Of a stretch of DNA of 64,000 nucleotides, positions 1-64,000 are shown in pieces. This DNA comes from an uncultured Bacteroidota bacterium. GTDB taxonomy: Bacteria; Bacteroidota; Bacteroidia; AKYH767-A; OLB10. The stretch is from NCBI GenBank assembly GCA_900696575.1, contig CAADHD010000016.1, positions 62,001 to 126,000 on the forward strand, given 5' to 3'. Numbering within the stretch: position 1 is the first letter of the stretch; every line of letters begins with the position of its first letter. The notes under the pieces are model-generated. The model was not told the DNA's origin. It made no database searches and worked only from the letters and a program-made list of their open reading frames with translations. Made by a program: the position numbers and the translations under genes.

Positions 1-1438
1 TGAGGGCTCTTTTACTATCAACCTTTCCACTCCCGCAGGAACTTCTTTAGAAGAAAGCAACAAGATTGGAACAATGGCAGAAGAACTGATGCTGCAAGTT
101 CCCGAAGTAGAATATGTGAGCCGCAGAACGGGAAGGGCAGAGTTAGACGAACACGTTGAACCCGTTTCTAATTCTGAAATTGATGTGCTGCTGAAAACAA
201 ATTCTGAAAGAACCCGAAACGAAATTCTTGCTGACATCCGCAGCAAATTAGATATTCTCAAAGGCGTAACCGTAAATGTGGGGCAACCCATTTCACACCG
301 GTTAGACCATTTGCTTTCAGGTGTTCGCGCACAGGTTGCCATAAAACTTTTCGGCAGCGACCTTACGGATTTGAGAACAAACGCCAATCAAATTTCCGAA
401 ACCATCAAATCAATTCCCGGTGTAGTTGATGTGCAGATTGAAAAGCAGGTCATGGTTCCGCAACTGCTCATAAAAGTAAACCGCGAAGCTTTGCAGCGTT
501 ACGGATTGCAAGCAGGTAAAGTGGCAGAGGACCTGGAAATTTTTTACAACGGAAAAGTTACAGGACAAATACTTGACGGTAACAAAACCTTTGACATTCT
601 GCTTCGCACCACCGATGAAGAACGCACCAACATTGAAGCCATCCGAAACACCTTAATTGATGCGCCAAACGGAACGCTTATTCCATTGCAGCAAATCGCA
701 AGCATTGAATACACAACAAGCATCAACAGCATCATGCACGAAAACACACAGCGTAAGATTACCATCAGTTGCAATGTGCAGGGCAGGGACTTAGGAACAA
801 CCGTTCAGGAAATTCAAAACACAATCACCGCAAAAATAAAACTGCCCGAAGGTTATTTCGTGCAATACGGTGGGCAGTTTGAAAGCCAGAAATCAGCATC
901 ACGCCTCATTCTCTTTCTCAGCATCTTTTCCGTTATCGGAATTTTTCTTGTCCTCTATTCACATTTCAAATCCACCCAAATTACTTTGCAAATTATGCTC
1001 AACATTCCCTTGGCACTGATTGGTAGCGTAATTGCCGTGTTGCTCACAGGCGGAACTTTTTCAGTTGCAACAATGGTCGGCTTCATCACGCTTACAGGCA
1101 TTGCATCGCGCAACGGAATTATGATGATTTCTCACTACATACATTTGATGGAACACGAAGGCGAAACATTCAGCAAGCAAATGATAATTCGCGGCTCGCT
1201 AGAAAGATTAGTTCCTGTTTTAATGACCGCCTTGGTTGCGGCACTTGCACTAATTCCATTAACCTTAGATGCACAGGCATCAGGTAAAGAAATTCTTTAT
1301 CCCGTTGCCACCGTTATTTTGGGCGGGCTTATCAGCAGCACTCTTTTAGACATGATTGTAACGCCAGTCGTGTTTCATACTTTTGGTGAAAAGGCAATCA
1401 AAAAGCATTTTTTAAAAAGCGAAAAACTGGTTGAATAA
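1..1438 (+). CDS. Heavy-metal efflux RND transporter, CusA/CzcA family (5' end outside window)
   Basis: This is the C-terminal part, about 478 residues, of an inner-membrane RND pump of the heavy-metal efflux (HME) family. Such pumps export monovalent or divalent metal ions by proton antiport with a periplasmic adaptor and an outer-membrane channel. The reading frame is open from base 2, so the start lies upstream of the window. The visible part begins in the periplasmic porter region (STPAGTSLEES). It then has hydrophobic helices near residues 275-350 and 380-440 from the first visible Met at 74, with the typical loop GFITLTGIASRNGIMM, followed by a short basic tail. No adaptor or channel gene follows. 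The metal cannot be told from this half, because the charged residues of the central helix that distinguish Cu/Ag from Zn/Co/Cd pumps are not visible. Confidence 0.9.
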   Translation, partial: EGSFTINLSTPAGTSLEESNKIGTMAEELMLQVPEVEYVSRRTGRAELDEHVEPVSNSEIDVLLKTNSERTRNEILADIRSKLDILKGVTVNVGQPISHRLDHLLSGVRAQVAIKLFGSDLTDLRTNANQISETIKSIPGVVDVQIEKQVMVPQLLIKVNREALQRYGLQAGKVAEDLEIFYNGKVTGQILDGNKTFDILLRTTDEERTNIEAIRNTLIDAPNGTLIPLQQIASIEYTTSINSIMHENTQRKITISCNVQGRDLGTTVQEIQNTITAKIKLPEGYFVQYGGQFESQKSASRLILFLSIFSVIGIFLVLYSHFKSTQITLQIMLNIPLALIGSVIAVLLTGGTFSVATMVGFITLTGIASRNGIMMISHYIHLMEHEGETFSKQMIIRGSLERLVPVLMTALVAALALIPLTLDAQASGKEILYPVATVILGGLISSTLLDMIVTPVVFHTFGEKAIKKHFLKSEKLVE

Positions 1439-1566
1439 ATCAGATTCCTTTTCTGAGATAGAGATAAGCTATGTAAATGGAAGTTAGTCTTGTTGATCTT
1501 TAGCGTGTAATACTGATGGCTGGAAGTTTGAAACTTTCCATTTGAAAATTTAATGCATTAAACAAG

Positions 1567-3450
1567 TTATTCGACTGACGGAGCCGGTTTGCTTGTCTTA
1601 TCATGATCCATCATCCATTGCAGGGTTTGAAGCATGGAGTAAGCATAACTCTTCATAAGCGTTGTTTTATTCAGGGGTTGCTCTGTACTTCCCTTGAAAT
1701 TGTAAAATGTTTCTGAACCATATTTATTTATCACCAGCAGGCTGGTGCTGTCCATAATACATAATCTGTTATCCTGACTGAAATAGATAAACGGCCGCTT
1801 TTGATTGAGCGGATTTACGGCAAGCGTGTTATTGCTGAACGAAAATCCAGCAAGGTGCATCAGAAGCGGAACTATATCAGTTTGCATTACCGGATAATTA
1901 ATTTTATTTGAGTTCAGGTTAGGAGTAACAGCAACTAAAGGTACATGATTATGGCTTAGCGGAGCTTCAAACGCTGAAGGAAGATTTATTCCATGATCGC
2001 CTGTTAACACAAAAACGGTTTCATCATACCATAATTTTGATTTGGCTTCTTCAAAAAACTTCTGCAAGGCATAATCGGCATATTCATAAACCTGATTTAA
2101 GACTTCTTTACTCTTTGGCTTAAATAAAGTGTGCTTTGGCATTTCCTGGGGCGGGTGTGTGCTGATGGTAAGGATGGTTGAGAAAAATTTTGTGTCAGAT
2201 TCATACAGTGAATCCATCTGTTGAATGGCAAATTCAAAAAGATATTCATCCGAAACACCCCATACATTTTCAATTTTGGTTTGATCATAATCTTTCCGGC
2301 CAAAAATCCGGTCAATTCCATTTCGGGGAAGAAAGAAACCGTTGTTATCAAACTCTTCATCATGGGCAACAAAATAGTTAGTGTAATAACTCTTCTCTTT
2401 CAGCAATTGCGGCAAACCGTAAAAAGCGAGCGATTGTGAACTTACATGCGAAAACGGATGGCGCGACATCAATGCCGGCATACCATACAAAGCAGCAAAA
2501 ACTCCGTTGCAGGTATGTATTCCTGCCGAGTAACATTGGCTGAAGTAAAGCGAAGCATGAGCAACACTGTCTAAAAACGGAGTGAGTTTTCTTCCATCTT
2601 GTTTCAGTCCGGTCATATCCATGCTCATACCTTCCATCAGAATTAATACAATGTTGAATTTTTTATCAGACGAAGAATTATTTTCCATTCTGAGAACAGG
2701 AAATCCGTCATGTCCATCAGCGCCTAATTCTTTTTGCGCGTAACTTATGGCATCCTCTGTTTTCTTGAAATAATCAAGTTTAAAAAAATGGAAACTGTCG
2801 TACCACGTATAAACAGGGTTAAGGCTCATTTGATTGATGTCGCTGTTATTGGTAAAGAAAGCATCTTTCATACCGGGCGGCCGTTTCAGCCGTGCACCGC
2901 GCATTCCATAAAAAAGCAGGGCAGAAACAAGAATCAAAACCGGCCAACGAGAGGCATGGTAGTTGTTTTCATTCAGAAATTTTTTTCTGACTAATTTAAA
3001 CATGAAGGTTACCAGAGTTATTAGAACCAAAGCAGCAATAAGGTAGGGGAAAAATAATTTTTCGCTGAACATAAATTGCATAGATTGGCCGAAATCTTCA
3101 ATCCACAACAGTGCAGCCGTTGTAATTCTTGAATGAAAGAAATGGTAGAAAGGAAAATCGGCTATAACGATAATGATGGTTGAAAGAAGCGTTATGGCCA
3201 TCAGCGAATGTGCTGTTGTCTGTAGTGCTTTTCCTGCTTTTGCTCCAATAAATAATGAAATACAAATCATTATAAATGGAAGAGCAATCAGGTAAGAGGC
3301 AGCCATCAGGTCAAATTCGAAGCCTGTCCTGAAAACCCTGCCCGGCACATCAGCCTTTACAAAAAGAAAGTAAAAAATCAGCCTTGATACTGTGAAAATC
3401 AAAAGCAGAAAAGTAAAATTGAAAAGAAAATAAAATGGCCAGCGTGGCAT
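1567..3450 (-). CDS. LTA synthase family / sulfatase-fold membrane phosphotransferase
   Basis: This 627-aa protein has about five N-terminal membrane helices (residues 1-160) and an extracytoplasmic sulfatase/alkaline-phosphatase-fold domain (about 265-565). The metal-site motifs are visible: VLILMEGMS with its Glu near 274, HTCNG near 311 with the likely nucleophile Thr, and TGDHG near 482. The family (LtaS, MdoB/OpgB and relatives) transfers phosphoglycerol or phosphoethanolamine head groups onto lipids or glycans. A Gram-negative bacterium would not make true lipoteichoic acid, so an envelope-modifying role is inferred. The start codon overlaps the stop of the upstream aminotransferase gene as TAATG, which indicates translational coupling. 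The acceptor and donor are unknown. Confidence 0.85.
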   Translation of the reverse strand: MPRWPFYFLFNFTFLLLIFTVSRLIFYFLFVKADVPGRVFRTGFEFDLMAASYLIALPFIMICISLFIGAKAGKALQTTAHSLMAITLLSTIIIVIADFPFYHFFHSRITTAALLWIEDFGQSMQFMFSEKLFFPYLIAALVLITLVTFMFKLVRKKFLNENNYHASRWPVLILVSALLFYGMRGARLKRPPGMKDAFFTNNSDINQMSLNPVYTWYDSFHFFKLDYFKKTEDAISYAQKELGADGHDGFPVLRMENNSSSDKKFNIVLILMEGMSMDMTGLKQDGRKLTPFLDSVAHASLYFSQCYSAGIHTCNGVFAALYGMPALMSRHPFSHVSSQSLAFYGLPQLLKEKSYYTNYFVAHDEEFDNNGFFLPRNGIDRIFGRKDYDQTKIENVWGVSDEYLFEFAIQQMDSLYESDTKFFSTILTISTHPPQEMPKHTLFKPKSKEVLNQVYEYADYALQKFFEEAKSKLWYDETVFVLTGDHGINLPSAFEAPLSHNHVPLVAVTPNLNSNKINYPVMQTDIVPLLMHLAGFSFSNNTLAVNPLNQKRPFIYFSQDNRLCIMDSTSLLVINKYGSETFYNFKGSTEQPLNKTTLMKSYAYSMLQTLQWMMDHDKTSKPAPSVE

Positions 3451-4739
3451 TAGTTTCCCGATTCGGCTATCTCTGCTATGGCCTTCACCAGGAGGTCAAG
3501 GTCGGATGTTGAAGTATAAACATGTGGTGTAATTCTTACGCCATCTATATTTTCCCATGTAATGGGGGCTGTATGGATTCTGTATTTCTCAAGCAATCGC
3601 GATTCTATGTCAGAGGTATTAATTCCGTCAATTCTGAAATTACATAGTGCGCATGATTTGTCAGGATTCAAAGTGGTATTAAATTTCACTCGGGGAATGT
3701 TTTTCACTTTATCTGTCCAGTATTGCTTTAAAAATTTTAACCGGGCTAATTTTCTTTCAGCGCCAATGGTGTTGTGAAAATCGGCTGCCTGGCTGATAGC
3801 ATGCTCAATCGGGAAACTGCGGGTACCAAGAGTTTCGAATTTACGAATGTTATCCATCTTCGGATTGTCATTAGGAAACAATGGCCATAGATTTTTAATT
3901 TTTTCTTTTCGCACATACAGCAGGCCAGCGCCAAAAGGAGCACAAAGCCATTTATGCAAACTGGTTCCGCCATAATCGCAGCCGGTGTCAGGAAAGTTAA
4001 AATTCAAGTGAGCGAAGGAATGAGCTGCATCCAGCACCACTTCTATATTTCGCTTATGTGCTTCATCGGCAATTTTACGTGCAGGTAAAATCTGGCCTGT
4101 CCAGTTAATCACATGAGTGATTTGCACCACTTTGGTTTTTGAAGTGAATGCATTTTTAAAAGCATTGACAATTTTTTCATCCTCATCAATGGGAAGTTCA
4201 AGGTTTAACCAAACGAGTTTTATGCCTTCTCGCATTTCTCTTTGCTTCCATGCCTGAATCATGTTCGGATAATCCTGTTTTGTCAATACTACTTCATCAC
4301 CGGCTTTCAGGTCAATTCCGAAAATGACTGTATCGAGTGCTTCGGTAGAATTCCGGTTAATGGCAATTTCTTCAGGAGAACAACCTGCCAGTCCGGCTAA
4401 TTTGTTTCTTAAGGTTTCGCGCCCTTTATCAAGAATACGCCACATGTAATAAGAGGGGCCTTCATTGCACATCTGGTAATAACGGATCATGGCATCCTGC
4501 ACTTGTTTTGGCTGTGGCGATACTCCGCCATTATTCAGGTTGATGATTCCCTGCGATACGGTAAAACACTCACGAACCCATCCCCAGAAATCCTCATCAG
4601 AGGCAACCTGCAACGGATCGAGTGCATCAACGCGCTTTAATTCTTTTTTAAACCCTGCCGAAAAAACTTTTTCATTCAGCAGCGGCAACGACAGGGCTGC
4701 TGCCCCGCATTGTTTCATAAATTTTCTTCTTGATGACAT
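3450..4739 (-). CDS. Class V aminotransferase-fold PLP enzyme with a Tat signal (isopenicillin N epimerase-like)
   Basis: This 429-aa protein opens with a twin-arginine signal (SSRRKFMKQCGAAAL), so it is probably exported folded with its cofactor. The body is a fold-type I PLP enzyme of aminotransferase class V, in the group often annotated as isopenicillin N epimerase or selenocysteine lyase-like. LNNGGVSPQP binds substrate or cofactor near the N-terminus, VVLDAAHSFAHLNF carries the Asp that contacts the pyridine nitrogen, and TSLHKWLCAPFG holds the Schiff-base Lys near residue 263. The substrate cannot be predicted. It is the first gene of a two-gene unit with the LTA-synthase-like gene. 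A weak promoter element (TAACTTTA, 4756-4763) lies upstream. Confidence 0.85.
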   Translation of the reverse strand: MSSRRKFMKQCGAAALSLPLLNEKVFSAGFKKELKRVDALDPLQVASDEDFWGWVRECFTVSQGIINLNNGGVSPQPKQVQDAMIRYYQMCNEGPSYYMWRILDKGRETLRNKLAGLAGCSPEEIAINRNSTEALDTVIFGIDLKAGDEVVLTKQDYPNMIQAWKQREMREGIKLVWLNLELPIDEDEKIVNAFKNAFTSKTKVVQITHVINWTGQILPARKIADEAHKRNIEVVLDAAHSFAHLNFNFPDTGCDYGGTSLHKWLCAPFGAGLLYVRKEKIKNLWPLFPNDNPKMDNIRKFETLGTRSFPIEHAISQAADFHNTIGAERKLARLKFLKQYWTDKVKNIPRVKFNTTLNPDKSCALCNFRIDGINTSDIESRLLEKYRIHTAPITWENIDGVRITPHVYTSTSDLDLLVKAIAEIAESGN

Positions 4740-4852
4740 GAGGAAAAATTTTTGGTAAAGTTAATGGAATGATAACATTAAACAGGTTTTAATCTTATTC
4801 TATAATCTACCGTTTGTTGAAAAGTATTTGTTTAGATCAGCAACTTATTTTT

Positions 4853-4860
4853 AAGATTTG
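4853..4860 (+). promoter_or_regulatory. Weak -7 element upstream of the transketolase gene
   Basis: AAGATTTG matches the Bacteroidota -7 consensus TAnnTTTG at all positions but the first, and it ends 16 nt before the transketolase ATG. No clear -33 TTG was found at the usual distance, so this is only a candidate. Confidence 0.35.
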
Positions 4861-4876
4861 CCGCAAGTAAAAAATT

Positions 4877-5722
4877 ATGCACTCAATTGAACAGCTCCGG
4901 AAAATTTGTACTCAGGTACGCAGGGATATAATCAGGATGGTGCATGGAGCGCAAAGCGGGCATCCGGGCGGGTCGTTGGGATGTACGGAGTTTATGGTGG
5001 CCTTGTATTTTTCTGTGTTGAATCATGATCCGGAAAATTTTTCCATGGAAGGCCGTCATCAGGATTTGTTCTTTCTTTCCAATGGTCATATATCACCCGT
5101 GTGGTACAGTGTACTTTCCCGTTCGGGCTATTTTGATAAAAAAGAACTTTCAACTTTCCGGAAACTAAACTCCCGTCTTCAGGGTCACCCCGCAACGCAT
5201 GAAGGCCTGCCGGGAGTAAGAGTGGCTTCCGGCTCCTTAGGTCAGGGATTAAGTGTGGCCGTTGGAGCAGCTTTGGGTAAAAAGCTTGATGGAGATACCG
5301 GCCTGGTTTATTCGTTACATGGCGATGGAGAAATACAGGAAGGGCAGATATGGGAAGCAGCCATGTATGCTTCAGCAAATAAGATTGACAACCTTATTTC
5401 GACCATTGATGTCAATGGTCAGCAGATTGACGGAAGCACCGATGAAGTTTTAAACCTTGGAAATCTCAAAGACAAATGGATTGCATTCGGATGGGAGGTT
5501 TTTGAAATGGATGGCCATAATGTGGATGACATTCTTAAAATCTTTGAAAAAGCGAAAGAATCGTCAGGAAAAGGAAAACCCGTAATGATTCTGATGAAAA
5601 CAGTTATGGGGCAAGGTGTTGATTTTATGATGAACACCCATAAATGGCATGGCGTTGCTCCCAACGATAGAGAGGCAGAAACTGCACTTTCACAATTGGA
5701 AGAAACCCTTGGAGACTATTGA
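4877..5722 (+). CDS. Transketolase, N-terminal (thiamine diphosphate-binding) subunit
   Basis: This 281-aa protein covers only the N-terminal domain of transketolase, the pentose phosphate enzyme that moves two-carbon ketol units between sugar phosphates. SGHPGGSLG near residue 30 and HGDGEIQEGQIWEA near 148-161 are the TPP/Mg-binding motifs, with the following Asn in DVNGQQIDG. Full-length enzymes are about 650-670 aa. Many bacteria encode the enzyme as two genes, with the C-terminal pyrimidine-binding and transketolase-C half next door. Here the next 200 bases lead into tRNA genes and no C-terminal partner occurs anywhere in the window. The protein ends cleanly (LEETLGDY), so it is a designed half and not a truncation. 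Confidence 0.92.
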   Translation: MHSIEQLRKICTQVRRDIIRMVHGAQSGHPGGSLGCTEFMVALYFSVLNHDPENFSMEGRHQDLFFLSNGHISPVWYSVLSRSGYFDKKELSTFRKLNSRLQGHPATHEGLPGVRVASGSLGQGLSVAVGAALGKKLDGDTGLVYSLHGDGEIQEGQIWEAAMYASANKIDNLISTIDVNGQQIDGSTDEVLNLGNLKDKWIAFGWEVFEMDGHNVDDILKIFEKAKESSGKGKPVMILMKTVMGQGVDFMMNTHKWHGVAPNDREAETALSQLEETLGDY

Positions 5723-5790
5723 ATTTTTGTTCCCAACAAAAAAGGGATTTACAGGCGGTTAAATTCAATTTAAATTTTTTTTCACACTAC

Positions 5791-5820
5791 TTGTATCTGT
5801 TACAATCTTTTATACATTTG
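5791..5820 (+). promoter_or_regulatory. Consensus Bacteroidota promoter for the tRNA-tuf operon
   Basis: A TTG (-33) at 5791-5793 is followed after exactly 19 nt by TACATTTG at 5813-5820, a perfect match to the TAnnTTTG -7 element used by the primary sigma factor of this phylum. Transcription would begin near 5826, about 120 nt before the first tRNA. It is the best promoter seen in the window, as expected for a tRNA and translation operon. Confidence 0.8.
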
Positions 5821-5946
5821 CCGTCCCTTTTTTGGGGGGTAATAGTATTATTAGTCTTTGACAATCAGGAAGAAAGCAAATTAGTAAGCAGGTATGGGCA
5901 ACGGCCTGCCCTGTTTAAAGAAAACATAAAAGCGCTTTCCGAACCT

Positions 5947-6020
5947 GCCGATGTAGCTCAGTTGGCCAGAGCTACTGATTTGTAATCAGTGGGTCGGGGG
6001 TTCGAATCCCTCCATCGGCT
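5947..6020 (+). tRNA. tRNA-Thr (anticodon TGT)
   Basis: The 74-nt sequence folds as a tRNA. The acceptor stem GCCGATG pairs with CATCGGC and is followed by discriminator T. The anticodon stem ACTGA/TCAGT encloses loop TTTGTAA with anticodon TGT, and the T-loop is TTCGAAT. CCA is not encoded. It is the first of four tRNAs before tuf. Confidence 0.97.
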
Positions 6021-6048
6021 CGCGATCTTTGAAAGAAATTGACTTGTA

Positions 6049-6131
6049 GGGGCGATACCAGAGTGGCCAAATGGGGCAGACTGTAAATCTGCTGTCTTAC
6101 GACTTCGGTGGTTCGAATCCATCTCGCCCCA
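6049..6131 (+). tRNA. tRNA-Tyr (anticodon GTA)
   Basis: This is an 83-nt class II tRNA. Acceptor GGGGCGA pairs with TCGCCCC and the discriminator is A. The anticodon stem GCAGA/TCTGC holds loop CTGTAAA with anticodon GTA. A long variable arm (about TGTCTTACGACTTCG) is present, as expected for bacterial tRNA-Tyr. CCA is not encoded. Confidence 0.97.
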
Positions 6132-6218
6132 CTTTAGTCGTAAGTCTGCTATTAGTTCTTTGAATGCATAGTGAAATTTAGATAGGTGACTGGTTCCAAG
6201 TCAACCGTCATTCAAAAA

Positions 6219-6291
6219 GCGGAAGTAGCTCATTTGGTAGAGCATCAGCCTTCCAAGCTGAGGGTGGCGGGTTCGAGCCCCGTCTTCCGCT
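6219..6291 (+). tRNA. tRNA-Gly (anticodon TCC)
   Basis: This is a 73-nt tRNA. Acceptor GCGGAAG pairs with CTTCCGC and the discriminator is T. The anticodon stem TCAGC/GCTGA holds loop CTTCCAA with anticodon TCC. CCA is not encoded. Confidence 0.97.
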
Positions 6292-6369
6292 CATGAGGGT
6301 GGTCCCGCCTCAGGCGGGATCTTTCGCTCTTGTCAGGAGTTGAAAATTATTAACCTCAGACTTACTGAA

Positions 6370-6441
<72 letters not shown>

Positions 6442-6634
6442 CAACGGCTTAGCGGTGATTGGGGAAGAAAGAAATTGTCTAGTCATAGAGTTGCCGTGCG
6501 TACCCTCAAACAGAGGCAACGGAATAGAGAGGGGAGAGTTTTCAAACGTCAATTTCTGAATTTCACTATTACGGATACTGAATTATAAACATCAACATAA
6601 ATAAATCATACTAAACAACTAAACATCAAATAAA

Positions 6635-7822
6635 ATGGCTAAAGAAAAATTTGATCGTTCCAAACCCCATGTAAACATTGGAACAATTGGTCACGTTGAC
6701 CATGGAAAAACCACACTAACTGCAGCAATTACCACAGTACTTGCAGATAAAGGATTTGCAGAAATCCGTTCATTCGATTCAATTGATAACGCGCCCGAAG
6801 AAAAAGAGCGTGGTATTACCATCAATACTGCTCACGTTGAGTATCAGACCGAAAAACGTCATTATGCGCACGTTGATTGTCCCGGTCACGCTGATTATGT
6901 AAAAAACATGGTTACAGGTGCTGCTCAGATGGATGGCGCCATTCTCGTAGTGGCTGCAACCGATGGCCCTATGCCTCAGACCCGCGAGCATATTCTGCTT
7001 GCCCGTCAGGTAGGAGTACCTAAAATTGTTGTATTCATGAATAAAGTTGACATGGTTGACGACCCTGAGTTGCTTGACCTTGTTGAAATGGAAATACGTG
7101 AACTGTTAAGCTTTTATGAGTTTGATGGTGCTAATACTCCCATCATTCGCGGTTCGGCATTGGGCGGATTGAACAAAGATGCAAAATGGGTTCCAACCAT
7201 TATGCAGTTGATGGATGCAGTGGATACATATATTCCGATTCCTCCGCGTGATATTGATAAGCCATTTCTTATGCCTGTGGAAGACGTGTTTTCCATTACA
7301 GGACGTGGTACAGTAGCAACAGGCCGTATTGAAAGAGGAGTTATCAACTCAAATGATAACGTTGAAATTATCGGAATGCAGGAAAAGAAACTAACCTCAA
7401 CGGTTACCGGTGTGGAAATGTTCCGCAAAATTCTTGATCGCGGTGAAGCCGGTGATAATGTAGGATTGTTGCTGCGTGGAATCGAAAAGAATGATATCCG
7501 CAGAGGAATGGTAATTGCCAAACCGGGTTCCATTACTCCCCATACTGATTTCAAAGCCGAGATCTACGTATTAAAGAAAGAAGAAGGCGGGCGCCATACT
7601 CCTTTCCATAATAAATACCGTCCTCAGTTTTACCTGCGTACTACCGATGTAACCGGAGAAATCGAATTACCGGAAGGCCGCGAGATGGTGATGCCGGGCG
7701 ATAACGTAACTATTACAGTTAAGCTGATCGTTCCTGTGGCTATGGATAAAGGTCTTCGTTTCGCTATTCGCGAAGGTGGCCGAACCGTAGGTGCCGGTCA
7801 GGTAACAGAGATAATTAAATAA
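6635..7822 (+). CDS. tuf: Elongation factor Tu
   Basis: EF-Tu (395 aa) is the GTPase that delivers aminoacyl-tRNA to the ribosomal A site. The GTPase motifs are all present: GHVDHGKT (P-loop), the switch I/II region with DCPGHADY, and NKVDM for guanine recognition. Domains 2 and 3 follow, with the family signature RTTDVTG near residue 334. Length is normal. The ATG follows a long A-rich leader with no clear Shine-Dalgarno site. It lies between four tRNAs and tRNA-Trp, a conserved bacterial arrangement, and is probably co-transcribed with them from the promoter at 5791. Confidence 0.99.
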
Positions 7823-7839
7823 GATCGTTTACGGTTTAA

Positions 7840-7875
7840 GGTTTACGGGTTATTTTAAGCCGTAATCCGTAAACC
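7840..7875 (+). other. Inverted repeats between tuf and tRNA-Trp
   Basis: GGTTTACGG (7840-7848) pairs with CCGTAAACC (7867-7875). A second partner, CCGTAA at 7860-7865, can pair with TTACGG (7843-7848) instead, giving two mutually exclusive hairpins. Copies of the GTTTACGG word also occur at 7827 and, inverted, near 7882. There is no T-run, so this is more likely a processing or stabilising structure than a terminator. Confidence 0.5.
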
Positions 7876-7892
7876 GGAGGCTGTAAACTTCT

Positions 7893-7963
7893 ACGGGTGT
7901 AGTTCAAGGGTAGAATAGCGGTCTCCAAAACCGTTGATGGGAGTTCGAATCTCTCCACCCGTG
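7893..7963 (+). tRNA. tRNA-Trp (anticodon CCA)
   Basis: This is a 71-nt tRNA. Acceptor ACGGGTG pairs with CACCCGT and the discriminator is G. The anticodon stem GCGGT/ACCGT holds loop CTCCAAA with anticodon CCA. Its place between tuf and secE is conserved across many bacteria. CCA at the 3' end is not encoded. Confidence 0.97.
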
Positions 7964-8002
7964 CTGAAATTAATAATCAAGTATCCAACTAAGGAACAAA
8001 AG

Positions 8003-8197
8003 ATGACAAAGTTTAAAAATTACCTGTCAGAGTGCTACACAGAGTTAACCACCAAGGTATCGTGGCCGGCATGGTCAGAACTGCAAAGCAGCGCCATAGT
8101 AGTGCTTGTGGCAGCCATGATAATCGGTATCATCGTTTTTCTGATGGATACAGTTTTTCAGGGTACCATGAATTTTATTTATTCCATTTTCTCTTAA
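8003..8197 (+). CDS. secE: Preprotein translocase subunit SecE
   Basis: SecE is the small essential subunit of the SecYEG channel that clamps SecY in the inner membrane. This protein is 64 aa, with an amphipathic N-terminal part (LTTKVSWPAWSELQ, the conserved SecE motif) and a single membrane helix (about 30-50). The frame is also open upstream to 7934, but that would run into the tRNA-Trp gene, so the ATG at 8003 (MTKFKNYL) is the start. nusG follows after 18 nt. Confidence 0.95.
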   Translation: MTKFKNYLSECYTELTTKVSWPAWSELQSSAIVVLVAAMIIGIIVFLMDTVFQGTMNFIYSIFS

Positions 8198-8215
8198 CCA
8201 ACGTTTTATCAAATC

Positions 8216-8764
8216 ATGACATCCTCCGAAGGTAAAAAATGGTATGTGCTTCGTGCCCTCAGCGGTAAAGAGAAGAAGGTGAAGCAATACATAGAAAGCG
8301 AAATAAAGCGGAACAATCTGGGGAACTATGTTGCTCAGGTACTTATTCCCAGCATGAAGGAGGTAACGATTAAGAATGGCAAAAAAGTAACCAAGGAAAA
8401 AAACCCGTTACCGGGCTACATTCTGATTGAGGCTGAATTAACAGGCGAAGTGCCTCATATAATTGAGAATGTTACCGGAGTTATTAACTTTCTTGGCCCT
8501 AAAGGAAAGCAGCCTGAACCGCTGCGGCCTGCCGAGGTTAACAGATTGCTGGGTAAAATGGATGAGTTGGCCGATGCGGAAGAAGTAATTACTATACCTT
8601 TTCATGTTGGCGATGCAGTAAAAGTTACCGATGGACCATTCAATTCGTTCAGCGGTGTGATTGAAGAAGTAAACGAGGAAAAGAAAAAACTGAAAGTGAT
8701 GGTTAAAATTTTCGGAAGAAGAACACCTCTTGAACTGAGTTATATGCAGGTGGAAAAAGAATAA
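8216..8764 (+). CDS. nusG: Transcription termination/antitermination protein NusG
   Basis: NusG (182 aa) binds RNA polymerase as an elongation factor and links it to Rho and to the leading ribosome. The N-terminal NGN domain (KKWYVLRALSGKEKKV onward) binds the polymerase clamp. The C-terminal KOW domain (about 128-182) contains VTDGPFNSFSGVIEEVN. Length is normal for the phylum. It sits between secE and rplK, the conserved order. Confidence 0.97.
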   Translation: MTSSEGKKWYVLRALSGKEKKVKQYIESEIKRNNLGNYVAQVLIPSMKEVTIKNGKKVTKEKNPLPGYILIEAELTGEVPHIIENVTGVINFLGPKGKQPEPLRPAEVNRLLGKMDELADAEEVITIPFHVGDAVKVTDGPFNSFSGVIEEVNEEKKKLKVMVKIFGRRTPLELSYMQVEKE

Positions 8765-8811
8765 ATTTCAAATAATATCAATCTCAATAACAGAATTAAA
8801 TAACAAAGAAT

Positions 8812-9249
8812 ATGGCAAAGGAAATAGGCGCAATAGTAAAACTACAGGTTAAAGGAGGCGCTGCTAATCCCGCTCCACCTATTGGCCCCGCATTAGGAGC
8901 CAAAGGAGTTAACATCATGGAGTTCTGCAAGCAGTTCAATGCACGAACTCAGGAGCAGGCCGGCAAGGTACTCCCTGTAATACTGACAGTATATACCGAT
9001 AAGTCTTTTGAATTTATCATCAAAACACCCCCGGTGGCTGTACAACTTCTTGAAGTTACAAAGCAAAAAAGCGGATCACCGGAGCCTAACCGCAAAAAAG
9101 TAGCAACGGTTAATTGGGATCAGGTTAAGAAAATTGCTGAAGCAAAAATGCCTGACCTTAATTGTTTTACCATCGAATCGGCCATGAGTATGGTTGCCGG
9201 AACGGCACGTAGCATGGGCATTAATGTGGAAGGAACAAAACCATTTTAA
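8812..9249 (+). CDS. rplK: 50S ribosomal protein L11
   Basis: L11 (145 aa) forms the stalk base with 23S rRNA, at the GTPase-associated centre. The N-terminal domain has the conserved [20 protein letters not shown], and the C-terminal rRNA-binding domain ends in [12 protein letters not shown]. Length is normal. It is followed by rplA after a 60-nt gap. Confidence 0.98.
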
Positions 9250-9309
9250 TATTCACTTGTTGGAGGTTCGCTTTAAGCGTACCGTTTGCACAACATAAAC
9301 TTTAATAAA

Positions 9310-10005
9310 ATGCCAAGACTAACAAAAAACAGAAAATTAGTAGAGAAAAAATTTGATCTCGAAAAAAGTTACTCCGTTCAGGAAGCAGCTAAAATGGTAA
9401 AGGAATTAACCTTTACAAAGTTTGATTCATCCGTTGATCTTAATGTAAGGTTAGGGGTTGACCCGCGTAAAGCCAACCAGATGGTAAGAGGTATAGCTAC
9501 CCTTCCGCATGGAACCGGCAAAAAAGTACGTGTACTGGTGCTTTGCACTCCTGACAAAGAAGCCGAAGCCAAAGAAGCAGGTGCAGATTATGCAGGGCTT
9601 GATGAGTACATTCAGAAAATTGAACAGGGTTGGCTTGAAATGGATGTGGTTATCACTATGCCTTCGGTAATGGCCAAGGTTGGTAAGCTGGGAAAAATTT
9701 TGGGACCCCGAAACCTGATGCCGAATCCGAAAACAGGAACGGTTACTACCGAAGTTGGCAAAGCGGTAAAAGATGTAAAGGGAGGAAAAATTGATTTTAA
9801 AGTTGACAAAGCCGGCATCATTGCAACTTCGATAGGCAAATCATCTTTTGATGCCAACAAAATTTATGAAAATGCCAATGAGGTGCTTACTACTATTGCT
9901 AAGCTCAAACCGGCTTCTGCCAAAGGAGCTTACTTTAAAAGCATAACCATGAGCAGCACCATGAGTCCGGGCATTAAAATAGATACCAAATCTTTTCAGC
10001 ACTAA
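9310..10005 (+). CDS. rplA: 50S ribosomal protein L1
   Basis: L1 (231 aa) builds the mobile L1 stalk that handles exit of deacylated tRNA, and in many bacteria it also represses its own mRNA. Conserved segments are [31 protein letters not shown] near residue 130 and the C-terminal [11 protein letters not shown]. An in-frame ATG exists at 9286 (MHNINFNK), but homologues begin at the MPRLTKNRK Met, so 9310 is chosen. Confidence 0.97.
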
Positions 10006-10027
10006 TCTCTTTTAACAAATTACAGAA

Positions 10028-10552
10028 ATGAAAAAAGAAGAAAAAAATAAGATCATTGACAGCTTGGTGGAGTCATTCACTCAATACGGCACATTCTATA
10101 TCACCGATATTTCCAGTCTTACAGTTGAAAAAACAAACACACTTCGCAGAAAGTGTTATGGCAGTAATATCAAACTGCGCGTAGCAAAGAATAAATTGAT
10201 TCAGAAGGCGCTCGAGAAAGTTGAAGGTAATGATTATTCATCCATCTTCCCTACGTTAAAAGGCTCCAGTGCCATCATGTTCTGCGATATTGCAAATGTT
10301 CCGGCCAGGGTTATTAAAGAGTTCCGACAGAAGAATGACAAACCGGTTTTGAAAAGCGCTTTTATTGATTCGTCTGTTTTCATCGGAGATAATCAGTTGG
10401 ACATACTGGCTGCCTTAAAATCGAAGAATGAATTGATTGCCGATATAATTGCCTTGCTTCAGTCTCAGGCAAAAAATGTTATTTCAGCATTGCAGTCAGG
10501 CGGAAATAAAATTTCAGGAATACTTACCACTTTGGAAAAACGCGGTTCTTAA
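10028..10552 (+). CDS. rplJ: 50S ribosomal protein L10
   Basis: L10 (174 aa) anchors the L7/L12 dimers to the ribosomal stalk. The N-terminal domain is recognisable (KNKLIQKALE, an rRNA-binding patch), and the C-terminal helix that binds L12 follows. Only 22 nt separate it from rplA, leaving no room for the long L10 autoregulatory leader known from enterobacteria. Any L10-L12 control must therefore work differently. Confidence 0.97.
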   Translation: MKKEEKNKIIDSLVESFTQYGTFYITDISSLTVEKTNTLRRKCYGSNIKLRVAKNKLIQKALEKVEGNDYSSIFPTLKGSSAIMFCDIANVPARVIKEFRQKNDKPVLKSAFIDSSVFIGDNQLDILAALKSKNELIADIIALLQSQAKNVISALQSGGNKISGILTTLEKRGS

Positions 10553-10615
10553 TGCTTCCAACAGGAACACGTTATTCATATAAATCATCATCAACAACAA
10601 TTAAAAACAAAAATT

Positions 10616-10993
10616 ATGGCAGACATTAAATCATTAGGCGACCAGTTGGTAGGCCTTACTGTTAAAGAAGTTCAGGAGCTTGCCGCTTACCTGAAAGATA
10701 CTCATGGCATTGAGCCTGCAGCCGCAGCACCTGTAATGGTAGCTGGCGGTGGCGGTGGCGCAGCAGCACCTGCAGCCGAGAAATCTACATTTGATGTAAT
10801 TCTCAAATCAGCAGGTAACGCTAAGCTCGGTATCGTTAAAATTGTAAAGGAACTCACCGGTCTTGGCCTTAAAGAAGCTAAAGACCTGGTTGACGCTTTG
10901 CCAAAGCCTGTTAAAGAAGGTGTTTCTAAAGAAGAAGCAAATTCAATTAAACAGCAGCTTGAAGCAGGTGGTGCCGAAGTTGAGCTTAAATAA
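10616..10993 (+). CDS. rplL: 50S ribosomal protein L7/L12
   Basis: L7/L12 (125 aa) is the multicopy stalk protein that recruits and activates translation GTPases. An N-terminal dimerisation helix is followed by a flexible Ala/Gly-rich hinge (about 38-55) and the globular domain with [19 protein letters not shown]. Length is typical. A strong hairpin (11016-11050) follows the stop codon. Confidence 0.98.
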
Positions 10994-11015
10994 CTCCGCT
11001 TCGGGTCAACCCACA

Positions 11016-11059
11016 GCAGTCTCCGGCACTTTGCTGATGCCGGAGTCTGCTTCCTTTTT
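11016..11059 (+). terminator. Attenuator/terminator hairpin between rplL and rpoB
   Basis: GCAGTCTCCGGCA (11016-11028) pairs with TGCCGGAGTCTGC (11038-11050) with a single T-T mismatch and a 9-nt loop, and is followed by TTCCTTTTT. This is a GC-rich intrinsic terminator by shape. Since rpoB has no obvious promoter of its own, partial read-through is likely. That would give ribosomal protein transcripts in excess over polymerase transcripts, as known for rplL-rpoB in other bacteria. Confidence 0.75.
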
Positions 11060-11124
11060 GCCGTCATCCCTGCGATGTCGGTTTCAGCATTTTAGTGAAT
11101 TAACGTTTTAAAACTTCTTACACC

Positions 11125-14100
11125 TTGGTCACCATCCATAACACTCCACAGAAATTATCCTCACGCAGGATCAATTTTGCCTCAACCAAACCGGCCATCG
11201 AGTACCCTGATTTCTTAGACGTTCAGCTCAAATCTTTTCAGGACTTTTTTCAGTTGGAAACCACTTCTGACAACCGCGAGAAGGAAGGGCTTTACAGGGT
11301 GTTCACCGAAAATTTTCCCATTACCGACTCGCGCAACAATTTCGTGCTTGAGTTTATTGATTATTTCATTGATCCGCCCCGTTACTCTATTAGAGAATGT
11401 ATTGAGCGCGGACTAACCTATTCGGTTCCGCTTAAAGCCAAACTGAAACTTTATTGTACCGATCCGGAACACGAAGATTTTGAAACAATTGTTCAGGATG
11501 TTTACCTCGGCATGATTCCTTACATGACTCACAAAGGAACCTTTGTGATTAATGGCGCTGAACGCGTTATTGTTTCTCAGTTACATCGTTCGCCCGGTGT
11601 TTTCTTCGGCCAGAGCCGTCATGCCAACGGTACCAAACTTTACAGCGCACGCGTTATTCCTTTTAAAGGATCGTGGATTGAGTTTGCTACAGACATAAAC
11701 AATGTAATGTATGCTTACATTGACCGTAAAAAGAAATTTCCGGTAACCACCTTGTTGCGCGCTATCGGTTTTCAGACAGATAAAGATATACTGGAGATAT
11801 TCGGATTGGCCGATGAAGTAAAAGTAAGCAAGGTGGCATTGAAGAAAATGGTGGGCCGCAAATTGGCTGCCCGTGTTCTTAAAACCTGGGTTGAAGATTT
11901 TGTAGATGAAGATACCGGTGAAGTAGTTTCCATTGAACGTAATGAAGTTATTCTTGAGCGCGAAACCGTACTTGAAGATCATCATGTTGATATGATCGTT
12001 GATGCAGGAGTAAAATCCGTCATCTTCCATAAGAGCGAAGCCAATGCTGCCGAATATGCTATTATTTACAACACGCTTCAGAAAGATACTTCCAACAGCG
12101 AAAAAGAAGCGGTTGAACATATCTACCGCCAGTTGAGAAGCGCTGAACCTCCTGACGAGGAAACAGCGCGCAGGGTAATTGAAGGATTATTCTTTTCTGA
12201 TAAGCGTTATGATCTGGGTGAAGTAGGCCGCTACCGTATCAATAAAAAATTAGGAATTGAAATTCCTACCGATATAAAAGTGCTGACCAAACAGGATATC
12301 ATCAGCATTATCCGTTATCTCATTTCGCTTATAAACTCTAAAGCGGATGTGGATGATATTGACCATTTAAGCAACAGACGTGTTAAAACTGTGGGTGAAC
12401 AGTTGTACTCTCAGTTTGGAGTTGGCCTTTCACGTATGGCACGCACTATCCGTGAGCGTATGAACGTACGTGATAACGAAGTATTTACTCCGGCTGATTT
12501 GATCAATGCCAAAACATTATCATCAGTAATCAACTCCTTCTTCGGAACCAACCAGCTCTCGCAATTCATGGATCAGGTTAATCCACTGTCGGAAGTAACG
12601 CATAAGCGCAGGTTATCAGCCCTTGGCCCCGGTGGTCTTTCGCGCGAAAGAGCCGGTTTCGAAGTTCGTGACGTTCACTATACTCACTATGGCCGCCTTT
12701 GTACCATCGAAACTCCTGAAGGCCCTAATATCGGATTGATTTCATCTCTCTGTGTTTATGCCAAGGTTAACAACCTCGGTTTTATTGCCACCCCTTACCG
12801 GACTGTACACAACGGCACAGTAACGAATGACGTTGTTTATCTGACTGCCGAAGAAGAAGACGGAAAAGTTATTGCTCAGGCAAATGCTAAAATAAATCTG
12901 GACGGAAAATTTGATGACCCGAAAGTAAAAGCACGCTTTGAAGGTGATTTCCCGATTGTGGAACCTGATAAAGTTTCCTTAATGGATGTTGCCCCAAATC
13001 AGATTGCCTCTATTGCTGCTTCATTGATTCCGTTCCTTGAGCATGACGATGCCAACCGCGCCTTAATGGGTTCAAACATGCAGCGGCAGGCAGTTCCACT
13101 GCTTCGCCCCGAAGCCCCGATTGTTGGTACGGGTTTAGAAGGTCAGTTGGTTCGCGATTCCCGCGTATTGATCAATTCTGAATATGATGGTGTGGTAGAG
13201 TACGTTGATGCCAATGAAATTCACATCCGCTCCATGCGTAGTGAAGACGAAAAGCTCATCAGCTTTGAGGATGATTTACGTATTTACAAACTCACCAAAT
13301 TCCAGAAAACCAATCAAAGTACCAGCGTTAACCTCAAGCCGATTGTTAAGAAAGGAGAAAAAGTAAAAGCCGGACAAGTGCTTTGCGAAGGATATGCAAC
13401 ACAGGATGGTGAATTGGCATTAGGCCGTAATCTCATGGTGGCCTTCATGCCTTGGAAAGGGTATAACTTCGAAGATGCCATAGTGATTTCCGAGCGCGTA
13501 GTACGCGATGATATTTTCACATCACTGCATATTGATGAATACAGTCTTGAAGTGCGCGATACCAAACGCGGCCTTGAAGAGCTCACTGCCGACATTCCGA
13601 ATGTAAGCGAAGAAGCCACACGCGAGCTGGATGAAAACGGACTGATAAGGGTAGGAGCAGAGGTGAAAGAAGGTGATATTCTGATTGGTAAAATTACACC
13701 CAAGGGTGAAACCGATCCATCACCTGAAGAAAAACTTCTACGTGCCATCTTTGGTGATAAAGCAGGCGATGTAAAAGATGCTTCGCTTAAAGTACCTCCA
13801 TCAGTAACCGGGGTGGTGATTGATAAAAAACTTTTCTCACGCAATATCAAGGAGAAAATGAATAAGAATGATGAGAAGGCATTGCTCACCAAATTAGATG
13901 AGGAAATGAATGCAGCTCTTGCTGATTTAAAAAATCAATTGGTGGATAAACTTTTCGTTCTGGTATCAGGAAAAACATCACAGGGTGTTTTTGACCTATA
14001 CAAGGAAGTTGTAGTTCCTAAAGGCGTAAAGTTTACGCAAAAGATGCTGGCTGATATGAATTACAACAACATCAATCCTACCAAATGGACTACTGACCGT

Positions 14101-14946
14101 GATAAGAACGATCAGGTAAATCAGTTACTGCATAATTACAACATTAAAGTGAACGATACCATTGGAGCCTTCAAACGCAAAAAATTTGCACTCACCATTG
14201 GTGATGAACTACCTGCAGGAATTGTTCAGTTGGCTAAAGTTTACATTGCCAAAAAGCGTAAACTGAAAGTGGGTGATAAAATGGCAGGCCGCCACGGAAA
14301 TAAAGGTATTGTTGCCAAGATTGTACGTGATGAAGACATGCCTTACCTTGAAGACGGCACACCGGTGGATATTGTTCTTAATCCATTAGGTGTACCCTCA
14401 CGTATGAACCTTGGTCAGATCTATGAAACCGTTCTTGCATGGGCCGGAAAAAAATTAGGAGTGAAATTCGCCACCCCGATTTTTGACGGTGCTACTATTG
14501 AACAAATTGATCAATACGTTACCAAAGCAGGCTTGCCAAAATTTGGCGGTACGTATTTGTATGACGGAGGAACTGGCGAAAGATTTGATCAGCCCGCTAC
14601 AGTCGGTATCATTTACATGATGAAGCTTAGCCACCTGGTTGATGATAAAATGCATGCCCGTTCCATCGGACCTTATTCACTCATTACGCAACAGCCGCTT
14701 GGAGGTAAAGCTCAGTTCGGAGGTCAGCGTTTTGGTGAAATGGAAGTATGGGCCATCGAAGCATTTGGCGCTGCCAACATTCTGCAGGAACTACTCACCG
14801 TTAAATCAGATGACGTAGTAGGCCGTGCCAAGGCATACGAAGCCATTGTTAAAGGCGAAAACCTCGGCACACCGGGTGTTCCTGAATCGTTCAATGTACT
14901 GCTTCACGAACTCCGTGGCCTCTGCCTCAGAGTTACGCTTGAATAA
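11125..14946 (+). CDS. rpoB: DNA-directed RNA polymerase subunit beta
   Basis: The beta subunit (1273 aa) forms one pincer of RNA polymerase and half of its active centre. The rifampicin-binding cluster is wild-type-like: [12 protein letters not shown], then [20 protein letters not shown]. The catalytic-site region [12 protein letters not shown] and the C-terminal [12 protein letters not shown] are present. No ATG or GTG lies in frame between the upstream stop (11101) and the conserved [15 protein letters not shown] segment, so translation most likely starts at the TTG at 11125. rpoC follows after 73 nt. Confidence 0.97.
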
Positions 14947-15019
14947 ATTCTTTATCCGGTTTCATCATACCGATGTTACCGGAATTTAAACTCAACATGT
15001 TAAACGTCTAAATCAAAAT

Positions 15020-18000
15020 ATGGCTGCCAAAAAAGAAATAAAAGTTAAGAGTAACTTTTCAAAAATCACCATCAGCCTCGCTTCGCCCGAATCCATCCTT
15101 GAGCAATCAAGCGGTGAAGTGCTGAAGCCTGAAACCATTAATTACCGTACCTACAAACCTGAGCGTGACGGCTTGTTCTGCGAAAGAATTTTCGGTCCTG
15201 TTAAAGACTGGGAATGTCATTGCGGAAAATATAAACGCATCCGTTACAAAGGCATTGTTTGCGATCGCTGCGGTGTGGAAGTAACCGAAAAAAAAGTAAG
15301 ACGCGAGCGCCTTGGCCACATTCAGTTAGTGGTGCCTGTAGCTCACATCTGGTATTTCAAATCGTTGCCGAACAAAATCGGCTACCTGCTTGGATTGCCG
15401 ACTAAAAAACTCGACCTCATTATTTATTATGAGCGTTACGTGGTAATTCAGCCGGGCATTAAAGCACAGGATGGCATTCAGTATCTGCAATTCCTTACCG
15501 AAGAAGAATACATACAGATTCTTGATTCACTTCCGAAGGACAACCAGCATCTTGATGATAATGATCCGAATAAGTTCATTGCCAAAATGGGAGCAGAAGG
15601 CCTTTACGATTTATTGCAGCGCCTTAATCTTGATGAGCTTTCCTACAATCTGCGTCATCAGGCAAACAATGAAACTTCACAGCAAAGAAAAAACGAAGCT
15701 TTGAAACGTCTGCAGGTAGTTGAAGCATTCCGCAGTGCGAATACCAGAATTGAAAATCGGCCTGAATGGATGATTGTAAAAGTAGTTCCGGTTATTCCGC
15801 CTGAACTTCGTCCTCTTGTGCCATTGGAAGGTGGACGATTTGCCACTTCTGATCTGAACGATCTTTACAGAAGGGTAATCATCCGCAACAACCGGTTGAA
15901 GAGATTGGTAGAAATCAAAGCTCCTGAAGTAATCCTGCGTAATGAGAAACGTATGCTTCAGGAATCGGTTGATTCATTATTTGATAACTCAAGAAAAGTG
16001 AATGCTGTAAAAACTGACAGCAACCGTCCGCTCAAATCATTGAGCGATTCACTGAAAGGAAAACAAGGCCGTTTCCGTCAAAACCTGCTGGGTAAGCGTG
16101 TTGATTATTCAGCACGCTCGGTAATTGTTGTCGGCCCTGAATTGAAATTACACGAATGCGGTTTGCCAAAAGATATGGCAGCAGAACTTTACAAGCCATT
16201 CGTTATCCGCAAAATGATTGAAAGAGGTATTGTGAAAACGGTGAAGTCGGCCAAAAAAATTGTTGAGCGGAAAGACCCTGTAGTTTGGGATATCCTGGAG
16301 AATGTAATGAAAGGCCATCCCGTATTGCTAAACCGTGCTCCTACGCTCCATCGTTTAGGCATTCAGGCTTTCCAGCCAAAAATGATAGAAGGGAAAGCCA
16401 TTCAGCTGCATCCGTTGGTTTGTACAGCTTTTAATGCTGATTTTGACGGTGACCAGATGGCAGTTCATTTACCATTGAGCAATGCTGCCATTCTTGAAGC
16501 ACAGCTACTTATGCTGGCCGCTCATAACATCCTCAATCCGGCCAATGGCGCGCCTATTACAGTTCCTTCTCAGGATATGGTGCTTGGGCTTTATTATATT
16601 ACCAAAGCAAAAAAATCAACTAAAGATGAAAAGGTAAAGGGTGAAGGAATGACCTTCTATTCACCGGAGGAAGTCATTATTGCCTACAATGAAAAAATGA
16701 TTGACTTGCATGCAGTCATTCATGCGAAGGTGCCTGTTTATACAGAAGAAGGCATTATTAACAAAGTAATTGAAACAACTGTTGGTCGGGTGCTGTTTAA
16801 CCAGGTTGTCCCTGCCGAAGTTGGTTTCATCAACGAATTGCTTACCAAGAAGAATCTTCGTGATGCCATCAATCTTGTATTAAAGCGTGCCGGTATTTCC
16901 AAGGCTGCCATATTCCTTGATGAGATAAAAGATTTGGGCTTTAAGATGGCATTCCGTGGCGGTTTGTCTTTCAACATGAATGATGTAATCATTCCTGACG
17001 AAAAAGAAAAACTGATTCTCAAAGCCGAAGAAGAAGTTGATGAGGTAATGAACAATTACAATATGGGGATCATTACCAATAACGAGCGGTATAACCAGAT
17101 AATTGATATCTGGACACGCACCAATTCCCGCATTACAGAAAACCTGATGCGCAGACTTACTGCCGACAAGCAAGGATTCAATTCTATATTTATGATGCTT
17201 GATTCAGGAGCCCGCGGATCTAAAGAGCAGATTCGTCAGTTAGGCGGTATGCGCGGACTGATGGCTAAGCCGCAAAAATCAGGAGCAACCGGTGGTGAGA
17301 TTATCGAAAATCCTATCCTTTCTAACTTTAAGGAAGGATTATCCATTCTTGAGTACTTTATTTCTACCCACGGTGCGCGCAAAGGTCTTGCCGATACGGC
17401 TCTTAAAACAGCCGATGCAGGTTACCTCACCCGCAGGCTGGTTGACGTGGCTCAGGATGTCATCATTAATGAAGAAGACTGCGGAACACTTCGCGGACTT
17501 GCAGAAACTGCTTTGAAAAATAACGAAGAAGTTGTAGAATCGCTGTACGACCGTATTCTCGGACGTGTGTCAGTTCATGAAGTGGTTCATCCGCAAACAG
17601 GAAAAGTAATTGTAAGATCGGGGGAGGAAATTATTGAAAAGTATGCCGAAGAAATTGAATCATCTCCAATCGAAACAGTAGAAATCCGTTCTGTGCTAAC
17701 CTGCGAATCGAAAAACGGTGTTTGTGCAAAATGTTACGGACGTAATCTTGCCACCGGCCGCATGGTTCAAAAGGGCGAAGCAGTAGGCGTTATCGCTGCT
17801 CAGTCAATCGGTGAGCCGGGTACACAGCTTACACTACGTACATTCCACGTGGGTGGTGTGGCTGCTAAGAGTGCTTCCGAATCAAGTATAGTAGCCAAAT
17901 TTGCCGGTATCATTGAACTGGAAGAAGTTAAAACCATTCATAAAGAAGATTCTGACAAAGCAGGAGATGTGGTTATTGGCCGGTCAGGCGAGTTAAGAAT

Positions 18001-19315
18001 TCTGGATGCAGCTACCAAAACCCCGTTAGCTACGCATCACGTTCCCTACGGTTCTCAGCTTTATGTTAAGAACAAAGCTAAAGTGAATGCCGGAGAACTT
18101 CTTTGCGAATGGGATCCATACAATGCACTTATTCTTACCGACATCCATGGTAAAATAGAATATGAAAACATTGATGAAGGATTTACTTTCCGAGAAGAAA
18201 CGGATGAGCAAACCGGATTTAAAGAGAAAGTAATTATTGACAGCCGCGATAAAACCCGCAATCCGGTTATTAAAATTATGAGCAGCAGCAAAGAAGTACT
18301 GCGTGCATACAACATTCCTGTGGGCGCTCATATTGTTGTAAGTAAAGGGCAAGCCGTTAAAGCAGGTGATAAAATTGCCAAGATTCCACGGGCAAGCGGA
18401 AAAACAGGCGATATTACCGGAGGTCTTCCGCGTGTTACTGAATTATTCGAGGCACGTAATCCTTCCAATCCTGCTGTAGTATCCGAAGTTGATGGCGTGA
18501 TTTCTTATGGCGGCATCAAACGTGGTAACCGGGAAGTAATTGTTACTCCCCGCGAAGGTGAAGTGAAAAAATACCTTGTTCCCCTTTCCAAGCATATCTT
18601 GGTTCAGGATAACGATTATGTAAAAGCAGGTCAGCCATTATCTGATGGAATTATTTCTCCCGGTGATATCCTTGCCATCAAAGGCCCGTCATTGGTTCAG
18701 GAGTATCTGGTTAACGAAGTTCAGGAAGTTTACCGATTACAAGGTGTGAAGATTAACGATAAACACTTTGAAGTAATCGTAAAGCAAATGATGCGCAAAG
18801 TGATCATTGATGATCCGGGTGATACACGTTTCCTCGAAAAAGAATCGGTAAACCGTATTGACTTTATTGAAGAAAACGATAACATCATAGACAAGAAAGT
18901 GATTACCGACCCGGGCGACTCTACGAATTTCAAAGCCGGGCAGATCATAACTCTTCGAAGGCTGCGCGATGAAAACTCAGCTCTTAAGCGCAAAGACCTA
19001 AAGCCTGTAGTTGCCCGCGATGCAATTCCTGCTACTTCAGTGCCTTTATTGCAGGGTATTACTCAGGCCTCATTGCATACTAAGAGCTGGATCAGCGCAG
19101 CATCCTTCCAGGAAACAACCAAGGTGCTTAACGAAGCCGCAGTAGGAGGTAAGGTAGATTACCTCAATGGGTTGAAAGAAAATGTTATCGTTGGTCACTT
19201 GATTCCGGCCGGAACAGGTCTGCGCGAGTATGAACGGCTTATCGTGGGCTCGCAGGAAGAATATGACTTGCTCATGGCTTCCAAGCGTGCGCAGCAAGCC
19301 GAACCAGCATCATAA
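15020..19315 (+). CDS. rpoC: DNA-directed RNA polymerase subunit beta'
   Basis: The beta' subunit (1431 aa) holds the catalytic magnesium. The invariant [12 protein letters not shown] is near residue 475. The N-terminal zinc site [16 protein letters not shown] and the second zinc site around [11 protein letters not shown] are both complete. Trigger-loop and bridge-helix segments ([17 protein letters not shown], then [14 protein letters not shown]) are intact. Length is normal for the phylum. It is the last gene of the operon, and an intrinsic terminator follows within 35 nt. Confidence 0.99.
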
Positions 19316-19345
19316 CAGAATTTTTCTTTAAGCTGTTTTAATACC

Positions 19346-19381
19346 AAAGGCTATTCGTCAACCTGGCGAATGGCCTTTTTA
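19346..19381 (+). terminator. Intrinsic terminator of the rpoBC operon
   Basis: AAAGGCTATTCG (19346-19357) pairs with CGAATGGCCTTT (19367-19378) over 12 base pairs with one G-T pair and a 9-nt loop, and the 3' side runs into a five-T tract. It lies about 30 nt after the rpoC stop. Confidence 0.85.
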
Positions 19382-19551
19382 AATTAATAAACCTGATGCG
19401 AAAGCTTTTTTGTTATTGCTTTTTATAAAATAGAAAATTTACCGGTCAGGGTTAACTTTAACTAGAATTGGCCATGTTGGAAACCCTTAATTTCCGGCTG
19501 CAACATTCTTAAAAACTTGGATGCTGTAAGTTTTGTAAAGGAGGTTTAAAG

Positions 19552-20628
19552 TTAATCCACCCAGTCAGCAATAAACAGATTGGTATCACGAGAGCCATTA
19601 TTATTTCGGTTGGATGACCAGATGAGTTTTTTTCCGTCAAAAGAGAACATCGGGAAAGCATCAAACGTGTTATCAAAAGAGATCTGTTTAAGACCAGTAC
19701 CATCAAGGTTAATCATGTAAAGGTTGAATTTGTATCCTTTCGTTTTATGGTTGCTTGAAAAGATTATCCGTTTTCCGTCAGGGGTAAAAAACGGAGCCCA
19801 GTTTGCCCCTCCTAAATTGGTTATTTGGCGAAGTTCCGAGCCGTCAACTTTACAAACAAAAATTTCCATTGCCGATGGGGTAACCTGGTTTTGAGCAAGT
19901 AACTCTTTGTAGTCTTTTATTTCCTCTTCCGTTTTTGGCCTTGATGCGCGGAATACCAGCATTGTGCCGTCAGGAGAGAAGAACGCTCCGCCATCATAAC
20001 CTAATTCATTCGTAATTTGCTTCACATTCTTTCCGTCAAGATCCATGGTGTAAAGCTCCAGATCACCGCTGCGCATGCTGGTAAATACAATTTTATCGCC
20101 ATTCGGAGAAACAGTAGCTTCGGCATCGTAGCCGGGTGCATCAGTAAGCTGACGGATTATTTTTCCATTCAGATCCGAAACAAAAATGTCGAATGAATCA
20201 TAGATGGGCCAAACATATTTTTTATCAGCTCTGCGTGGCGGAATATGCGGGCATTCGTACGAGGCCAAATGAGTGGAAGCATAAATTATGCTTTTGTTTC
20301 CCGGCATAAAATAGGAGCATGTTGTACGGCCATGTCCGGTACTTATTAAACGTGGTTTGTTTTGCGCCATGTCATCATTTTTCCAGTCAGCCATAAAGAT
20401 CTGGTCGCATGGGGCATCCCATTTGGCAAACGTTGACTGAAATGTGATGTATTTGTTGTCAAAACTGAAATAGGCTTCGGCATTGTCGCCTCCGAAGGTG
20501 AGTTGTTTTACATTTTTCAAATGAACTTCTTCAGGATAATGTATCTGGTTTCCGCCTTCAGCCCTTTGACCGAATGACGCAATTGAAGCCGAAAAAGAAA
20601 ACAAGGTAAAAAATGAAATACGATACAT
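19552..20628 (-). CDS. Secreted PD40/TolB-like beta-propeller protein
   Basis: This 358-aa protein has a signal peptide (about 1-20) and then repeated WD40-like PD40 blades. Examples are TVSPNGDKIVFTSMRSGDLELY, AFFSPDGTMLVFRAS, PFFTPDGKRIIFSSN and PMFSFDGKKLIWSSNRN, of the type found in TolB and in dipeptidyl peptidase propellers. No peptidase domain follows, so it is probably a periplasmic or surface binding protein. The ligand is unknown. It faces away from the ECF sigma gene across a 278-nt divergent intergenic region, and a near-consensus element (TAGATTCG, 20651-20658 on the minus strand) lies 22 nt upstream. Confidence 0.75.
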   Translation of the reverse strand: MYRISFFTLFSFSASIASFGQRAEGGNQIHYPEEVHLKNVKQLTFGGDNAEAYFSFDNKYITFQSTFAKWDAPCDQIFMADWKNDDMAQNKPRLISTGHGRTTCSYFMPGNKSIIYASTHLASYECPHIPPRRADKKYVWPIYDSFDIFVSDLNGKIIRQLTDAPGYDAEATVSPNGDKIVFTSMRSGDLELYTMDLDGKNVKQITNELGYDGGAFFSPDGTMLVFRASRPKTEEEIKDYKELLAQNQVTPSAMEIFVCKVDGSELRQITNLGGANWAPFFTPDGKRIIFSSNHKTKGYKFNLYMINLDGTGLKQISFDNTFDAFPMFSFDGKKLIWSSNRNNNGSRDTNLFIADWVD

Positions 20629-20858
20629 AAGTTATTGATTTTCAGAGCCGCGAATCTATTTCCGGATAAACTAGATTTTGTCAGATGAAGGTAAAAGTTA
20701 AGCAATAAATGCAAAAACTTTAATCATCTTTTGACCTGACGCAAGTTATAACGTATTATTGTAGTGAAATTTAATACCAGCAGACAATAATAAGTTGCCA
20801 TCACCGTTTTAACTCAGTCAAAGTTTAACTAAAATAAAAAGGAGGACCACAGCATAAC

Positions 20859-20906
20859 AGACTTCTACGCTATTTTTTTTAACCGATAATTCAAAAAAAG
20901 AAGTCT
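20859..20906 (+). promoter_or_regulatory. Inverted repeat abutting the ECF sigma start codon
   Basis: AGACTTCT (20859-20866) is repeated inverted as AGAAGTCT (20899-20906), whose last base touches the ATG at 20907. In RNA the stem would enclose a 32-nt AT-rich loop and press against the start codon. As DNA it could be a split operator. A purine run AAGGAGGA at 20839-20846 is too far upstream to act as the ribosome site for this start. Confidence 0.4.
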
Positions 20907-21494
20907 ATGCATGTGAATCATTTAAGTGATGATTTTCTCATCACACAATACCTTAAAGGTGATGAATCAGGATTGAAGCAATTAATAACCCGCTATGAGC
21001 AAAAGCTGTTCACTTCCATTTTCATTCTTGTTAAGAAGCGTGATTTGGCAGAAGACCTTTTGCAGGAAACCTTTATAAAGATTATCAATACGTTACGGCA
21101 GGGCAGATATCAGGAAGAAGGAAAGTTTCTTGGGTGGGCCATGCGAATTGCACACAATTTAGTAATTGATTATTTCCGAAAAGATAACCGGATGAGAATG
21201 GTGCGTGATACGGATGAATACCGCATTACCGATAATCTTCAGATAACGGAGGATTGTGCCGAAAAGCAGATGATTAAGCACCAAACCCACAACAGGTTAA
21301 AGATTTTGATTGATATGCTTCCCTATGAACAGCGCGAAGTGCTCATCATGAGACATTATGCAGAATTAAGTTTTAAGGAAATTGCAGATATTACTCAGAC
21401 AAGTATCAACACTTGCCTTGGCCGAATGAGGTATGCATTGATTAACCTGCGTAAGCTTGCCGCAGATAAGAAAGTAAGCCTGACGGATGATTAA
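20907..21494 (+). CDS. ECF-type RNA polymerase sigma factor
   Basis: This 195-aa group IV sigma factor directs RNA polymerase to alternative promoters. Sigma region 2 (about 20-95) includes DLAEDLLQETFIKI and the -10 recognition segment GWAMRIAHNLVIDYFRK. Sigma region 4 (about 135-190) has LPYEQREVLIMRHYAELSFKE and a helix-turn-helix ending in RMRYALINLRKL. No anti-sigma gene is adjacent, which separates it from the FecI/FecR and CarH-type pairs. Its regulon and trigger cannot be read from context. A terminator follows directly. Confidence 0.93.
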   Translation: MHVNHLSDDFLITQYLKGDESGLKQLITRYEQKLFTSIFILVKKRDLAEDLLQETFIKIINTLRQGRYQEEGKFLGWAMRIAHNLVIDYFRKDNRMRMVRDTDEYRITDNLQITEDCAEKQMIKHQTHNRLKILIDMLPYEQREVLIMRHYAELSFKEIADITQTSINTCLGRMRYALINLRKLAADKKVSLTDD

Positions 21495-21522
21495 CCGGAA
21501 ACAGATAATAAGCATTAACATC

Positions 21523-21547
21523 AAGGAGGCGTTAAGCCTCTTTTTTT
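21523..21547 (+). terminator. Intrinsic terminator after the ECF sigma gene
   Basis: AAGGAGGC (21523-21530) pairs with GCCTCTTT across a 5-nt loop (GTTAA) and is followed by a T-rich run. It lies about 30 nt after the stop codon. Confidence 0.8.
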
Positions 21548-21641
21548 ATGTTTGTTTTAAGCTGCTTTAAAACTGGTTTTTCTGAACATAACCCATTGTT
21601 ATTTTTACGGCAGGATGAAATGACAGGGTAATTATAAAATG

Positions 21642-21669
21642 AAAAAACGGCATTTTTCGAATGCCGTTT
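21642..21669 (-). terminator. Intrinsic terminator for the small lipoprotein gene
   Basis: AAACGGCATT (21645-21654) pairs with AATGCCGTTT (21660-21669) over 10 bp with a 5-nt loop. On the minus strand the stem runs into a six-T tract, so it ends transcription from the 41-aa lipoprotein gene 25 nt upstream. Confidence 0.75.
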
Positions 21670-21693
21670 CAAAGTTTTTAGTCCGGTATAAAA

Positions 21694-21819
21694 TCAGGAA
21701 TGCTGCTGTTTTTTTGCCGGCTGATACTTACCATAAGCCGGGCATTTTTCTTTTGGTTTGCAGGAGGAAACAATACCCAGGCAGACAACAGCAACCAATA
21801 CGGTGAGAATTCTTTTCAT
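21694..21819 (-). CDS. Small lipoprotein, 41 aa
   Basis: A short reading frame encodes a hydrophobic signal with a lipobox: MKRILTVLVAVVCLGIVSSC, with the lipidation Cys at residue 20. The mature peptide of 22 residues begins CKPKEKCPAYGKY and ends in a basic tail. It is followed by its own terminator hairpin, which supports it as a real gene. Tiny lipoproteins with a KC-AYG-like core are familiar from Bacteroidota genomes as hypothetical proteins, but no function is known to me. It is convergent with the ECF sigma gene. Confidence 0.75.
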   Translation of the reverse strand: MKRILTVLVAVVCLGIVSSCKPKEKCPAYGKYQPAKKQQHS

Positions 21820-21956
21820 CAGTGAGGATTTTTTGAATCTTTGTGGTGCAAATAAACGAATTGAACAATAAGAATGTTACGAATCAATCATTTTTTCTGT
21901 TAACATTTGAACAATTTTCATGTTGAAAATCAAGCCCCAAAAAGACTTTAATATAA

Positions 21957-22652
21957 ATGTATGTGAACATAACAACCGTAACCCCGAAAATTGAGGCAAG
22001 TTGGCTTGAAGCCATGAAAGATGAGTTTTCTAAAGATTATTTTGCTTCAATTAAAATGTTTCTGAAGTCAGAAATGGTATCAGGAAAGGTAATTTATCCT
22101 CCCGGCAGGCTAATTTTTAATGCATTCAATCATACTCCGTTTGATAAGCTGAAATGTCTTATTGTAGGTCAAGACCCGTATCATGGTACCGGCCAGGCTA
22201 ATGGCCTTTGCTTTTCTGTGGCAAGAGGTATGCGCCAGCCTCCTTCCTTAGTCAACATTTTTAAAGAGTTGAATAACGATTTAGGAATTCCGGTTGCCAA
22301 TCATGGCGATCTCACCTCATGGGCTAATGAGGGAGTGCTGTTGCTTAATGCATCGCTTACGGTGGAAGCAGGTAAACCCTCCTCTCATTCAAAAATCGGT
22401 TGGGAGATTTTTACTGATGCTGTTATAAAAAAAGTTTCAGATGCCAGACAGCATATTGTTTTTATTCTTTGGGGAAAGTTTGCTCAGTCGAAAGCTGATC
22501 TCATTGATACTTCCAAACACTGCCTGCTTGCCGCATCGCATCCTTCACCTTATTCTGCCGCTAATGGTTTTTTCGGATGCAGACATTTTTCAAAGACCAA
22601 TGATTATTTGATTAGTCATGGTATTGCTCCAATTGACTGGAAGCTATCTTAA
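21957..22652 (+). CDS. ung: Uracil-DNA glycosylase, family 1
   Basis: This 231-aa base-excision repair enzyme removes uracil from DNA. The water-activating loop GQDPYHG is at about residues 70-76, the uracil-pocket residues follow in GLCFSV, and LLLNASLTVE and the DNA-intercalating loop HPSPYSAANGFFGCRHFSKTN are near 197-217. Length matches the family. It is convergent with the FAH-family gene, with only 2 nt between stop codons and no terminator between them. Confidence 0.97.
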   Translation: MYVNITTVTPKIEASWLEAMKDEFSKDYFASIKMFLKSEMVSGKVIYPPGRLIFNAFNHTPFDKLKCLIVGQDPYHGTGQANGLCFSVARGMRQPPSLVNIFKELNNDLGIPVANHGDLTSWANEGVLLLNASLTVEAGKPSSHSKIGWEIFTDAVIKKVSDARQHIVFILWGKFAQSKADLIDTSKHCLLAASHPSPYSAANGFFGCRHFSKTNDYLISHGIAPIDWKLS

Positions 22653-22654
22653 GG

Positions 22655-23263
22655 TTATTTAACTTTCAATTTTAAAAGGCATTGATTGCCTATAAATCCT
22701 TCGAGTACATCATTTCTCTTTACAGGACCTACACCGGCCGGTGTTCCCGTAAAAATCAAATCACCAATCTTTAGTGTAAAAAATTCGGATGCATAGGAAA
22801 TGATTTTTCTGATTGGAAAAATCATCATGCTGCTGTTGCCTGCTTGTTTGGTTATTCCGTTTATGTTCAATGAAAAGTCAAGCGATTCCGGATTCAGGTC
22901 ATTCACGGAAACAAAGCTTCCGACAGCTGCAGAACCATCAAACCCTTTTGAAATTTCCCACGGCAGGGATTTCTTTTTTAATTCCAACTGTAAATCGCGG
23001 GCAGTAAAATCAATACCAACTGTGACGGCATCAAAATACTTGTGAGCAAACCGTTCTTCAATGCGTTTGCCGGTTTTGCAGATACGAAGCACCAATTCTA
23101 TTTCGTGATGCACATCCTGAGAAAAATCAGGAATAAAAAAGGGAAGCCTGCCGGTAATCAGTGCTGTTTCCGGTTTCAGGAATATAACAGGGTCTTCATT
23201 TACCGGATTATTCAACTCGGCAGCATGGGCTGCATAGTTTCTACCGATGCAGATAATCTTCAT
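22655..23263 (-). CDS. Fumarylacetoacetate hydrolase (FAH) family protein
   Basis: This is a 202-aa single-domain member of the FAH superfamily, whose relatives hydrolyse acylpyruvates or related 2-oxo acids with a divalent metal. Conserved elements are GRNYAAHAAELNN at the start, FLKPETAL, the metal ligands in HHEIELVL, FDGSAAVGSFV and the C-terminal GDLIFTGTPAGVGPV. Length fits the acylpyruvase (YcgM/FAHD1) group. Its ATG overlaps the stop of the upstream glycosyltransferase by 4 nt (ATGA), so the two are translationally coupled, although no shared pathway is evident. Confidence 0.9.
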   Translation of the reverse strand: MKIICIGRNYAAHAAELNNPVNEDPVIFLKPETALITGRLPFFIPDFSQDVHHEIELVLRICKTGKRIEERFAHKYFDAVTVGIDFTARDLQLELKKKSLPWEISKGFDGSAAVGSFVSVNDLNPESLDFSLNINGITKQAGNSSMMIFPIRKIISYASEFFTLKIGDLIFTGTPAGVGPVKRNDVLEGFIGNQCLLKLKVK

Positions 23264-24285
23264 GTCGTATTAAAATTCAATTCACGGAATGTTTTCTTTT
23301 TGAGAAAAAAATATCTCCATACTATGGATTTGCTGTAAATGGTTGCCGGATGAATATAAGGAAGCGCCCGTCTTAACTCATTTCTTCTTCCTCCTGAAAT
23401 TAACACACGTGTATGAAAATAAACATGCGAACGCATCACTGCCAGAAAGTCCATCACATCCCCTTCCATTAAAAATTTTAATGCAGCAATTCCATCCAGA
23501 AATAATCTGTAAAAAATTACCGGAAAGACTACTGAGGGCGGCAGGTTATTGTGCAGCATCATCAGATTGTTTCTGAAGTTGTAATATGTTTTTTGTGGAT
23601 TTTTTTTAGGCAGTGTTCCTCCGCCTACATGGTAAACCGTAGAGGAAGGTATGCATTGAATGTTATAACCTGCGCGGTGAATCCGCCAGCATAAATCAAT
23701 TTCTTCCATGTGTGCAAAAAACCGTTCGTCAAAACCGTTCAGTTTTCTGAATACCTCGCTTCTTACAAGCATACATGCGCCTGTAGCCCAGAATACGTTA
23801 GTTACAGAATCATACTGTTTGTTATCTGCTTCCAGTGTATTAAACAGTCTGCCCCTGCAAAAAGGATAACCGAGGTAATCTAAAAACCCACCGGCAGCTC
23901 CTGCATGTTCAAAAAGATGCCTGTCGCGGAATGATCTTATTTTAGGCTGGCAGGCAGCGGTTTCAGGATGTTGATTAAGAAAATCAACCAAAGGTATAAG
24001 CCATCCTTCCGTTACTTCCACATCAGAGTTAAGCAGCATGAAATACTCAGCATCTACCTGCTTTAAGGCTTCGTTGTAACCTTGGGCAAAACCAAAGTTA
24101 ACCGGTAATGGAATAATTCTTAAGGCCGGAAAATTCTTTTTAAGAAATTCAACAGAATCATCCGATGAAGCATTATCGGCTACTATTACTTCAGCCTGTG
24201 GTGAATTGGAAATTACATTCTGAAGAAACTGTTCAAGCAGTTTCCGCCCATTCCAGTTCAGGATTACTACTGCAACCTTCTTCAT
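23260..24285 (-). CDS. Family 2 glycosyltransferase
   Basis: This 341-aa protein is an inverting GT-A glycosyltransferase. The N-terminal VAVVILNWNG and ADNASSDDSVEFL bind the nucleotide sugar, LLNSDVEV contains the DxD-type metal site near residue 90, and FFAHMEEIDLCWRIHRAGY carries the general-base region near 205. Relatives transfer rhamnose and similar sugars in surface polysaccharide synthesis. The C-terminal 100 residues contain an amphipathic or weakly membrane-associated part. It stands outside any polysaccharide cluster. A near-consensus -7 element (TAACCTTG, 24296-24303 minus) lies 10 nt upstream. Confidence 0.92.
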   Translation of the reverse strand: MKKVAVVILNWNGRKLLEQFLQNVISNSPQAEVIVADNASSDDSVEFLKKNFPALRIIPLPVNFGFAQGYNEALKQVDAEYFMLLNSDVEVTEGWLIPLVDFLNQHPETAACQPKIRSFRDRHLFEHAGAAGGFLDYLGYPFCRGRLFNTLEADNKQYDSVTNVFWATGACMLVRSEVFRKLNGFDERFFAHMEEIDLCWRIHRAGYNIQCIPSSTVYHVGGGTLPKKNPQKTYYNFRNNLMMLHNNLPPSVVFPVIFYRLFLDGIAALKFLMEGDVMDFLAVMRSHVYFHTRVLISGGRRNELRRALPYIHPATIYSKSIVWRYFFLKKKTFRELNFNTT

Positions 24286-24341
24286 ATGGAAGGTGCAAGG
24301 TTAAAACATCGGAAATAAATGAAAGGCTGAGTTAAGAATCT

Positions 24342-25838
24342 TTAACGCGGGTTTTCGAAGTTTTTGAAAACGTTATTACCCGGGGTCAGGTCACGCATGT
24401 TGTAATCTCGGCTATCGTCTTTCAGGGGGGTGTCGCGCTTATGTAATTCTGCCTGCCAGTTTTTATTTCCGGTTTGTTCTCCCAGCACATCAGAATACAA
24501 AATGGTGAAATTATTGGTAACCAAATCGGTGTTGTAAAAAATAAATTTACGGTTTTGCTGATTTCCGATTTTGTAGTAGTGCCATATTTCGTAGGGATAG
24601 GCGCTGGGCTCATGATATTCTTTTGTTCGGGTATTGGGCGGGCCGTATTTCAAATACACGCGTCCGCGCTCCGTATCATATCCTTTAATGGTTTTGGTTG
24701 AGAACTCGGCATTAGCTTTTTTTACTTCTTCGTGGTAAGCAAGCCATGCCTGCTCAGGATTTTCCGGATGGCGTTTATGCCAGAAATCATAAAAGAATTT
24801 TTGCATGATTTCGGTTTTAGCCACTTTCAACTGATTGTTGTGAAAAGCGATTTCCTGTGAAGATGAAATCGGGCGGAGTGAGTAAATGTATTCTGATAAA
24901 GAATCGCGGCTGGTAATAGCTGCTGCAAATGTGTTTTCAATATTCATCTTTTCAAATTCACCGGCCTGCAGGCTGTCGGCCATCGGGCTGAATCGGATAA
25001 AGGTGGATTGCCTGAACGCAAGTATTTCGTTTTGCCTGTTTCTTACTTCAACTACCAGATTATAATTGCCTGAAGGCAGGGTTTCAATGGAAAATTCACC
25101 AAGCAACGGAATTACTTCAGCGGTTTCGCGTCTGCTGAATCCGCGGAACTTTTCCACTATTCGTTTCTGCTCGAATGTTTCAATATGATAGGTAACAAGG
25201 CATACTTCACCGGGCAACACTTTGGATGTATTATACAATTCAGCGTAAAAACGGAGAGAGCTTCTTGACTGCGGGTAATAATTGTCAACAAAAGGTATAA
25301 GGTTATAACCGCTCTTGGTTAGAACATTTTCTTTTCCCGGTTCGGTTTTACTGTAATTTTCAAGAAACTGAATATCGCTGATGGCGGCAATGTGAGAATG
25401 ATAATTTAGTTCAACCTGCTGGGTAACCGTAAAAGGTTTTTTGATGGAAGCATTCAGGTCGGCTATGGTAAGTTCAAAAACGTATTTGCCGTTAGGAAGC
25501 GGATAACGTTGCTGGTCAAGAAAATTAAATCCGGGGTCTGATGATGTTTCTGTGGGAGGGCTGGTAAGAATATACTTGTCAAAATGTTTTATTCCTCCAT
25601 CATTTTTGAAACTTACCATGATTTCGATTTCAGCTTTGTATTTTCCATCGGGCTGCTGTTTATAAACCACACTGTTGCCTGCTACTGACAGATAAGTTTC
25701 AATGAATGGGCCTGTGCCGGGAGACCAGAATGTATTGTAAACCAACTGCGCTTTCAGGTTTTTTTGGGCCTTTGTGAATGTGGAAATCGTTAGCAGCGAA
25801 AGAAGGGCAATTACTCCAAGATTAATGGAATTCTTCAT
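24342..25838 (-). CDS. GWxTD domain-containing secreted protein
   Basis: This 498-aa protein has a signal peptide (about 1-24) and a long beta-rich middle that looks like two immunoglobulin-like domains. The C-terminal region (about 340-498) contains GYDTERGRVYLKYGPPN near residue 386 and the following YPYEIWHYY. This is the GWxTD domain, here with Tyr in place of Trp. The domain is found in many Bacteroidota and Acidobacteriota proteins and its function is unknown. The protein probably sits in the periplasm or at the cell surface. It lies 56 nt upstream of the glycosyltransferase gene and may be co-transcribed. Confidence 0.85.
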   Translation of the reverse strand: MKNSINLGVIALLSLLTISTFTKAQKNLKAQLVYNTFWSPGTGPFIETYLSVAGNSVVYKQQPDGKYKAEIEIMVSFKNDGGIKHFDKYILTSPPTETSSDPGFNFLDQQRYPLPNGKYVFELTIADLNASIKKPFTVTQQVELNYHSHIAAISDIQFLENYSKTEPGKENVLTKSGYNLIPFVDNYYPQSRSSLRFYAELYNTSKVLPGEVCLVTYHIETFEQKRIVEKFRGFSRRETAEVIPLLGEFSIETLPSGNYNLVVEVRNRQNEILAFRQSTFIRFSPMADSLQAGEFEKMNIENTFAAAITSRDSLSEYIYSLRPISSSQEIAFHNNQLKVAKTEIMQKFFYDFWHKRHPENPEQAWLAYHEEVKKANAEFSTKTIKGYDTERGRVYLKYGPPNTRTKEYHEPSAYPYEIWHYYKIGNQQNRKFIFYNTDLVTNNFTILYSDVLGEQTGNKNWQAELHKRDTPLKDDSRDYNMRDLTPGNNVFKNFENPR

Positions 25839-25927
25839 GGCAATTATTTTCTGCTAAATTAATACAATGCAAGCCTGATTTAAGGCTCCGGATAGCATGA
25901 ATCCATAAAAACCACATGAAGTTGTCA

Positions 25928-26242
25928 TCAAAGTTCGCCAACAACCGGGTCAATGTAACAGGGTGTTTGAATGACCTCTTTAATTGAACCTTGGGCATTC
26001 AATAACCGAACATACAGGCGTTGATGAGGTTTGTAATTTCTGATTAATACGCTTTGTCCACCGGGCAGCAGTTTACCATCAGCCGGCTCGCAGGTATCTT
26101 CATATTTCAATTCTAAAAGTTCCTGTGCCGGTTCTTTCAAATAAAATCGGTGAAATTCAAAGGGAGAAGACGTGCCGATGCTTTGTGCAATTGCATATTG
26201 CAGAGACAGGATGAATGACAGGAGCAGTAAGAGGGTTTTCAT
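25928..26242 (-). CDS. Small secreted protein of unknown function
   Basis: This 104-aa protein has a clear signal peptide ending at ...LQYAIAQ (about residue 19), which leaves about 85 residues with two cysteines (in DTCEPADG and QTPCYIDP) that could form a disulfide. The family is not recognised. It is the first gene on the minus strand before the GWxTD gene (89-nt gap) and is divergent from tatA. Confidence 0.65.
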   Translation of the reverse strand: MKTLLLLLSFILSLQYAIAQSIGTSSPFEFHRFYLKEPAQELLELKYEDTCEPADGKLLPGGQSVLIRNYKPHQRLYVRLLNAQGSIKEVIQTPCYIDPVVGEL

Positions 26243-26290
26243 GAGGAGGTAAAAATAAAACGAATCCGGAAACCTTCAGGCGCGTCCGAC

Positions 26291-26298
26291 TATCTTTG
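26291..26298 (+). promoter_or_regulatory. -7 element for tatA
   Basis: TATCTTTG is a perfect TAnnTTTG match ending 5 nt before the tatA ATG. No TTG lies at the -33 distance. If used, the transcript would be leaderless or nearly so. Confidence 0.5.
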
Positions 26299-26303
26299 CA
26301 GAT

Positions 26304-26588
26304 ATGTTTTTAACCACATTTCTTTTTCTTGACAGCCTTGGCGGAGGAGAATTGCTGGTCATTATGTTTTTCATTATCATTTTTTTCGGTTCAAAAAAAA
26401 TACCTGACCTTGCCAAAGGGTTAGGGCGCGGAATGCGCGAGTTTCGTAATGCCATGAATGATGTCAGAAGTGAAATTGAACATGCGGCAGAACACGGGAA
26501 GCCACCGGAATTAAGCACTGAGAAAAAAACGGAAGAAACAAAACCGGATTTGCCAAATACCTATCCGGAGGAATCCATGCATCGTTAA
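26304..26588 (+). CDS. tatA: Sec-independent (Tat) translocase protein TatA/E
   Basis: TatA (94 aa) forms the ring that lets folded twin-arginine proteins cross the inner membrane. There is one N-terminal membrane helix (LLVIMFFIIIFF), then the hinge FGSKKIPDLAKGLGRGMREF, an amphipathic helix and a charged, disordered tail. Length and pattern fit TatA more than TatB. TatC is not in the window. A second, shorter TatA is encoded in the molybdoenzyme operon (58162-58359). This copy stands alone next to ychF and is probably the housekeeping one. Confidence 0.92.
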   Translation: MFLTTFLFLDSLGGGELLVIMFFIIIFFGSKKIPDLAKGLGRGMREFRNAMNDVRSEIEHAAEHGKPPELSTEKKTEETKPDLPNTYPEESMHR

Positions 26589-26621
26589 AGCTAACTGATT
26601 TCAGGCCAGAAAAGCTGCGTT

Positions 26622-26629
26622 TATATTTG
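26622..26629 (+). promoter_or_regulatory. -7 element for ychF
   Basis: TATATTTG is a perfect match to TAnnTTTG, 21 nt upstream of the ychF ATG. A good TTG at -33 is not visible. Confidence 0.5.
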
Positions 26630-26650
26630 CGCCCTTTAAATTTTTAAAGT

Positions 26651-27751
26651 ATGGGATTAAAATGCGGAATTGTAGGGTTGCCGAATGTCGGAAAATCAAC
26701 CTTGTTTAATTGTTTATCAAATGCAAAAGCACAGGCAGCCAATTTTCCGTTTTGCACCATTGAACCAAATCTTGGAGTGATTACCGTTCCGGATGAGCGT
26801 CTGAATAAACTCGAAGCATTGGTAAAGCCGCAACGGGTGGTTCCTGCTACAGTGGAGATTGTTGACATAGCCGGTCTGGTTAAGGGTGCCAGCAAAGGCG
26901 AAGGGTTGGGAAATCAGTTTCTGGCCAACATTCGCGAAACCGATGCTATTCTGCATGTACTCCGTTGTTTTGATGATGAAAATGTGGTGCATGTTGACGG
27001 CAGCGTGAATCCTGTCAGAGATAAGGAGACAATTGACACCGAGTTAATGCTGAAGGACCTTGAGTCGGTTCAGAAAAAAATTCAGCGTATTGAGCGTGCA
27101 GCCAAGGTGGCCGGTGATAAGGAAGCTAAGAAGGCGTTAGAAATTGCTCTGGTTTACCAGCGCCACCTCGAAAGCGGAAATCCTGCCCGTACTGCACCGG
27201 TTGAAGCCGATGACCGTAATCTGATGGCCGATTGTTTTTTGCTTACCGAAAAACCAGTACTGTATGTGTGCAATGTGGATGAGCAATCAGTAGTGAACGG
27301 TAATAAGTATGTAAACATGGTAAGAGAAGCAGTGAAAAGTGAAAAGGCAGAAATACTGGTTATTGCTGCAGCCATTGAAGCCGAGATTGCACAACTTGAA
27401 ACCTTTGAAGAGCGCCAGATGTTTCTGCTCGATTTGGGATTAAATGAATCGGGAGTAACAAAACTGATAAAAGCCGCTTACCGGTTACTGGAATTGCAGA
27501 CCTATTTTACCGCAGGCGAAAAAGAAGTGCGGGCATGGACCTTTCATAAAGGCATGACGGCTCCGCAGGCTGCCGGAATTATTCATTCCGATTTTGAAAA
27601 GGGATTTATTAAAGCCGAAGTCATAAGGTATGAGGATTACATAAAGTACGGAAGCGAAGCCGCCTGCCGCGATAATGGAAAGCTTTCCATTGAAGGAAAA
27701 GAGTACATAGTGCAGGATGGTGATATCATGCACTTCAGGTTTAATGTCTGA
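26651..27751 (+). CDS. ychF: Redox-regulated ATPase YchF (Obg family)
   Basis: YchF (366 aa) is a ribosome-associated P-loop NTPase of the TRAFAC class. The P-loop GLPNVGKST is at the start and [19 protein letters not shown] is the G3/switch region. The G4 motif is NVDE in place of NKxD, which is why this family prefers ATP to GTP. A coiled-coil hairpin follows at about 125-200, and the TGS domain occupies the last 85 residues ([18 protein letters not shown] onward). The length is standard. It is convergent with the 1351-aa gene, with 2 nt between stop codons. Confidence 0.97.
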
Positions 27752-27753
27752 GT

Positions 27754-30700
27754 TTAATGTGACTTTACAAGTTTGAACCTGACTGATGAGGAAGCGGCTG
27801 ATACATCAAGCTGATAGAATCCTGTTGCAAACGACTCCAGATTCCAGACTATGCGGTTAAAGCCTGCCCCGGCCTCGTATATTTTTTCAGCAACTTTTCT
27901 TCCTGCAGCATCAATCAAATCAAACGTTACGGTTTCGCTTTCGGCTGATGTGAATTCAATATAAACCTCACCGGCAAACGGTGTGGGATATACATTGATT
28001 ACCTGAACTCCCTGGTTGTTTTTTCTGCAATAAGCAACAGCAGGAGTAAACTTATGGCTGCGTCCGTTAAAATCAAATTGAACAAGGCGATAAAAAACTT
28101 TTTGCTCAATCAATGCCTTATCGGCTACAGAGTAATTCTGCAATTGCGAAGAGTTACCTACTCCTTGTACGCGGGCGAATTCAGAAAATAATATTCCATC
28201 AAAACTTTTTTCTACAGAGAAATAATCGCAATTAGTTTCGCTGGCTGTTGACCACTCAATTTCTACCTTATCAGATTTACAATTTGCAGAAAATTCCAGC
28301 AATTCTACAGGCAAGGGAACCGATTCCGGGGCAATATTGAAATTTTCCGTATCAAAAATATTCCAGCCTGCTTTGGTTACACTTCCCAGAACAGGAGAGG
28401 CTGCTGCAATGGCCGAGTTTCCGGTAATGTGCCTCCACTGAATGGGCGGAATGTTATAGCCCCACTCTGTCATTTGCAAAGTAGGGAAGCTGGTTACATT
28501 ATCCTGAACATCGTCAACATACAACCTTACATCCGTATTCATTCCTCCGCTTATTCGCGAAATTTTCTGATACCAGTAAGGATTGATAACCCCAAGTGTA
28601 GGGTCTTTTATCGCACGGTTAAGCCCATCTAAGTTAGCATCGTTATTTACAAAGCGAACGGCAAAAGCGCCTGTTGCAGAGGTGTTAGGTCTTAACTCAA
28701 CAGGCCTGAATCGTGGAGTGGTCAAACTGGAACCTACAGGAAATAAATAGAAACTTGCTGAGTTGGTAGTTCTGTAAAGCCGGCCATTGCCGGTGCTGCT
28801 TACAAATCCCTGTACCGGTGTTGAATTCAAGGCTCCGGTTCTGGTAATTGCGCCAACGGCCGGATTCATCACATACATAATATTGGCATCAGTTGCTAAT
28901 TCACGGTCGTTCAGTGCAAGAATGCCATAGGTCCGGGCATCAACGGTTTGTCTTTTTATTCCTGTTCCTGATAAAGTGAGATTGAAGAAGTTTGTAGTTG
29001 TAGTTCCTGTGATTAATTGATTTGCTCCCAACATTTCGAAAGTTCCTGCAGTAAGGTTTATAAAAGCAAATCCGGTAGAGTTGTTAGTCCAGTCACCGGT
29101 TAAGGTAACGGTACCCCGGTTATCCCATTCGCCAATAAAAGGACCATTATCCTGATTGATTACCCCGCCTTGAACAGTAACTGTTACTCCGGGTTGTATG
29201 AAAATATAACCGCCATCATTCACAATTAAACCAGAACCAACCGGAGGGCAGGTTACAACATTCACGTAGTTGGTTTTTGTATGCGTATTGTTTCCAAATC
29301 CGTTGGTTGCAGTAAGTGTAACATTGTAAACACCGGGAGTATTGTAAGTGATGACAGGGTTCTGAGCAGTAGATGTTCCCGGAGTGCCACCGGGAAAAGT
29401 CCAGCTCCATGAGGTAGGTGATTGAGTGGATAGGTCAACAAAACTTACGGTTTGCCCTGCACAGACTAACAGTGGATTGCCAGCAAAGTTTGCTGTGGGT
29501 GCGCTGCAAACATTAACTGTAATGTAATTGGTTCTGGTAAATGAGGCGCTGCCGCTGGCATTGGTAACGGTTAAGGTTACAGAATAAACACCCGGTGTAT
29601 TATAGGTTACAACAGGATTTTGAGCAATAGAGGTCAATGGTGTTCCACCCGGAAAGCTCCAGTTCCATGAAGTGGGTGAACCGGTTGATAGGTCAGTAAA
29701 TGTAACCGAAGCACCTGCACATAGGGTTGTGGGCGATCCTGTAAAGTTTGCTGTAGGAGGTGGCGGACAAGCATTAACAGTGATGTACGAAGTTTTTGTA
29801 ACAGTATTGTTGCCGTAAGGATTGGTAGCCGTAAGTGTTACATTGTAAACTCCGGCCGTATTGTATGTAATAACAGGATTCTGAGCGGCAGAAGTGGCAG
29901 GTGTTCCTCCGGGAAACGACCATGACCATGAAGTAGGACTGTTGGTTGACAGGTCGTAAAAATAAACCTGCTGTCCTTCGCAAAGGGTTGTCGGGTTACC
30001 ATAAAAATCAGCCACGGGAGGCGGGCAATTGTTTACGGTAACATAATTGGTTTTGGTGTGAGTATCACTGCCGAAACCGTTAGTTACTGTTAAGGTAACG
30101 GAGTAGGTTCCGGGCACTCCGTAAAATATAGGGGGCGGGTTTTGCCCGTTGAATGTTGCAGGCACTCCTCCCGGAAATGACCAGTTCCAGGATGTAGGAG
30201 TATTGGTACTTAAATCAGTGAATGTTACGGTAAGGGTATTACAACCGGTTAATGGAGTTCCCGAAAAATTGGCAACAGGAGCAGCAATGGCGCAGTTAGC
30301 AGCCGTAAGGGCAATCATAGCCGTTGGCCCGCAGGGGTTATTAATCACACTGCGGGTCATTATGTCCAGGCCTCCGGCTGTTTCGCTGGCCGGTGTTAAT
30401 GTTCTGCGATCGGTATTTGGCCCAATGGCATAATTCATAACAGTAACAGGTAAAATAGTATGACCAAGCTGATGACTGTGTCCGAGTTCATGCACGGCTA
30501 CCGATTCAAAGTCGAACAATCCACCGGTGGTTGCTGCCGGTCCGTAATTCCAGTTTATACCTCCAGTACCATTGGTGCGGAATTTCAAATCGTTTTCATT
30601 CAGATACCAAACCCCGGCAGCACACGCTGCATAATAACTGTACGAAATTCCAAGCACACCAGCCGGTAATGCGCAGGAGCCATCAAAGGTTACCAGATTC

Positions 30701-31809
30701 GTTCCATCCAATGCCTGACATGCCGTTGCAATAGTGCCGGTTCTGTAAAAATTGACAAACGTTCCGCAGCGCCAGGTTTGTAAAGCTCTTTCAAATGCAG
30801 CAACAGCAGGAGCATTTCCATTAAATGTTGTATTGTAAGTGTAAATATATCCGCCTGTGCCATTTCGGTTAACCAGATCAGGCTGATAATAAACTCCGCC
30901 CGAAACCACATTCGTTTCATTGTAATTAATTGTAATTGCAATGGCCGAAACAGTTGATTCATTCAAATCATTGGTTACCCTTATGGTTCCGCTACCGGCC
31001 TGTGTAGGTACCCATGCCTGTATGCTGGTGTTGCTCCAAAGCACAATGTGATTGGCAGGAGTACTTACAAATCCGGCACCTCCATTATTGGCATCTCTCC
31101 ATTCAAGATTCCGCGTTCCCCCGAATGGTCCGTTACCAAAGTTATTTCCGGTAATGGTTACCAATGAAAATGTTCCGGCCGTACTTGTTCCCGGTGTAAT
31201 GGCGCTGATAACCGGAGGAACCATCATTTTATACTGTGCACCTGATTGAGGCGAGGTAATATCAAACAAAATAACATCCTCATAAGGCCGGTTGAGGATA
31301 ATTTCTATTTGCAGATACACATCAGCCGGAATGTTTTGATATGTGCCGAACGGGTCAATACCCGATTGCGATTTTAAATCGTACCTGATAAAACCCTGAT
31401 GGAGTGCATACGCAGAAAATTGTTTCGCAGGATAAAAGGGAGAAAGCGCGTTTGCCTGAACCGGATTATTCAGGAAGAAAGTTCCGATGTCATTCGTTTG
31501 CAATTCCAGATTGGGTTCTGCCGTAATTTTTGTTCCTCCGACAATACCTCCTTCGGTAATGATTTCAATCTGTGTTCCTGAAATGTTACCCTTAAAAACT
31601 TTGTAAACATCAATAACATGGCTGGTATAAATAAAATCCTGATTGGTGTTCCAATACGATTGTTGTGAAATAATCTTGCCTTCCACAATTGCAGAAGAAG
31701 AGAGCACCCTTTCCTGAAAGGAAACAGGGTAAGTCATACATTGTGAATATACCGTATGGCTGCCGGTTAAAAGCAGCATGGTAAGCAGGAGGGATAATCT
31801 TCTTCTCAT
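27754..31809 (-). CDS. Secreted metzincin-like protease with IPT, four PKD domains and a T9SS sorting domain
   Basis: This 1351-aa protein has a signal peptide (about 1-23), an N-terminal domain, an IPT/TIG domain (about 195-290), and a catalytic-like domain with HELGHSHQLGH near residue 443 followed by VMNYA, which serves as a Met-turn. Four PKD domains of about 85 residues then lie at about 510-853, each repeating TSWxWSFPGG and the TYxxxGxYxVTLTxTN signature. A beta-rich stretch leads to a type A T9SS C-terminal sorting domain (about 1270-1351). The zinc motif has the three His and the Glu of metzincins, but Gln replaces the usual Gly. It should be an outer-surface or released peptidase. 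The substrate is unknown. Confidence 0.88.
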   Translation of the reverse strand: MRRRLSLLLTMLLLTGSHTVYSQCMTYPVSFQERVLSSSAIVEGKIISQQSYWNTNQDFIYTSHVIDVYKVFKGNISGTQIEIITEGGIVGGTKITAEPNLELQTNDIGTFFLNNPVQANALSPFYPAKQFSAYALHQGFIRYDLKSQSGIDPFGTYQNIPADVYLQIEIILNRPYEDVILFDITSPQSGAQYKMMVPPVISAITPGTSTAGTFSLVTITGNNFGNGPFGGTRNLEWRDANNGGAGFVSTPANHIVLWSNTSIQAWVPTQAGSGTIRVTNDLNESTVSAIAITINYNETNVVSGGVYYQPDLVNRNGTGGYIYTYNTTFNGNAPAVAAFERALQTWRCGTFVNFYRTGTIATACQALDGTNLVTFDGSCALPAGVLGISYSYYAACAAGVWYLNENDLKFRTNGTGGINWNYGPAATTGGLFDFESVAVHELGHSHQLGHTILPVTVMNYAIGPNTDRRTLTPASETAGGLDIMTRSVINNPCGPTAMIALTAANCAIAAPVANFSGTPLTGCNTLTVTFTDLSTNTPTSWNWSFPGGVPATFNGQNPPPIFYGVPGTYSVTLTVTNGFGSDTHTKTNYVTVNNCPPPVADFYGNPTTLCEGQQVYFYDLSTNSPTSWSWSFPGGTPATSAAQNPVITYNTAGVYNVTLTATNPYGNNTVTKTSYITVNACPPPPTANFTGSPTTLCAGASVTFTDLSTGSPTSWNWSFPGGTPLTSIAQNPVVTYNTPGVYSVTLTVTNASGSASFTRTNYITVNVCSAPTANFAGNPLLVCAGQTVSFVDLSTQSPTSWSWTFPGGTPGTSTAQNPVITYNTPGVYNVTLTATNGFGNNTHTKTNYVNVVTCPPVGSGLIVNDGGYIFIQPGVTVTVQGGVINQDNGPFIGEWDNRGTVTLTGDWTNNSTGFAFINLTAGTFEMLGANQLITGTTTTNFFNLTLSGTGIKRQTVDARTYGILALNDRELATDANIMYVMNPAVGAITRTGALNSTPVQGFVSSTGNGRLYRTTNSASFYLFPVGSSLTTPRFRPVELRPNTSATGAFAVRFVNNDANLDGLNRAIKDPTLGVINPYWYQKISRISGGMNTDVRLYVDDVQDNVTSFPTLQMTEWGYNIPPIQWRHITGNSAIAAASPVLGSVTKAGWNIFDTENFNIAPESVPLPVELLEFSANCKSDKVEIEWSTASETNCDYFSVEKSFDGILFSEFARVQGVGNSSQLQNYSVADKALIEQKVFYRLVQFDFNGRSHKFTPAVAYCRKNNQGVQVINVYPTPFAGEVYIEFTSAESETVTFDLIDAAGRKVAEKIYEAGAGFNRIVWNLESFATGFYQLDVSAASSSVRFKLVKSH

Positions 31810-31832
31810 AGAAGGAAAATTAAAATGCAGAA

Positions 31833-33311
31833 TTATTTTCCGGAAGATTCCGGCTTATTCACAGGCAACATTTCCTGTTTTGGTCTGTCATAACCATAAA
31901 CTACATTATCAGATGGCCAACGGAAAATTTTGGTTGGATCAGGTTGATTGCGCGCCTTGGCAGCTGGTGGATCTTGCTTTAAGCCAACCGGTCCCGGAGC
32001 CTGCGGAAAACGGCCTTCTCCAAAATTGGTTTTCGGCTTAACTATAATCTGGTAATCAATCCAGCCTGTACTGTTTCCGCCATTCAATTCAACAAGGTCA
32101 AAACCCGTAGCAGTACGGTTGGTTACAGTAATACCTTTAAAATTTGGCATATCCACCGGTGTACTGAACACGCGTATCGGGTGGTCATTATCTACGATGA
32201 TGATATCAGCTAAAATAGGATCGAGGTCAACATGGGCAAATCCATTCACCATTTTTACCGAGCCGTAATCCTGATACCAGTATTCAGGCGATTCGGGGCA
32301 GGTTAGGGTTATTCGTCCATGATTAGGCGTAGGTATTATTTCGCTTACCGACCCCGAACCGGCAATCTTACGGTTAAGGCCGGCATTGGCCACATATGCA
32401 AATGCATTGTTGATTGAACCGGCATAATTATTTGATTCGAAATAACCTCCGGAATTCAGGTTGGTAACTATGTTGCTGAAGGTTAAACCCATTACACCGA
32501 TGGCATCCTGATTTTGAGAATTGGCCAAACCCTGAACCCCTACGCTATATCCCGGATTTCCGGCTGTGGCTGCTCTGTTCATGAAACCGCGTGAAGCAAT
32601 CTGAAACCCTGCTAATGTTTGGTTAGTAACATTCAGTTGGCCATAAATTGCCGGAGGATTAAATGAAGCTGATGCATTGTCGGTTCCGAAATAACCGGCA
32701 ATCCATACATCGGAGTAAGCTATATTGGCTGCGTAAGACGCGGGGGTTCGTGTCACGGCAATGAAAGAAGGATTGGCAGTAGCTGTACCTTCTTCCGAAA
32801 ACATTACGGCTCCGGGAGTAGTTCCGAATGCTCCCAGATTGATGGTATTCTGATATCCAATATAACCTGAACCGAAACTTGTGTTGGTACCGCGTATGGC
32901 AATGCTGCCGGTAGCCGGAGGAACTTCCACATGTAAACGTGCTGTGGGGGCTGTTACACCAATACCTATATTGCCCGTTGAGAGTGCACGCATCCGTTCC
33001 AGATTATTTGTTCTTAAAACAAAATCAACAGCATCAGTAGTTCCGAGGAAATTTACCGATGCATTAAGTCCTGCATTACCTGATGTCATCCACACATCAG
33101 AAGGAGTTCCCGGTGTGGTGGTTAAATCACCAAATGCATTGGCATAAACATTTCTTGTTCCGGCTCCGCTTAATCCGTCAACCCGGATGGTTTGTCCTGC
33201 ACCTGCCACGTGCAGTTTTTGCTGAGGTGTAGCTATCCCTATACCGACATTCTGTGCATTAAGCTGAACTGAAACAGACATCAATAAACCGAGAGGTAAT
33301 GATTTTTTCAT
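31833..33311 (-). CDS. Secreted tail-fibre-like repeat protein
   Basis: This 492-aa protein has a signal peptide ending near ...SVQLNAQ. It then has tail-fibre/trimeric-coat-like motifs: NVGIGIATPQQKLHV early and GNIGIGVTAPTARLHV near residue 105, with Gly/Ala/Asn-rich beta stretches. Such proteins are common on the surface of Bacteroidota. No chaperone endosialidase or T9SS sorting domain is evident. The C-terminal 30 residues are Pro/Lys/Gln-rich. The frame is open to an ATG at 33344, but the signal peptide begins at MKKSLPLG, so 33311 is the likely start. The protease gene follows after 23 nt, so the two are probably one unit. Confidence 0.75.
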   Translation of the reverse strand: MKKSLPLGLLMSVSVQLNAQNVGIGIATPQQKLHVAGAGQTIRVDGLSGAGTRNVYANAFGDLTTTPGTPSDVWMTSGNAGLNASVNFLGTTDAVDFVLRTNNLERMRALSTGNIGIGVTAPTARLHVEVPPATGSIAIRGTNTSFGSGYIGYQNTINLGAFGTTPGAVMFSEEGTATANPSFIAVTRTPASYAANIAYSDVWIAGYFGTDNASASFNPPAIYGQLNVTNQTLAGFQIASRGFMNRAATAGNPGYSVGVQGLANSQNQDAIGVMGLTFSNIVTNLNSGGYFESNNYAGSINNAFAYVANAGLNRKIAGSGSVSEIIPTPNHGRITLTCPESPEYWYQDYGSVKMVNGFAHVDLDPILADIIIVDNDHPIRVFSTPVDMPNFKGITVTNRTATGFDLVELNGGNSTGWIDYQIIVKPKTNFGEGRFPQAPGPVGLKQDPPAAKARNQPDPTKIFRWPSDNVVYGYDRPKQEMLPVNKPESSGK

Positions 33312-33391
33312 AGCATAGTTTTTTATTGCGGTAAATATAAGCAAATCATTTACTAAATGATTTCATATAAATGTCGTAAGCCCAAAGGCTT

Positions 33392-35554
33392 TTATTCACT
33401 GCTTTGTGGTAAATGGCCGGTTTTTTCAGGCGATTTAATAAAACGCAGCATTAAAGAGTTGCCAATAACAACCACATCGGAGAAAGCCATAGACAAGGAA
33501 GCTACTATCGGAGCCAGATAACCGGCTGCTGCCACCGGTATGGCCAGTACATTATAAAAGAACGCCCAGAATAAGTTTTGTTTAATGGTTTTTATGGTTG
33601 ATTTGCTCAACCGGTAAGCCAGCAGCAGATCATTTAACTGATGTTTGCGCAGTAAAATAATATGAGCGCTTTGCATGGCAATGGCCGATGCCTCGGAAAA
33701 CGAAATGGAAACATCAGCCGTGGCCAGTGCTCCTGCATCGTTAATTCCATCACCGGCCATGGCTACCGTCCCTTCCTTTTTTAATCGCTGAATGATGGCT
33801 GTTTTTTCATGCGGCAACTGACCGCTGTAAACTTCTTCAATGCCTGTCTTCTTTGCCACCGCTTCGCATTTCTCTTTTTTATCGCCACTGATAAGCACCG
33901 TTTTGATTCCGGCTGATTTTAATTGATAGATGACTTCTGCTGCCTGCCCGTTTAACTCATCTGTCATTGAAAGTGCAGCTACCGTTATTCCGTTTTTGCT
34001 CACGTAAATGTCAAAAAAGTTTTCCATCTCAGGATTGACAAACCGATATGAACCCATTTTCCATTCATTACCTGAAATATCTTTTCCGGTTATGCCTGCA
34101 CCTTTTATTTCTTCAATACTTCTGAAGGGCAATACCTCCGGCTTGCCGAATTTTTTTTCGATTTCATTCACCATGGATTTGGCTAACGGATGATTCGACT
34201 GTAACTCCAGCATGTAAATAGCCTGAAGTGTTTCTTCTTTTTCTGTCTGAAAAAACTCCAGTTTGTCAATCGTGAATTCGCCTTTGGTTAATGTGCCTGT
34301 TTTGTCAAATGCTACGATGTTAACTTTACTTAATGTTTCAAGATGTTGTCCGCTGCGGATGAGTATTCCGCTTTGGGCAGCTCTGCCGGTTCCGGCACTT
34401 AAAGCGGTGGGCGTGGCCAATCCCATAGCGCAGGGGCAGGCAATTACCAATACGGCAATGGCTCTCAATACAGAACCGGTTATATTGATATCAGCCATAA
34501 AATGATTGATCAAAAATGTAATGATGGCAACAAGAATAACTGCCGGTACAAACCAGCGGCTTATCTTATCGGCCATCCGCTGAACTGGCGGCCTGAACTG
34601 CTGCGCCTTTTTTACCAATTCAATTATTCCTGAAAGGGTAGTCTGCCTGCCGGCTTTCTCCACAAAAATTTTTATGCTTCCTCCGTTAACAATGGAACCC
34701 GCCAGCACCGAATCGTTTATTGTTTTGGAAACCGGCACAGGCTCACCTGTTAAGGCGGCTTCGTCAATCCATGCGCTGCCTTCAAAAATTTTTCCGTCAG
34801 CCGGAATCTGATCGCCTTCAGCAATCAACAGCAAATCATTGGGCATTATTTCATCGGCATTGATTTCAATCACTTGTTCGGAGGAGGTGCTCCATCCTTC
34901 AATTTTTCTTGCTCTTGCAGGTTGCAAACGAATAAGCGAATCAAGGGCTGCTGTTGTTGTCTTTATGGTACGGTGTTCTATCAGGTTTCCAAGAAGTACA
35001 AAGCAGATGATGGTGGCCGAGGTTTCGAAAAACAGATAACGGTTTGCATCAGCCGTCCCGTAATGAATAATCATTCCGGCTATGCTGTAAAGAAATGCCA
35101 TACTTGACCCGAGTAATATTAATACATCCATATTCGGGTCGAGTGCTTTTACAGATCCCATGGCACCTTTTCCGAAATAAATCCATCCGATTACCAAAAC
35201 CGGAATGCATAGCAGCAGTTGAAACCATGCATTATGCAGTACGGGCGTATGCAGAAACATGTGTGCCAGTAACGGAAGAGTGAAAACTATAGATACTCCG
35301 AAAAACCATTCAAGCTTTCCTGATGTTTCCGCATGATGATTTTCATCAGCCTTGCCGGTTACTTTATAGCCAATGCTGCTTATGCCCTTAATGTATTCTT
35401 CCAGTTCATTTTCTTCTGCAATAAACTCTACTTTTCCCGAAGTATAAGAAACATGAACATCCTTGCCGCCTTTCTTTTCAATTAATCGGGAAATGCTTTG
35501 CGCACAATTGGCGCAGGTCATACCTTCAACCCGTAAAATGGTTTTTTGATTCAC
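33392..35554 (-). CDS. copA: Heavy-metal P1B-type ATPase, copper type
   Basis: This 720-aa pump exports Cu(I) at the cost of ATP. One N-terminal HMA domain contains GMTCANCAQS. Eight membrane helices are expected, with the ion-site motif CPCAMGLATPTAL near residue 375. DKTGTLTKG near 418 carries the phosphorylated Asp, TGEPVPV is in the actuator domain, and GDGINDAGALATADVSIS is near 600. The CPC motif and single HMA match the CopA group. Translation appears to start at a GTG (35554-35552), followed by NQKTILRVEG. A near-consensus -7 element (CAAATTTG, 35559-35566) lies only 4 nt before it. No copper regulator or chaperone gene is adjacent. Confidence 0.93.
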   Translation of the reverse strand: MNQKTILRVEGMTCANCAQSISRLIEKKGGKDVHVSYTSGKVEFIAEENELEEYIKGISSIGYKVTGKADENHHAETSGKLEWFFGVSIVFTLPLLAHMFLHTPVLHNAWFQLLLCIPVLVIGWIYFGKGAMGSVKALDPNMDVLILLGSSMAFLYSIAGMIIHYGTADANRYLFFETSATIICFVLLGNLIEHRTIKTTTAALDSLIRLQPARARKIEGWSTSSEQVIEINADEIMPNDLLLIAEGDQIPADGKIFEGSAWIDEAALTGEPVPVSKTINDSVLAGSIVNGGSIKIFVEKAGRQTTLSGIIELVKKAQQFRPPVQRMADKISRWFVPAVILVAIITFLINHFMADINITGSVLRAIAVLVIACPCAMGLATPTALSAGTGRAAQSGILIRSGQHLETLSKVNIVAFDKTGTLTKGEFTIDKLEFFQTEKEETLQAIYMLELQSNHPLAKSMVNEIEKKFGKPEVLPFRSIEEIKGAGITGKDISGNEWKMGSYRFVNPEMENFFDIYVSKNGITVAALSMTDELNGQAAEVIYQLKSAGIKTVLISGDKKEKCEAVAKKTGIEEVYSGQLPHEKTAIIQRLKKEGTVAMAGDGINDAGALATADVSISFSEASAIAMQSAHIILLRKHQLNDLLLAYRLSKSTIKTIKQNLFWAFFYNVLAIPVAAAGYLAPIVASLSMAFSDVVVIGNSLMLRFIKSPEKTGHLPQSSE

Positions 35555-35657
35555 TCTGCAAATTTGGTACGTTTAATAAAAAGCCATCATGAAAGTTTAA
35601 GTGGCATTGACTTCTCTGCCATTAGCAGATCCTGTTTTGGCTTTTAAGAAGGGATAT

Positions 35658-35825
35658 GCGTTACAAACGCGCGCCATTAGAGGGTAATCTGGTTGGTGAA
35701 AAAACACCAACCAGAGGCAAAGTGAAAAAACACCAACCAGAGGCAAAGTGAAAAATCACCAACCAGAGGCAAAGTGAGAAAACACCAACCAGAGGCAAAG
35801 GGCACGCGATACAAACACGCGCCAG
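35658..35825. repeat. 26-bp tandem repeat (4 copies) with hairpin and REP-like flanks
   Basis: The core CACCAACCAGAGGCAAAG recurs at 35705, 35731, 35757 and 35783, an exact 26-bp period with A-rich spacers (differences mostly in the spacer). Just before copy 1, TCTGGTTGGTG (35688-35698) is the inverse of CACCAACCAGA (35705-35715), giving an 11-bp hairpin with a six-A loop. The array is bracketed by similar sequences, GCGTTACAAACGCGCGCCA (35658-35676) and GCGATACAAACACGCGCCA (35806-35824). The first contains the palindrome GCGTT-ACA-AACGC, which resembles REP elements mobilised by TnpA-REP transposases. Confidence 0.85.
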
Positions 35826-35829
35826 CAAC

Positions 35830-35862
35830 TTGTTTAAATGCTGATACTTCAACCTATATTTG
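35830..35862 (+). promoter_or_regulatory. Promoter for the nuoGHI cluster
   Basis: TTG at 35830-35832, a 22-nt spacer and TATATTTG at 35855-35862 match the Bacteroidota promoter pattern. The -7 box ends 7 nt before the nuoG ATG, so the mRNA would be leaderless or nearly so. The promoter lies immediately downstream of the repeat block. Confidence 0.6.
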
Positions 35863-35869
35863 CCCACCG

Positions 35870-36847
35870 ATGCCGAAAGTTACTATTGACGGGCATACCA
35901 TCGAAGTGCCCGAAGGGACTACCATCCTTAATGCAGCCCGAATGATTGGCGGTGATATTGTTCCGCCTGCCATGTGTTATTACTCTAAACTGGCCACCAG
36001 CGGAGGCTATTGCCGCACCTGCATTGTACAGGTTACCAAAGGCTCTGAAAAAGACCCGCGGCCAATGCCGAAACCCGTTGCTTCTTGTCGTACCACAGTG
36101 ATGGATGGCATGGAAGTAAAAAACATTACTTCGCCCGAATTGCTTGAAGCGAGAAAAGGAGTAGTTGAATTTCTTTTAATCAATCATCCGCTTGATTGCC
36201 CCATCTGCGATCAGGCAGGCGAATGCCATCTGCAGGATTTGAGTTATGAACATGGTCTCAACAAATCGCGTTATGACTTTAAGCGCAGGGAATTTGAAAA
36301 AATTGATATTGGCGATAAAATAAAACTGCACATGACGCGCTGCATTCTCTGCTACCGGTGTGTTAAAGTGGCCGAGCAGATTTGTCCGGGCAGAGTTCAC
36401 GGGGTGATGAACAGGGGAGATGTTGCCGAAATTTCAACCTACATTAAAAACTCGGTGGATAATGAATGGAGCGGAAACATGATTGATGTTTGCCCGGTTG
36501 GCGCGCTTACAGATAAAACATTCCGTTTCAAATCGCGTGTATGGTTTACAAAACCGATGGATGCACACCGTAAATGCGAAACCTGTTCAGGTAAAGCGGT
36601 TTTGTGGTTAAGCGGTGATGAGGTGCTGCGTGTTACCGGCCGAAAGGATAAGTATGGCGAACTGGAAGACTGGATTTGCAATACCTGCCGTTTTGAAAAG
36701 AAAAACAAATCAGATTGGACAATGGAAGGCCCCCGTCATATTGACCGTCATAGTGTCATCTCACAAAACCATTATGAATCGTTAAAGCAATTAAAGATTG
36801 ATGTTTCGAAGCAGAAGAAAATTGCAGAGAAAGCACATCAGTCGTAA
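35870..36847 (+). CDS. nuoG: NADH-quinone oxidoreductase subunit G (short, iron-sulfur part only)
   Basis: This 325-aa protein carries the electron-wiring part of complex I subunit G. A 2Fe-2S ferredoxin-like domain has CYYSKLATSGGYCRTC and a later Cys in VASCRT. The His-Cys3 cluster is HPLDCPICDQAGEC near residue 105. A 4Fe-4S site has CILCYRC and VCPVGA near 160-215, and a last cysteine set (CETCSG, and CNTC after 35 residues) follows. It ends there and lacks the large molybdopterin-like domain of enterobacterial NuoG (about 900 aa). Short forms of about this length are known in Bacteroidota. The frame is open upstream into the repeats, but MPKVTIDGH at 35870 is the natural start. Confidence 0.93.
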   Translation: MPKVTIDGHTIEVPEGTTILNAARMIGGDIVPPAMCYYSKLATSGGYCRTCIVQVTKGSEKDPRPMPKPVASCRTTVMDGMEVKNITSPELLEARKGVVEFLLINHPLDCPICDQAGECHLQDLSYEHGLNKSRYDFKRREFEKIDIGDKIKLHMTRCILCYRCVKVAEQICPGRVHGVMNRGDVAEISTYIKNSVDNEWSGNMIDVCPVGALTDKTFRFKSRVWFTKPMDAHRKCETCSGKAVLWLSGDEVLRVTGRKDKYGELEDWICNTCRFEKKNKSDWTMEGPRHIDRHSVISQNHYESLKQLKIDVSKQKKIAEKAHQS

Positions 36848-36868
36848 CAACTTTGAAAAATTTTCAGC

Positions 36869-37903
36869 GTGGATACCACTGAATTTCTCATAAAACTCAT
36901 CCTTGTGATTTCCGTTTTCGGTATTTCATTGCTCATTGCCATGTACAGTACCTATGCCGAAAGAAAAGTGGCTGCTTTCCTTCAGGATCGTTTAGGGCCT
37001 AACCGTGCAGGGCCTTTTGGGATTCTTCAACCTGTAGCTGACGGTGTTAAAATGTTTATGAAAGAAGAAATCATTCCGGCCAATGCCGATAAATTTCTTT
37101 TCATAGCCGGCCCCAGCCTGATGATGCTTACTGCCTGCATGACAGGAGTGGTAATTCCCTGGGGCGGAGAATTGACTATTGGCCGTAATACATTCAACCT
37201 GCAGATTACGGATGTAAACATCGGCTTGCTCTATATCTTCGGAGTAGTGTCCATCGGTGTTTATGGTATCATGATTGGCGCATGGGCTTCCAATAACAAG
37301 TATTCATTGATGGGAGGACTTCGTGCTTCTTCGCAAATGATCAGCTACGAATTAGCCATGGGTATTTCCATTATTGCCTTAGTAATGACTACAGGCACTC
37401 TCAGTACAAAAGAAATAGTAGAGCAGCAATCATCATGGCATTGGAACATCCTTTACCAGCCGCTCGGCTTTCTCATTTTCTTGGTATGCGCTTTTGCTGA
37501 AACCAACCGCACTCCTTTCGATTTGCCCGAATGCGAAACCGAATTGATTGGCGGTTTCCATACCGAATACTCATCCATGAAACTCGGCTTCTACCTCTTT
37601 GCCGAATATATCAACATGTTTATCTCTTCCGCCATTTTAGCTACACTTTATTTTGGCGGATATAATTTTCCATTCATTGAATCATGGGGATTATCGCCCA
37701 ATGCAGTTACCATCATCGGAACCCTGCTCTTTTTCGGAAAAATTTTCTTTTTCATTTTCTTTTTCATGTGGGTACGCTGGACCATCCCCCGTTTCCGTTA
37801 CGACCAGTTGATGAACCTCGGCTGGAAAGTCATGATTCCTTTGGCTTTGTTCAACCTGTTCATCACCGGTATCATTACCCTCTGGAGAAACGGAGCATTT
37901 TAA
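36869..37903 (+). CDS. nuoH: NADH-quinone oxidoreductase subunit H
   Basis: NuoH (344 aa) is the membrane subunit of complex I that forms most of the quinone-binding site and links the peripheral arm to the proton pumps. About eight membrane helices are present. Conserved segments are YAERKVAAFLQDRLGPNRAGP and the acidic loop ETNRTPFDLPECETELIGGF near residues 210-230. Translation starts at a GTG (36869), 21 nt after nuoG. The C-terminal MWVRWTIPRFRYDQLM is typical. Confidence 0.96.
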   Translation: MDTTEFLIKLILVISVFGISLLIAMYSTYAERKVAAFLQDRLGPNRAGPFGILQPVADGVKMFMKEEIIPANADKFLFIAGPSLMMLTACMTGVVIPWGGELTIGRNTFNLQITDVNIGLLYIFGVVSIGVYGIMIGAWASNNKYSLMGGLRASSQMISYELAMGISIIALVMTTGTLSTKEIVEQQSSWHWNILYQPLGFLIFLVCAFAETNRTPFDLPECETELIGGFHTEYSSMKLGFYLFAEYINMFISSAILATLYFGGYNFPFIESWGLSPNAVTIIGTLLFFGKIFFFIFFFMWVRWTIPRFRYDQLMNLGWKVMIPLALFNLFITGIITLWRNGAF

Positions 37904-37962
37904 TCGGATTACAGGATTTTAAATGAATTGCAGTTTAAAAAATAGCAGAAACTCATACAGCA

Positions 37963-38181
37963 ATGAAAGTAAGTAAACTGAAAGACATCACTGTTTATCA
38001 ACAGATGATGGAACTGATCCGGATTGGAAACAAAGGAAGAGAACAGACATTGGCAAAGAATAAAAGATTGGGGTTTCCCAACGAATTCAGCATTAACGGT
38101 ACTTTATGCTTCCAGCTTCCTGATGGAACCATTACCACCCGTTCACCATTCAAAAAGTTGAAGTCAAAAAAGAAAAACTGA
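37963..38181 (+). CDS. Small basic protein of unknown function inside the nuo cluster
   Basis: This 72-aa frame lies between nuoH (59 nt away) and nuoI (22 nt away) on the same strand. It has no signal peptide or membrane helix. The N-terminal half is predicted helical (LKDITVYQQMMELIRIGNKG). The middle reads like a short beta unit (SINGTLCFQLPDGTITTRSPF), and the tail is Lys-rich (KKLKSKKKN). I do not recognise the family. The position suggests co-expression with complex I genes, but a random insertion cannot be excluded. The coding look (balanced composition, clean boundaries, A-rich leader like the neighbours) favours a real gene. Confidence 0.6.
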   Translation: MKVSKLKDITVYQQMMELIRIGNKGREQTLAKNKRLGFPNEFSINGTLCFQLPDGTITTRSPFKKLKSKKKN

Positions 38182-38203
38182 TTGTTGTTAATTAGCACCG
38201 GTT

Positions 38204-38746
38204 ATGCAAGCATTAACTAACCGCAGCATGGTGGTGGTCAATAAAAAAATGACCTGGATGGAACGCATTTACCTTCCGGCTATCATCGGGGGGTTGATGA
38301 TAACTATCCGTCACCTGTTTAAAAAGAAAGTAACCATTCAATATCCCGAACAAGAGCGTCCGCGCTCTGCCGTTTACCGCGGATGGCATGTATTGAAACG
38401 CGATGAACAGGGAAGAGAAAACTGTACAGCCTGCGGCCTTTGTGCCGTGGCCTGCCCTGCCGAAGCCATTACCATGACGGCTGCCGAGCGTAAGCCCGGT
38501 GAAGAACATCTTTACCGCGAAGAGAAATATGCGTCTGTTTACGAAATCAATATGCTGCGCTGTATCTTCTGCGGACTTTGCGAAGAGGCCTGCCCCAAAG
38601 AAGCCATCTTTCTTACCGACCGCATTGTGCCCTCCGGTATGCTGCGCGAGAATTTTATTTTCGGAAAAGACAAATTGGTTGAAGGAGTTGAACCCGATAA
38701 TCGCATTGATGTATCGAAACGGGCCCGGGCACACCGCACATATTAA
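38204..38746 (+). CDS. nuoI: NADH-quinone oxidoreductase subunit I
   Basis: NuoI (180 aa) is the ferredoxin-like subunit that carries clusters N6a and N6b, next to the quinone site. Two complete 4Fe-4S motifs are visible: CTACGLCAVACP near residue 73 and CIFCGLCEEACP near 122. The N-terminal part contains the amphipathic segment that attaches it to the membrane arm (IYLPAIIGGLMITIRHLFKK). The ATG at 38204 gives a slightly long N-terminus, and Met residues at 9 or 16 are alternatives. nuoJ-N do not follow, and a Kelch protein gene comes next. Confidence 0.94.
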   Translation: MQALTNRSMVVVNKKMTWMERIYLPAIIGGLMITIRHLFKKKVTIQYPEQERPRSAVYRGWHVLKRDEQGRENCTACGLCAVACPAEAITMTAAERKPGEEHLYREEKYASVYEINMLRCIFCGLCEEACPKEAIFLTDRIVPSGMLRENFIFGKDKLVEGVEPDNRIDVSKRARAHRTY

Positions 38747-38773
38747 AGGCTTCTAAATTTATCGGTATTCAAT

Positions 38774-38805
38774 TTGGTTCACTAATCAGTTTCTGACTAT
38801 CTTAG
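38774..38805 (+). promoter_or_regulatory. Candidate promoter of the Kelch protein gene
   Basis: TTG at 38774-38776, a 21-nt spacer and TATCTTAG at 38798-38805 match TAnnTTTG with one difference. The -7 box ends 19 nt before the ATG at 38825. Its presence supports a transcription boundary after nuoI. Confidence 0.45.
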
Positions 38806-38824
38806 CTGCTCTTTTCATCAGAGC

Positions 38825-40039
38825 ATGAAAACAAAATTGCCATGGTGTTTGCTTTTCCTGCTGTTAAAATCTGTTGACAGTTCATCTCAGAATTATGTGT
38901 GGACGCAAAAGGCTTCCCTTCCATCGCAACCACGAATGGGCGCAGCCGGTTTCAGCATAGGCAATAAAGGCTATGCTGTTGGCGGCTATACAGGAATTGC
39001 TGTATTGAAAGAAACATGGGAGTACGATTCACAAACCAATACCTGGAGTCAGAAAGCAGACTTGCCCGGCTCAGTACGCTACAATGCCAGCGGCTTTGCC
39101 ATTAACAACAAAGGATATGTGTGCCTTGGATGGGCCACTACCAACGGCTCCGTTCAGTTAAGCGATTTATGGGAATATGATCAGGCAGGTAATACATGGA
39201 CGGCCAAAGCTCCGTTTCCGGGTGGCGCACGTTATACGGCTTCGGCTTTTGTTATCGGCAATGCCGCTTATGTAGGGTTGGGCTACCAGCCGCTGTACAA
39301 CGACTTTTACCGCTACGAGCCCGCCTTGAATCTCTGGACTCAGGTGGCCAGCTTGCCAAGCGGAGTGAGGCAGAGCGCTTCTGGTTTTTCAATAGGAGGA
39401 TATGGTTACATTACATGTGGCAGTCCAAATTTTTCTACATACTATAAGGATTTGTGGCAGTATGATCCATCCTCAAACTCATGGATTCAAAAATCAGATC
39501 TTCCTTCTAATGAAAGATTCAGTGCTGTTGCATTAACAATCAATAATGATGTATTTGTAGGTTTAGGTGTTGTTGGCTTAAGTCCACAGATTTATTTTAA
39601 CGATGTTTATTTCTACGACTATCTTTCAGACACATTCACGCCGCATTCTATTTTTCCCGGACTGACAAGGTCTAGTGCCTCAACTTTTGAAATGGCAAAT
39701 GCCGGTTATGTGGCTTTTGGTAAGAGTGGTTCATCAACATTTTTGAATGACAACTGGGCACTGATTGATGTAACAGGAATTTTTATAGATGGAAATTCAA
39801 AAGCTTATGTAAACGTTACTCCGAATCCGTTTTCTGAATCCTTGATTATTACCAGTTCGTTTTCTAATTTCAAAATAGAACTCTTTGATTTAAACGGAAA
39901 ACTGATTTTCAATAAACTCATTGAACATCATTATGAAGCCAAAATTGATTCGAAGGCTTTACCAAAAGGTCCTTATTTTCTTAAATGGTCAGCGATGAAA
40001 GGAACTATTCACAAGACAATTAGGGTCATAAAAATTTAA
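38825..40039 (+). CDS. Secreted Kelch-repeat protein with a T9SS sorting domain
   Basis: This 404-aa protein has a signal peptide (about 1-22) and about six Kelch-type blades. These have the recurring pattern NxWxxKxxLPxxxRxxAxGFxIxxKGYVxxG and the W-E-Y-D strand (LKETWEYDSQTNTW, LSDLWEYDQAGNTW, KDLWQYDPSSNSW). A type A T9SS C-terminal sorting domain follows at about 325-404 (VTPNPFSESLIITS ... GPYFLKW). The protein is expected at the cell surface or released. Propellers of this kind usually bind glycans or proteins, and no catalytic residues are identified. Confidence 0.88.
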   Translation: MKTKLPWCLLFLLLKSVDSSSQNYVWTQKASLPSQPRMGAAGFSIGNKGYAVGGYTGIAVLKETWEYDSQTNTWSQKADLPGSVRYNASGFAINNKGYVCLGWATTNGSVQLSDLWEYDQAGNTWTAKAPFPGGARYTASAFVIGNAAYVGLGYQPLYNDFYRYEPALNLWTQVASLPSGVRQSASGFSIGGYGYITCGSPNFSTYYKDLWQYDPSSNSWIQKSDLPSNERFSAVALTINNDVFVGLGVVGLSPQIYFNDVYFYDYLSDTFTPHSIFPGLTRSSASTFEMANAGYVAFGKSGSSTFLNDNWALIDVTGIFIDGNSKAYVNVTPNPFSESLIITSSFSNFKIELFDLNGKLIFNKLIEHHYEAKIDSKALPKGPYFLKWSAMKGTIHKTIRVIKI

Positions 40040-40237
40040 TAAGATTCAATAGGCGGCAATGGAGTAGAAGCACGTTGCAGAAAATAATGTTGTAAATTAA
40101 AAAGAAGCTGCCATGGTTAAGTGATTTTTACTAACTGATTTACGGATTACTTCCATAGTGAAATTTTGGAAACAGAAGCCGGTAATATCAGGATAATTGA
40201 TTTGCGGTTTGGATAATTAAAAAAAATCATCAGCGAG

Positions 40238-40262
40238 ATGGTGGTTAATCATCGCCATTTTT
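40238..40262 (+). terminator. Weak terminator candidate downstream of the Kelch gene
   Basis: ATGGTGGT (40238-40245) pairs with ATCGCCAT (40251-40258) with two G-T pairs and a 5-nt loop, followed by TTTT. It is about 200 nt from the stop codon and weak. Confidence 0.3.
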
Positions 40263-40377
40263 CGTCTCTTAGTTAAAGTGTTAACCGTATGCAAATAACT
40301 ATAGCTGCCGGTTATTTCTTTTTTTAGCTATGAAGGCCATCGGTATGCTTTTATACTTGTCCTTAATATAAAAAAAT

Positions 40378-40407
40378 AACCACAGAAGTTTTTAAACTTC
40401 TGTGGTT
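40378..40407 (-). terminator. Strong terminator of the 1484-aa repeat protein gene
   Basis: AACCACAGAAGTTT is followed after TT by its exact inverse AAACTTCTGTGGTT, a 14-bp stem. On the minus strand the stem runs into a T-rich tract (TATTTTTTTA), 17 nt after the stop codon. The A-rich 5' side on the other strand may also allow some bidirectional use. Confidence 0.85.
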
Positions 40408-40424
40408 AGCAGTTTTGTTGATTG

Positions 40425-43400
40425 CTATTCTTTAATAAATCTGATGGTTTCTTTTTGGCTGCCCGAAATAACAGTCATGAAGTAAATTCCTGCAGGAAAA
40501 AATTTAAGATTGATTTCTTGTATTAAGACAGATTCAATAGTTTCTGTTGCTGCTGTATAGATTATTTGTCCGGTTGAATTAAAAATTAAGACCGTAACCT
40601 TATTATCGTTTACAGGCGCTTCAATCACCAGCCAGTCTTTAGCCGGATTGGGATAAAATGTAAACGGGTTTACGATAGCCGGTTGAATCCGGATTCCGGT
40701 ATGCTGTAACCATGTTTCATCCGTATCATACTGCTTAAGCTGTAATGGCGGAATATTATATCCTCGGAGGTAATTCGATTTGGCTTTGCTTCCGGTTTCG
40801 GTAAATGCTCCTCCTGCAAAAATGTTAACTGCCGTTGCTTCGGTGGTGTAAACAGAATTATTAAGTGCAGGGTTCCATGCCTGCAGCACTGCGGAATTTG
40901 TATTGTCCACTGCTGCAAGATTGGTTCGTGCAGATCCTTTTACGGAAGTAAATGTTCCACCGAAGTAAACATTATTTGTAAGCAACGAAACAGATTGAAC
41001 ATTTGAACCAAGTACCGTAGGATTCCATGTTCTCAAAGAGTTATTCGAAACAAGATACGATACCAAATAATTTCTGGCTGCAGCGCTAATGTTAGTGAAT
41101 GCCCCTGCCACATAAAAATAAGAGGCATCGCCTGTAATATCATAAACGGTGTTGTTCGGGTTGGGCGCAAAACTCTGTAAAGCTGCAGTTCCGGTATCTA
41201 CCAGAGCTAAATTGGTTCGTGCCGTTCCGTTGATGGAAGAACAGGATCCACCCACAAAAACCTGCGCCCCGTAAATATAGATAGCCCGGAAAATTGCTCC
41301 GGTATTAGCGGCAGGATTCCATGCCTGTAAAGCTCCGGCTCCTGTGCTGCTTGTTTTTGCAAGGCCATTACGGCTGTTTCCGTTCACGCTGGAAAAAGAA
41401 CCGGCCAAGTAAATAAAGGAGCTTTTGCTTGCAATATCATACACTATGTTATTAGGCAAAGGATTCCAGCTTTGCAAAGCTCCGGTAGATTTATTAAAAG
41501 CTGCGGCATAGGTTCGGGACGTGTTGTTGGCTGTTGTAAAACTGCCGCCTGCATATAAAATGTTTCCTTTTAAATGCAAGGCTTGTACATACGAATTGGT
41601 TGATGCGGCAAAACCGGTTTTTGCCAGACCGGTAGTCATATCAATGGCGCAGATATAGCTTGTGTTTAACCATTTTGTATAGTTGAAAGCTCCACCCGCA
41701 CCAATTTGTCCGTTGTAGGCAGAGAGGCAAATAACCGCAGCACTCATCATCGGAGCATAAGTAGTGATTTTTGTTCCGTTATTTTTAAATGACAGCAGGT
41801 GATTGGAGGTGGCATCAGTAAAGCTGCCGCCTGCATAAATGGTATCATTGATAACCACTAAATCATTCACGGTATTATTAACATTCGGATTCCATGTGTT
41901 CAGCGCACCGGTACTTGCATTAATGGAAGCGAGGCGATTACGGGCGGTACTTCCGATAGTAGTGAACGATCCGCCAATATAAACTTTGGAGCCATATCGA
42001 TAAATGGCATTAACATAACTGTTGGGTGATGGTGCCCAGTTTGTAACATTACCCGTACTAAGGTCAAAAGCCATAATATAATTTCTGATACCGCCTCCGA
42101 GAAAATCAAAATTGCCGGCAAGAAACAAGTTGGTGCTGTAACAAATATCGTTAATAGCCCCGTTGGATTGCGGATCCCATGTGCCTAGAGTTCCGTTGGA
42201 AGTATTGAATGCGGCTCCGTATTTCCGTGCTGTTGCCCCTGATGCTAAAGTAAAATTGCCACCGATGTACACATTATTGCCTTGTACCCAAATGGCATTG
42301 ACAGCATTGTTGAAATCAGGATTCCAGCTTTGCACATTTCCGTTTGACGAGTCGGTTGCAGCGGCATATCCTTTGGCAACTCCGCCCACTGTGGTAAACG
42401 ATCCTCCAATATATACCGTGCTTCCTTTTTTTCCAATGGCATACACATAACTGTTGGGAGACGGATTATAATTAGTTGCGATGCCGTAATTGCTCAGGTT
42501 ATGACATGAAACATAATTGCGGCTGTATGCTTTCAGAAAAGTAAATGCACCGCCTGTAACAATTGAAGTGCCGTCAACAATAATTGTGTTTACGGCACCA
42601 TTGGCTCTTGGATCCCATGAGGTGGCTGCACCGGTTGAAGAATTAATTGCTGCAATGTATCTGCGATCAGTTCCGCCAACAGTTGTAAAACTGCCGCCTG
42701 CATAAATATTATTACCTGATATGTTAAGGCAATTCACAGTACCGTTTAAATTAGGGTTCCAGGATGTTTCATTTCCGCTGAGGGTATCAAAAGCGGCAAG
42801 ATAATTTCTCGCAACACCGCTTGCCATGGTAAATGACCCTCCCGCAAAAGCAGTTGCGCCATTTATTAAAATAGCATAACAGTAACTGTTCAATGTAGGA
42901 TTCCATGAAGTTGGAGTTCCATCTGTATTATTTACTGAACCGATATAGGAACGGGCTGTTGCATTTTTTAACTGTGTAAAATATCCGGCTAAATAAATTT
43001 TACTTCCTGAACTATTGGTGGTCATCGAAAATACATAGGAGTTTGGATCAGGGTCCCATGCGGTAAGAACAGCCGTGGATAGATTTACGGCTGCTGCATA
43101 TTCTCTGGAAACACTGTCAATCACCGTAAATGCTCCACCGGCATAAAGTATTCCGTTGTTAACTATCATGGTGTAAACAGAGTTGTTGCAATCTGCTCTG
43201 AAAGAAAGGGTGTTGCCATTGGTTTTATTGATACCGCAGAGCCTTTGGCGCGGGCTTCCGTTCAACGTAGTAAAATCGCCTCCTGCGTATAGGTTGTTTC
43301 CATCAATGGCCAGCGTGCGAACGGTGCCATTCAGCAAAGGATCAAATGCTGCATCAATGGTATTGTTGGCCAGAATATGAACCAGGTATGGATAAGACTG

Positions 43401-44879
43401 ATTGTTAACCAGCGTAAAATTGCCGCCAAGGTAATATCCGCCCGAACCATCGGCCACGACAGCATGCACCGTACCATTAGTCGTTGGAAAATTATAGGCC
43501 GGTATATCGCTTGTATTGGAAAGTTTGGCGGCATAACGGTTGCTGAATCCCGTTTCGTAAAAATAGCCACCCTGATACAATAAATTTGATTCATTAAAAA
43601 AGCGAAATACGTAACTGTTGGTTTGAGTGTAATAAGGTTTCACATCTGCATTATTAGCAGTGGAAACACAAACCGAATAAGGTTTGTACAATCCGTCAAC
43701 AAAAGAAAACTGCCCGCCCAGATAAACGAGCGTATCTTTAACAAATAATGCACGCACTGCGCCATCAACATTCGGATCCCAGCTTGTAGCAGAACCGGTA
43801 TTTTTATTTAGCGCAGCGCAATAATTTCGGGTAACACCGGCAATGGAAGTAAATGAACCGCCAACATAAAGAGTGTTGCTTTTCAATGCAAGAGCATAAA
43901 CTGTCCCGTTGGGGTTAGGATGAAATGAAGTGTCAACAGAATTATCCGATTTAATGCGCGCAAGATTCGTATAGGCGTAACTTCCTACCTGAGTAAAGGA
44001 ACCGCCAATATACCAGCCTCCGCTTCCGTCTTTTAGGCAGATATGCGTGGTGCCGTTTACCACCGGAAAATCATAGTTGGGATTGGATGAAGTACCCTGC
44101 ATTTTTACTGCACTTCCCGTTTTTTTGCCGGCATACGTCATATAACCTCCGGCATAAACCGTATTATCGTAAACATGCGTTTCAAGAACATAACTGTTTG
44201 CGGAAGGGTAATTTTTCATCAGTAACCCGGTATTGATATTAAATACTGCAAGGTATTGTCGGGTAGTAGATCCCATTAACGAAAAAGCGCCTCCTGCAAT
44301 GAGTAATGTATCTTTTACATTTAAAGTGTAAACAAGGTTATTCGGATTCGGATTGAAGGATAAAACATTTCCGTTTGTTTTGTTTACGGCAGCCAGATAA
44401 TTACGTGCAACGGATTTAATAGTTGTAAAATTACCGCCTACATAAAGGGTGGTTCCCGCAATAGCGAGTGATCTGACGGTATTGTTGGTTGATGCCTGAA
44501 AAACCGTATCAACCGTTTTGTTGGAGTTTATATGCACAATGTTCGAAAAAACATTTGCATTGATGGTTACTGTGAAATCTCCGCCAACATACCATCCACC
44601 GCTGCCATCAGGAATAATGCAATGGGTTGTTCCGTTGATGAACGGCATATCCAATTGAGGAATATCGCTGTTCTGATTGTAAAATGCTGAATAGCCTGTA
44701 TTGTGACCAACACCGGTAAAATAGCCTCCCAGGTAAAGTGTATTTGTTGCTGAATCAGTTTCGCTGGCAAGCACGAAGGAGTTTGGAGTTACGAATTTAT
44801 TGTTGTAGTTGCTGTTTTGAGCAAAAACCTTTACAGATGTAATCAATACAAGTACAATTGATAGAATAGTTTTTTTCAT
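40425..44879 (-). CDS. Giant secreted DUF5122-type propeller protein with about 28 repeats and a T9SS sorting domain
   Basis: This 1484-aa protein has a signal peptide (about 1-20), about 28 repeats of about 49 residues, and a type A T9SS sorting domain in the last 80 residues (YPNPAKDWLVIEAP ... GIYFMTVISG). Each repeat has the core LYxGGxFTxxxxxxRNYLAAxNxxTGxxxSWNPNxNxxVY, which fits the delta-60/DUF5122 beta-propeller family. The first twelve repeats form three copies of a four-repeat block. Each block opens with an NSxV...GGYF unit and then a DGSGGWYxGGxF unit. Later repeats recur with an NSYV-type unit every three or four. The function is unknown; a large surface-exposed binding or adhesin-like role is inferred. 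Confidence 0.85.
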   Translation of the reverse strand: MKKTILSIVLVLITSVKVFAQNSNYNNKFVTPNSFVLASETDSATNTLYLGGYFTGVGHNTGYSAFYNQNSDIPQLDMPFINGTTHCIIPDGSGGWYVGGDFTVTINANVFSNIVHINSNKTVDTVFQASTNNTVRSLAIAGTTLYVGGNFTTIKSVARNYLAAVNKTNGNVLSFNPNPNNLVYTLNVKDTLLIAGGAFSLMGSTTRQYLAVFNINTGLLMKNYPSANSYVLETHVYDNTVYAGGYMTYAGKKTGSAVKMQGTSSNPNYDFPVVNGTTHICLKDGSGGWYIGGSFTQVGSYAYTNLARIKSDNSVDTSFHPNPNGTVYALALKSNTLYVGGSFTSIAGVTRNYCAALNKNTGSATSWDPNVDGAVRALFVKDTLVYLGGQFSFVDGLYKPYSVCVSTANNADVKPYYTQTNSYVFRFFNESNLLYQGGYFYETGFSNRYAAKLSNTSDIPAYNFPTTNGTVHAVVADGSGGYYLGGNFTLVNNQSYPYLVHILANNTIDAAFDPLLNGTVRTLAIDGNNLYAGGDFTTLNGSPRQRLCGINKTNGNTLSFRADCNNSVYTMIVNNGILYAGGAFTVIDSVSREYAAAVNLSTAVLTAWDPDPNSYVFSMTTNSSGSKIYLAGYFTQLKNATARSYIGSVNNTDGTPTSWNPTLNSYCYAILINGATAFAGGSFTMASGVARNYLAAFDTLSGNETSWNPNLNGTVNCLNISGNNIYAGGSFTTVGGTDRRYIAAINSSTGAATSWDPRANGAVNTIIVDGTSIVTGGAFTFLKAYSRNYVSCHNLSNYGIATNYNPSPNSYVYAIGKKGSTVYIGGSFTTVGGVAKGYAAATDSSNGNVQSWNPDFNNAVNAIWVQGNNVYIGGNFTLASGATARKYGAAFNTSNGTLGTWDPQSNGAINDICYSTNLFLAGNFDFLGGGIRNYIMAFDLSTGNVTNWAPSPNSYVNAIYRYGSKVYIGGSFTTIGSTARNRLASINASTGALNTWNPNVNNTVNDLVVINDTIYAGGSFTDATSNHLLSFKNNGTKITTYAPMMSAAVICLSAYNGQIGAGGAFNYTKWLNTSYICAIDMTTGLAKTGFAASTNSYVQALHLKGNILYAGGSFTTANNTSRTYAAAFNKSTGALQSWNPLPNNIVYDIASKSSFIYLAGSFSSVNGNSRNGLAKTSSTGAGALQAWNPAANTGAIFRAIYIYGAQVFVGGSCSSINGTARTNLALVDTGTAALQSFAPNPNNTVYDITGDASYFYVAGAFTNISAAARNYLVSYLVSNNSLRTWNPTVLGSNVQSVSLLTNNVYFGGTFTSVKGSARTNLAAVDNTNSAVLQAWNPALNNSVYTTEATAVNIFAGGAFTETGSKAKSNYLRGYNIPPLQLKQYDTDETWLQHTGIRIQPAIVNPFTFYPNPAKDWLVIEAPVNDNKVTVLIFNSTGQIIYTAATETIESVLIQEINLKFFPAGIYFMTVISGSQKETIRFIKE

Positions 44880-45207
44880 AGGACTTATTTTTTTGTAGTA
44901 ATATTAAAAAAGAATTATGCTGTAAAGAAAGTAAAAATTGGTGTTGTTATAATACAGTTTTGAAATGAAATTATTGACGCAAACAGCAAGACGGCATAGG
45001 CAGTCTTTCATTTGTTGAAACTCTATTAATTTTAAAAAAAGATGATTCCATGATGAGCCATTGTATAGGGATGAATACCACGCATTAATAAAAAGTAGTT
45101 ACAGGCAGTTTAGTGATCTATCCATCGAAGCACGTAAAAGTGGCTGCGAAGCCGAAGCACAATGCCAACAGAAAGTTCATCAGGTCAAAAGAGGTGAATT
45201 ATTAAAC
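44880..45207. other. Intergenic region upstream of the repeat protein gene
   Basis: These 328 bases lie between the start of the 1484-aa gene and the 3' end of parC. No gene, tRNA or convincing terminator was seen. A 70-codon plus-strand frame (45061-45273) runs into parC antisense and has no family features, so it is not called. The promoter of the minus-strand repeat gene must lie here, but no good TAnnTTTG match was found. Confidence 0.5.
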
Positions 45208-47343
45208 TCAGATTTCCAGTTTAATCTGTACCTGTTTATCTGCGGTTTTTACCGGTTCGGCCTTTTTTTTTGAAATGTCAGGTTTTTGTTTTAATGAGGG
45301 AGCAGGACTGATTTCTTCCATAACAGCTAACGGAACTGAAACGGTTTCTTTGCCGGTCTGTTGTACTTTATGAACCGGAAATTTGGTAACAATGTTGCCT
45401 ATGGCGCTGCGGTTTTTAATTCCAACTTCGGCAAAGTTGACTTTAACCACTAAGTTTCTCAGCTTAGGACGCGGTTTCAGAATTACATCCACCTGCGGAA
45501 CGGTGTTTACATCGGTAACGGAGAAGAAAAGCACTTTAGAGTTTTCATTTCCTTTGGTAAGGTCATACACCTTATCGCGCGTAATGCCCGAAACCTGAAA
45601 GCGTTTTACCATGATATTGCCTTTAAGGCCGTCACGGTAAATCATGTTGTAAACGGTTTTTGAATCATCTTTATCAAACACGGCAATGTGGCGTATGTCT
45701 TTGCCGAAATACTTTTTCTCGTCTATGCGGCCAACCATCATTTTGCCGTCACCGCTGAAGGCGATGATGTCATCCAGGTCGGAACATTCGCAAACAAATT
45801 CATCTTTCTTCAAGCCGTAACCGGCAAAACCCTCTTCGCGGTTTACATACAGCTTTGTGTTGTTGATAACCACCTTCTTTGCTTCAATCAGTTCGAAAGC
45901 GCCTTCTGTAATCTGTGTTCTGCGCTCGCGTCCTTTGCCGTATTTCTTCAGCAGATCTTTAAAATAGTTGATGGTAAACTGCGTGAGGTTAGCCAGATTT
46001 TCTTTCACCTCTTTCATTTTTGCATTCAGATCTTTGATATGTTCATCGGCTTTGAACGAATCGAATTTCGAAATGCGTTTGATTTTAATTTCCGTCAGGC
46101 GGATGATGTCGGTTTCGGTTACTTCGCGTTTCAGTTGTTTTTTGAAAGGAGTAAGTCCTTTGTCAATGGTTTTGATAACGGCCTCCCAGGTTTCGCAGTC
46201 TTCCATTTTCCGGTAAATGCGGTTTTCGATAAAGATTTTTTCGAGCGAAGCAAAATGCCATTCTTCCATCAGCTCGCTCAGTTTTATTTCCAGTTCGCGT
46301 TTCAACAGTTCCTGCGTGTTGAAGGTTGATTCTTTCAGCATTTCATTCACGCTCATAAACACCGGTTTGCCGTCACGGATTACACAGGAGTTTGGCGAAA
46401 TAGAAACTTCGCAATCGGTAAAAGCATAAAGCGCTTCAATGGTTTTATCAGAATCTTCGGCTGAGTCGGGATGGAGGTAAAGCACAATTTCAACTTCGGC
46501 TGCTGTATTGTCTTCTACCTTTTTTACTTTCAGTTTGCCTTTATCATTGGCAGCAAGGATGGAATCTATCAATGACTGGGTAGTGGTGCCAAACGGAATC
46601 TGTTTGATGACTAACGTTTTCCGGTCGCGTTTTTCAATCAGGGCGCGCACCTTTATTCTTCCGCCTCGCATACCTTCGTTGTAATTCGAAAAATCGGCAA
46701 TACCTCCGGTAGCAAAGTCAGGAAGAATGTTGGTTTTCTTTTTACGAAGTACGTCAATCGAACCTTGAATCAGTTCACAGAAATTATGCGGAAGTATTTT
46801 GCAGGCAAGGCCAACGGCAATTCCTTCAATTCCCGAAGCCAGCAGCAATGGAAACTTTACCGGCAGCGTAACAGGCTCTTTGTTTCTTCCGTCATAACTC
46901 TGTTGCCAAATGGTGGTTTTAGGGTTGAATACGACATCCAGAGCAAATTTGGTAAGCCGGGCTTCAATGTAACGCGAAGCGGCAGCCGAATCGCCTGTGT
47001 AAATGTTTCCCCAGTTTCCCTGGGTGTCTATCAGTAAATCGCGCTGGCCTATTTGTATGATAGCATCGCTGATGGAAGCATCGCCATGCGGATGATACTT
47101 CATGGTATTGCCAATGATGTTGGCTACCTTGTTGTAGCGGCCGTCTTCCATCTCCCACATGGAGTGGAGTATTCTGCGCTGAACGGGTTTGAGGCCGTCA
47201 TCTAAGTAAGGAACAGCACGTTCGAGGATTACATAGGAAGCATAATCAATAAACCAGTTCTCGAACATACCGCTTACCGGTATGTGATGGGTAATTTCTT
47301 TTTTCTTCTCTTCGGGTTTAACTTCTTTTTTTCTTTTGGCCAT
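45208..47343 (-). CDS. parC: DNA topoisomerase IV subunit A (short C-terminus)
   Basis: This 711-aa type IIA topoisomerase subunit cleaves and rejoins DNA through an active-site Tyr, in SRYIEARLTKFA near residue 125. The winged-helix part and QRRILHSMWEMEDGRYNKVANIIGNTMKYHPHGD are clear, with the quinolone-pocket Ser preserved in HGDASISDAI. The coiled-coil and gate follow, then part of the beta-pinwheel C-terminal domain (from about 490). The protein ends in a Lys/Pro-rich tail after FPVHKVQQ, where relatives of the phylum usually continue for over 100 residues. It lies 12 nt after parE and is clearly co-transcribed. Confidence 0.92.
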   Translation of the reverse strand: MAKRKKEVKPEEKKKEITHHIPVSGMFENWFIDYASYVILERAVPYLDDGLKPVQRRILHSMWEMEDGRYNKVANIIGNTMKYHPHGDASISDAIIQIGQRDLLIDTQGNWGNIYTGDSAAASRYIEARLTKFALDVVFNPKTTIWQQSYDGRNKEPVTLPVKFPLLLASGIEGIAVGLACKILPHNFCELIQGSIDVLRKKKTNILPDFATGGIADFSNYNEGMRGGRIKVRALIEKRDRKTLVIKQIPFGTTTQSLIDSILAANDKGKLKVKKVEDNTAAEVEIVLYLHPDSAEDSDKTIEALYAFTDCEVSISPNSCVIRDGKPVFMSVNEMLKESTFNTQELLKRELEIKLSELMEEWHFASLEKIFIENRIYRKMEDCETWEAVIKTIDKGLTPFKKQLKREVTETDIIRLTEIKIKRISKFDSFKADEHIKDLNAKMKEVKENLANLTQFTINYFKDLLKKYGKGRERRTQITEGAFELIEAKKVVINNTKLYVNREEGFAGYGLKKDEFVCECSDLDDIIAFSGDGKMMVGRIDEKKYFGKDIRHIAVFDKDDSKTVYNMIYRDGLKGNIMVKRFQVSGITRDKVYDLTKGNENSKVLFFSVTDVNTVPQVDVILKPRPKLRNLVVKVNFAEVGIKNRSAIGNIVTKFPVHKVQQTGKETVSVPLAVMEEISPAPSLKQKPDISKKKAEPVKTADKQVQIKLEI

Positions 47344-47355
47344 GATAATGCTGTT

Positions 47356-49218
47356 TTACTGTTCTGCTTCTTCAGGTTCAAGTTCTTCTTCAAGGCGCAG
47401 TTCGCGTATGATGTGATCCTGCCTTTCTGGCGTATTTTTTCCCATGTAATAATTCAGCAGTTGCTGTACGGATGATTCGCCTTCTACCGAAACATTTTCC
47501 AGGCGGATTTCTTCACCTATAAAATTTTTAAACTCATTGGGCGAAATTTCTCCCAATCCTTTAAAGCGGGTGATTTCGGGTTTCGGGCCTAATTTTCCAA
47601 TGGCATTGATTCGTTCCTGTTCGCTGTAACAGTAAATGGTTTCTTTTTTGTTCCTCACACGAAACAGGGGAGTTTGCAAGATGTAAACATGTCCTGCTTT
47701 TACCAGTTCGGGAAAAAACTGGAGAAAGAAGGTAAGCAGCAAAAGACGGATGTGCATACCATCCACATCGGCATCGGTTGAAATGACAATACGGTTATAT
47801 CGGAGTTCTTCCATTCCGTCTTCAATGCCGATGGCATTAACCAGCAGGTTGAATTCTTCGTTTTCGTAAACTACTTTTTTGGTCAGACCGAAACAGTTCA
47901 GGGGTTTTCCTCTGAGCGAGAAGACAGCCTGTGTATTTACATCGCGGGCAATGGTAATGCTTCCGCTGGCCGAATCGCCTTCGGTGATGAAAAGAGTGGA
48001 ATCAAGTCGGTCCTGATGTTTGCTGTTAAAATGTATGCGGCAGTCGCGCAGTTTTTTATTGTGAAGGTTGGCTTTTTTGGCTCTTTCGTTGGCTAACTTT
48101 TTAATGCCTGCAATTTCTTTTCTTTCCTTTTCGCTCTGTTGAATTTTTTTAAGCCATGCTTCAGCGGTCTGTGGATGTTTGTGAAGAAAATTATCAAGCT
48201 CCTTCTTTACAAAATCATTTATCCAGTTACGCAATGAGGGACCTTCGGGATAAGTATTCTGACTTCCTAATTTGGTTTTGGTCTGCGATTCGAAAACCGG
48301 CTCCTGAATACGGATACTGATGGCAGCTTCAATGCTTTCGCGCACATCGCCCGGATCAAATTCCTTCTTGTAGAATTCGCGCGCTGTTTTAACAATGGCT
48401 TCGCGGAATGCTGCCAGATGAGTTCCTCCCTGCGTGGTATGCTGTCCGTTTACGAATGAGTAATAATCTTCACCGTAAGACGTGGTATGGGTAAAAGCAA
48501 TCTCAATGTCTTTATCTTTCAGGTGAATGATGGGATAAATCGGCTCTTCGGTAATATGGCTTTTCAGTAAATCAATTAATCCGTTCTCGCTGCGGAATTC
48601 TTTTCCGTTAAGAATCAATGTGAGTCCAACATTCAGGTATGCATAATTCTGCATCATGCGTTCGGCATATTCCATATCAAAACGGAAGCGTTTGAATACC
48701 GAAGCATCCGGTATAAATTCGATTAATGTTCCATTGGGTTCCTGTGTGGGTTTTTCTTTCTGATGAAGTTTCTGAACTCCTTTTTCAAATTCGCCCACTA
48801 CGGTTTTTCCGTCACGGAACGACTGCACTCTGAAAAAATCGCTCAGTGCATTCACTGCTTTTGTACCTACGCCATTTAATCCGACCGATTTCTGAAAGGC
48901 CGAAGAATCGTACTTACCGCCTGTATTGATTTTCGAAACGCAGTCAATCACTTTTCCAAGAGGAATGCCTCTGCCGTAATCGCGAACGGATACTTTTCCA
49001 TCGTTGATTTCCACCACAATTTTTTTTCCGTACCCCATGGTGAATTCATCAATGGAATTATCAATGACTTCTTTCAGGAGTACATAAATACCGTCATCGC
49101 GCGAAGACCCATCGCCCAATTTGCCGATGTACATGCCGGGCCGGAGGCGGATATGCTCGCGCCAGTCGAGGCTTTGAATGCTTGCCTCGGTGTAATTGTG
49201 TGAACTTTTTGTTGCCAT
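47356..49218 (-). CDS. parE: DNA topoisomerase IV subunit B
   Basis: This 620-aa protein is the ATPase subunit of the enzyme that decatenates daughter chromosomes. The GHKL ATPase domain has [25 protein letters not shown] and [13 protein letters not shown]. The transducer part follows, and the TOPRIM metal site appears as [12 protein letters not shown] near residue 415 with [10 protein letters not shown] near 490. The frame is open to 49326, but the family N-terminus and a promoter element at 49288-49295 place the start at the ATG at 49218 ([12 protein letters not shown]). The parE-parC order on one transcript is usual. Confidence 0.94.
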
Positions 49219-49287
49219 AATATTCAAATCGCTTGCTGAATGATTGTAATGAAGCATGGGCTTCACAGTCATTGCCATTGCTTTGTT

Positions 49288-49295
49288 CAAAGTTA
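49288..49295 (-). promoter_or_regulatory. -7 element for parE-parC
   Basis: On the minus strand this reads TAACTTTG, a perfect TAnnTTTG match, 69 nt upstream of the parE ATG. A TTG at -33 was not found at the usual distance. It lies downstream of the longer alternative start, which supports the shorter one. Confidence 0.5.
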
Positions 49296-49441
49296 GGAAC
49301 CCTGCAATTTTTTTAAGCGGATGCAAATAAAAATATCAACACCCTTATTAACCTGAATTGAGAAAGGAGAATTTTTGAACAATGGACATGGTTGGGGCTG
49401 AATGGATTTTCGTTAATTCGCCATCAGTAAAACCACCCATT

Positions 49442-50410
49442 ATGATTAAAATACTGGCCAATGACGGCATTGATGCTGCCGGAAAAAAAATTTTTGAAGC
49501 TGCAGGTTTCTCCGTTTCCACTGATAAGGTGGTGCAGGAAAATCTGGGCGAAGCCTTAAAAAACTTTGATGCCGTGCTGGTGCGCAGCGCCACGCAGGTA
49601 CGTAAGGAACATATTGATACAGCTCCCAATCTGAAACTCATCGGCCGTGCCGGTGTTGGTATGGATAACATTGATGTGAAATATGCACGCGATAAAGGAC
49701 TGGCCGTAGTCAATACTCCGGCTGCCAGTTCACAAAGTGTAGCTGAACTTGTTTTTGCGATGTTGTTTGCCGGAGTAAGAATGCTCAATGATGCTTCGCG
49801 TAACATGCCTGCCTGCGAAACAAAAGAGCGGTTCAATGAACTCAAAAAAGCCTACTCGGCAGGAACCGAACTTTCCGGAAAAACCCTTGGAATTATAGGG
49901 GCAGGGCAGATAGCCAAATGCGCAGCAAGCATGGCTGTGGGAATGGGAATGAATGTGTTGTTTCACAGACTTAACAATGAAGATGTAATAGTGCCATTAA
50001 ATTTTCACCCGGCATTAGGCCAGAAAAAAACAGAGATTGTTTTCAAGTGTGTCAGCTTTACCAGAGTATTGATTGAAAGCGATTTTATTACGCTGCATGT
50101 TCCGTTTCCGAAGGGAACTCCTCCTGTCATAGCCAAAAAAGAATTTGACCTGATGAAAAAAGGAGTAGCCGTAATTAACACAGCCCGTGGCGGAGTAATT
50201 TCAGAAGCAGATTTAATGGAAGCGCTTAACAGCGGCAAGCTTTCATTTGCAGGCATGGATGTTTTTGAAGGTGAACCATTAATCAAAGAAGCATTAAGGC
50301 AGCATCCGAAAGTGATCTGTACCCCACACATAGGCGGTTCCACCCGCGAAGCGCAGGAGCGTATCGGTATTGAACTGGCCGAGAAAGTGGTGGAGTTTTT
50401 TAATAAATAA
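49442..50410 (+). CDS. D-2-hydroxyacid dehydrogenase, phosphoglycerate dehydrogenase-like
   Basis: This 322-aa NAD-dependent dehydrogenase belongs to the D-isomer-specific 2-hydroxyacid family and is closest to the SerA type that oxidises 3-phosphoglycerate to start serine synthesis. The cofactor fold has TLGIIGAGQIAK near residue 147. The catalytic Arg is in NTARGGVISE, the Glu lies in the following segment, and the His is in CTPHIGGSTREAQERIG near 283. There is no C-terminal ACT domain, so serine feedback through ACT is not expected. An upstream in-frame ATG exists at 49382, but homologues begin at MIKILANDGID. The substrate assignment is likely but not proven. Confidence 0.85.
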   Translation: MIKILANDGIDAAGKKIFEAAGFSVSTDKVVQENLGEALKNFDAVLVRSATQVRKEHIDTAPNLKLIGRAGVGMDNIDVKYARDKGLAVVNTPAASSQSVAELVFAMLFAGVRMLNDASRNMPACETKERFNELKKAYSAGTELSGKTLGIIGAGQIAKCAASMAVGMGMNVLFHRLNNEDVIVPLNFHPALGQKKTEIVFKCVSFTRVLIESDFITLHVPFPKGTPPVIAKKEFDLMKKGVAVINTARGGVISEADLMEALNSGKLSFAGMDVFEGEPLIKEALRQHPKVICTPHIGGSTREAQERIGIELAEKVVEFFNK

Positions 50411-50490
50411 CCATGGCAGTTTTTGAATGACATATTTCAAAGCCTCCTCAGAAACGAGCACGGAAAAGAAAGGACATTATGAAACACCAA

Positions 50491-50498
50491 TACTTTTG
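50491..50498 (+). promoter_or_regulatory. -7 element for acs
   Basis: TACTTTTG is a perfect TAnnTTTG match, 25 nt upstream of the acs ATG. No clear TTG is present at -33, so activator dependence is possible. Confidence 0.45.
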
Positions 50499-50523
50499 TT
50501 TACCTGGCAAATAATTATTCTGC

Positions 50524-52440
50524 ATGAGTTATCCTTTTCAAATTCTGAATTTAGAACAGTACCGGCAGGCATACAGGCAAAGCCTCGGGAATCCTGAAGC
50601 CTTCTGGAGCGAAATAGCTTCTCATTTTCTTTGGAAAAGAAAATGGGAAAAAACTCTTGAATGGAATTTTTCAGAACCAAGAGTGAAATGGTTTATCAAC
50701 GGAAAACTCAACATTACCGAAAACTGTATTGACCGGCATCTGGAAAAATCTTCAGAATCAATAGCCATACTATGGGAACCTAATAATCCTCAGGAAGAAG
50801 GACGGTCGTTAACATACAGGCAGTTATTTGAAGAAGTAAACCGTTTCAGCGCAGTTTTGAGAAACAACGGTATTAAAAAAGGAGACCGGGTGTGCATTTA
50901 CATGGGCATGGTACCCGAATTGGCTATTGCCCTGCTGTCATGTGCCCGCATTGGGGCTATTCACTCCGTTATTTTCGGTGGCTTTTCGGCCAGTTCCATT
51001 TCCGATCGTTTGCACGATGCACAGGCCGAATTTGTTATTACCTGTGATGGCGCATTCCGCGGTGCAAAAGAAATTCCGCTGAAGCCTGTAGTGGATGAGG
51101 CATTGAAGCATTGCCCTTTTGTTAAAAGAACCATCGTTTATCAAAGAACCTATCAGCAGGTTGACATGCTAACGGGCCGCGATGTATGGTGGCATGATGA
51201 ATTGAAAAAAGTGGCGGCTGATGTAATTACTCCTGCCGAAGAAATGGATGCCGAAGACATGCTGTTTATTCTTTACACCAGCGGCTCTACCGGAAAACCA
51301 AAAGGTGTAGTGCACACCTCCGGAGGTTACATGGTGTGGGCGGCTTATACATTCGTCAATGTTTTTCAGTACAAACCCGGCATGATTCATTTCTGCACTG
51401 CCGACATAGGCTGGATTACCGGACATTCTTACATCATTTACGGGCCGCTTTGTGCCGGTGCAACTTCGCTTATGTTTGAAGGTATTCCCACCTGGCCTGA
51501 TTCAGGAAGATTTTGGGACATTGTAGATAAATACAAAGTTGATATTCTTTACACAGCGCCAACAGCCATCCGCAGCCTGATGACATTCGGAACGGATTTT
51601 ATCAAGAATAAGAAACTCGATTCGCTCAAAGTGCTTGGAACTGTTGGCGAACCTATCAACGAAGAAGCATGGCATTGGTATCATCATAATATTGGAAAAG
51701 ACCGCTGCCCTGTTGTGGATACCTGGTGGCAGACAGAAACCGGAGGCATCATGATTTCTAATCTGGCCGGAGTTACTCCTCATAAACCATCCTATGCTAC
51801 ATTGCCTTTACCGGGTGTGCAACCCTGCTTAGTTGATGAAAACGGAAAAGAAATACCTCTGTCTGATACGGAAACCATCTCCGGAAACCTTTGTATCAGA
51901 TTTCCCTGGCCCGGTATTTTGCGTACAACTTACGGGGATCATGAGCGTTGCCGCCTGAATTATTTTTCTGCTTATAAAAACCTTTACTTCACCGGTGATG
52001 GTTGTTTCCGCGAACCTGACGGTAATTACCGCATTACCGGTCGTGTGGATGATGTATTGAATGTTAGCGGCCACCGCATTGGCACAGCCGAAGTGGAAAA
52101 TGCCATCAACATGCACGACCATATTGTGGAGAGTGCTGTGGTTGGTTATCCGCACGATATAAAAGGACAAGGCATTTATGCTTATGTGGTTTATGTTGGT
52201 CCTCATAAAGATGATAACCTTGCCCGAAAGGAAGTGAGTGATAAAGTGGTGGAAGTTATCGGCCCTATTGCCAGGCCTGATAAAATTCAGTTTGTAACCG
52301 GATTGCCCAAAACACGCAGCGGAAAAATTATGCGCAGGATTCTGAGGAAAATTGCCGAAGGCGATACATCCAATTTAGGTGATATAACCACCTTGCTTGA
52401 CCCGACTGTAGTGGAGGAAATCAAGACCGGAAGGCTGTAA
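50524..52440 (+). CDS. acs: Acetyl-CoA synthetase (AMP-forming)
   Basis: This 638-aa enzyme activates acetate to acetyl-CoA through acetyl-AMP. The adenylate-forming signature is FILYTSGSTGKPKGVVHT near residue 247. DTWWQTETGGIM near 399 and TGDGCFREPDG with TGRVDDVLNVSGHRIGTAE near 490-525 follow. The C-terminal KTRSGKIMRRILRKIA contains the Lys that protein acetylation controls in other bacteria. Length matches the family (about 640-650). It is preceded by a candidate promoter and faces the molybdoenzyme operon convergently across 256 nt. Confidence 0.97.
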   Translation: MSYPFQILNLEQYRQAYRQSLGNPEAFWSEIASHFLWKRKWEKTLEWNFSEPRVKWFINGKLNITENCIDRHLEKSSESIAILWEPNNPQEEGRSLTYRQLFEEVNRFSAVLRNNGIKKGDRVCIYMGMVPELAIALLSCARIGAIHSVIFGGFSASSISDRLHDAQAEFVITCDGAFRGAKEIPLKPVVDEALKHCPFVKRTIVYQRTYQQVDMLTGRDVWWHDELKKVAADVITPAEEMDAEDMLFILYTSGSTGKPKGVVHTSGGYMVWAAYTFVNVFQYKPGMIHFCTADIGWITGHSYIIYGPLCAGATSLMFEGIPTWPDSGRFWDIVDKYKVDILYTAPTAIRSLMTFGTDFIKNKKLDSLKVLGTVGEPINEEAWHWYHHNIGKDRCPVVDTWWQTETGGIMISNLAGVTPHKPSYATLPLPGVQPCLVDENGKEIPLSDTETISGNLCIRFPWPGILRTTYGDHERCRLNYFSAYKNLYFTGDGCFREPDGNYRITGRVDDVLNVSGHRIGTAEVENAINMHDHIVESAVVGYPHDIKGQGIYAYVVYVGPHKDDNLARKEVSDKVVEVIGPIARPDKIQFVTGLPKTRSGKIMRRILRKIAEGDTSNLGDITTLLDPTVVEEIKTGRL

Positions 52441-52696
52441 TGGTTACCTGCCGTTCTTATTTACCTGCCCATCCTCATTGGAATCAAATGCTTTATCCCG
52501 ATGCTTCTGTTGTGTAAGGGACAGCGGCTGTAGTTCCCGGAGGATTATCAGGGTTATAACCTGGCACCTTAAAATACCATCATAAAAATATAATTGCCTG
52601 CCTTTTCAGGTGCTTATCACGGCCTAGATTAAATTTATGTTTTAGTGATTTTTTGAAACGATAAAACTTCTAGTGCAGGTTTGATGTTGTAAACGG

Positions 52697-53617
52697 TCAT
52701 GTAACGGATTCATGTCTGGCTCCTTCCATCACCCTGAAAATATGAAATACTTCAGGAATGATTGCGTCCATAGATTCTTCGGCTCCTCTTGTAGAACCGG
52801 GCAGGGCTAATACAAGAGTTTTATTTATCAGACCGGCCATGCTGCGCGACAACATGGAGTAAGGGGTGCGTTGTTGTCCGTAATTTCTCAACGCTTCTTC
52901 AATACCCGGAATCCGTTTTTCTAAAACCTGCTCCAGTGCTTCGGGGGTTACATCTCTTGGCGAAAGCCCTGTGCCTCCCGTAAAAATCACCAGGTTCAGA
53001 TTAAGCGATGCGTAGTATTGAGCTTTTTCACGAATCAACATTGTTTCATCAGGTATAATGATGTAATCGGCAATTTCAATCTGGTGGCGCGATAGTTTTT
53101 CAATTATTTTTTTTCCGGCACGGTCTTCTTTTTTACCTTTTGCAACCGAATCGGAACAAACAATAACGGCAGCCTTTATGCCGGTAATTTCTTTTTTTAC
53201 GAAATCGCTTTTGCCGCCACTTTTTTCTAATAGCCGGATGCCGGTTATTTCAATATGCTTGTCAAGGGGTTTCAGCATGTCATACATGGTAAGTGCCGCT
53301 ACCGAAACGCCATGCATGGCTTCCACTTCAGCACCTGTTTTGTAAACGGTTTGCACTTCGACCGCAATTACAATTTCGTTGTTGAGAATTTCTGAATGTA
53401 CATGGCAGTATTCTACCGGCAGGGGATGGCAGTCGGGAATCATATCGCTGGTACGTTTAACGGCAAACAGCGCTGCTGCTTTAGCCATTTCATGGATATT
53501 ACCCTTTGGTACACGGTTTTCGCGGATGGCCGTTAAGGTCTTTTCGCTGCTTACTTTTACAATGGCCTGCGCTTTTGCTTTTCGCAGGGTGGTGTTTTTA
53601 TGGGTAATGTTTACCAT
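52697..53617 (-). CDS. Fused molybdenum cofactor proteins MoaC-MoaB
   Basis: This 306-aa bifunctional protein has two domains. Residues about 1-148 are MoaC, which with MoaA makes cyclic pyranopterin monophosphate from GTP: MIPDCHPLPVEYCHVH, TGAEVEAMHGVSVAALTMYDMLK, and the Lys-rich end KSGGKSDF. Residues about 152-306 are MoaB/Mog, which adenylates molybdopterin: FTGGTGLSPRDVTPEALE and the C-terminal LALPGSTRGAEESM. Joined MoaC-MoaB proteins are known from other Bacteroidota. It is the last gene of the molybdoenzyme operon, 4 nt after moaE. No terminator was recognised downstream. Confidence 0.93.
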   Translation of the reverse strand: MVNITHKNTTLRKAKAQAIVKVSSEKTLTAIRENRVPKGNIHEMAKAAALFAVKRTSDMIPDCHPLPVEYCHVHSEILNNEIVIAVEVQTVYKTGAEVEAMHGVSVAALTMYDMLKPLDKHIEITGIRLLEKSGGKSDFVKKEITGIKAAVIVCSDSVAKGKKEDRAGKKIIEKLSRHQIEIADYIIIPDETMLIREKAQYYASLNLNLVIFTGGTGLSPRDVTPEALEQVLEKRIPGIEEALRNYGQQRTPYSMLSRSMAGLINKTLVLALPGSTRGAEESMDAIIPEVFHIFRVMEGARHESVT

Positions 53618-53621
53618 ATGC

Positions 53622-54068
53622 TCAATGGGTATTATTTGTTTTCCAGATGTGTTTTTGATTCGTCAGAATTTCGCGCCCCCATACCGGTAATTCTTTTTTG
53701 ATACGCTCAACGGTTTCGCTGCAAGCTTCCATAGCAGCCTTACGGTGAACAGACGAGGTAAAAACAAAAAGGCAAATTTCACCGGCTTTAACCGTACCGA
53801 GGCTGTGGTAAATGTGCATACAGGTAAGAGGATATTTTTCAAAAACAGCTTCCCGTATTTCAGTACATTTTTCAAGCGCCATTTCCTCATAGGCAGAGTA
53901 ATCAATGGCTTCCACTTTTCCATCAGTCTTTTCGTCTGCGCGTACCTGCCCTAAGAAGATACTGTGGCCGCCTATATCATGCTTTTCGCTATGTTTCCTG
54001 ATGGCCTCGGCAATCTGTTCGGGCGAAATGGCACCTGTTACAAAGATATTTTTACGCTTGTGATTCAT
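53622..54068 (-). CDS. moaE: Molybdopterin synthase catalytic subunit MoaE
   Basis: MoaE (148 aa) inserts sulfur from the MoaD C-terminus into precursor Z to make molybdopterin. GHSIFLGQVRADE is near residue 35, YSAYEEMALEK near 63, and the catalytic lysines are in IKKELPVWGREI near 128. The frame is open upstream to 54116, but the family N-terminus fits MNHKRKNIFVTG at 54068. That start overlaps the 3' end of the moeB-like gene by 17 nt. Confidence 0.95.
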   Translation of the reverse strand: MNHKRKNIFVTGAISPEQIAEAIRKHSEKHDIGGHSIFLGQVRADEKTDGKVEAIDYSAYEEMALEKCTEIREAVFEKYPLTCMHIYHSLGTVKAGEICLFVFTSSVHRKAAMEACSETVERIKKELPVWGREILTNQKHIWKTNNTH

Positions 54069-55164
54069 GATAATACCGGTTAAATGGTGCTTCGGCATGA
54101 AGAACGCCTCCTTCAATGTTGCAGATATTTTTTGTCGGATAAATTTTTTTCAGAATTTTAGCTGCTTCTAAACTTCTAATGCCCGAGCGGCAGAATAAAA
54201 AGAGATGGTCAGCATGGGCTAATTCGGAGCTTCTGCTTTTTAATTCAGGTAGTGGAATCTGAAGGCAGGTGAAGTTATCCGGCAGTGAATTTTCGTCTGC
54301 GTTTCTTACATCAACAAATAAATTTTTTTCCGGATTGTTTTCAACTCTTTTCAATGCTTCTTTCCATGAAAAATGCGGCACAGGGCTGCAACTGACGGCA
54401 TAGTCTCTGGTGAGCAACTCCTTTCTGTTTCGCGGTATGTTTTTTTTAGAACCGGGCACAGGTAAAATTTCTGCGTTAAACCACCGGTAATTCAACAGGT
54501 TGAAAAGCAGAATTTTTCCTTGAAGTGTTTGGCCGTATCCGGTAATCCACTTGATGGCTTCGGCTGCCATCATGGTTCCGATAATGCCGGGCAATACTCC
54601 TAACACCCCCGATTGGTTGCAGTCGGGAATGGTGTCAGTTTCGGGTAGCTCCGGATTTAAGTCTCGGTAGCATACGGAATTATCGTCTTGCGGATTAAAT
54701 AAAGCCACTTGCCCTTCGTTGCGGTAGATAGCCCCGAAGATCCATGGCTTTTTCATTAACATACAGGCATCGTTTATCAGGTAGCGTGCGGCAAAGTTGT
54801 CGGTGCAGTCAATTATCAAATCGTATTTTTCAATAAGCGGAATAATGTTCTGATTGTTCAGCCATTCAGGAAAAACATCCACATGCATGTTTCTGTATTG
54901 ACCGGTAAGTTGCAGGGCTGCCGTTGCCGCTTTATTTTTATCAACATCATTTTCGCCAAATAAAACCTGGCGGTTGAGGTTTGAAATCATTACGGTGTCG
55001 CCATCGGCTATTCCTAAAGTTCCTACACCGGCAGCAGCAAGGTATTGCAGTACCGGGCAACCCAACCCACCGGCACCTACTACCAGAACTCCGGCATGGA
55101 GAAGTTTTTCCTGAGCAGTTATACCGAAACCTTCCAGCAGTATCTGTTTTTCGAACCTATTCAT
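54052..55164 (-). CDS. moeB: MoeB/ThiF-type adenylyltransferase with a C-terminal rhodanese domain
   Basis: This 370-aa protein activates the MoaD C-terminus by adenylation and probably supplies its sulfur. The E1-like domain (about 1-245) has VLVVGAGGLGCPVLQYLAAAG, DGDTVMISNLNRQVLF and DCTDNFAARYLINDAC. The rhodanese domain (about 270-370) has LFVDVRNADE and the active-site loop FCRSGIRS. The zinc cysteines of E. coli MoeB are degenerate. CYxxL loses its second Cys (CYRDLNP), and the later CxxC is replaced around PVPGSKKNIP, while the Cys in DCNQSGVLG is kept. The start at 55164 (MNRFEKQILL) lies 4 nt after moaD. Confidence 0.9.
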   Translation of the reverse strand: MNRFEKQILLEGFGITAQEKLLHAGVLVVGAGGLGCPVLQYLAAAGVGTLGIADGDTVMISNLNRQVLFGENDVDKNKAATAALQLTGQYRNMHVDVFPEWLNNQNIIPLIEKYDLIIDCTDNFAARYLINDACMLMKKPWIFGAIYRNEGQVALFNPQDDNSVCYRDLNPELPETDTIPDCNQSGVLGVLPGIIGTMMAAEAIKWITGYGQTLQGKILLFNLLNYRWFNAEILPVPGSKKNIPRNRKELLTRDYAVSCSPVPHFSWKEALKRVENNPEKNLFVDVRNADENSLPDNFTCLQIPLPELKSRSSELAHADHLFLFCRSGIRSLEAAKILKKIYPTKNICNIEGGVLHAEAPFNRYYHESQA

Positions 55165-55168
55165 TTTT

Positions 55169-55414
55169 TTAACCACCCGAAAAGGGAGGCAGCAAGGCAA
55201 TTTCATCCCCCGGTTTTAAGAATTGGTTTTCAGTATTGATTTTGCAGTTGATGGAAATTGCAAATTTCATTTTTTCTAGTTCAGGAAATTGTTGAATCAA
55301 GTTTTTCATCAGCACAGCGGTGGTGTCAACAAATGGGAATTCCAGATTTTCACAACCGGTTTTTTCAATGAGCATACCGAAAAATCGGATCACTATTTTA
55401 TTGTTTACTTGCAT
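55169..55414 (-). CDS. moaD: Molybdopterin synthase sulfur carrier subunit MoaD
   Basis: MoaD (81 aa) is a ubiquitin-fold protein whose C-terminal Gly-Gly (ALLPPFSGG) is adenylated by MoeB and then turned into a thiocarboxylate. The start at 55414 (MQVNNKIVIRFFGML) overlaps the mobA 3' end by 17 nt; a longer start at 55432 is less likely. The exact PPFSGG ending and position between moeB and mobA make the call firm. Confidence 0.93.
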   Translation of the reverse strand: MQVNNKIVIRFFGMLIEKTGCENLEFPFVDTTAVLMKNLIQQFPELEKMKFAISINCKINTENQFLKPGDEIALLPPFSGG

Positions 55415-55985
55415 AATGTTTTTCCAGATCAAGAGGAGTATTTAAATTATCAAACATTCGGTTATTGTAAACGGTAAAGGAGTCCATATTGCAAATTTTG
55501 TAATTGCAGGTAAGAATGAAATCGGTTAATTTCAGCTTATTGTCTTCAATTTGTTTTTTGACTGAAGTCAGCAATGTTTTTTTGTACACGGCCAAAAGGG
55601 GATACAATCGTTGATGAGCCTGAGCAACCGTTACCTGCTCGCTGCCGCAGTTTTTTGCTAAAAATTTCACGGCATCAACATTTAAAAATGGCATATCGCT
55701 ACTGAGCAGCAGAACCGCCCGGGCAGCGGTATGGTGTAAAGCGGTAAACAATCCGCCCATTGGTCCTTTATCGTTTATGAGGTCTTTATAAACGTTTAGT
55801 CCAAGCCGGGCATACTCCTCCCTGTTAGCTATAAGGGTGGCTGATAATCCGTTACAAGCAAGTGTATCAAGAATATGGGTTACCATTGGTTTTCCTTCAA
55901 AGAGCATCAATCCTTTATCACATTTCATGCGCGAACTTTTGCCACCGGCAAGCACAAAAATTTCTATGTCGGGCCATGCCATCAT
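55398..55985 (-). CDS. mobA: Molybdenum cofactor guanylyltransferase MobA
   Basis: MobA (195 aa) attaches GMP to molybdopterin to make the MGD form used by the DMSO reductase family. It is a nucleotidyltransferase fold with VLAGGKSSRMKCDKGLMLFEGKPM at the start (as written, GGxSxRM...DK), NDKGPMGGLFTAL near residue 75 and SSDMPFLN near 97 with the metal-binding Asp. Its presence in the operon fits a bis-MGD enzyme as the client. It follows moeA by 1 nt. Confidence 0.93.
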   Translation of the reverse strand: MMAWPDIEIFVLAGGKSSRMKCDKGLMLFEGKPMVTHILDTLACNGLSATLIANREEYARLGLNVYKDLINDKGPMGGLFTALHHTAARAVLLLSSDMPFLNVDAVKFLAKNCGSEQVTVAQAHQRLYPLLAVYKKTLLTSVKKQIEDNKLKLTDFILTCNYKICNMDSFTVYNNRMFDNLNTPLDLEKHYASKQ

Positions 55986-55986
55986 G

Positions 55987-57174
55987 TTACCAGAAGTATG
56001 TTTTTACAAGCGTTCCTTCGCTAAACGTTTCTGCATTTTCGGGTAATTCGGCCATGCCGCAACAGTCTGAAAACGGAAGGAGATTAAAAGACTCCTGCCC
56101 GCCTGTAATCCATACTTTGTTACCGGCCGGTTTAACCTTTGCAAAAAGCGTTAAGCCGGAAATTTTAGAAAAAGAGTTTGCCAGCGGCAACATTTTAAAA
56201 TCAGACCATGCATTCTGCAGGCCTTTACGCTGCAAAATACAGGGTTTAACATAGCGGAGCATACATGAAATGGCAGCAGCCGGATTGCCGGGTAAGGCGA
56301 ATACCGGCTTCTTGGTATTATCAGCAGTAAGGTAATAGCCGGCAAAGAGTGGCTTTCCGGGTTTTTGTTTCACTTTGTAAAAGAGTTGCTGCACTCCGTT
56401 GTTCAGCAGGGCTGGTCTTACAAAGTCGTAATCGCCTGCCGAAATGCCTCCTGAAACAATAATCATATCATAAGATTGAAGAGCCTTGCGGATAGCTTCG
56501 GATAACAGTTGCAGCGAATCGGCAATGTGTGAGAAACTCATTTGTTCAACGCCCAACATTTTCAGAAAAGCGCAGATTGCGGGCTGGTTTGAGTTATAAA
56601 TATGGTTTTCATGCAGTGGAGTACCGGGAGGCTGAAGTTCGTTTCCGGTTACAATAACAGCTACCGAAGGGATATTGAATACTTTAACCTTTTCTATACC
56701 CGCTGAGGCTAACAGTGCAATCAACCCCGGAGTAAGCCATGCGCCCTGTTTTGCGATGACATCACCTGCTTTGCATTGTGAGCCGCGCAAACGGATGTTG
56801 TCGCCTTTACGAATTTTGTCCGAATTAATTTTAAGCTGGTTGTTTGCTATTTCGGTTATCTCCTGTTTGGCAACTGTATCAGTACCCGTGGGTATTGGAG
56901 CGCCCGTAAAAATTCTGACCGCCTGCCGGGGTTCAACGGTAAAGCCGGCTGCACTACCGGCCTGTATGGTTCCTTTTATTTCAAAAAGATTTTCACCGTT
57001 GAAGCAGAAGGCATACCCATCCATGGCAGAATTATGGAAGGAAGGCACATCGTAAAGGGCATGAGCATCAGCCGCCAGCACAAAACCTGATGCCGAACAA
57101 AGACTGCGCTCAGCAATTTCTTTTTGATTACAGTTATCGGTAATGAGCTTTTCTGCTTCTGAAACGGTAATCAT
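55987..57174 (-). CDS. moeA: Molybdopterin molybdenumtransferase MoeA
   Basis: MoeA (395 aa) inserts molybdate into adenylated molybdopterin. Visible motifs are FHNSAMDGYAF near residue 46, GAPIPTGTDTVAKQE near 90, VIVTGNEL near 170, SGGISAGDYDFVRPAL near 245 and ALPGNPAAAISCM near 297, where the family has the conserved PGNPxS/A segment. The last 80 residues form domain IV. Length is normal. It starts 4 nt after moaA. Confidence 0.95.
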   Translation of the reverse strand: MITVSEAEKLITDNCNQKEIAERSLCSASGFVLAADAHALYDVPSFHNSAMDGYAFCFNGENLFEIKGTIQAGSAAGFTVEPRQAVRIFTGAPIPTGTDTVAKQEITEIANNQLKINSDKIRKGDNIRLRGSQCKAGDVIAKQGAWLTPGLIALLASAGIEKVKVFNIPSVAVIVTGNELQPPGTPLHENHIYNSNQPAICAFLKMLGVEQMSFSHIADSLQLLSEAIRKALQSYDMIIVSGGISAGDYDFVRPALLNNGVQQLFYKVKQKPGKPLFAGYYLTADNTKKPVFALPGNPAAAISCMLRYVKPCILQRKGLQNAWSDFKMLPLANSFSKISGLTLFAKVKPAGNKVWITGGQESFNLLPFSDCCGMAELPENAETFSEGTLVKTYFW

Positions 57175-57178
57175 TTTT

Positions 57179-58159
57179 TTATCCTCCTATATTGACCATA
57201 CTCCGGTTAAAGATTTTATGCGCTTCCGTATTCCGGTAGCCATGCGTAAACTGACCACCCATAGTTTGGTGTTTCAATAGCAGCGACTGACGGATAACGG
57301 GCTCCAGAGGCATGCCGGTACGCAGTGCTGCTAGCAGGTCGAGTTCCTCTTTTCCAAAGAGGCAGTTTTTTATTTTTCCGTCAGCAGTCAGGCGGATACG
57401 GTTGCACTCACCGCAGAACTGACGGCTCATGGTAGTTATAAAAGCAAAGGTACCTTCATAACCTATTACTTTGTATTTTCGTGCGGTAGAGTGCGGTTCA
57501 TCTTTGAGTTTTACAACGTCATATTCGTTACAAACAATGCGGAATAATTCGGAAGCCGTAATAACTTTTTCACTGTTCCAGCCATTGCCTTTGAAAGGCA
57601 TAAATTCGATAAAGCGAATGTGCAACGGCAGGTTTCCGGTGAGTTCGATGAATCGCAGAATTTCCTGTTGAATAAAACCGTTGATAGCCACAACATTTAT
57701 TTTAACGCGAATACGGTGTTCAAGCAGCAGGAGGATATTCTTCCAGACACGATGAAAATGGTTAACTTGCGTAATGGAGGCGAAAGCATGAGGATTCAGA
57801 GAATCAAGACTAACATTAACCGATGAGAACCGGGCATTAACGAGGGTTTCAATATGGCGGTGCAGCAGGGAGCCGTTGGTAGTCAGCACCCTTTCTACAG
57901 GCAGTTTGGCAAGACGGAAGGCAATATCACCAAAATCATTTCTTACTAAAGGCTCGCCACCGGTAAGCCTGATTTTATTTATGCCGAGGCTTACAAATTC
58001 GGCTGCTATTTTTTCAATTTCATCAGCCGACATCAGTTGCCTTTGCTGTAAGCAAGAGTGTTGGCTCACCGGCATACAATAGCTGCACTTAAAGTTGCAT
58101 TTATCGGTTAACGAAATGCGCAGGTAGTTGTGAAGACGGTGATAACGGTCTCTCAGCAT
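57179..58159 (-). CDS. moaA: GTP 3',8-cyclase MoaA
   Basis: MoaA (326 aa) is the radical SAM enzyme that starts cofactor synthesis from GTP. The radical SAM cluster is CNFKCSYC near residue 21, and KIRLTGGEPLVR near 60 contacts SAM. The second 4Fe-4S cluster is held by CGECNRIRLTADGKIKNC near 245-262. The protein ends in the Gly-Gly tail (NIGG) needed for activity. It starts 2 nt after tatA. Confidence 0.97.
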   Translation of the reverse strand: MLRDRYHRLHNYLRISLTDKCNFKCSYCMPVSQHSCLQQRQLMSADEIEKIAAEFVSLGINKIRLTGGEPLVRNDFGDIAFRLAKLPVERVLTTNGSLLHRHIETLVNARFSSVNVSLDSLNPHAFASITQVNHFHRVWKNILLLLEHRIRVKINVVAINGFIQQEILRFIELTGNLPLHIRFIEFMPFKGNGWNSEKVITASELFRIVCNEYDVVKLKDEPHSTARKYKVIGYEGTFAFITTMSRQFCGECNRIRLTADGKIKNCLFGKEELDLLAALRTGMPLEPVIRQSLLLKHQTMGGQFTHGYRNTEAHKIFNRSMVNIGG

Positions 58160-58161
58160 CT

Positions 58162-58359
58162 CTACTCTTTCAGTTTATTGATTTCGGATTCTATACCGGA
58201 TTTTCCTTTTTTGAATTCATGGATGCCTTTTCCGATGCCCCGCATAAGCTCAGGTATTTTCTTTCCTCCAAAGAGAAACAGCACTACGGCAGCTATTAGC
58301 ATAAGCTCGGTAGTGCCGGGCATTCCGAACAGAAATACAGTCAGTGTTATATTTATCAT
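58162..58359 (-). CDS. TatA/E-type translocase protein in the molybdoenzyme operon
   Basis: This 65-aa TatA-like protein has one membrane helix ([13 protein letters not shown]), the hinge [16 protein letters not shown] and a short charged amphipathic tail. It overlaps the chaperone gene by 4 nt (ATGA) and is followed by moaA after 2 nt, so it is strictly part of the operon. A dedicated TatA for exporting the folded molybdoenzyme is inferred. It is shorter than the stand-alone TatA at 26304-26588. Confidence 0.93.
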
Positions 58360-58955
58360 AGGTTCACAGATTTAATAATTTCGGTTTCTGCTTTAATAAA
58401 AGCGGTAAGCAGATTAGCCACGGTAATAAAATATCTGCCGGCATCGCCTTCGCGTATTTTATCGGCCAAAGCCAGGGCAAATTCGGCAGCATGGTCAGTC
58501 AGAAAATCTTCGCATGCTTTTCCGGTAATTTCTTTTTCTTGCAGCCCGGGTGCAATAGAAATTTTCAGGCAGAGCAGGGCAAGAAATTCGAGTTCGTGCA
58601 TGATAGAGTCAGGGTTTTCACCGCTTTTGGGGCTGAATCCGAAGGCGGCATAAAAGCCGTTAACATCAGATATGCTGTTGAATTTTTTCAGGGTATGGCT
58701 TTCGCTGAGCGGCACACCTCCTTTAATAAAAATACGGGAGTAATCATGGAGAATTTCTGATTCAACCATAGAGGAGTTTAGCGTTGCAATTAAATTTTGA
58801 ATTTCGCTGTCAGGATATCCGGCTTCGCACAGCGCCTGTGATAATTCGCTGATAGTGCCAAGTTTTTCAGAGGCAGGAAAATCAAAACAGTTTGCCAGAA
58901 GACGGTAAAGGTCAGCCTTTATCAGAACTCTGTCGGTATGATGTAGTGCATCCAT
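58356..58955 (-). CDS. TorD/DmsD-family molybdoenzyme assembly chaperone
   Basis: This 199-aa, mostly helical protein lies directly after the haem subunit gene (6-nt gap). Family features are the N-terminal helix [16 protein letters not shown], the [18 protein letters not shown] segment near residue 75 (the YxxLFxGxxxxPxxPYES-like motif), and the acidic helix [15 protein letters not shown] near 125. Such proteins hold the catalytic subunit until the cofactor is inserted, and in some cases guard its Tat signal. It is comparable to the delta subunits of ethylbenzene dehydrogenase and selenate reductase. Confidence 0.85.
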
Positions 58956-58961
58956 ATTCAG

Positions 58962-60227
58962 TTATTTTTCGATAAATAGATCAGCCCATTGTGTATAGTG
59001 CTTACGGCCTCCGATATTCTGGTTGCCTCCATCCCAAACGGCAAAGGCGACTTTGGTTTTGTCTTTAAAGGAAGCTTTAAAGATATTGCCTGTATTTACA
59101 GGAATGATAATACAAACTCGCCATTTGCCTTCTCTCCATTCTCCCCATCCTGAAGCGGACTGTGTTTCCTGAGTGGCCAGGGTGCCAAAACCTTCGGCAT
59201 TGGCTTCTTCAACGGGAACCTTGCGTTTAATCAGCGACATCGGGTTTTTGGAATAAGTTCCCGGCATAGTGCCGAAGGCGCTCGTTTCTACAATCAATTC
59301 GGCATGGATGTCTTGCGAATAAATGCGTTTGCTGCGGTCTAAATAACTTTCGAGACCGGGATATACATCAACCCACATATTCGGGTGTAGGTCGAGTACA
59401 TCGCGAAATCCTTTTTCACAGTCTTCCTGCCAGATGGCTTTCCAGTGAACGATATGCACTTTTCCTCCCTGATTTCCCATCATATAATTTGGAATGTCGT
59501 TCACATCTACAGGCAACTGAACAGCCAACTGGTCGCAAAACTTGTCGGCATCTACTTCTGTGTTTTTAGAACTATCGTTCCATTCGATAAGAAAAGCAAG
59601 CTGATTTTCACGGTAAACAGTTTTTACCGTAATCTCATCAACAGTGGCTTTATGGAGGTTAGGGTAAGCTACCTTCTGAGCTGCAACGGGAATTTTTTTT
59701 GCCGGAGCATTTTTCCAGATGTCAGCATTCAGAGATTTGGGATCAATGCCTTCGGCAGAACGGATGGCTTTTATCTGGTGTTCGGCATGAACCCATTCTA
59801 TAACGGGTGGCGGGGCGGATTTTGCAACGTTGGTGGTCTGTTTTTCTTTCGGGGCGGAGGGAGCCTGAGTTTTTATTGCCGGAGCCGGACTGTTGGCTTT
59901 AATGTAAGCCAGAATGTCTTTTATCTGGGTGTCGCTAAGGTTCTGATCGGGCATAACCAGTTTGTTAAACTCGTTGAACAGTTTAACGGCTGCGGCATCA
60001 TTGTTTTTTATCATAGTTTGCGAAGAGCGGATAAAACTGCCAAGCCATTTTTCGGTTCTGCGGTAGGTTACTCCCGATAAATCAGGTCCTACTAATTTTC
60101 CTTTGCCAATGTGATGGCAGGGCGAACAGGTGGTTTTAAAAATCTTTTCGCCCATGGCTGTGTTTTGCGAATAGCCATTCCAGAAAGCGGTGCATATAAT
60201 GATTGCAGGGAAGATTATTTTTTTCAT
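58962..60227 (-). CDS. Secreted cytochrome c fused to an ethylbenzene dehydrogenase-type haem b domain (gamma subunit)
   Basis: This 421-aa protein has a signal peptide (about 1-20) and a small cytochrome c domain with the haem attachment site CSPCHH (C34, C37, H38) and a likely Met ligand in KLVMPDQNLSD near 98. An Ala/Pro/Lys linker (about 115-140) leads to a domain of about 270 residues. That domain looks like the gamma subunit of type II DMSO-reductase enzymes (KVHIVHWKAIWQEDC, WGEWREGKWRVCIIIP), which binds haem b. Electrons would pass from the iron-sulfur subunit to haem b and then haem c. The start at 60227 gives a good signal peptide; an ATG at 60248 is an alternative. Confidence 0.85.
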   Translation of the reverse strand: MKKIIFPAIIICTAFWNGYSQNTAMGEKIFKTTCSPCHHIGKGKLVGPDLSGVTYRRTEKWLGSFIRSSQTMIKNNDAAAVKLFNEFNKLVMPDQNLSDTQIKDILAYIKANSPAPAIKTQAPSAPKEKQTTNVAKSAPPPVIEWVHAEHQIKAIRSAEGIDPKSLNADIWKNAPAKKIPVAAQKVAYPNLHKATVDEITVKTVYRENQLAFLIEWNDSSKNTEVDADKFCDQLAVQLPVDVNDIPNYMMGNQGGKVHIVHWKAIWQEDCEKGFRDVLDLHPNMWVDVYPGLESYLDRSKRIYSQDIHAELIVETSAFGTMPGTYSKNPMSLIKRKVPVEEANAEGFGTLATQETQSASGWGEWREGKWRVCIIIPVNTGNIFKASFKDKTKVAFAVWDGGNQNIGGRKHYTQWADLFIEK

Positions 60228-60272
60228 GATTCTGATTTTTACAGGCATAATGGAATGAAATGATTAAAATGA

Positions 60273-61403
60273 TTAAGGAGTGTTGTGGCGGTAGGTTTGG
60301 TGGGTTTCGTCCCAATGGGGGCGCATAAAAACCGGTTCGGAATAAGGAACACGGACTACTTCATCTCCGCGTTCATTGTAACCAACGGCAAAATTTTCTT
60401 CGGCACGGTAAGAATGAATGATTTTAGGAGTGTTGCCAAAGAGGAGAAAAGCAGCGAGTAATTCACGGTCGTCTTTCATGTTACGGTAGATTTCAATGGC
60501 TTTATCCACACCGGGGCCGAACATTTGGTAAAGAAAATCTTTCGGTACATGAATGGGGGGTACGTAATATACATTGGGTTGAGTGCCGAACTGAGGATAC
60601 AGAGGTAATGCCAATTGGCGAATGCGCACAATCATGTCAATCGGGTTGTCTTTGCGCGGTGCTTTGGTGTCTTCCATAAATCCTTGCATTCTTATTTTGC
60701 CTATGCAGGTGGTAACACAGCGGGGCTGTTCGCCTTTTTCGATTAACGGATAACATCCAATACATTTTTCGGACACACGGGTAACCATGTTGTAAAATGT
60801 TTTCTTGTAGGGACATGCTTTCACGCATTCTTTGTAACCTCTGCAGCGCGACTGGTCTATAAGAACAATACCATCTTCTTCGCGTTTGTAAATAGCTTTT
60901 CGCGGGCAGGCAGCCAAACATGCCGGGTAAGAGCAATGGTTACATATACGTGCAAGGTAAAACATCCAAACATTGTGAATACCGGAGAAGAAGGCACCTT
61001 TATCAAGCGTGCCAAGTACTTCGTCTTCGCCAATATTGGGATAGGCATAATTGCGTTCGGTAGGTCTCCAACCGTTTACACGTTCGCCAGCAGCCGTTTC
61101 TTCGAACACGGTCTGGCCTTTGTAAACTCCGTTGCTGTCCCACTGCTGGTCCTTAAGTTCTTTAAGTGTATTTACATCCCATTTCTGAGGATAACCGCCA
61201 TACGGTTTGGTTTCAACATTATTGAAGAATATGGTTTCTTCTCCTTTACCTGATGTCCAGGTAGTTTTACAGGCAACGGTGCAGGTTTGGCAGGCAATGC
61301 ATTTGTTGGTATCAAACACATAGGTAATTTGTTTTTTGGGTTTGGCATCCTCGTAAGGGTAATTCATTTCCCTTTTTAATTGCGTGTTAAATACTTTTGA
61401 CAT
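60273..61403 (-). CDS. Iron-sulfur (beta) subunit of a type II DMSO reductase family enzyme
   Basis: This 376-aa electron-transfer subunit is related to NarH, NxrB and EbdB. Four cysteine groups are visible: C35-IA-C38-QT-C41-TVA-C45; C154-NH-C157 with C162 and C166; C187, C193, C197; and C214-IG-C217 with C229 and C233. In the third group Tyr190 stands where a cluster Cys is expected. By analogy with the Trp in NarH, this indicates a 3Fe-4S cluster, so three 4Fe-4S and one 3Fe-4S are predicted. No signal peptide is present, so it is exported with the alpha subunit by the Tat route. It lies 27 nt after the alpha gene. Confidence 0.92.
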   Translation of the reverse strand: MSKVFNTQLKREMNYPYEDAKPKKQITYVFDTNKCIACQTCTVACKTTWTSGKGEETIFFNNVETKPYGGYPQKWDVNTLKELKDQQWDSNGVYKGQTVFEETAAGERVNGWRPTERNYAYPNIGEDEVLGTLDKGAFFSGIHNVWMFYLARICNHCSYPACLAACPRKAIYKREEDGIVLIDQSRCRGYKECVKACPYKKTFYNMVTRVSEKCIGCYPLIEKGEQPRCVTTCIGKIRMQGFMEDTKAPRKDNPIDMIVRIRQLALPLYPQFGTQPNVYYVPPIHVPKDFLYQMFGPGVDKAIEIYRNMKDDRELLAAFLLFGNTPKIIHSYRAEENFAVGYNERGDEVVRVPYSEPVFMRPHWDETHQTYRHNTP

Positions 61404-61430
61404 AGAGATAATTGTTTTTAGGATGAAATT

Positions 61431-64000
61431 TTATTTTTTAATAAATCCTCCGGCAAGGAATTTTTTGAAGTCATCGTCTTCGTAAGTAGGCCTCATGCCG
61501 TTAGCAGCACCTTCCCAAAGGCCGTTACCGCCAATACCGCCTTTTTCGGCCAGTGTAATTTTTACAAATGCTTCGCGGGGATTTCCCGTTGCACCATGCA
61601 CATCAACTTCGAACCCTTTACCGATTCCCTGTCCGAAATTATTTTTTCTAACCAGTGAATCAGTAAGGAGCGTAGGCTTCAGCCATGCACGGGTGCAGCT
61701 CTGGTGCGACCCGTTACGGAATAAAGCCTGGTATCCGGTTTTGTTGTTTTTGGCAATACCGGTTTCGTTTTCTTTAGCACCTTGCACCGAACCATAGGTA
61801 GCACCATAGGCATTATGCCACATACGGGTAACACCGCGTGGTGTACCCGGATAATAACGGGCACGGGCTTTTAAACGAGCCAGTTCGTATTCAGCACCAT
61901 CCTTTTTCTGCTGCCATCCGCGAAACGGTCGGTCGCTAGGGTCAGCATCAATCCATACATAATCGCCATCTTCAATGCCAAGCTCTTTGGCATCCACCGG
62001 ATTTATGTCCACATACAATTCGCTGGTAAACGGTATGCGTTTGTCTTTGCGGTGGATGTCGCCAAATGGACCGAACCAAACGGCAATAATGTCTGTATCT
62101 ACCGGGGTGGTGTGAGCACCATGCCTGAATTTAGGGGTGTGAAAAATGAACTTATAATCCTTATCAGCTTTATGCAATGGATGCTGAGTAAGTTTAAGTT
62201 CGTTCCATGGTTTTACAACGTTACGTGCCATGCGGATGTCGGTAGCCAGGTCATTTGTATCTACTCCGTACTTGGAGGGTTCATCGGGCATAATGCAGGG
62301 ATGTTTTTTACCCAAAATCACATTGGGTTCGTAAAAGGTAGAATCTATCGGTTCGCGAAATACCACCATGTTTTCGCCTGCTTCAATAAATTCGGGTTCA
62401 TCTCTGTAAAATTCCAGACGTCCTGATTTGGTGTACCAGGGTTTGTTTTCGCTGCTTTGTTCCATGCCTACATATTTTGGTGTGGTGCGGGTCATCAGCA
62501 AGGCAGGAATTCCTTGTTTTGCTTTTGCTTCCAGTTCTTCAAACTTATAGCCTTTGGTTCCCTGGCTGGCATTAAGGATGCGTTGCAGGTAAACTTCCAC
62601 TTTGTTATCGTGAACGAATTTGAAGTAATCTTTGAATCGCAAATCACCGGTCAAATCGGCAAAGGCCGAAGCAATACCTGCCAGCACTTCAATGTCGCCT
62701 TTGGTGTCAAAAATTCTATTAAGCGGAGTTTTAGGAAATACATAAAGGAAAGGGTTGGTAACGCTGATGGTCATGTCGGGGTATTTGAATTCAGCCCAGG
62801 AATCAACAGGGTAAACAATATCGGCATATTCACAGGATCCGGTCCACCACCACTCATGAACACCAATAAATTCAATTTTAGGAAATACATTGATGACATT
62901 ATCATAATGCCCTTTTGAGTTGGCCAGCAGCGAATTTCCGTTAGAAACCATAACGGATTTTGTAGGGGTAGGCATGTGTGTTTTGCCGGTTAGGTTTTTA
63001 TTGCCCATTCGCAAAATGCGGTCTCCATTGTTAAAGTAGTGTGCCGATTCGTAATGAAGGTATTTTTTTATTTTGGGAGGTTTGTTTTGATCAAGCTCAA
63101 TGTTGAAAGGGTCTTCGACAATGTAACCCGGAATACCGGATAGAAGGGCACCTCGGTAATTACCGGCATACGAACCAACATTGCCGCCTATTTTTCCAAC
63201 GTTGCCTGTGATGCTGGCAAGGAAAAAGATAGCGCGGTCTTTCAGGTCGTTATTGAAGAACTGATTAGGACCCATACCCATGGCAAATGTTGTGGTGCCG
63301 TTGTTGCGCGCAATTTCGCGGGCTACGGTTTTTATTCCTTCTTCGGGTGCCCAGGTTAACTCTTCTACTGATTTAGGATCAAAGTTTTCCAACACATATT
63401 CTTTCATCAAGTCGAAAACAGTTCTTACTTCCACTTCTTTGCCACCCAGAATTTTTACTTTATATTTTCCTTCGAGGGCAGGGTTTAGGCCTTTATTCCG
63501 CATGTAGTTTCCATAGTCATTGCGGGTAAGAATGGCAACTGCATTTTTGTTTTCATCCCAAATCATAAAGTCTCCCCATTCTTTGGCAGTTTCTTCGTCA
63601 ACAAAGGGAACACTCTGTTGTGCAGGAGGTTTGGCTTTTTCATTTTTCTTCAGTACTTCAATGTAATTATTGAGGTCAGAAGGTACATAACCGGGAATTA
63701 TATCAGAAGGCTTAAGCAGTTTTTGATTATCCATTCTGACAAGCAAGGGCAAGTCAGTGAATTTTTTCATAAAGGATTCGTCATACATTTTTTCGGTAAT
63801 GATGACGTGGGCAAAACCTAAAGCGAGGGCGGGAGTGACTCCCGGACGGCATACAATAAGGTTATCAGCTTTGTTGGCAGTAGCACTGTATTCACAGGCT
63901 ATAACAGTAACCTTAGCTCCTTTTAAGCGGGCTTCGGTAAGCCAATGGGCATCGGGCATTTTGGTAGTAATCCAGTTCATACCCCAAACGACAATATGTT
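61431..64000 (-). CDS. Molybdopterin catalytic (alpha) subunit, type II DMSO reductase family (5' end outside window)
   Basis: About 856 C-terminal codons are visible and the frame stays open through the window edge (the codons before the first Met read HIVVWG). [28 protein letters not shown] is the bis-MGD-binding segment seen in NarG-type enzymes. [11 protein letters not shown], the [11 protein letters not shown] region, [13 protein letters not shown] and [17 protein letters not shown] follow, and the C-terminal cofactor region has [14 protein letters not shown]. The missing part of perhaps 250-300 residues holds the Tat signal, the 4Fe-4S cluster and the molybdenum ligand. The subunit pattern fits nitrite oxidoreductase/periplasmic nitrate reductase, selenate, chlorate or hydrocarbon dehydrogenase types. 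Nxr-like is my first guess, not proven. Confidence 0.9.

Follow-up and report, generated by a model that had tools for sequence, protein, structure and literature searches.

The intergenic region between a copA-like gene and nuoG in the window, the whole stretch of 64,000 nucleotides analysed from an uncultured Bacteroidota bacterium (genome G000; 2.87 Mb in 35 contigs), very probably holds a nested cluster of two unrelated families of dispersed palindromes, in which the arms are REPs associated with a RAYT, an orphan hairpin lies between them and the 3' half of this hairpin has slipped to four copies. Most probably the locus is a scar left by mobile DNA, specific to this lineage and of a kind already known, and a function for copA or nuoG is not needed to explain it.

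The centre of the cluster consists of four tandem 26-bp copies of the 3' half of a hairpin together with its tail (35696–35799, + strand). The exact 26-bp period and the four units described in the initial annotation were recovered by TRF (35696–35800; period 26, 4.0 copies, 96% matches, indels 0), and a comparison of units showed that unit 2 is identical to unit 1, with a single-base difference from unit 1 in both unit 3 and unit 4. The perfect 11-bp hairpin said to open the array was also found as described, TCTGGTTGGTG (35688–35698) being the exact reverse complement of CACCAACCAGA (35705–35715) with an 11-bp stem and a 6-nt loop. This hairpin (35688–35715, + strand) is made up of a 5' half and part of the first 26-bp unit, so that the start of the 26-bp period falls within it, and the region reads TCTGGTTGGTG-AAAAAA-CACCAACCAGA, then GGCAAA and then three more 3' halves, GTGAAAAAACACCAACCAGAGGCAAA. 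The unit core matched four times in the window in comparison to no matches in 100 dinucleotide shuffles, and folding of 186 nt around the array gave z = -3.24, with an equally good fold in 1 of 200 shuffles. An Rfam scan of the whole window at gathering thresholds returned five tRNAs and left the array unmatched. A CRISPR reading of the array was rejected, as its units lie head-to-tail without spacers.

Searching G000 with the unit pattern GGTTGGTGAANNNACACCAACCNNAGGCA identified 14 sites at ≤3 mismatches and none with the reversed control, and the hairpin of the window matched the unit model R1 with E 2.3e-14 as one of its training rows. Judged by sequence, the 26-bp unit corresponds to the 3' half of hairpins that form a second dispersed family (type GGTTGGTG), in which stem pair 8-31 is CG in 5 of 10 rows and UA in the other 5. 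The initial annotation had regarded the array as an insert that was picked up and multiplied; multiplication stands, with the 3' half of the hairpin as the multiplied part, while the supposed insert is itself a member of this second hairpin family. Nine of the 11 unit model loci with full flanks were outside ORFs of ≥100 aa, in comparison to 8.5–11% of random positions, and the remaining two were inside one 124-aa ORF of doubtful reality. Neither a GTAG nor a CGTC tag was present at the hairpin foot in the 10 unit rows. On contig C9 a 76-bp segment with the hairpin at its end is duplicated. When the unit was considered as a possible end of a larger transposon, the starts of contigs C3 and C34 (L171 1–328 and L172 1–345) proved to have about 330 bp in common at 95% identity, with similarity that stops at a unit hairpin; other matches to this segment in the genome were partial. 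Elsewhere on C16, a gene for a NamZ-type exo-muramidase (L174 5143–6673) has unit-family hairpins on both sides.

The array is flanked by two arms, of which arm 1 (35649–35684, + strand) is a REP-like imperfect palindrome with core TACAAACGCGCGCCA at 35662–35676 and tail TTAGAGGG, and arm 2 (35797–35832, + strand) is a second copy with core TACAAACACGCGCCA at 35810–35824. They had been reported as near-identical direct repeats, the first with its own palindrome, and our comparison agreed, as the 15-mers differ at one base and have the same orientation and arm 1 holds the palindrome GCGTT-ACA-AACGC, but the surrounding 28-mers are only 79% identical. The palindrome of arm 2 is interrupted, and arm 2 is no less stable as folded RNA (-6.4 kcal/mol vs -4.5 kcal/mol for arm 1). 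Both arms matched the arm model R2 as training rows of that model (G000:C16:97649–97684, E 1.0e-8; G000:C16:97797–97832, E 2.1e-9). As a direct and not an inverted REP pair, they do not form the basic unit of a REPIN or BIME. Within the window only, the core matched 4 times at ≤3 mismatches in comparison to 2.89 expected, which is not significant; its significance comes from exact copies and from the rest of the genome.

Across G000 the core matched at 12 sites with ≤1 mismatch, and at 26 sites with ≤2 mismatches in comparison to 11 for the reversed control, so that many two-mismatch matches may be due to chance. The R2 model, built from 19 training copies with the palindrome GGC-A-CGCGTT-ACA-AACGCG-C-GCC and one stem mismatch, gave 28 matches at E≤1; at E≤0.001 there were 22, among them all 19 training rows. 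The copy number of the arm is modest to low. Arm loci with full flanks were outside ORFs of ≥100 aa in 20 of 24 cases (8.5–11% of random positions), a sample that includes weak matches and leaves out 4 further loci cut by contig ends. Of the four loci that overlap an ORF, two fall in the 5' part of the RAYT ORF, another is arm 2 of the window, which overlaps the nuoG ORF at its 5' end, and the last is a weak match (E 0.2); the RAYT and nuoG ORF starts that overlap arms are probably over-extended, and for nuoG the ORF listing gives an earlier start at 35774, in place of which the ATG at 35870 was used. None of the 19 arm rows had GTAG or GTGG at a distance of up to 6 bases from a hairpin foot, and CGTC was present in one of them. 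Compensatory change in the arm stem was no more frequent than in shuffles, a result that is weak either way since the rows were chosen by sequence.

A Y1 transposase gene of the TnpA-REP type, which the initial annotation had suggested looking for, is present in the same genome with arm copies on either side. This RAYT gene (C32:48772–49242, - strand) is the only one in G000 above the NF047646 cut-off (101.7 bits; cut-off 80) and also matches Pfam Y1_Tnp (25.6; cut-off 23). Its HuH (NHLH) and Tyr (YLHNNP) regions align with those of E. coli TnpA-REP 4er8 at a whole-sequence E of 0.00078, the single stretches being weak (E 10 and 0.46), and a WQ motif is also present. The gene is bracketed by six arm copies, three per side and in opposite orientations (48562, 48595 and 48628 on the - strand; 49312, 49351 and 49400 on the + strand). 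The dispersed, mostly intergenic copies, six of which bracket a RAYT gene of G000, support, at the level of sequence, the interpretation of the arms as REP-type, as first guessed, and the genome-wide search proposed at that stage returned further copies of both arm and unit, in opposition to the view that neither recurs.

The flanks of RAYT genes (≤700 bases, several shortened by contig ends) were surveyed at 19 loci, 18 from relatives and our own, among 25 above the cut-off. Inverted 14-mers shared across both flanks occurred at 5 of 19 loci in comparison to 1 of 400 control placements, and direct ones at 4 of 19 in comparison to 9 of 400. Any repeated 14-mer, whether shared or within one flank, was found at 13 of 19 loci including our own, with within-flank repeats at 39 of 400 control placements; the control pieces come from nuoG loci and are mostly coding, which may understate the background. 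Repeated flanks were absent at 6 of 19 loci. Several of the repeated flanks in related genomes appeared palindromic by eye. Tandem palindrome arrays adjoin RAYT genes of relatives in the same class at three loci (L188, L200, L202), with seven copies of GGCACTTGGAAGTGCC at L200.

For the class of this RAYT we refer to PMC6006769, which we take to be Quentin et al. 2018. RAYT/TnpA-REP subclass 2.6 (Bertels group 5) is reported mostly from Bacteroidetes and carries the motifs NH[LIV]H, WQ and YIH[QN]NP; 'atypical secondary structures' flank its genes and recur at other genomic sites (PMC6006769). The RAYT of G000 is likewise flanked by hairpins copied elsewhere in its genome, and its motifs are close to those published, with L for I once (YLHNNP), an assignment made by motifs and not by tree. 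The arms lack a GTAG or GTGG foot but subclass 2.6 is reported as atypical, which bars the term canonical GTAG-REP and leaves that of atypical REP. The tagged REPs with GTAG or CGTC are also short dispersed palindromes, and their CGTC families resemble our unit family in being without a dedicated transposase, but unlike them the two families described here carry neither tag apart from the one CGTC among the arm rows (PMC3733652).

A cognate transposase for the unit family was not found around the RAYT gene, an IS200 gene or a RAYT-like gene on C33. Around the RAYT gene (L178) there were no unit copies, with arms there instead, and 29 RAYT loci of relatives gave just two weak four-mismatch resemblances to the unit (L191 and L205). 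The IS200 gene at C27 (L182) was rejected as a source of the unit, with no unit hairpin in the surrounding 7 kb. The RAYT-like ORF on C33 (L227 3096–3719) scored 60.3 bits with NF047646, under the cut-off, had no Pfam match and is flanked by a cas9-like gene (RuvC_III, HNH_4) and cas1-cas2; 5.3 kb of its surroundings held neither arm nor unit. It could be argued that the array is a chance tandem repeat unconnected with mobile DNA, as slippage is generally known to make short arrays anywhere, yet this is contradicted by the membership of both components in dispersed families and by the arm copies that bracket the RAYT gene, and we give it almost no credence.

Among the stretches fetched, an arm stands beside a unit at only one locus other than the window (C15:52418/52453). 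Only a few bases there separate one unit hairpin from the arm that follows it, and order and orientation match those of the window; no left arm was present within the 10 kb of that locus. The chance of 2 of 9 unit loci adjoining an arm was estimated at 0.0006–0.0034, a rough value from hand-pooled loci and a guessed intergenic fraction. A further stretch (L065) with a weak arm (E 0.007) and a four-mismatch unit 19 bp off was left out of the count of juxtaposed loci. Another palindrome family, the third (AACCGCGAAGCGGTGA with ATCCCTTCGGGAT), adjoins arms at C28 (L181), C12 (L179) and C18 (L233), and at C27 it is found upstream of the IS200 transposase gene. Direct arms bracket this family at C28 (arms at 9480, 9645 and 9781, all +) and C12 (arms at 1 and 293, both +), while at C18 an arm and the third family lie side by side.

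These arrangements, together with the repeated unit-arm order at C15, can be interpreted as one composite mobile element, in which the direct arms act like IS200/IS605 ends and the RAYT moves palindromic cargo. We consider this unlikely, as an identical arm-unit-arm block was never seen twice among the loci fetched, C15 is without its left arm, the arms at C28 and C12 have diverged (C28:9480 at E 0.00115; C12:1 with 4 mismatches) and nested independent insertions give the same picture. The related proposal that the RAYT would read a pair of direct arms as a left and a right end, and transport or capture any palindrome that they enclose, here the 26-bp hairpin family and at C28 and C12 another family, is in our judgement improbable.

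The genes on either side of the cluster are a divergent copA-like P-type ATPase gene (33392–35554, - strand; Pfam E1-E2_ATPase, Hydrolase and HMA) and nuoG, coding for the N-terminal domains of complex I NuoG (35870–36847, + strand; Pfam Fer2_4, NADH-G_4Fe-4S_3 and Fer4_Nqo3), which is followed by nuoH and nuoI. A predicted promoter-like sequence upstream of nuoG (35830–35862, + strand) comprises TTG (35830–35832), beginning 5 bp plus one base past the core of arm 2, and TATATTTG (35855–35862); we take it to resemble a Bacteroidota promoter. The gap between the two motifs is 22 nt, and only 7 nt separate TATATTTG from the nuoG ATG. In nine same-family genomes, the ones with a close nuoG among 11 searched (the other two had distant homologues only), nuoF is directly upstream of nuoG with no more than about 107 bases between the matches. 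This statement is confined to the nine loci as read from coordinates, and a scripted adjacency count of 63 of 87 was set aside as it misses minus-strand loci and includes real gaps. In G000 the complex I operon is split, with nuoDEF on C25 (L231 1233–4306) and nuoGHI on C16 (window 35870–38746), and since the two genes stay together in the nine genomes the join between copA and nuoG most likely arose newly in this lineage. The protein match of nuoF extends up to residue 433 of 441, and its end is overlapped by a 428-aa ORF of the opposite strand. The 9 kb around nuoF contained no arm and no unit, and a REP-mediated break is therefore not supported.

At E≤0.01 the unit model matched only its own genome among 21 and found no copy in the 20 relatives, while the arm model at E≤0.001 matched 3 of 41 genomes, with 22 matches in G000 and a single weak one apiece in two of the 40 relatives; these searches score the best 150 candidates per genome, with stricter filters in the 41-genome run, and weak copies may be missed. 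The one same-genus genome, G001, had neither arm nor unit at these thresholds, and its nuoG match (L224) was only distant (37%) despite 99% completeness. In 80 public nuoG loci (524,518 bases; the best 80 of at least 592, three of them with <300 bp upstream of nuoG) no arm was found at ≤5 mismatches and no unit at ≤3 mismatches. Conservation of the array in distant relatives, named in the initial annotation as an outcome against its reading, was thus not observed in the relatives and public loci searched, and there is accordingly no comparative support for a regulatory role. A terminator, attenuator or set of protein-binding repeats serving the copA-nuoG region might be suggested by the strong first hairpin and by its place between divergent starts near a promoter-like motif. 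The same hairpin, however, occurs beside unrelated genes, and no T-run follows the hairpin of the array, which along with this distribution makes such an element very unlikely.

Our preferred reading is thus the nested cluster, in which the arms would be REPs of an atypical type that belong to the Bacteroidota RAYT whose gene lies at another site of G000. Such hairpins are believed to be mobilised by RAYTs in single-stranded form, and for this reason the arms most likely go back to two separate insertions of a REP, or to a direct pair of the kind found next to the RAYT gene. In the order of events that we infer, one copy of the second hairpin family, which is without a known enzyme, would have come to lie between the arms, and replication slippage at this hairpin would then probably have raised its 3' half and tail to four copies. 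Points against the nested cluster are the lack of a GTAG/GTGG foot, compensatory change in the arms at no more than the level of shuffles, the low copy number, the direct arms, the failure to find unit hairpins around the RAYT, IS200 and RAYT-like genes of G000 and the RAYT loci without repeated flanks (6 of 19).

Comparable settings have been described in other genomes. In Pseudomonas fluorescens SBW25, clusters of unrelated REPINs have been attributed to elements that inserted within or beside others already in place, and ordered tandem REPIN clusters occur too (PMC3116915). This insertion account, by analogy, fits a copA-nuoG locus in which REPs and an orphan palindrome may have settled together, although SBW25 repeats whole REPINs (inverted doublets) and here a half-hairpin is repeated between direct arms. 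REPs are also reported as targets of insertion sequences, so that other elements land in them (PMC1525189), whereas the neighbour at our locus is a small hairpin and not an insertion sequence. No account of the arm or unit family was noticed in a text search of the literature, where the sequences themselves are not searchable.

In summary, for the biology of copA or nuoG the array is probably unimportant. The locus links an atypical family of REPs with its own RAYT within one Bacteroidota genome and places a second, orphan palindrome family beside these REPs. As related RAYT loci often have repeated flanks (13 of 19), they offer a fair test bed for atypical REP recognition, and if capture by direct arms were true, orphan palindromes would be passengers of a foreign REP system.

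Follow-up and report, generated by a model that had tools for sequence, protein, structure and literature searches.

Two kinds of enzyme stand closest to the operon described here. The first is canonical nitrite oxidoreductase (NXR; Kuenenia 7B04 and the Nitrospira type); the Kuenenia NXR-ABC complex catalyzes both directions of the nitrite-nitrate conversion, and its family has been described with FS0 ligands of either the 3Cys/1Asp or the 3Cys/1His type (PMC8387239). Pocket residues N312 and E527 are reported to separate NXR from nitrate reductases (NAR) (PMC8387239, PMC12300631). The second is a published sister clade of NXR which contains putative NarGs, the characterized periplasmic NAR of Hydrogenobacter and the NXR of Ca. 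Nitrotoga, a true nitrite oxidizer (PMC6050957); the enzyme of Parabeggiatoa/Beggiatoa 4572_84 is listed as a nitrate reductase (PMC8387239). Metagenome surveys name such genes nxrA, nxr-like or narG, and the literature says outright that the direction of the encoded enzymes is not known. A limited literature search retrieved no published description of such an enzyme in Bacteroidota.

The window, that is, the whole stretch of 64,000 nucleotides analyzed here (C16:62001-126000, the contig running on beyond it), carries an operon for an enzyme of this already known kind, and the operon is a complete, intact member in Bacteroidota. All genes lie on one strand, and from alpha onwards their order is the reverse of the coordinates:

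61431..64000, minus strand: alpha (NxrA/NarG-like catalytic subunit), C-terminal 855 residues, reading frame 5'-truncated by the window edge
60273..61403, minus strand: beta (NarH/NxrB-like iron-sulfur subunit), 376 aa (TIGR03478, 280 bits; Kuenenia NXR-B, 393 bits)
58962..60248, minus strand: gamma, 428 aa, cytochrome c plus EB_dh (PF09459 EB_dh, 89 bits)
58356..58955, minus strand: TorD/NarJ-type assembly chaperone (TIGR03482, 63 bits; PF02613, 36 bits)
57179..58159, minus strand: moaA (TIGR02666, 313 bits)
55987..57174, minus strand: moeA (profile match)
55398..55985, minus strand: mobA-like, MGD synthesis (PF12804)
55169..55432, minus strand: moaD-like, ThiS family (PF02597)
54052..55206, minus strand: moeB/ThiF-like with a rhodanese domain (PF00899, PF00581)
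53622..54116, minus strand: moaE (PF02391)
52697..53617, minus strand: moaC fused to a MoCF_biosynth (Mog/MoaB-like) domain (PF01967 and PF00994)

The alpha reading frame is open at its 5' end at the window edge (63998) and reaches its stop at 61431; the gene extends to C16:126913. Completed from the contig beyond the window, the protein is 1160 aa long, begins with MSINRRKFLK and is free of internal stops, the first in-window Met (63980) being an internal residue and not the start codon. The N-terminus of the full protein, MSINRRKFLKSG, is a twin-arginine signal (Tat motif NRRKFLK). Among solved structures the best match of alpha is Kuenenia NXR-A (852 bits, E 5e-255, full length, 40% identity), followed by PcrA (206 bits), NarG (~140 bits) and EbdA (131 bits). 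The models for cytoplasmic NarG (TIGR01580, 172 bits) and for the Ser/Clr/Ddh/Ebd/Pcr group (TIGR03479, 315 bits) are matched far under their cut-offs of 1084 and 985, respectively. PF00384 picked up solely this alpha in the genome, despite the presence there of an ActB-like protein of alternative complex III (ACIII) which belongs to the same wider superfamily.

Beta follows the same ranking (NXR-B ahead of PcrB, 235 bits, EbdB, 218 bits, and NarH, 199 bits), and its 15 Cys residues fit three [4Fe-4S] clusters and one [3Fe-4S] cluster. A signal peptide was looked for in beta and none was seen; beta is therefore presumed to be exported together with alpha. Gamma is composed of two domains: an N-terminal monohaem cytochrome c (CxxCH at residue 41), which matches cytochromes c including that of ACIII subunit A, and a haem-b EB_dh domain, which matches NXR-C (E 4e-20) and in which M257 and K416 align with the haem-b ligands M155 and K305 of Kuenenia NXR-C. 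The NarG-type alpha, NarH-like beta and EB_dh-type gamma named in the initial annotation are thus borne out by profile and structure matches, both motifs quoted there are present in alpha, and its assignment to the periplasmic type II molybdenum enzymes, with NXR as nearest characterized relative, agrees with the Tat signal and the full-length match. The enzyme shares a periplasmic, Tat-exported alpha and an exported haem-b gamma with the sister-clade NarG/NxrA enzymes (Parabeggiatoa 4572_84, Hydrogenobacter thermophilus, Ca. Nitrotoga), but differs from them in its Bacteroidota host, in the fusion of gamma to cytochrome c and in the Moco cassette lying directly downstream. The gamma-cytochrome c fusion recurs in the closest relatives (L010, L012 and L013), whereas a separate monohaem cytochrome gene lies just upstream of alpha in L014-L016 and elsewhere in the locus in L017.

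The moaA of the operon is the sole MoaA above the family cut-off in the genome. We considered whether, within the order, the Moco cassette is exclusive to this enzyme, and rejected the idea: moaA at full score occurs in 19 of the 42 genomes and the enzyme in three. A membrane protein of the TauE/SafE family, possibly an anion transporter, is a repeated member of the cassettes of relatives (L010:13211-13945, L012, L013, L014, L015 and L023) and is missing from that of the window.

A Bacteroidota origin of the DNA, as first proposed, was upheld by an alpha 85% identical to the query in a MAG labeled 'Bacteroidota bacterium' (L010), by matches in the same order and phylum, and by a T9SS sorting domain encoded elsewhere in the genome. 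Few Bacteroidota have the enzyme, though it is not confined to the query: among the genomes sampled, it was found in 2 of 395 for the phylum and 3 of 42 for the order. The earlier remark that this is a group not usually linked with such enzymes accordingly holds as far as rarity goes; it has to be set against a supported Bacteroidota subclade and a sister clade that spans many phyla. The cassette could not be recognized as a recent foreign island in a composition test, its GC content (0.42-0.45) being that of its surroundings; its patchy occurrence and a Bacteroidota subclade remain after this test. One contig named 'Competibacteraceae BA4' (L013, JACSSC010000036) carries an alpha 79% identical to the query among neighbors that resemble Bacteroidota genes, and is probably a Bacteroidota contig wrongly binned or named.

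For the phylogeny, we collected 413 relatives from species genomes (the best 80 of the 413 were kept) and sequences from 71 of 246 Nitrospirota genomes. The references of the maximum-likelihood tree were Kuenenia NXR-A, PcrA, E. coli NarG, Ideonella ClrA, a chlorite-dismutase-linked enzyme and a haloarchaeal enzyme; the Kuenenia NXR-A and PcrA sequences were copied from printed alignments, and all nine published Kuenenia residue positions that were checked agree (9/9). The search patterns of the relatives scan included WHT and NWI stretches, while the Nitrospirota members came from a search with the whole protein. Alpha groups with NXR-A, apart from the NarG, ClrA and PcrA references, in an NXR superclade with support of 100/100. 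This superclade splits into two branches. To the canonical branch belong Kuenenia, a single NC10 copy and Nitrospirota sequences, often in two copies, which are 56-58% identical to Kuenenia, a level close to the around 60% given in the literature for NXR-A of nitrite oxidizers versus anammox bacteria. In the sister branch, the query stands among sequences from Bacteroidota, Planctomycetota, Acidobacteriota, deltaproteobacteria, Thiotrichales and other groups, including Parabeggiatoa 4572_84 (L035; 60% identity; SH-aLRT 100 in the tree of 62 rows and support of 93/98 in the careful tree). This Parabeggiatoa locus is what links our sister branch to the published sister clade; the kinship of the query with Hydrogenobacter and Nitrotoga rests on PMC6050957, neither being in the present tree.

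Joining the Bacteroidota group to canonical NXR is rejected by the AU test (p 4.8e-10). The proposal that the enzyme is closest to the Nxr-like branch therefore stands at the level of the superclade and fails for Nitrospira/anammox NXR itself. The ML trees likewise do not place alpha with the chlorate, perchlorate or NarG references, and membership of NarG, ClrA or PcrA was rejected on tree position and scores. SerA, DdhA and EbdA were left out of the tree. Compared with the type II group to which PcrA, ClrA and EbdA belong (with SerA and DdhA), the operon has the same exported alpha and beta, EB_dh-type gamma and, as in most of them, TorD-like chaperone, but its alpha is 24-28% identical to ClrA and PcrA.

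We mapped onto the full 1160-aa alpha the active-site residues named in PMC8387239 and PMC12300631. The FS0 ligands are of the 3Cys/1Asp type (C72, D76, C80 and C120), the Mo ligand D280 and the substrate Asn N75 align with D275 and N70 of Kuenenia, and K928 corresponds to its conserved Lys917; none of C72, N75, D76, C80, C120 and D280 is encoded within the window, their positions being upstream of its edge. The Mo Asp ligand, singled out earlier as a point to check, is hence intact in the completed protein. In FS0, the Mo Asp, Asn70, Lys917 and the haem-b Met and Lys, the enzyme resembles canonical NXR, from which it differs by its separate clade, by the lack of a separate NXR-T-like gene in the operon as seen here, and by its pocket: G274, Q276, N312 and E527 of Kuenenia are replaced by T279, L281, T317 and M547, so that the two residues reported to set NXR apart are not the NXR ones. 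Canonical NXR membership was rejected on these residues as well as on the tree and the AU test. L281 and T317 are the residues of NarG at those positions, while M547 is specific to the clade. The T/L/T/M signature was present in 97/97 sister-clade sequences and 0/19 canonical ones (G/Q/N/E in 19/19), although uniformity at position 274 is partly due to selection by the WHT and NWI search patterns, positions 276 and 527 lying outside them. Cytoplasmic NarGHI (E. coli, 1Q16) shares the Mo Asp, substrate Asn, pocket Leu and Thr and four-cluster beta, but is only 25% identical in alpha, has a His at FS0 where the query has C72, is cytoplasmic and uses membrane NarI instead of a Tat signal and a soluble-type gamma. 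Five sister-clade alphas from Nitrospirota (L104-L108) carry the FS0 motif FMCTPNCTHNC, with Cys in place of the FS0 Asp, and are predicted to have an all-cysteine FS0.

The gene content of the genome and of related loci bears on the direction of the enzyme. The query genome encodes NosZ (924 bits, cut-off 625), NosD, a distant NorB-like protein, ACIII, an aa3 oxidase and a cbb3 oxidase. In targeted searches of the same genome, the NirS and NrfA models had zero matches and the NirK model matched solely a CueO-like oxidase, below cut-off. In relatives, NrfH and NrfA adjoin the operon in L023; genes for a NorB-like protein, a monohaem cytochrome and Crp/Fnr-family proteins do so in L015, and molybdate ABC transport genes in L017. 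In L016 (4562-6058), the Bacteroidota enzyme is preceded by an HAO-family octahaem cytochrome and a porin of the alginate-export type. Nitrite- or NO-reductase neighbors are found in few relatives, one locus each. Of 80 loci, 31 have a neighboring gene for cytochrome b or ACIII, pointing to quinol:cytochrome c complexes. Alginate-export-type porins recur before alpha in several relatives.

A dyad with an FNR-type core, TGA[TC]N4[AG]TCA, is located at -115 from the alpha start of the query (about C16:127017-127028, outside the window). Of 17 loci (the query and its close relatives), 13 have it before alpha, in most close relatives 61-149 bases upstream. It occurs in 1 of 16 canonical NXR loci, and 20 of 97 further intergenic regions in the loci of the query and its relatives carry one as well (Fisher p 1.4e-5, to be read with the dyad having been noticed post hoc and the 17 loci not being independent). 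Among 3328 dyad patterns, none is as frequent in this position as TGAT-N4-ATCA (10/17, the best unrelated one reaching 5). Dyads elsewhere in the same loci are perhaps explained by neighbors sharing the regulon. As judged from its sequence, this candidate site may bind a regulator of the FNR/CRP family.

We favor the view that the operon encodes a periplasmic nitrate reductase of the NXR sister clade, with which a partial denitrifier would mostly reduce nitrate (probability about 0.7). This reading draws support from the full-length match to NXR-A with conserved ligands and the well-supported placement with Parabeggiatoa 4572_84; from a pocket that departs from NXR in a genome with NosZ, NosD, a NorB-like protein, ACIII and oxidases; and from the NrfHA, NorB-like and HAO-like neighbors in relatives together with the FNR-type dyad. 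The characterization of the Hydrogenobacter sister-clade enzyme as a periplasmic NAR (PMC6050957) also counts for it. The TorD-like chaperone would fold alpha with bis-MGD, and alpha would leave through Tat with beta. Electrons would pass from quinol through alternative complex III to cytochrome c, the gamma cytochrome c domain and gamma haem b, then over the four beta clusters and FS0 to Mo, where nitrate would be reduced to nitrite. Nitrite would probably be exported or left to other organisms, and the NorB-like protein and NosZ may reduce NO and N2O. At low oxygen, an FNR/CRP-family regulator would probably turn the operon on. The sequence itself shows the subunits and their cofactor ligands, the Tat motif, the Moco cassette, the clade, the dyad and the gene content of the genome, from which the route of the electrons, the regulation and the direction are inferred. 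Against this reading speak the small number of relatives with nitrite- or NO-reductase neighbors, the post hoc discovery of the dyad, the high-potential oxidases and the failure of the targeted genome searches to find a nitrite reductase with which denitrification could continue.

The oxidases and the failure to find a nitrite reductase also suit a physiological nitrite oxidase, linked to O2 through gamma, cytochrome c and the aa3 or cbb3 oxidase, which would serve as a main or supplementary energy source. Its nearest solved relative is indeed NXR, and the Ca. Nitrotoga NXR falls within the published sister clade (PMC6050957), but alpha lies outside canonical NXR, E527 and N312 are not conserved, and the dyad, the nitrite/NO-reductase neighbors of relatives and NosZ all point the other way; we regard this reading as improbable. 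An enzyme that reduces nitrate without oxygen and oxidizes nitrite with oxygen, depending on how reduced or oxidized the cytochrome c pool is, would be in keeping with the two-way Kuenenia complex, with the gamma-cytochrome c fusion and with a genome that has both oxidases and a quinol:cytochrome c complex; it too appears unlikely, the oxidative direction being without direct evidence in the lineage and the FNR-type promoter suggesting expression at low oxygen. With Kuenenia NXR working both ways and a Nitrotoga NXR in the sister clade, direction is beyond the power of sequence to fix. Chlorate, perchlorate, selenate, DMS, a hydrocarbon or another compound as the main substrate is very improbable: the enzyme belongs to the same type II family and scores against TIGR03479, but the NXR superclade as a whole excludes the chlorate and perchlorate references, the PcrA and EbdA scores are far below that of NXR-A, the substrate Asn N75 is kept (Ile in EbdA according to the literature, Gly in ClrA in the present alignment), and no chlorite dismutase was recognized among the neighboring genes examined.

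What this Bacteroidota lineage contributes, beyond a complete operon, are two checkable hints on direction, the FNR-type dyad and the pocket signature, the latter telling sister clade and canonical NXR apart in every sequence sampled. If the hints hold, surveys could drop these organisms as potential nitrite oxidizers, or the exceptions would become worth culturing; that some heterotrophic, NosZ-bearing Bacteroidota are unrecognized facultative nitrite oxidizers, using this enzyme under oxygen, seems doubtful. In NC10 CSP1-5, a sister-clade alpha (58%) shares one contig (L043, LDXR01000015) with a canonical-type NxrA (70% to Kuenenia) that lies a few kilobases away, and direction could be tested on this naturally occurring pair. 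On plasmid 2 of Natronococcus occultus (L008:6001-9494), a haloarchaeal sister-clade alpha lacks a gene annotation, and its N-terminal part lies in another frame, which is a frameshift or a sequencing error.
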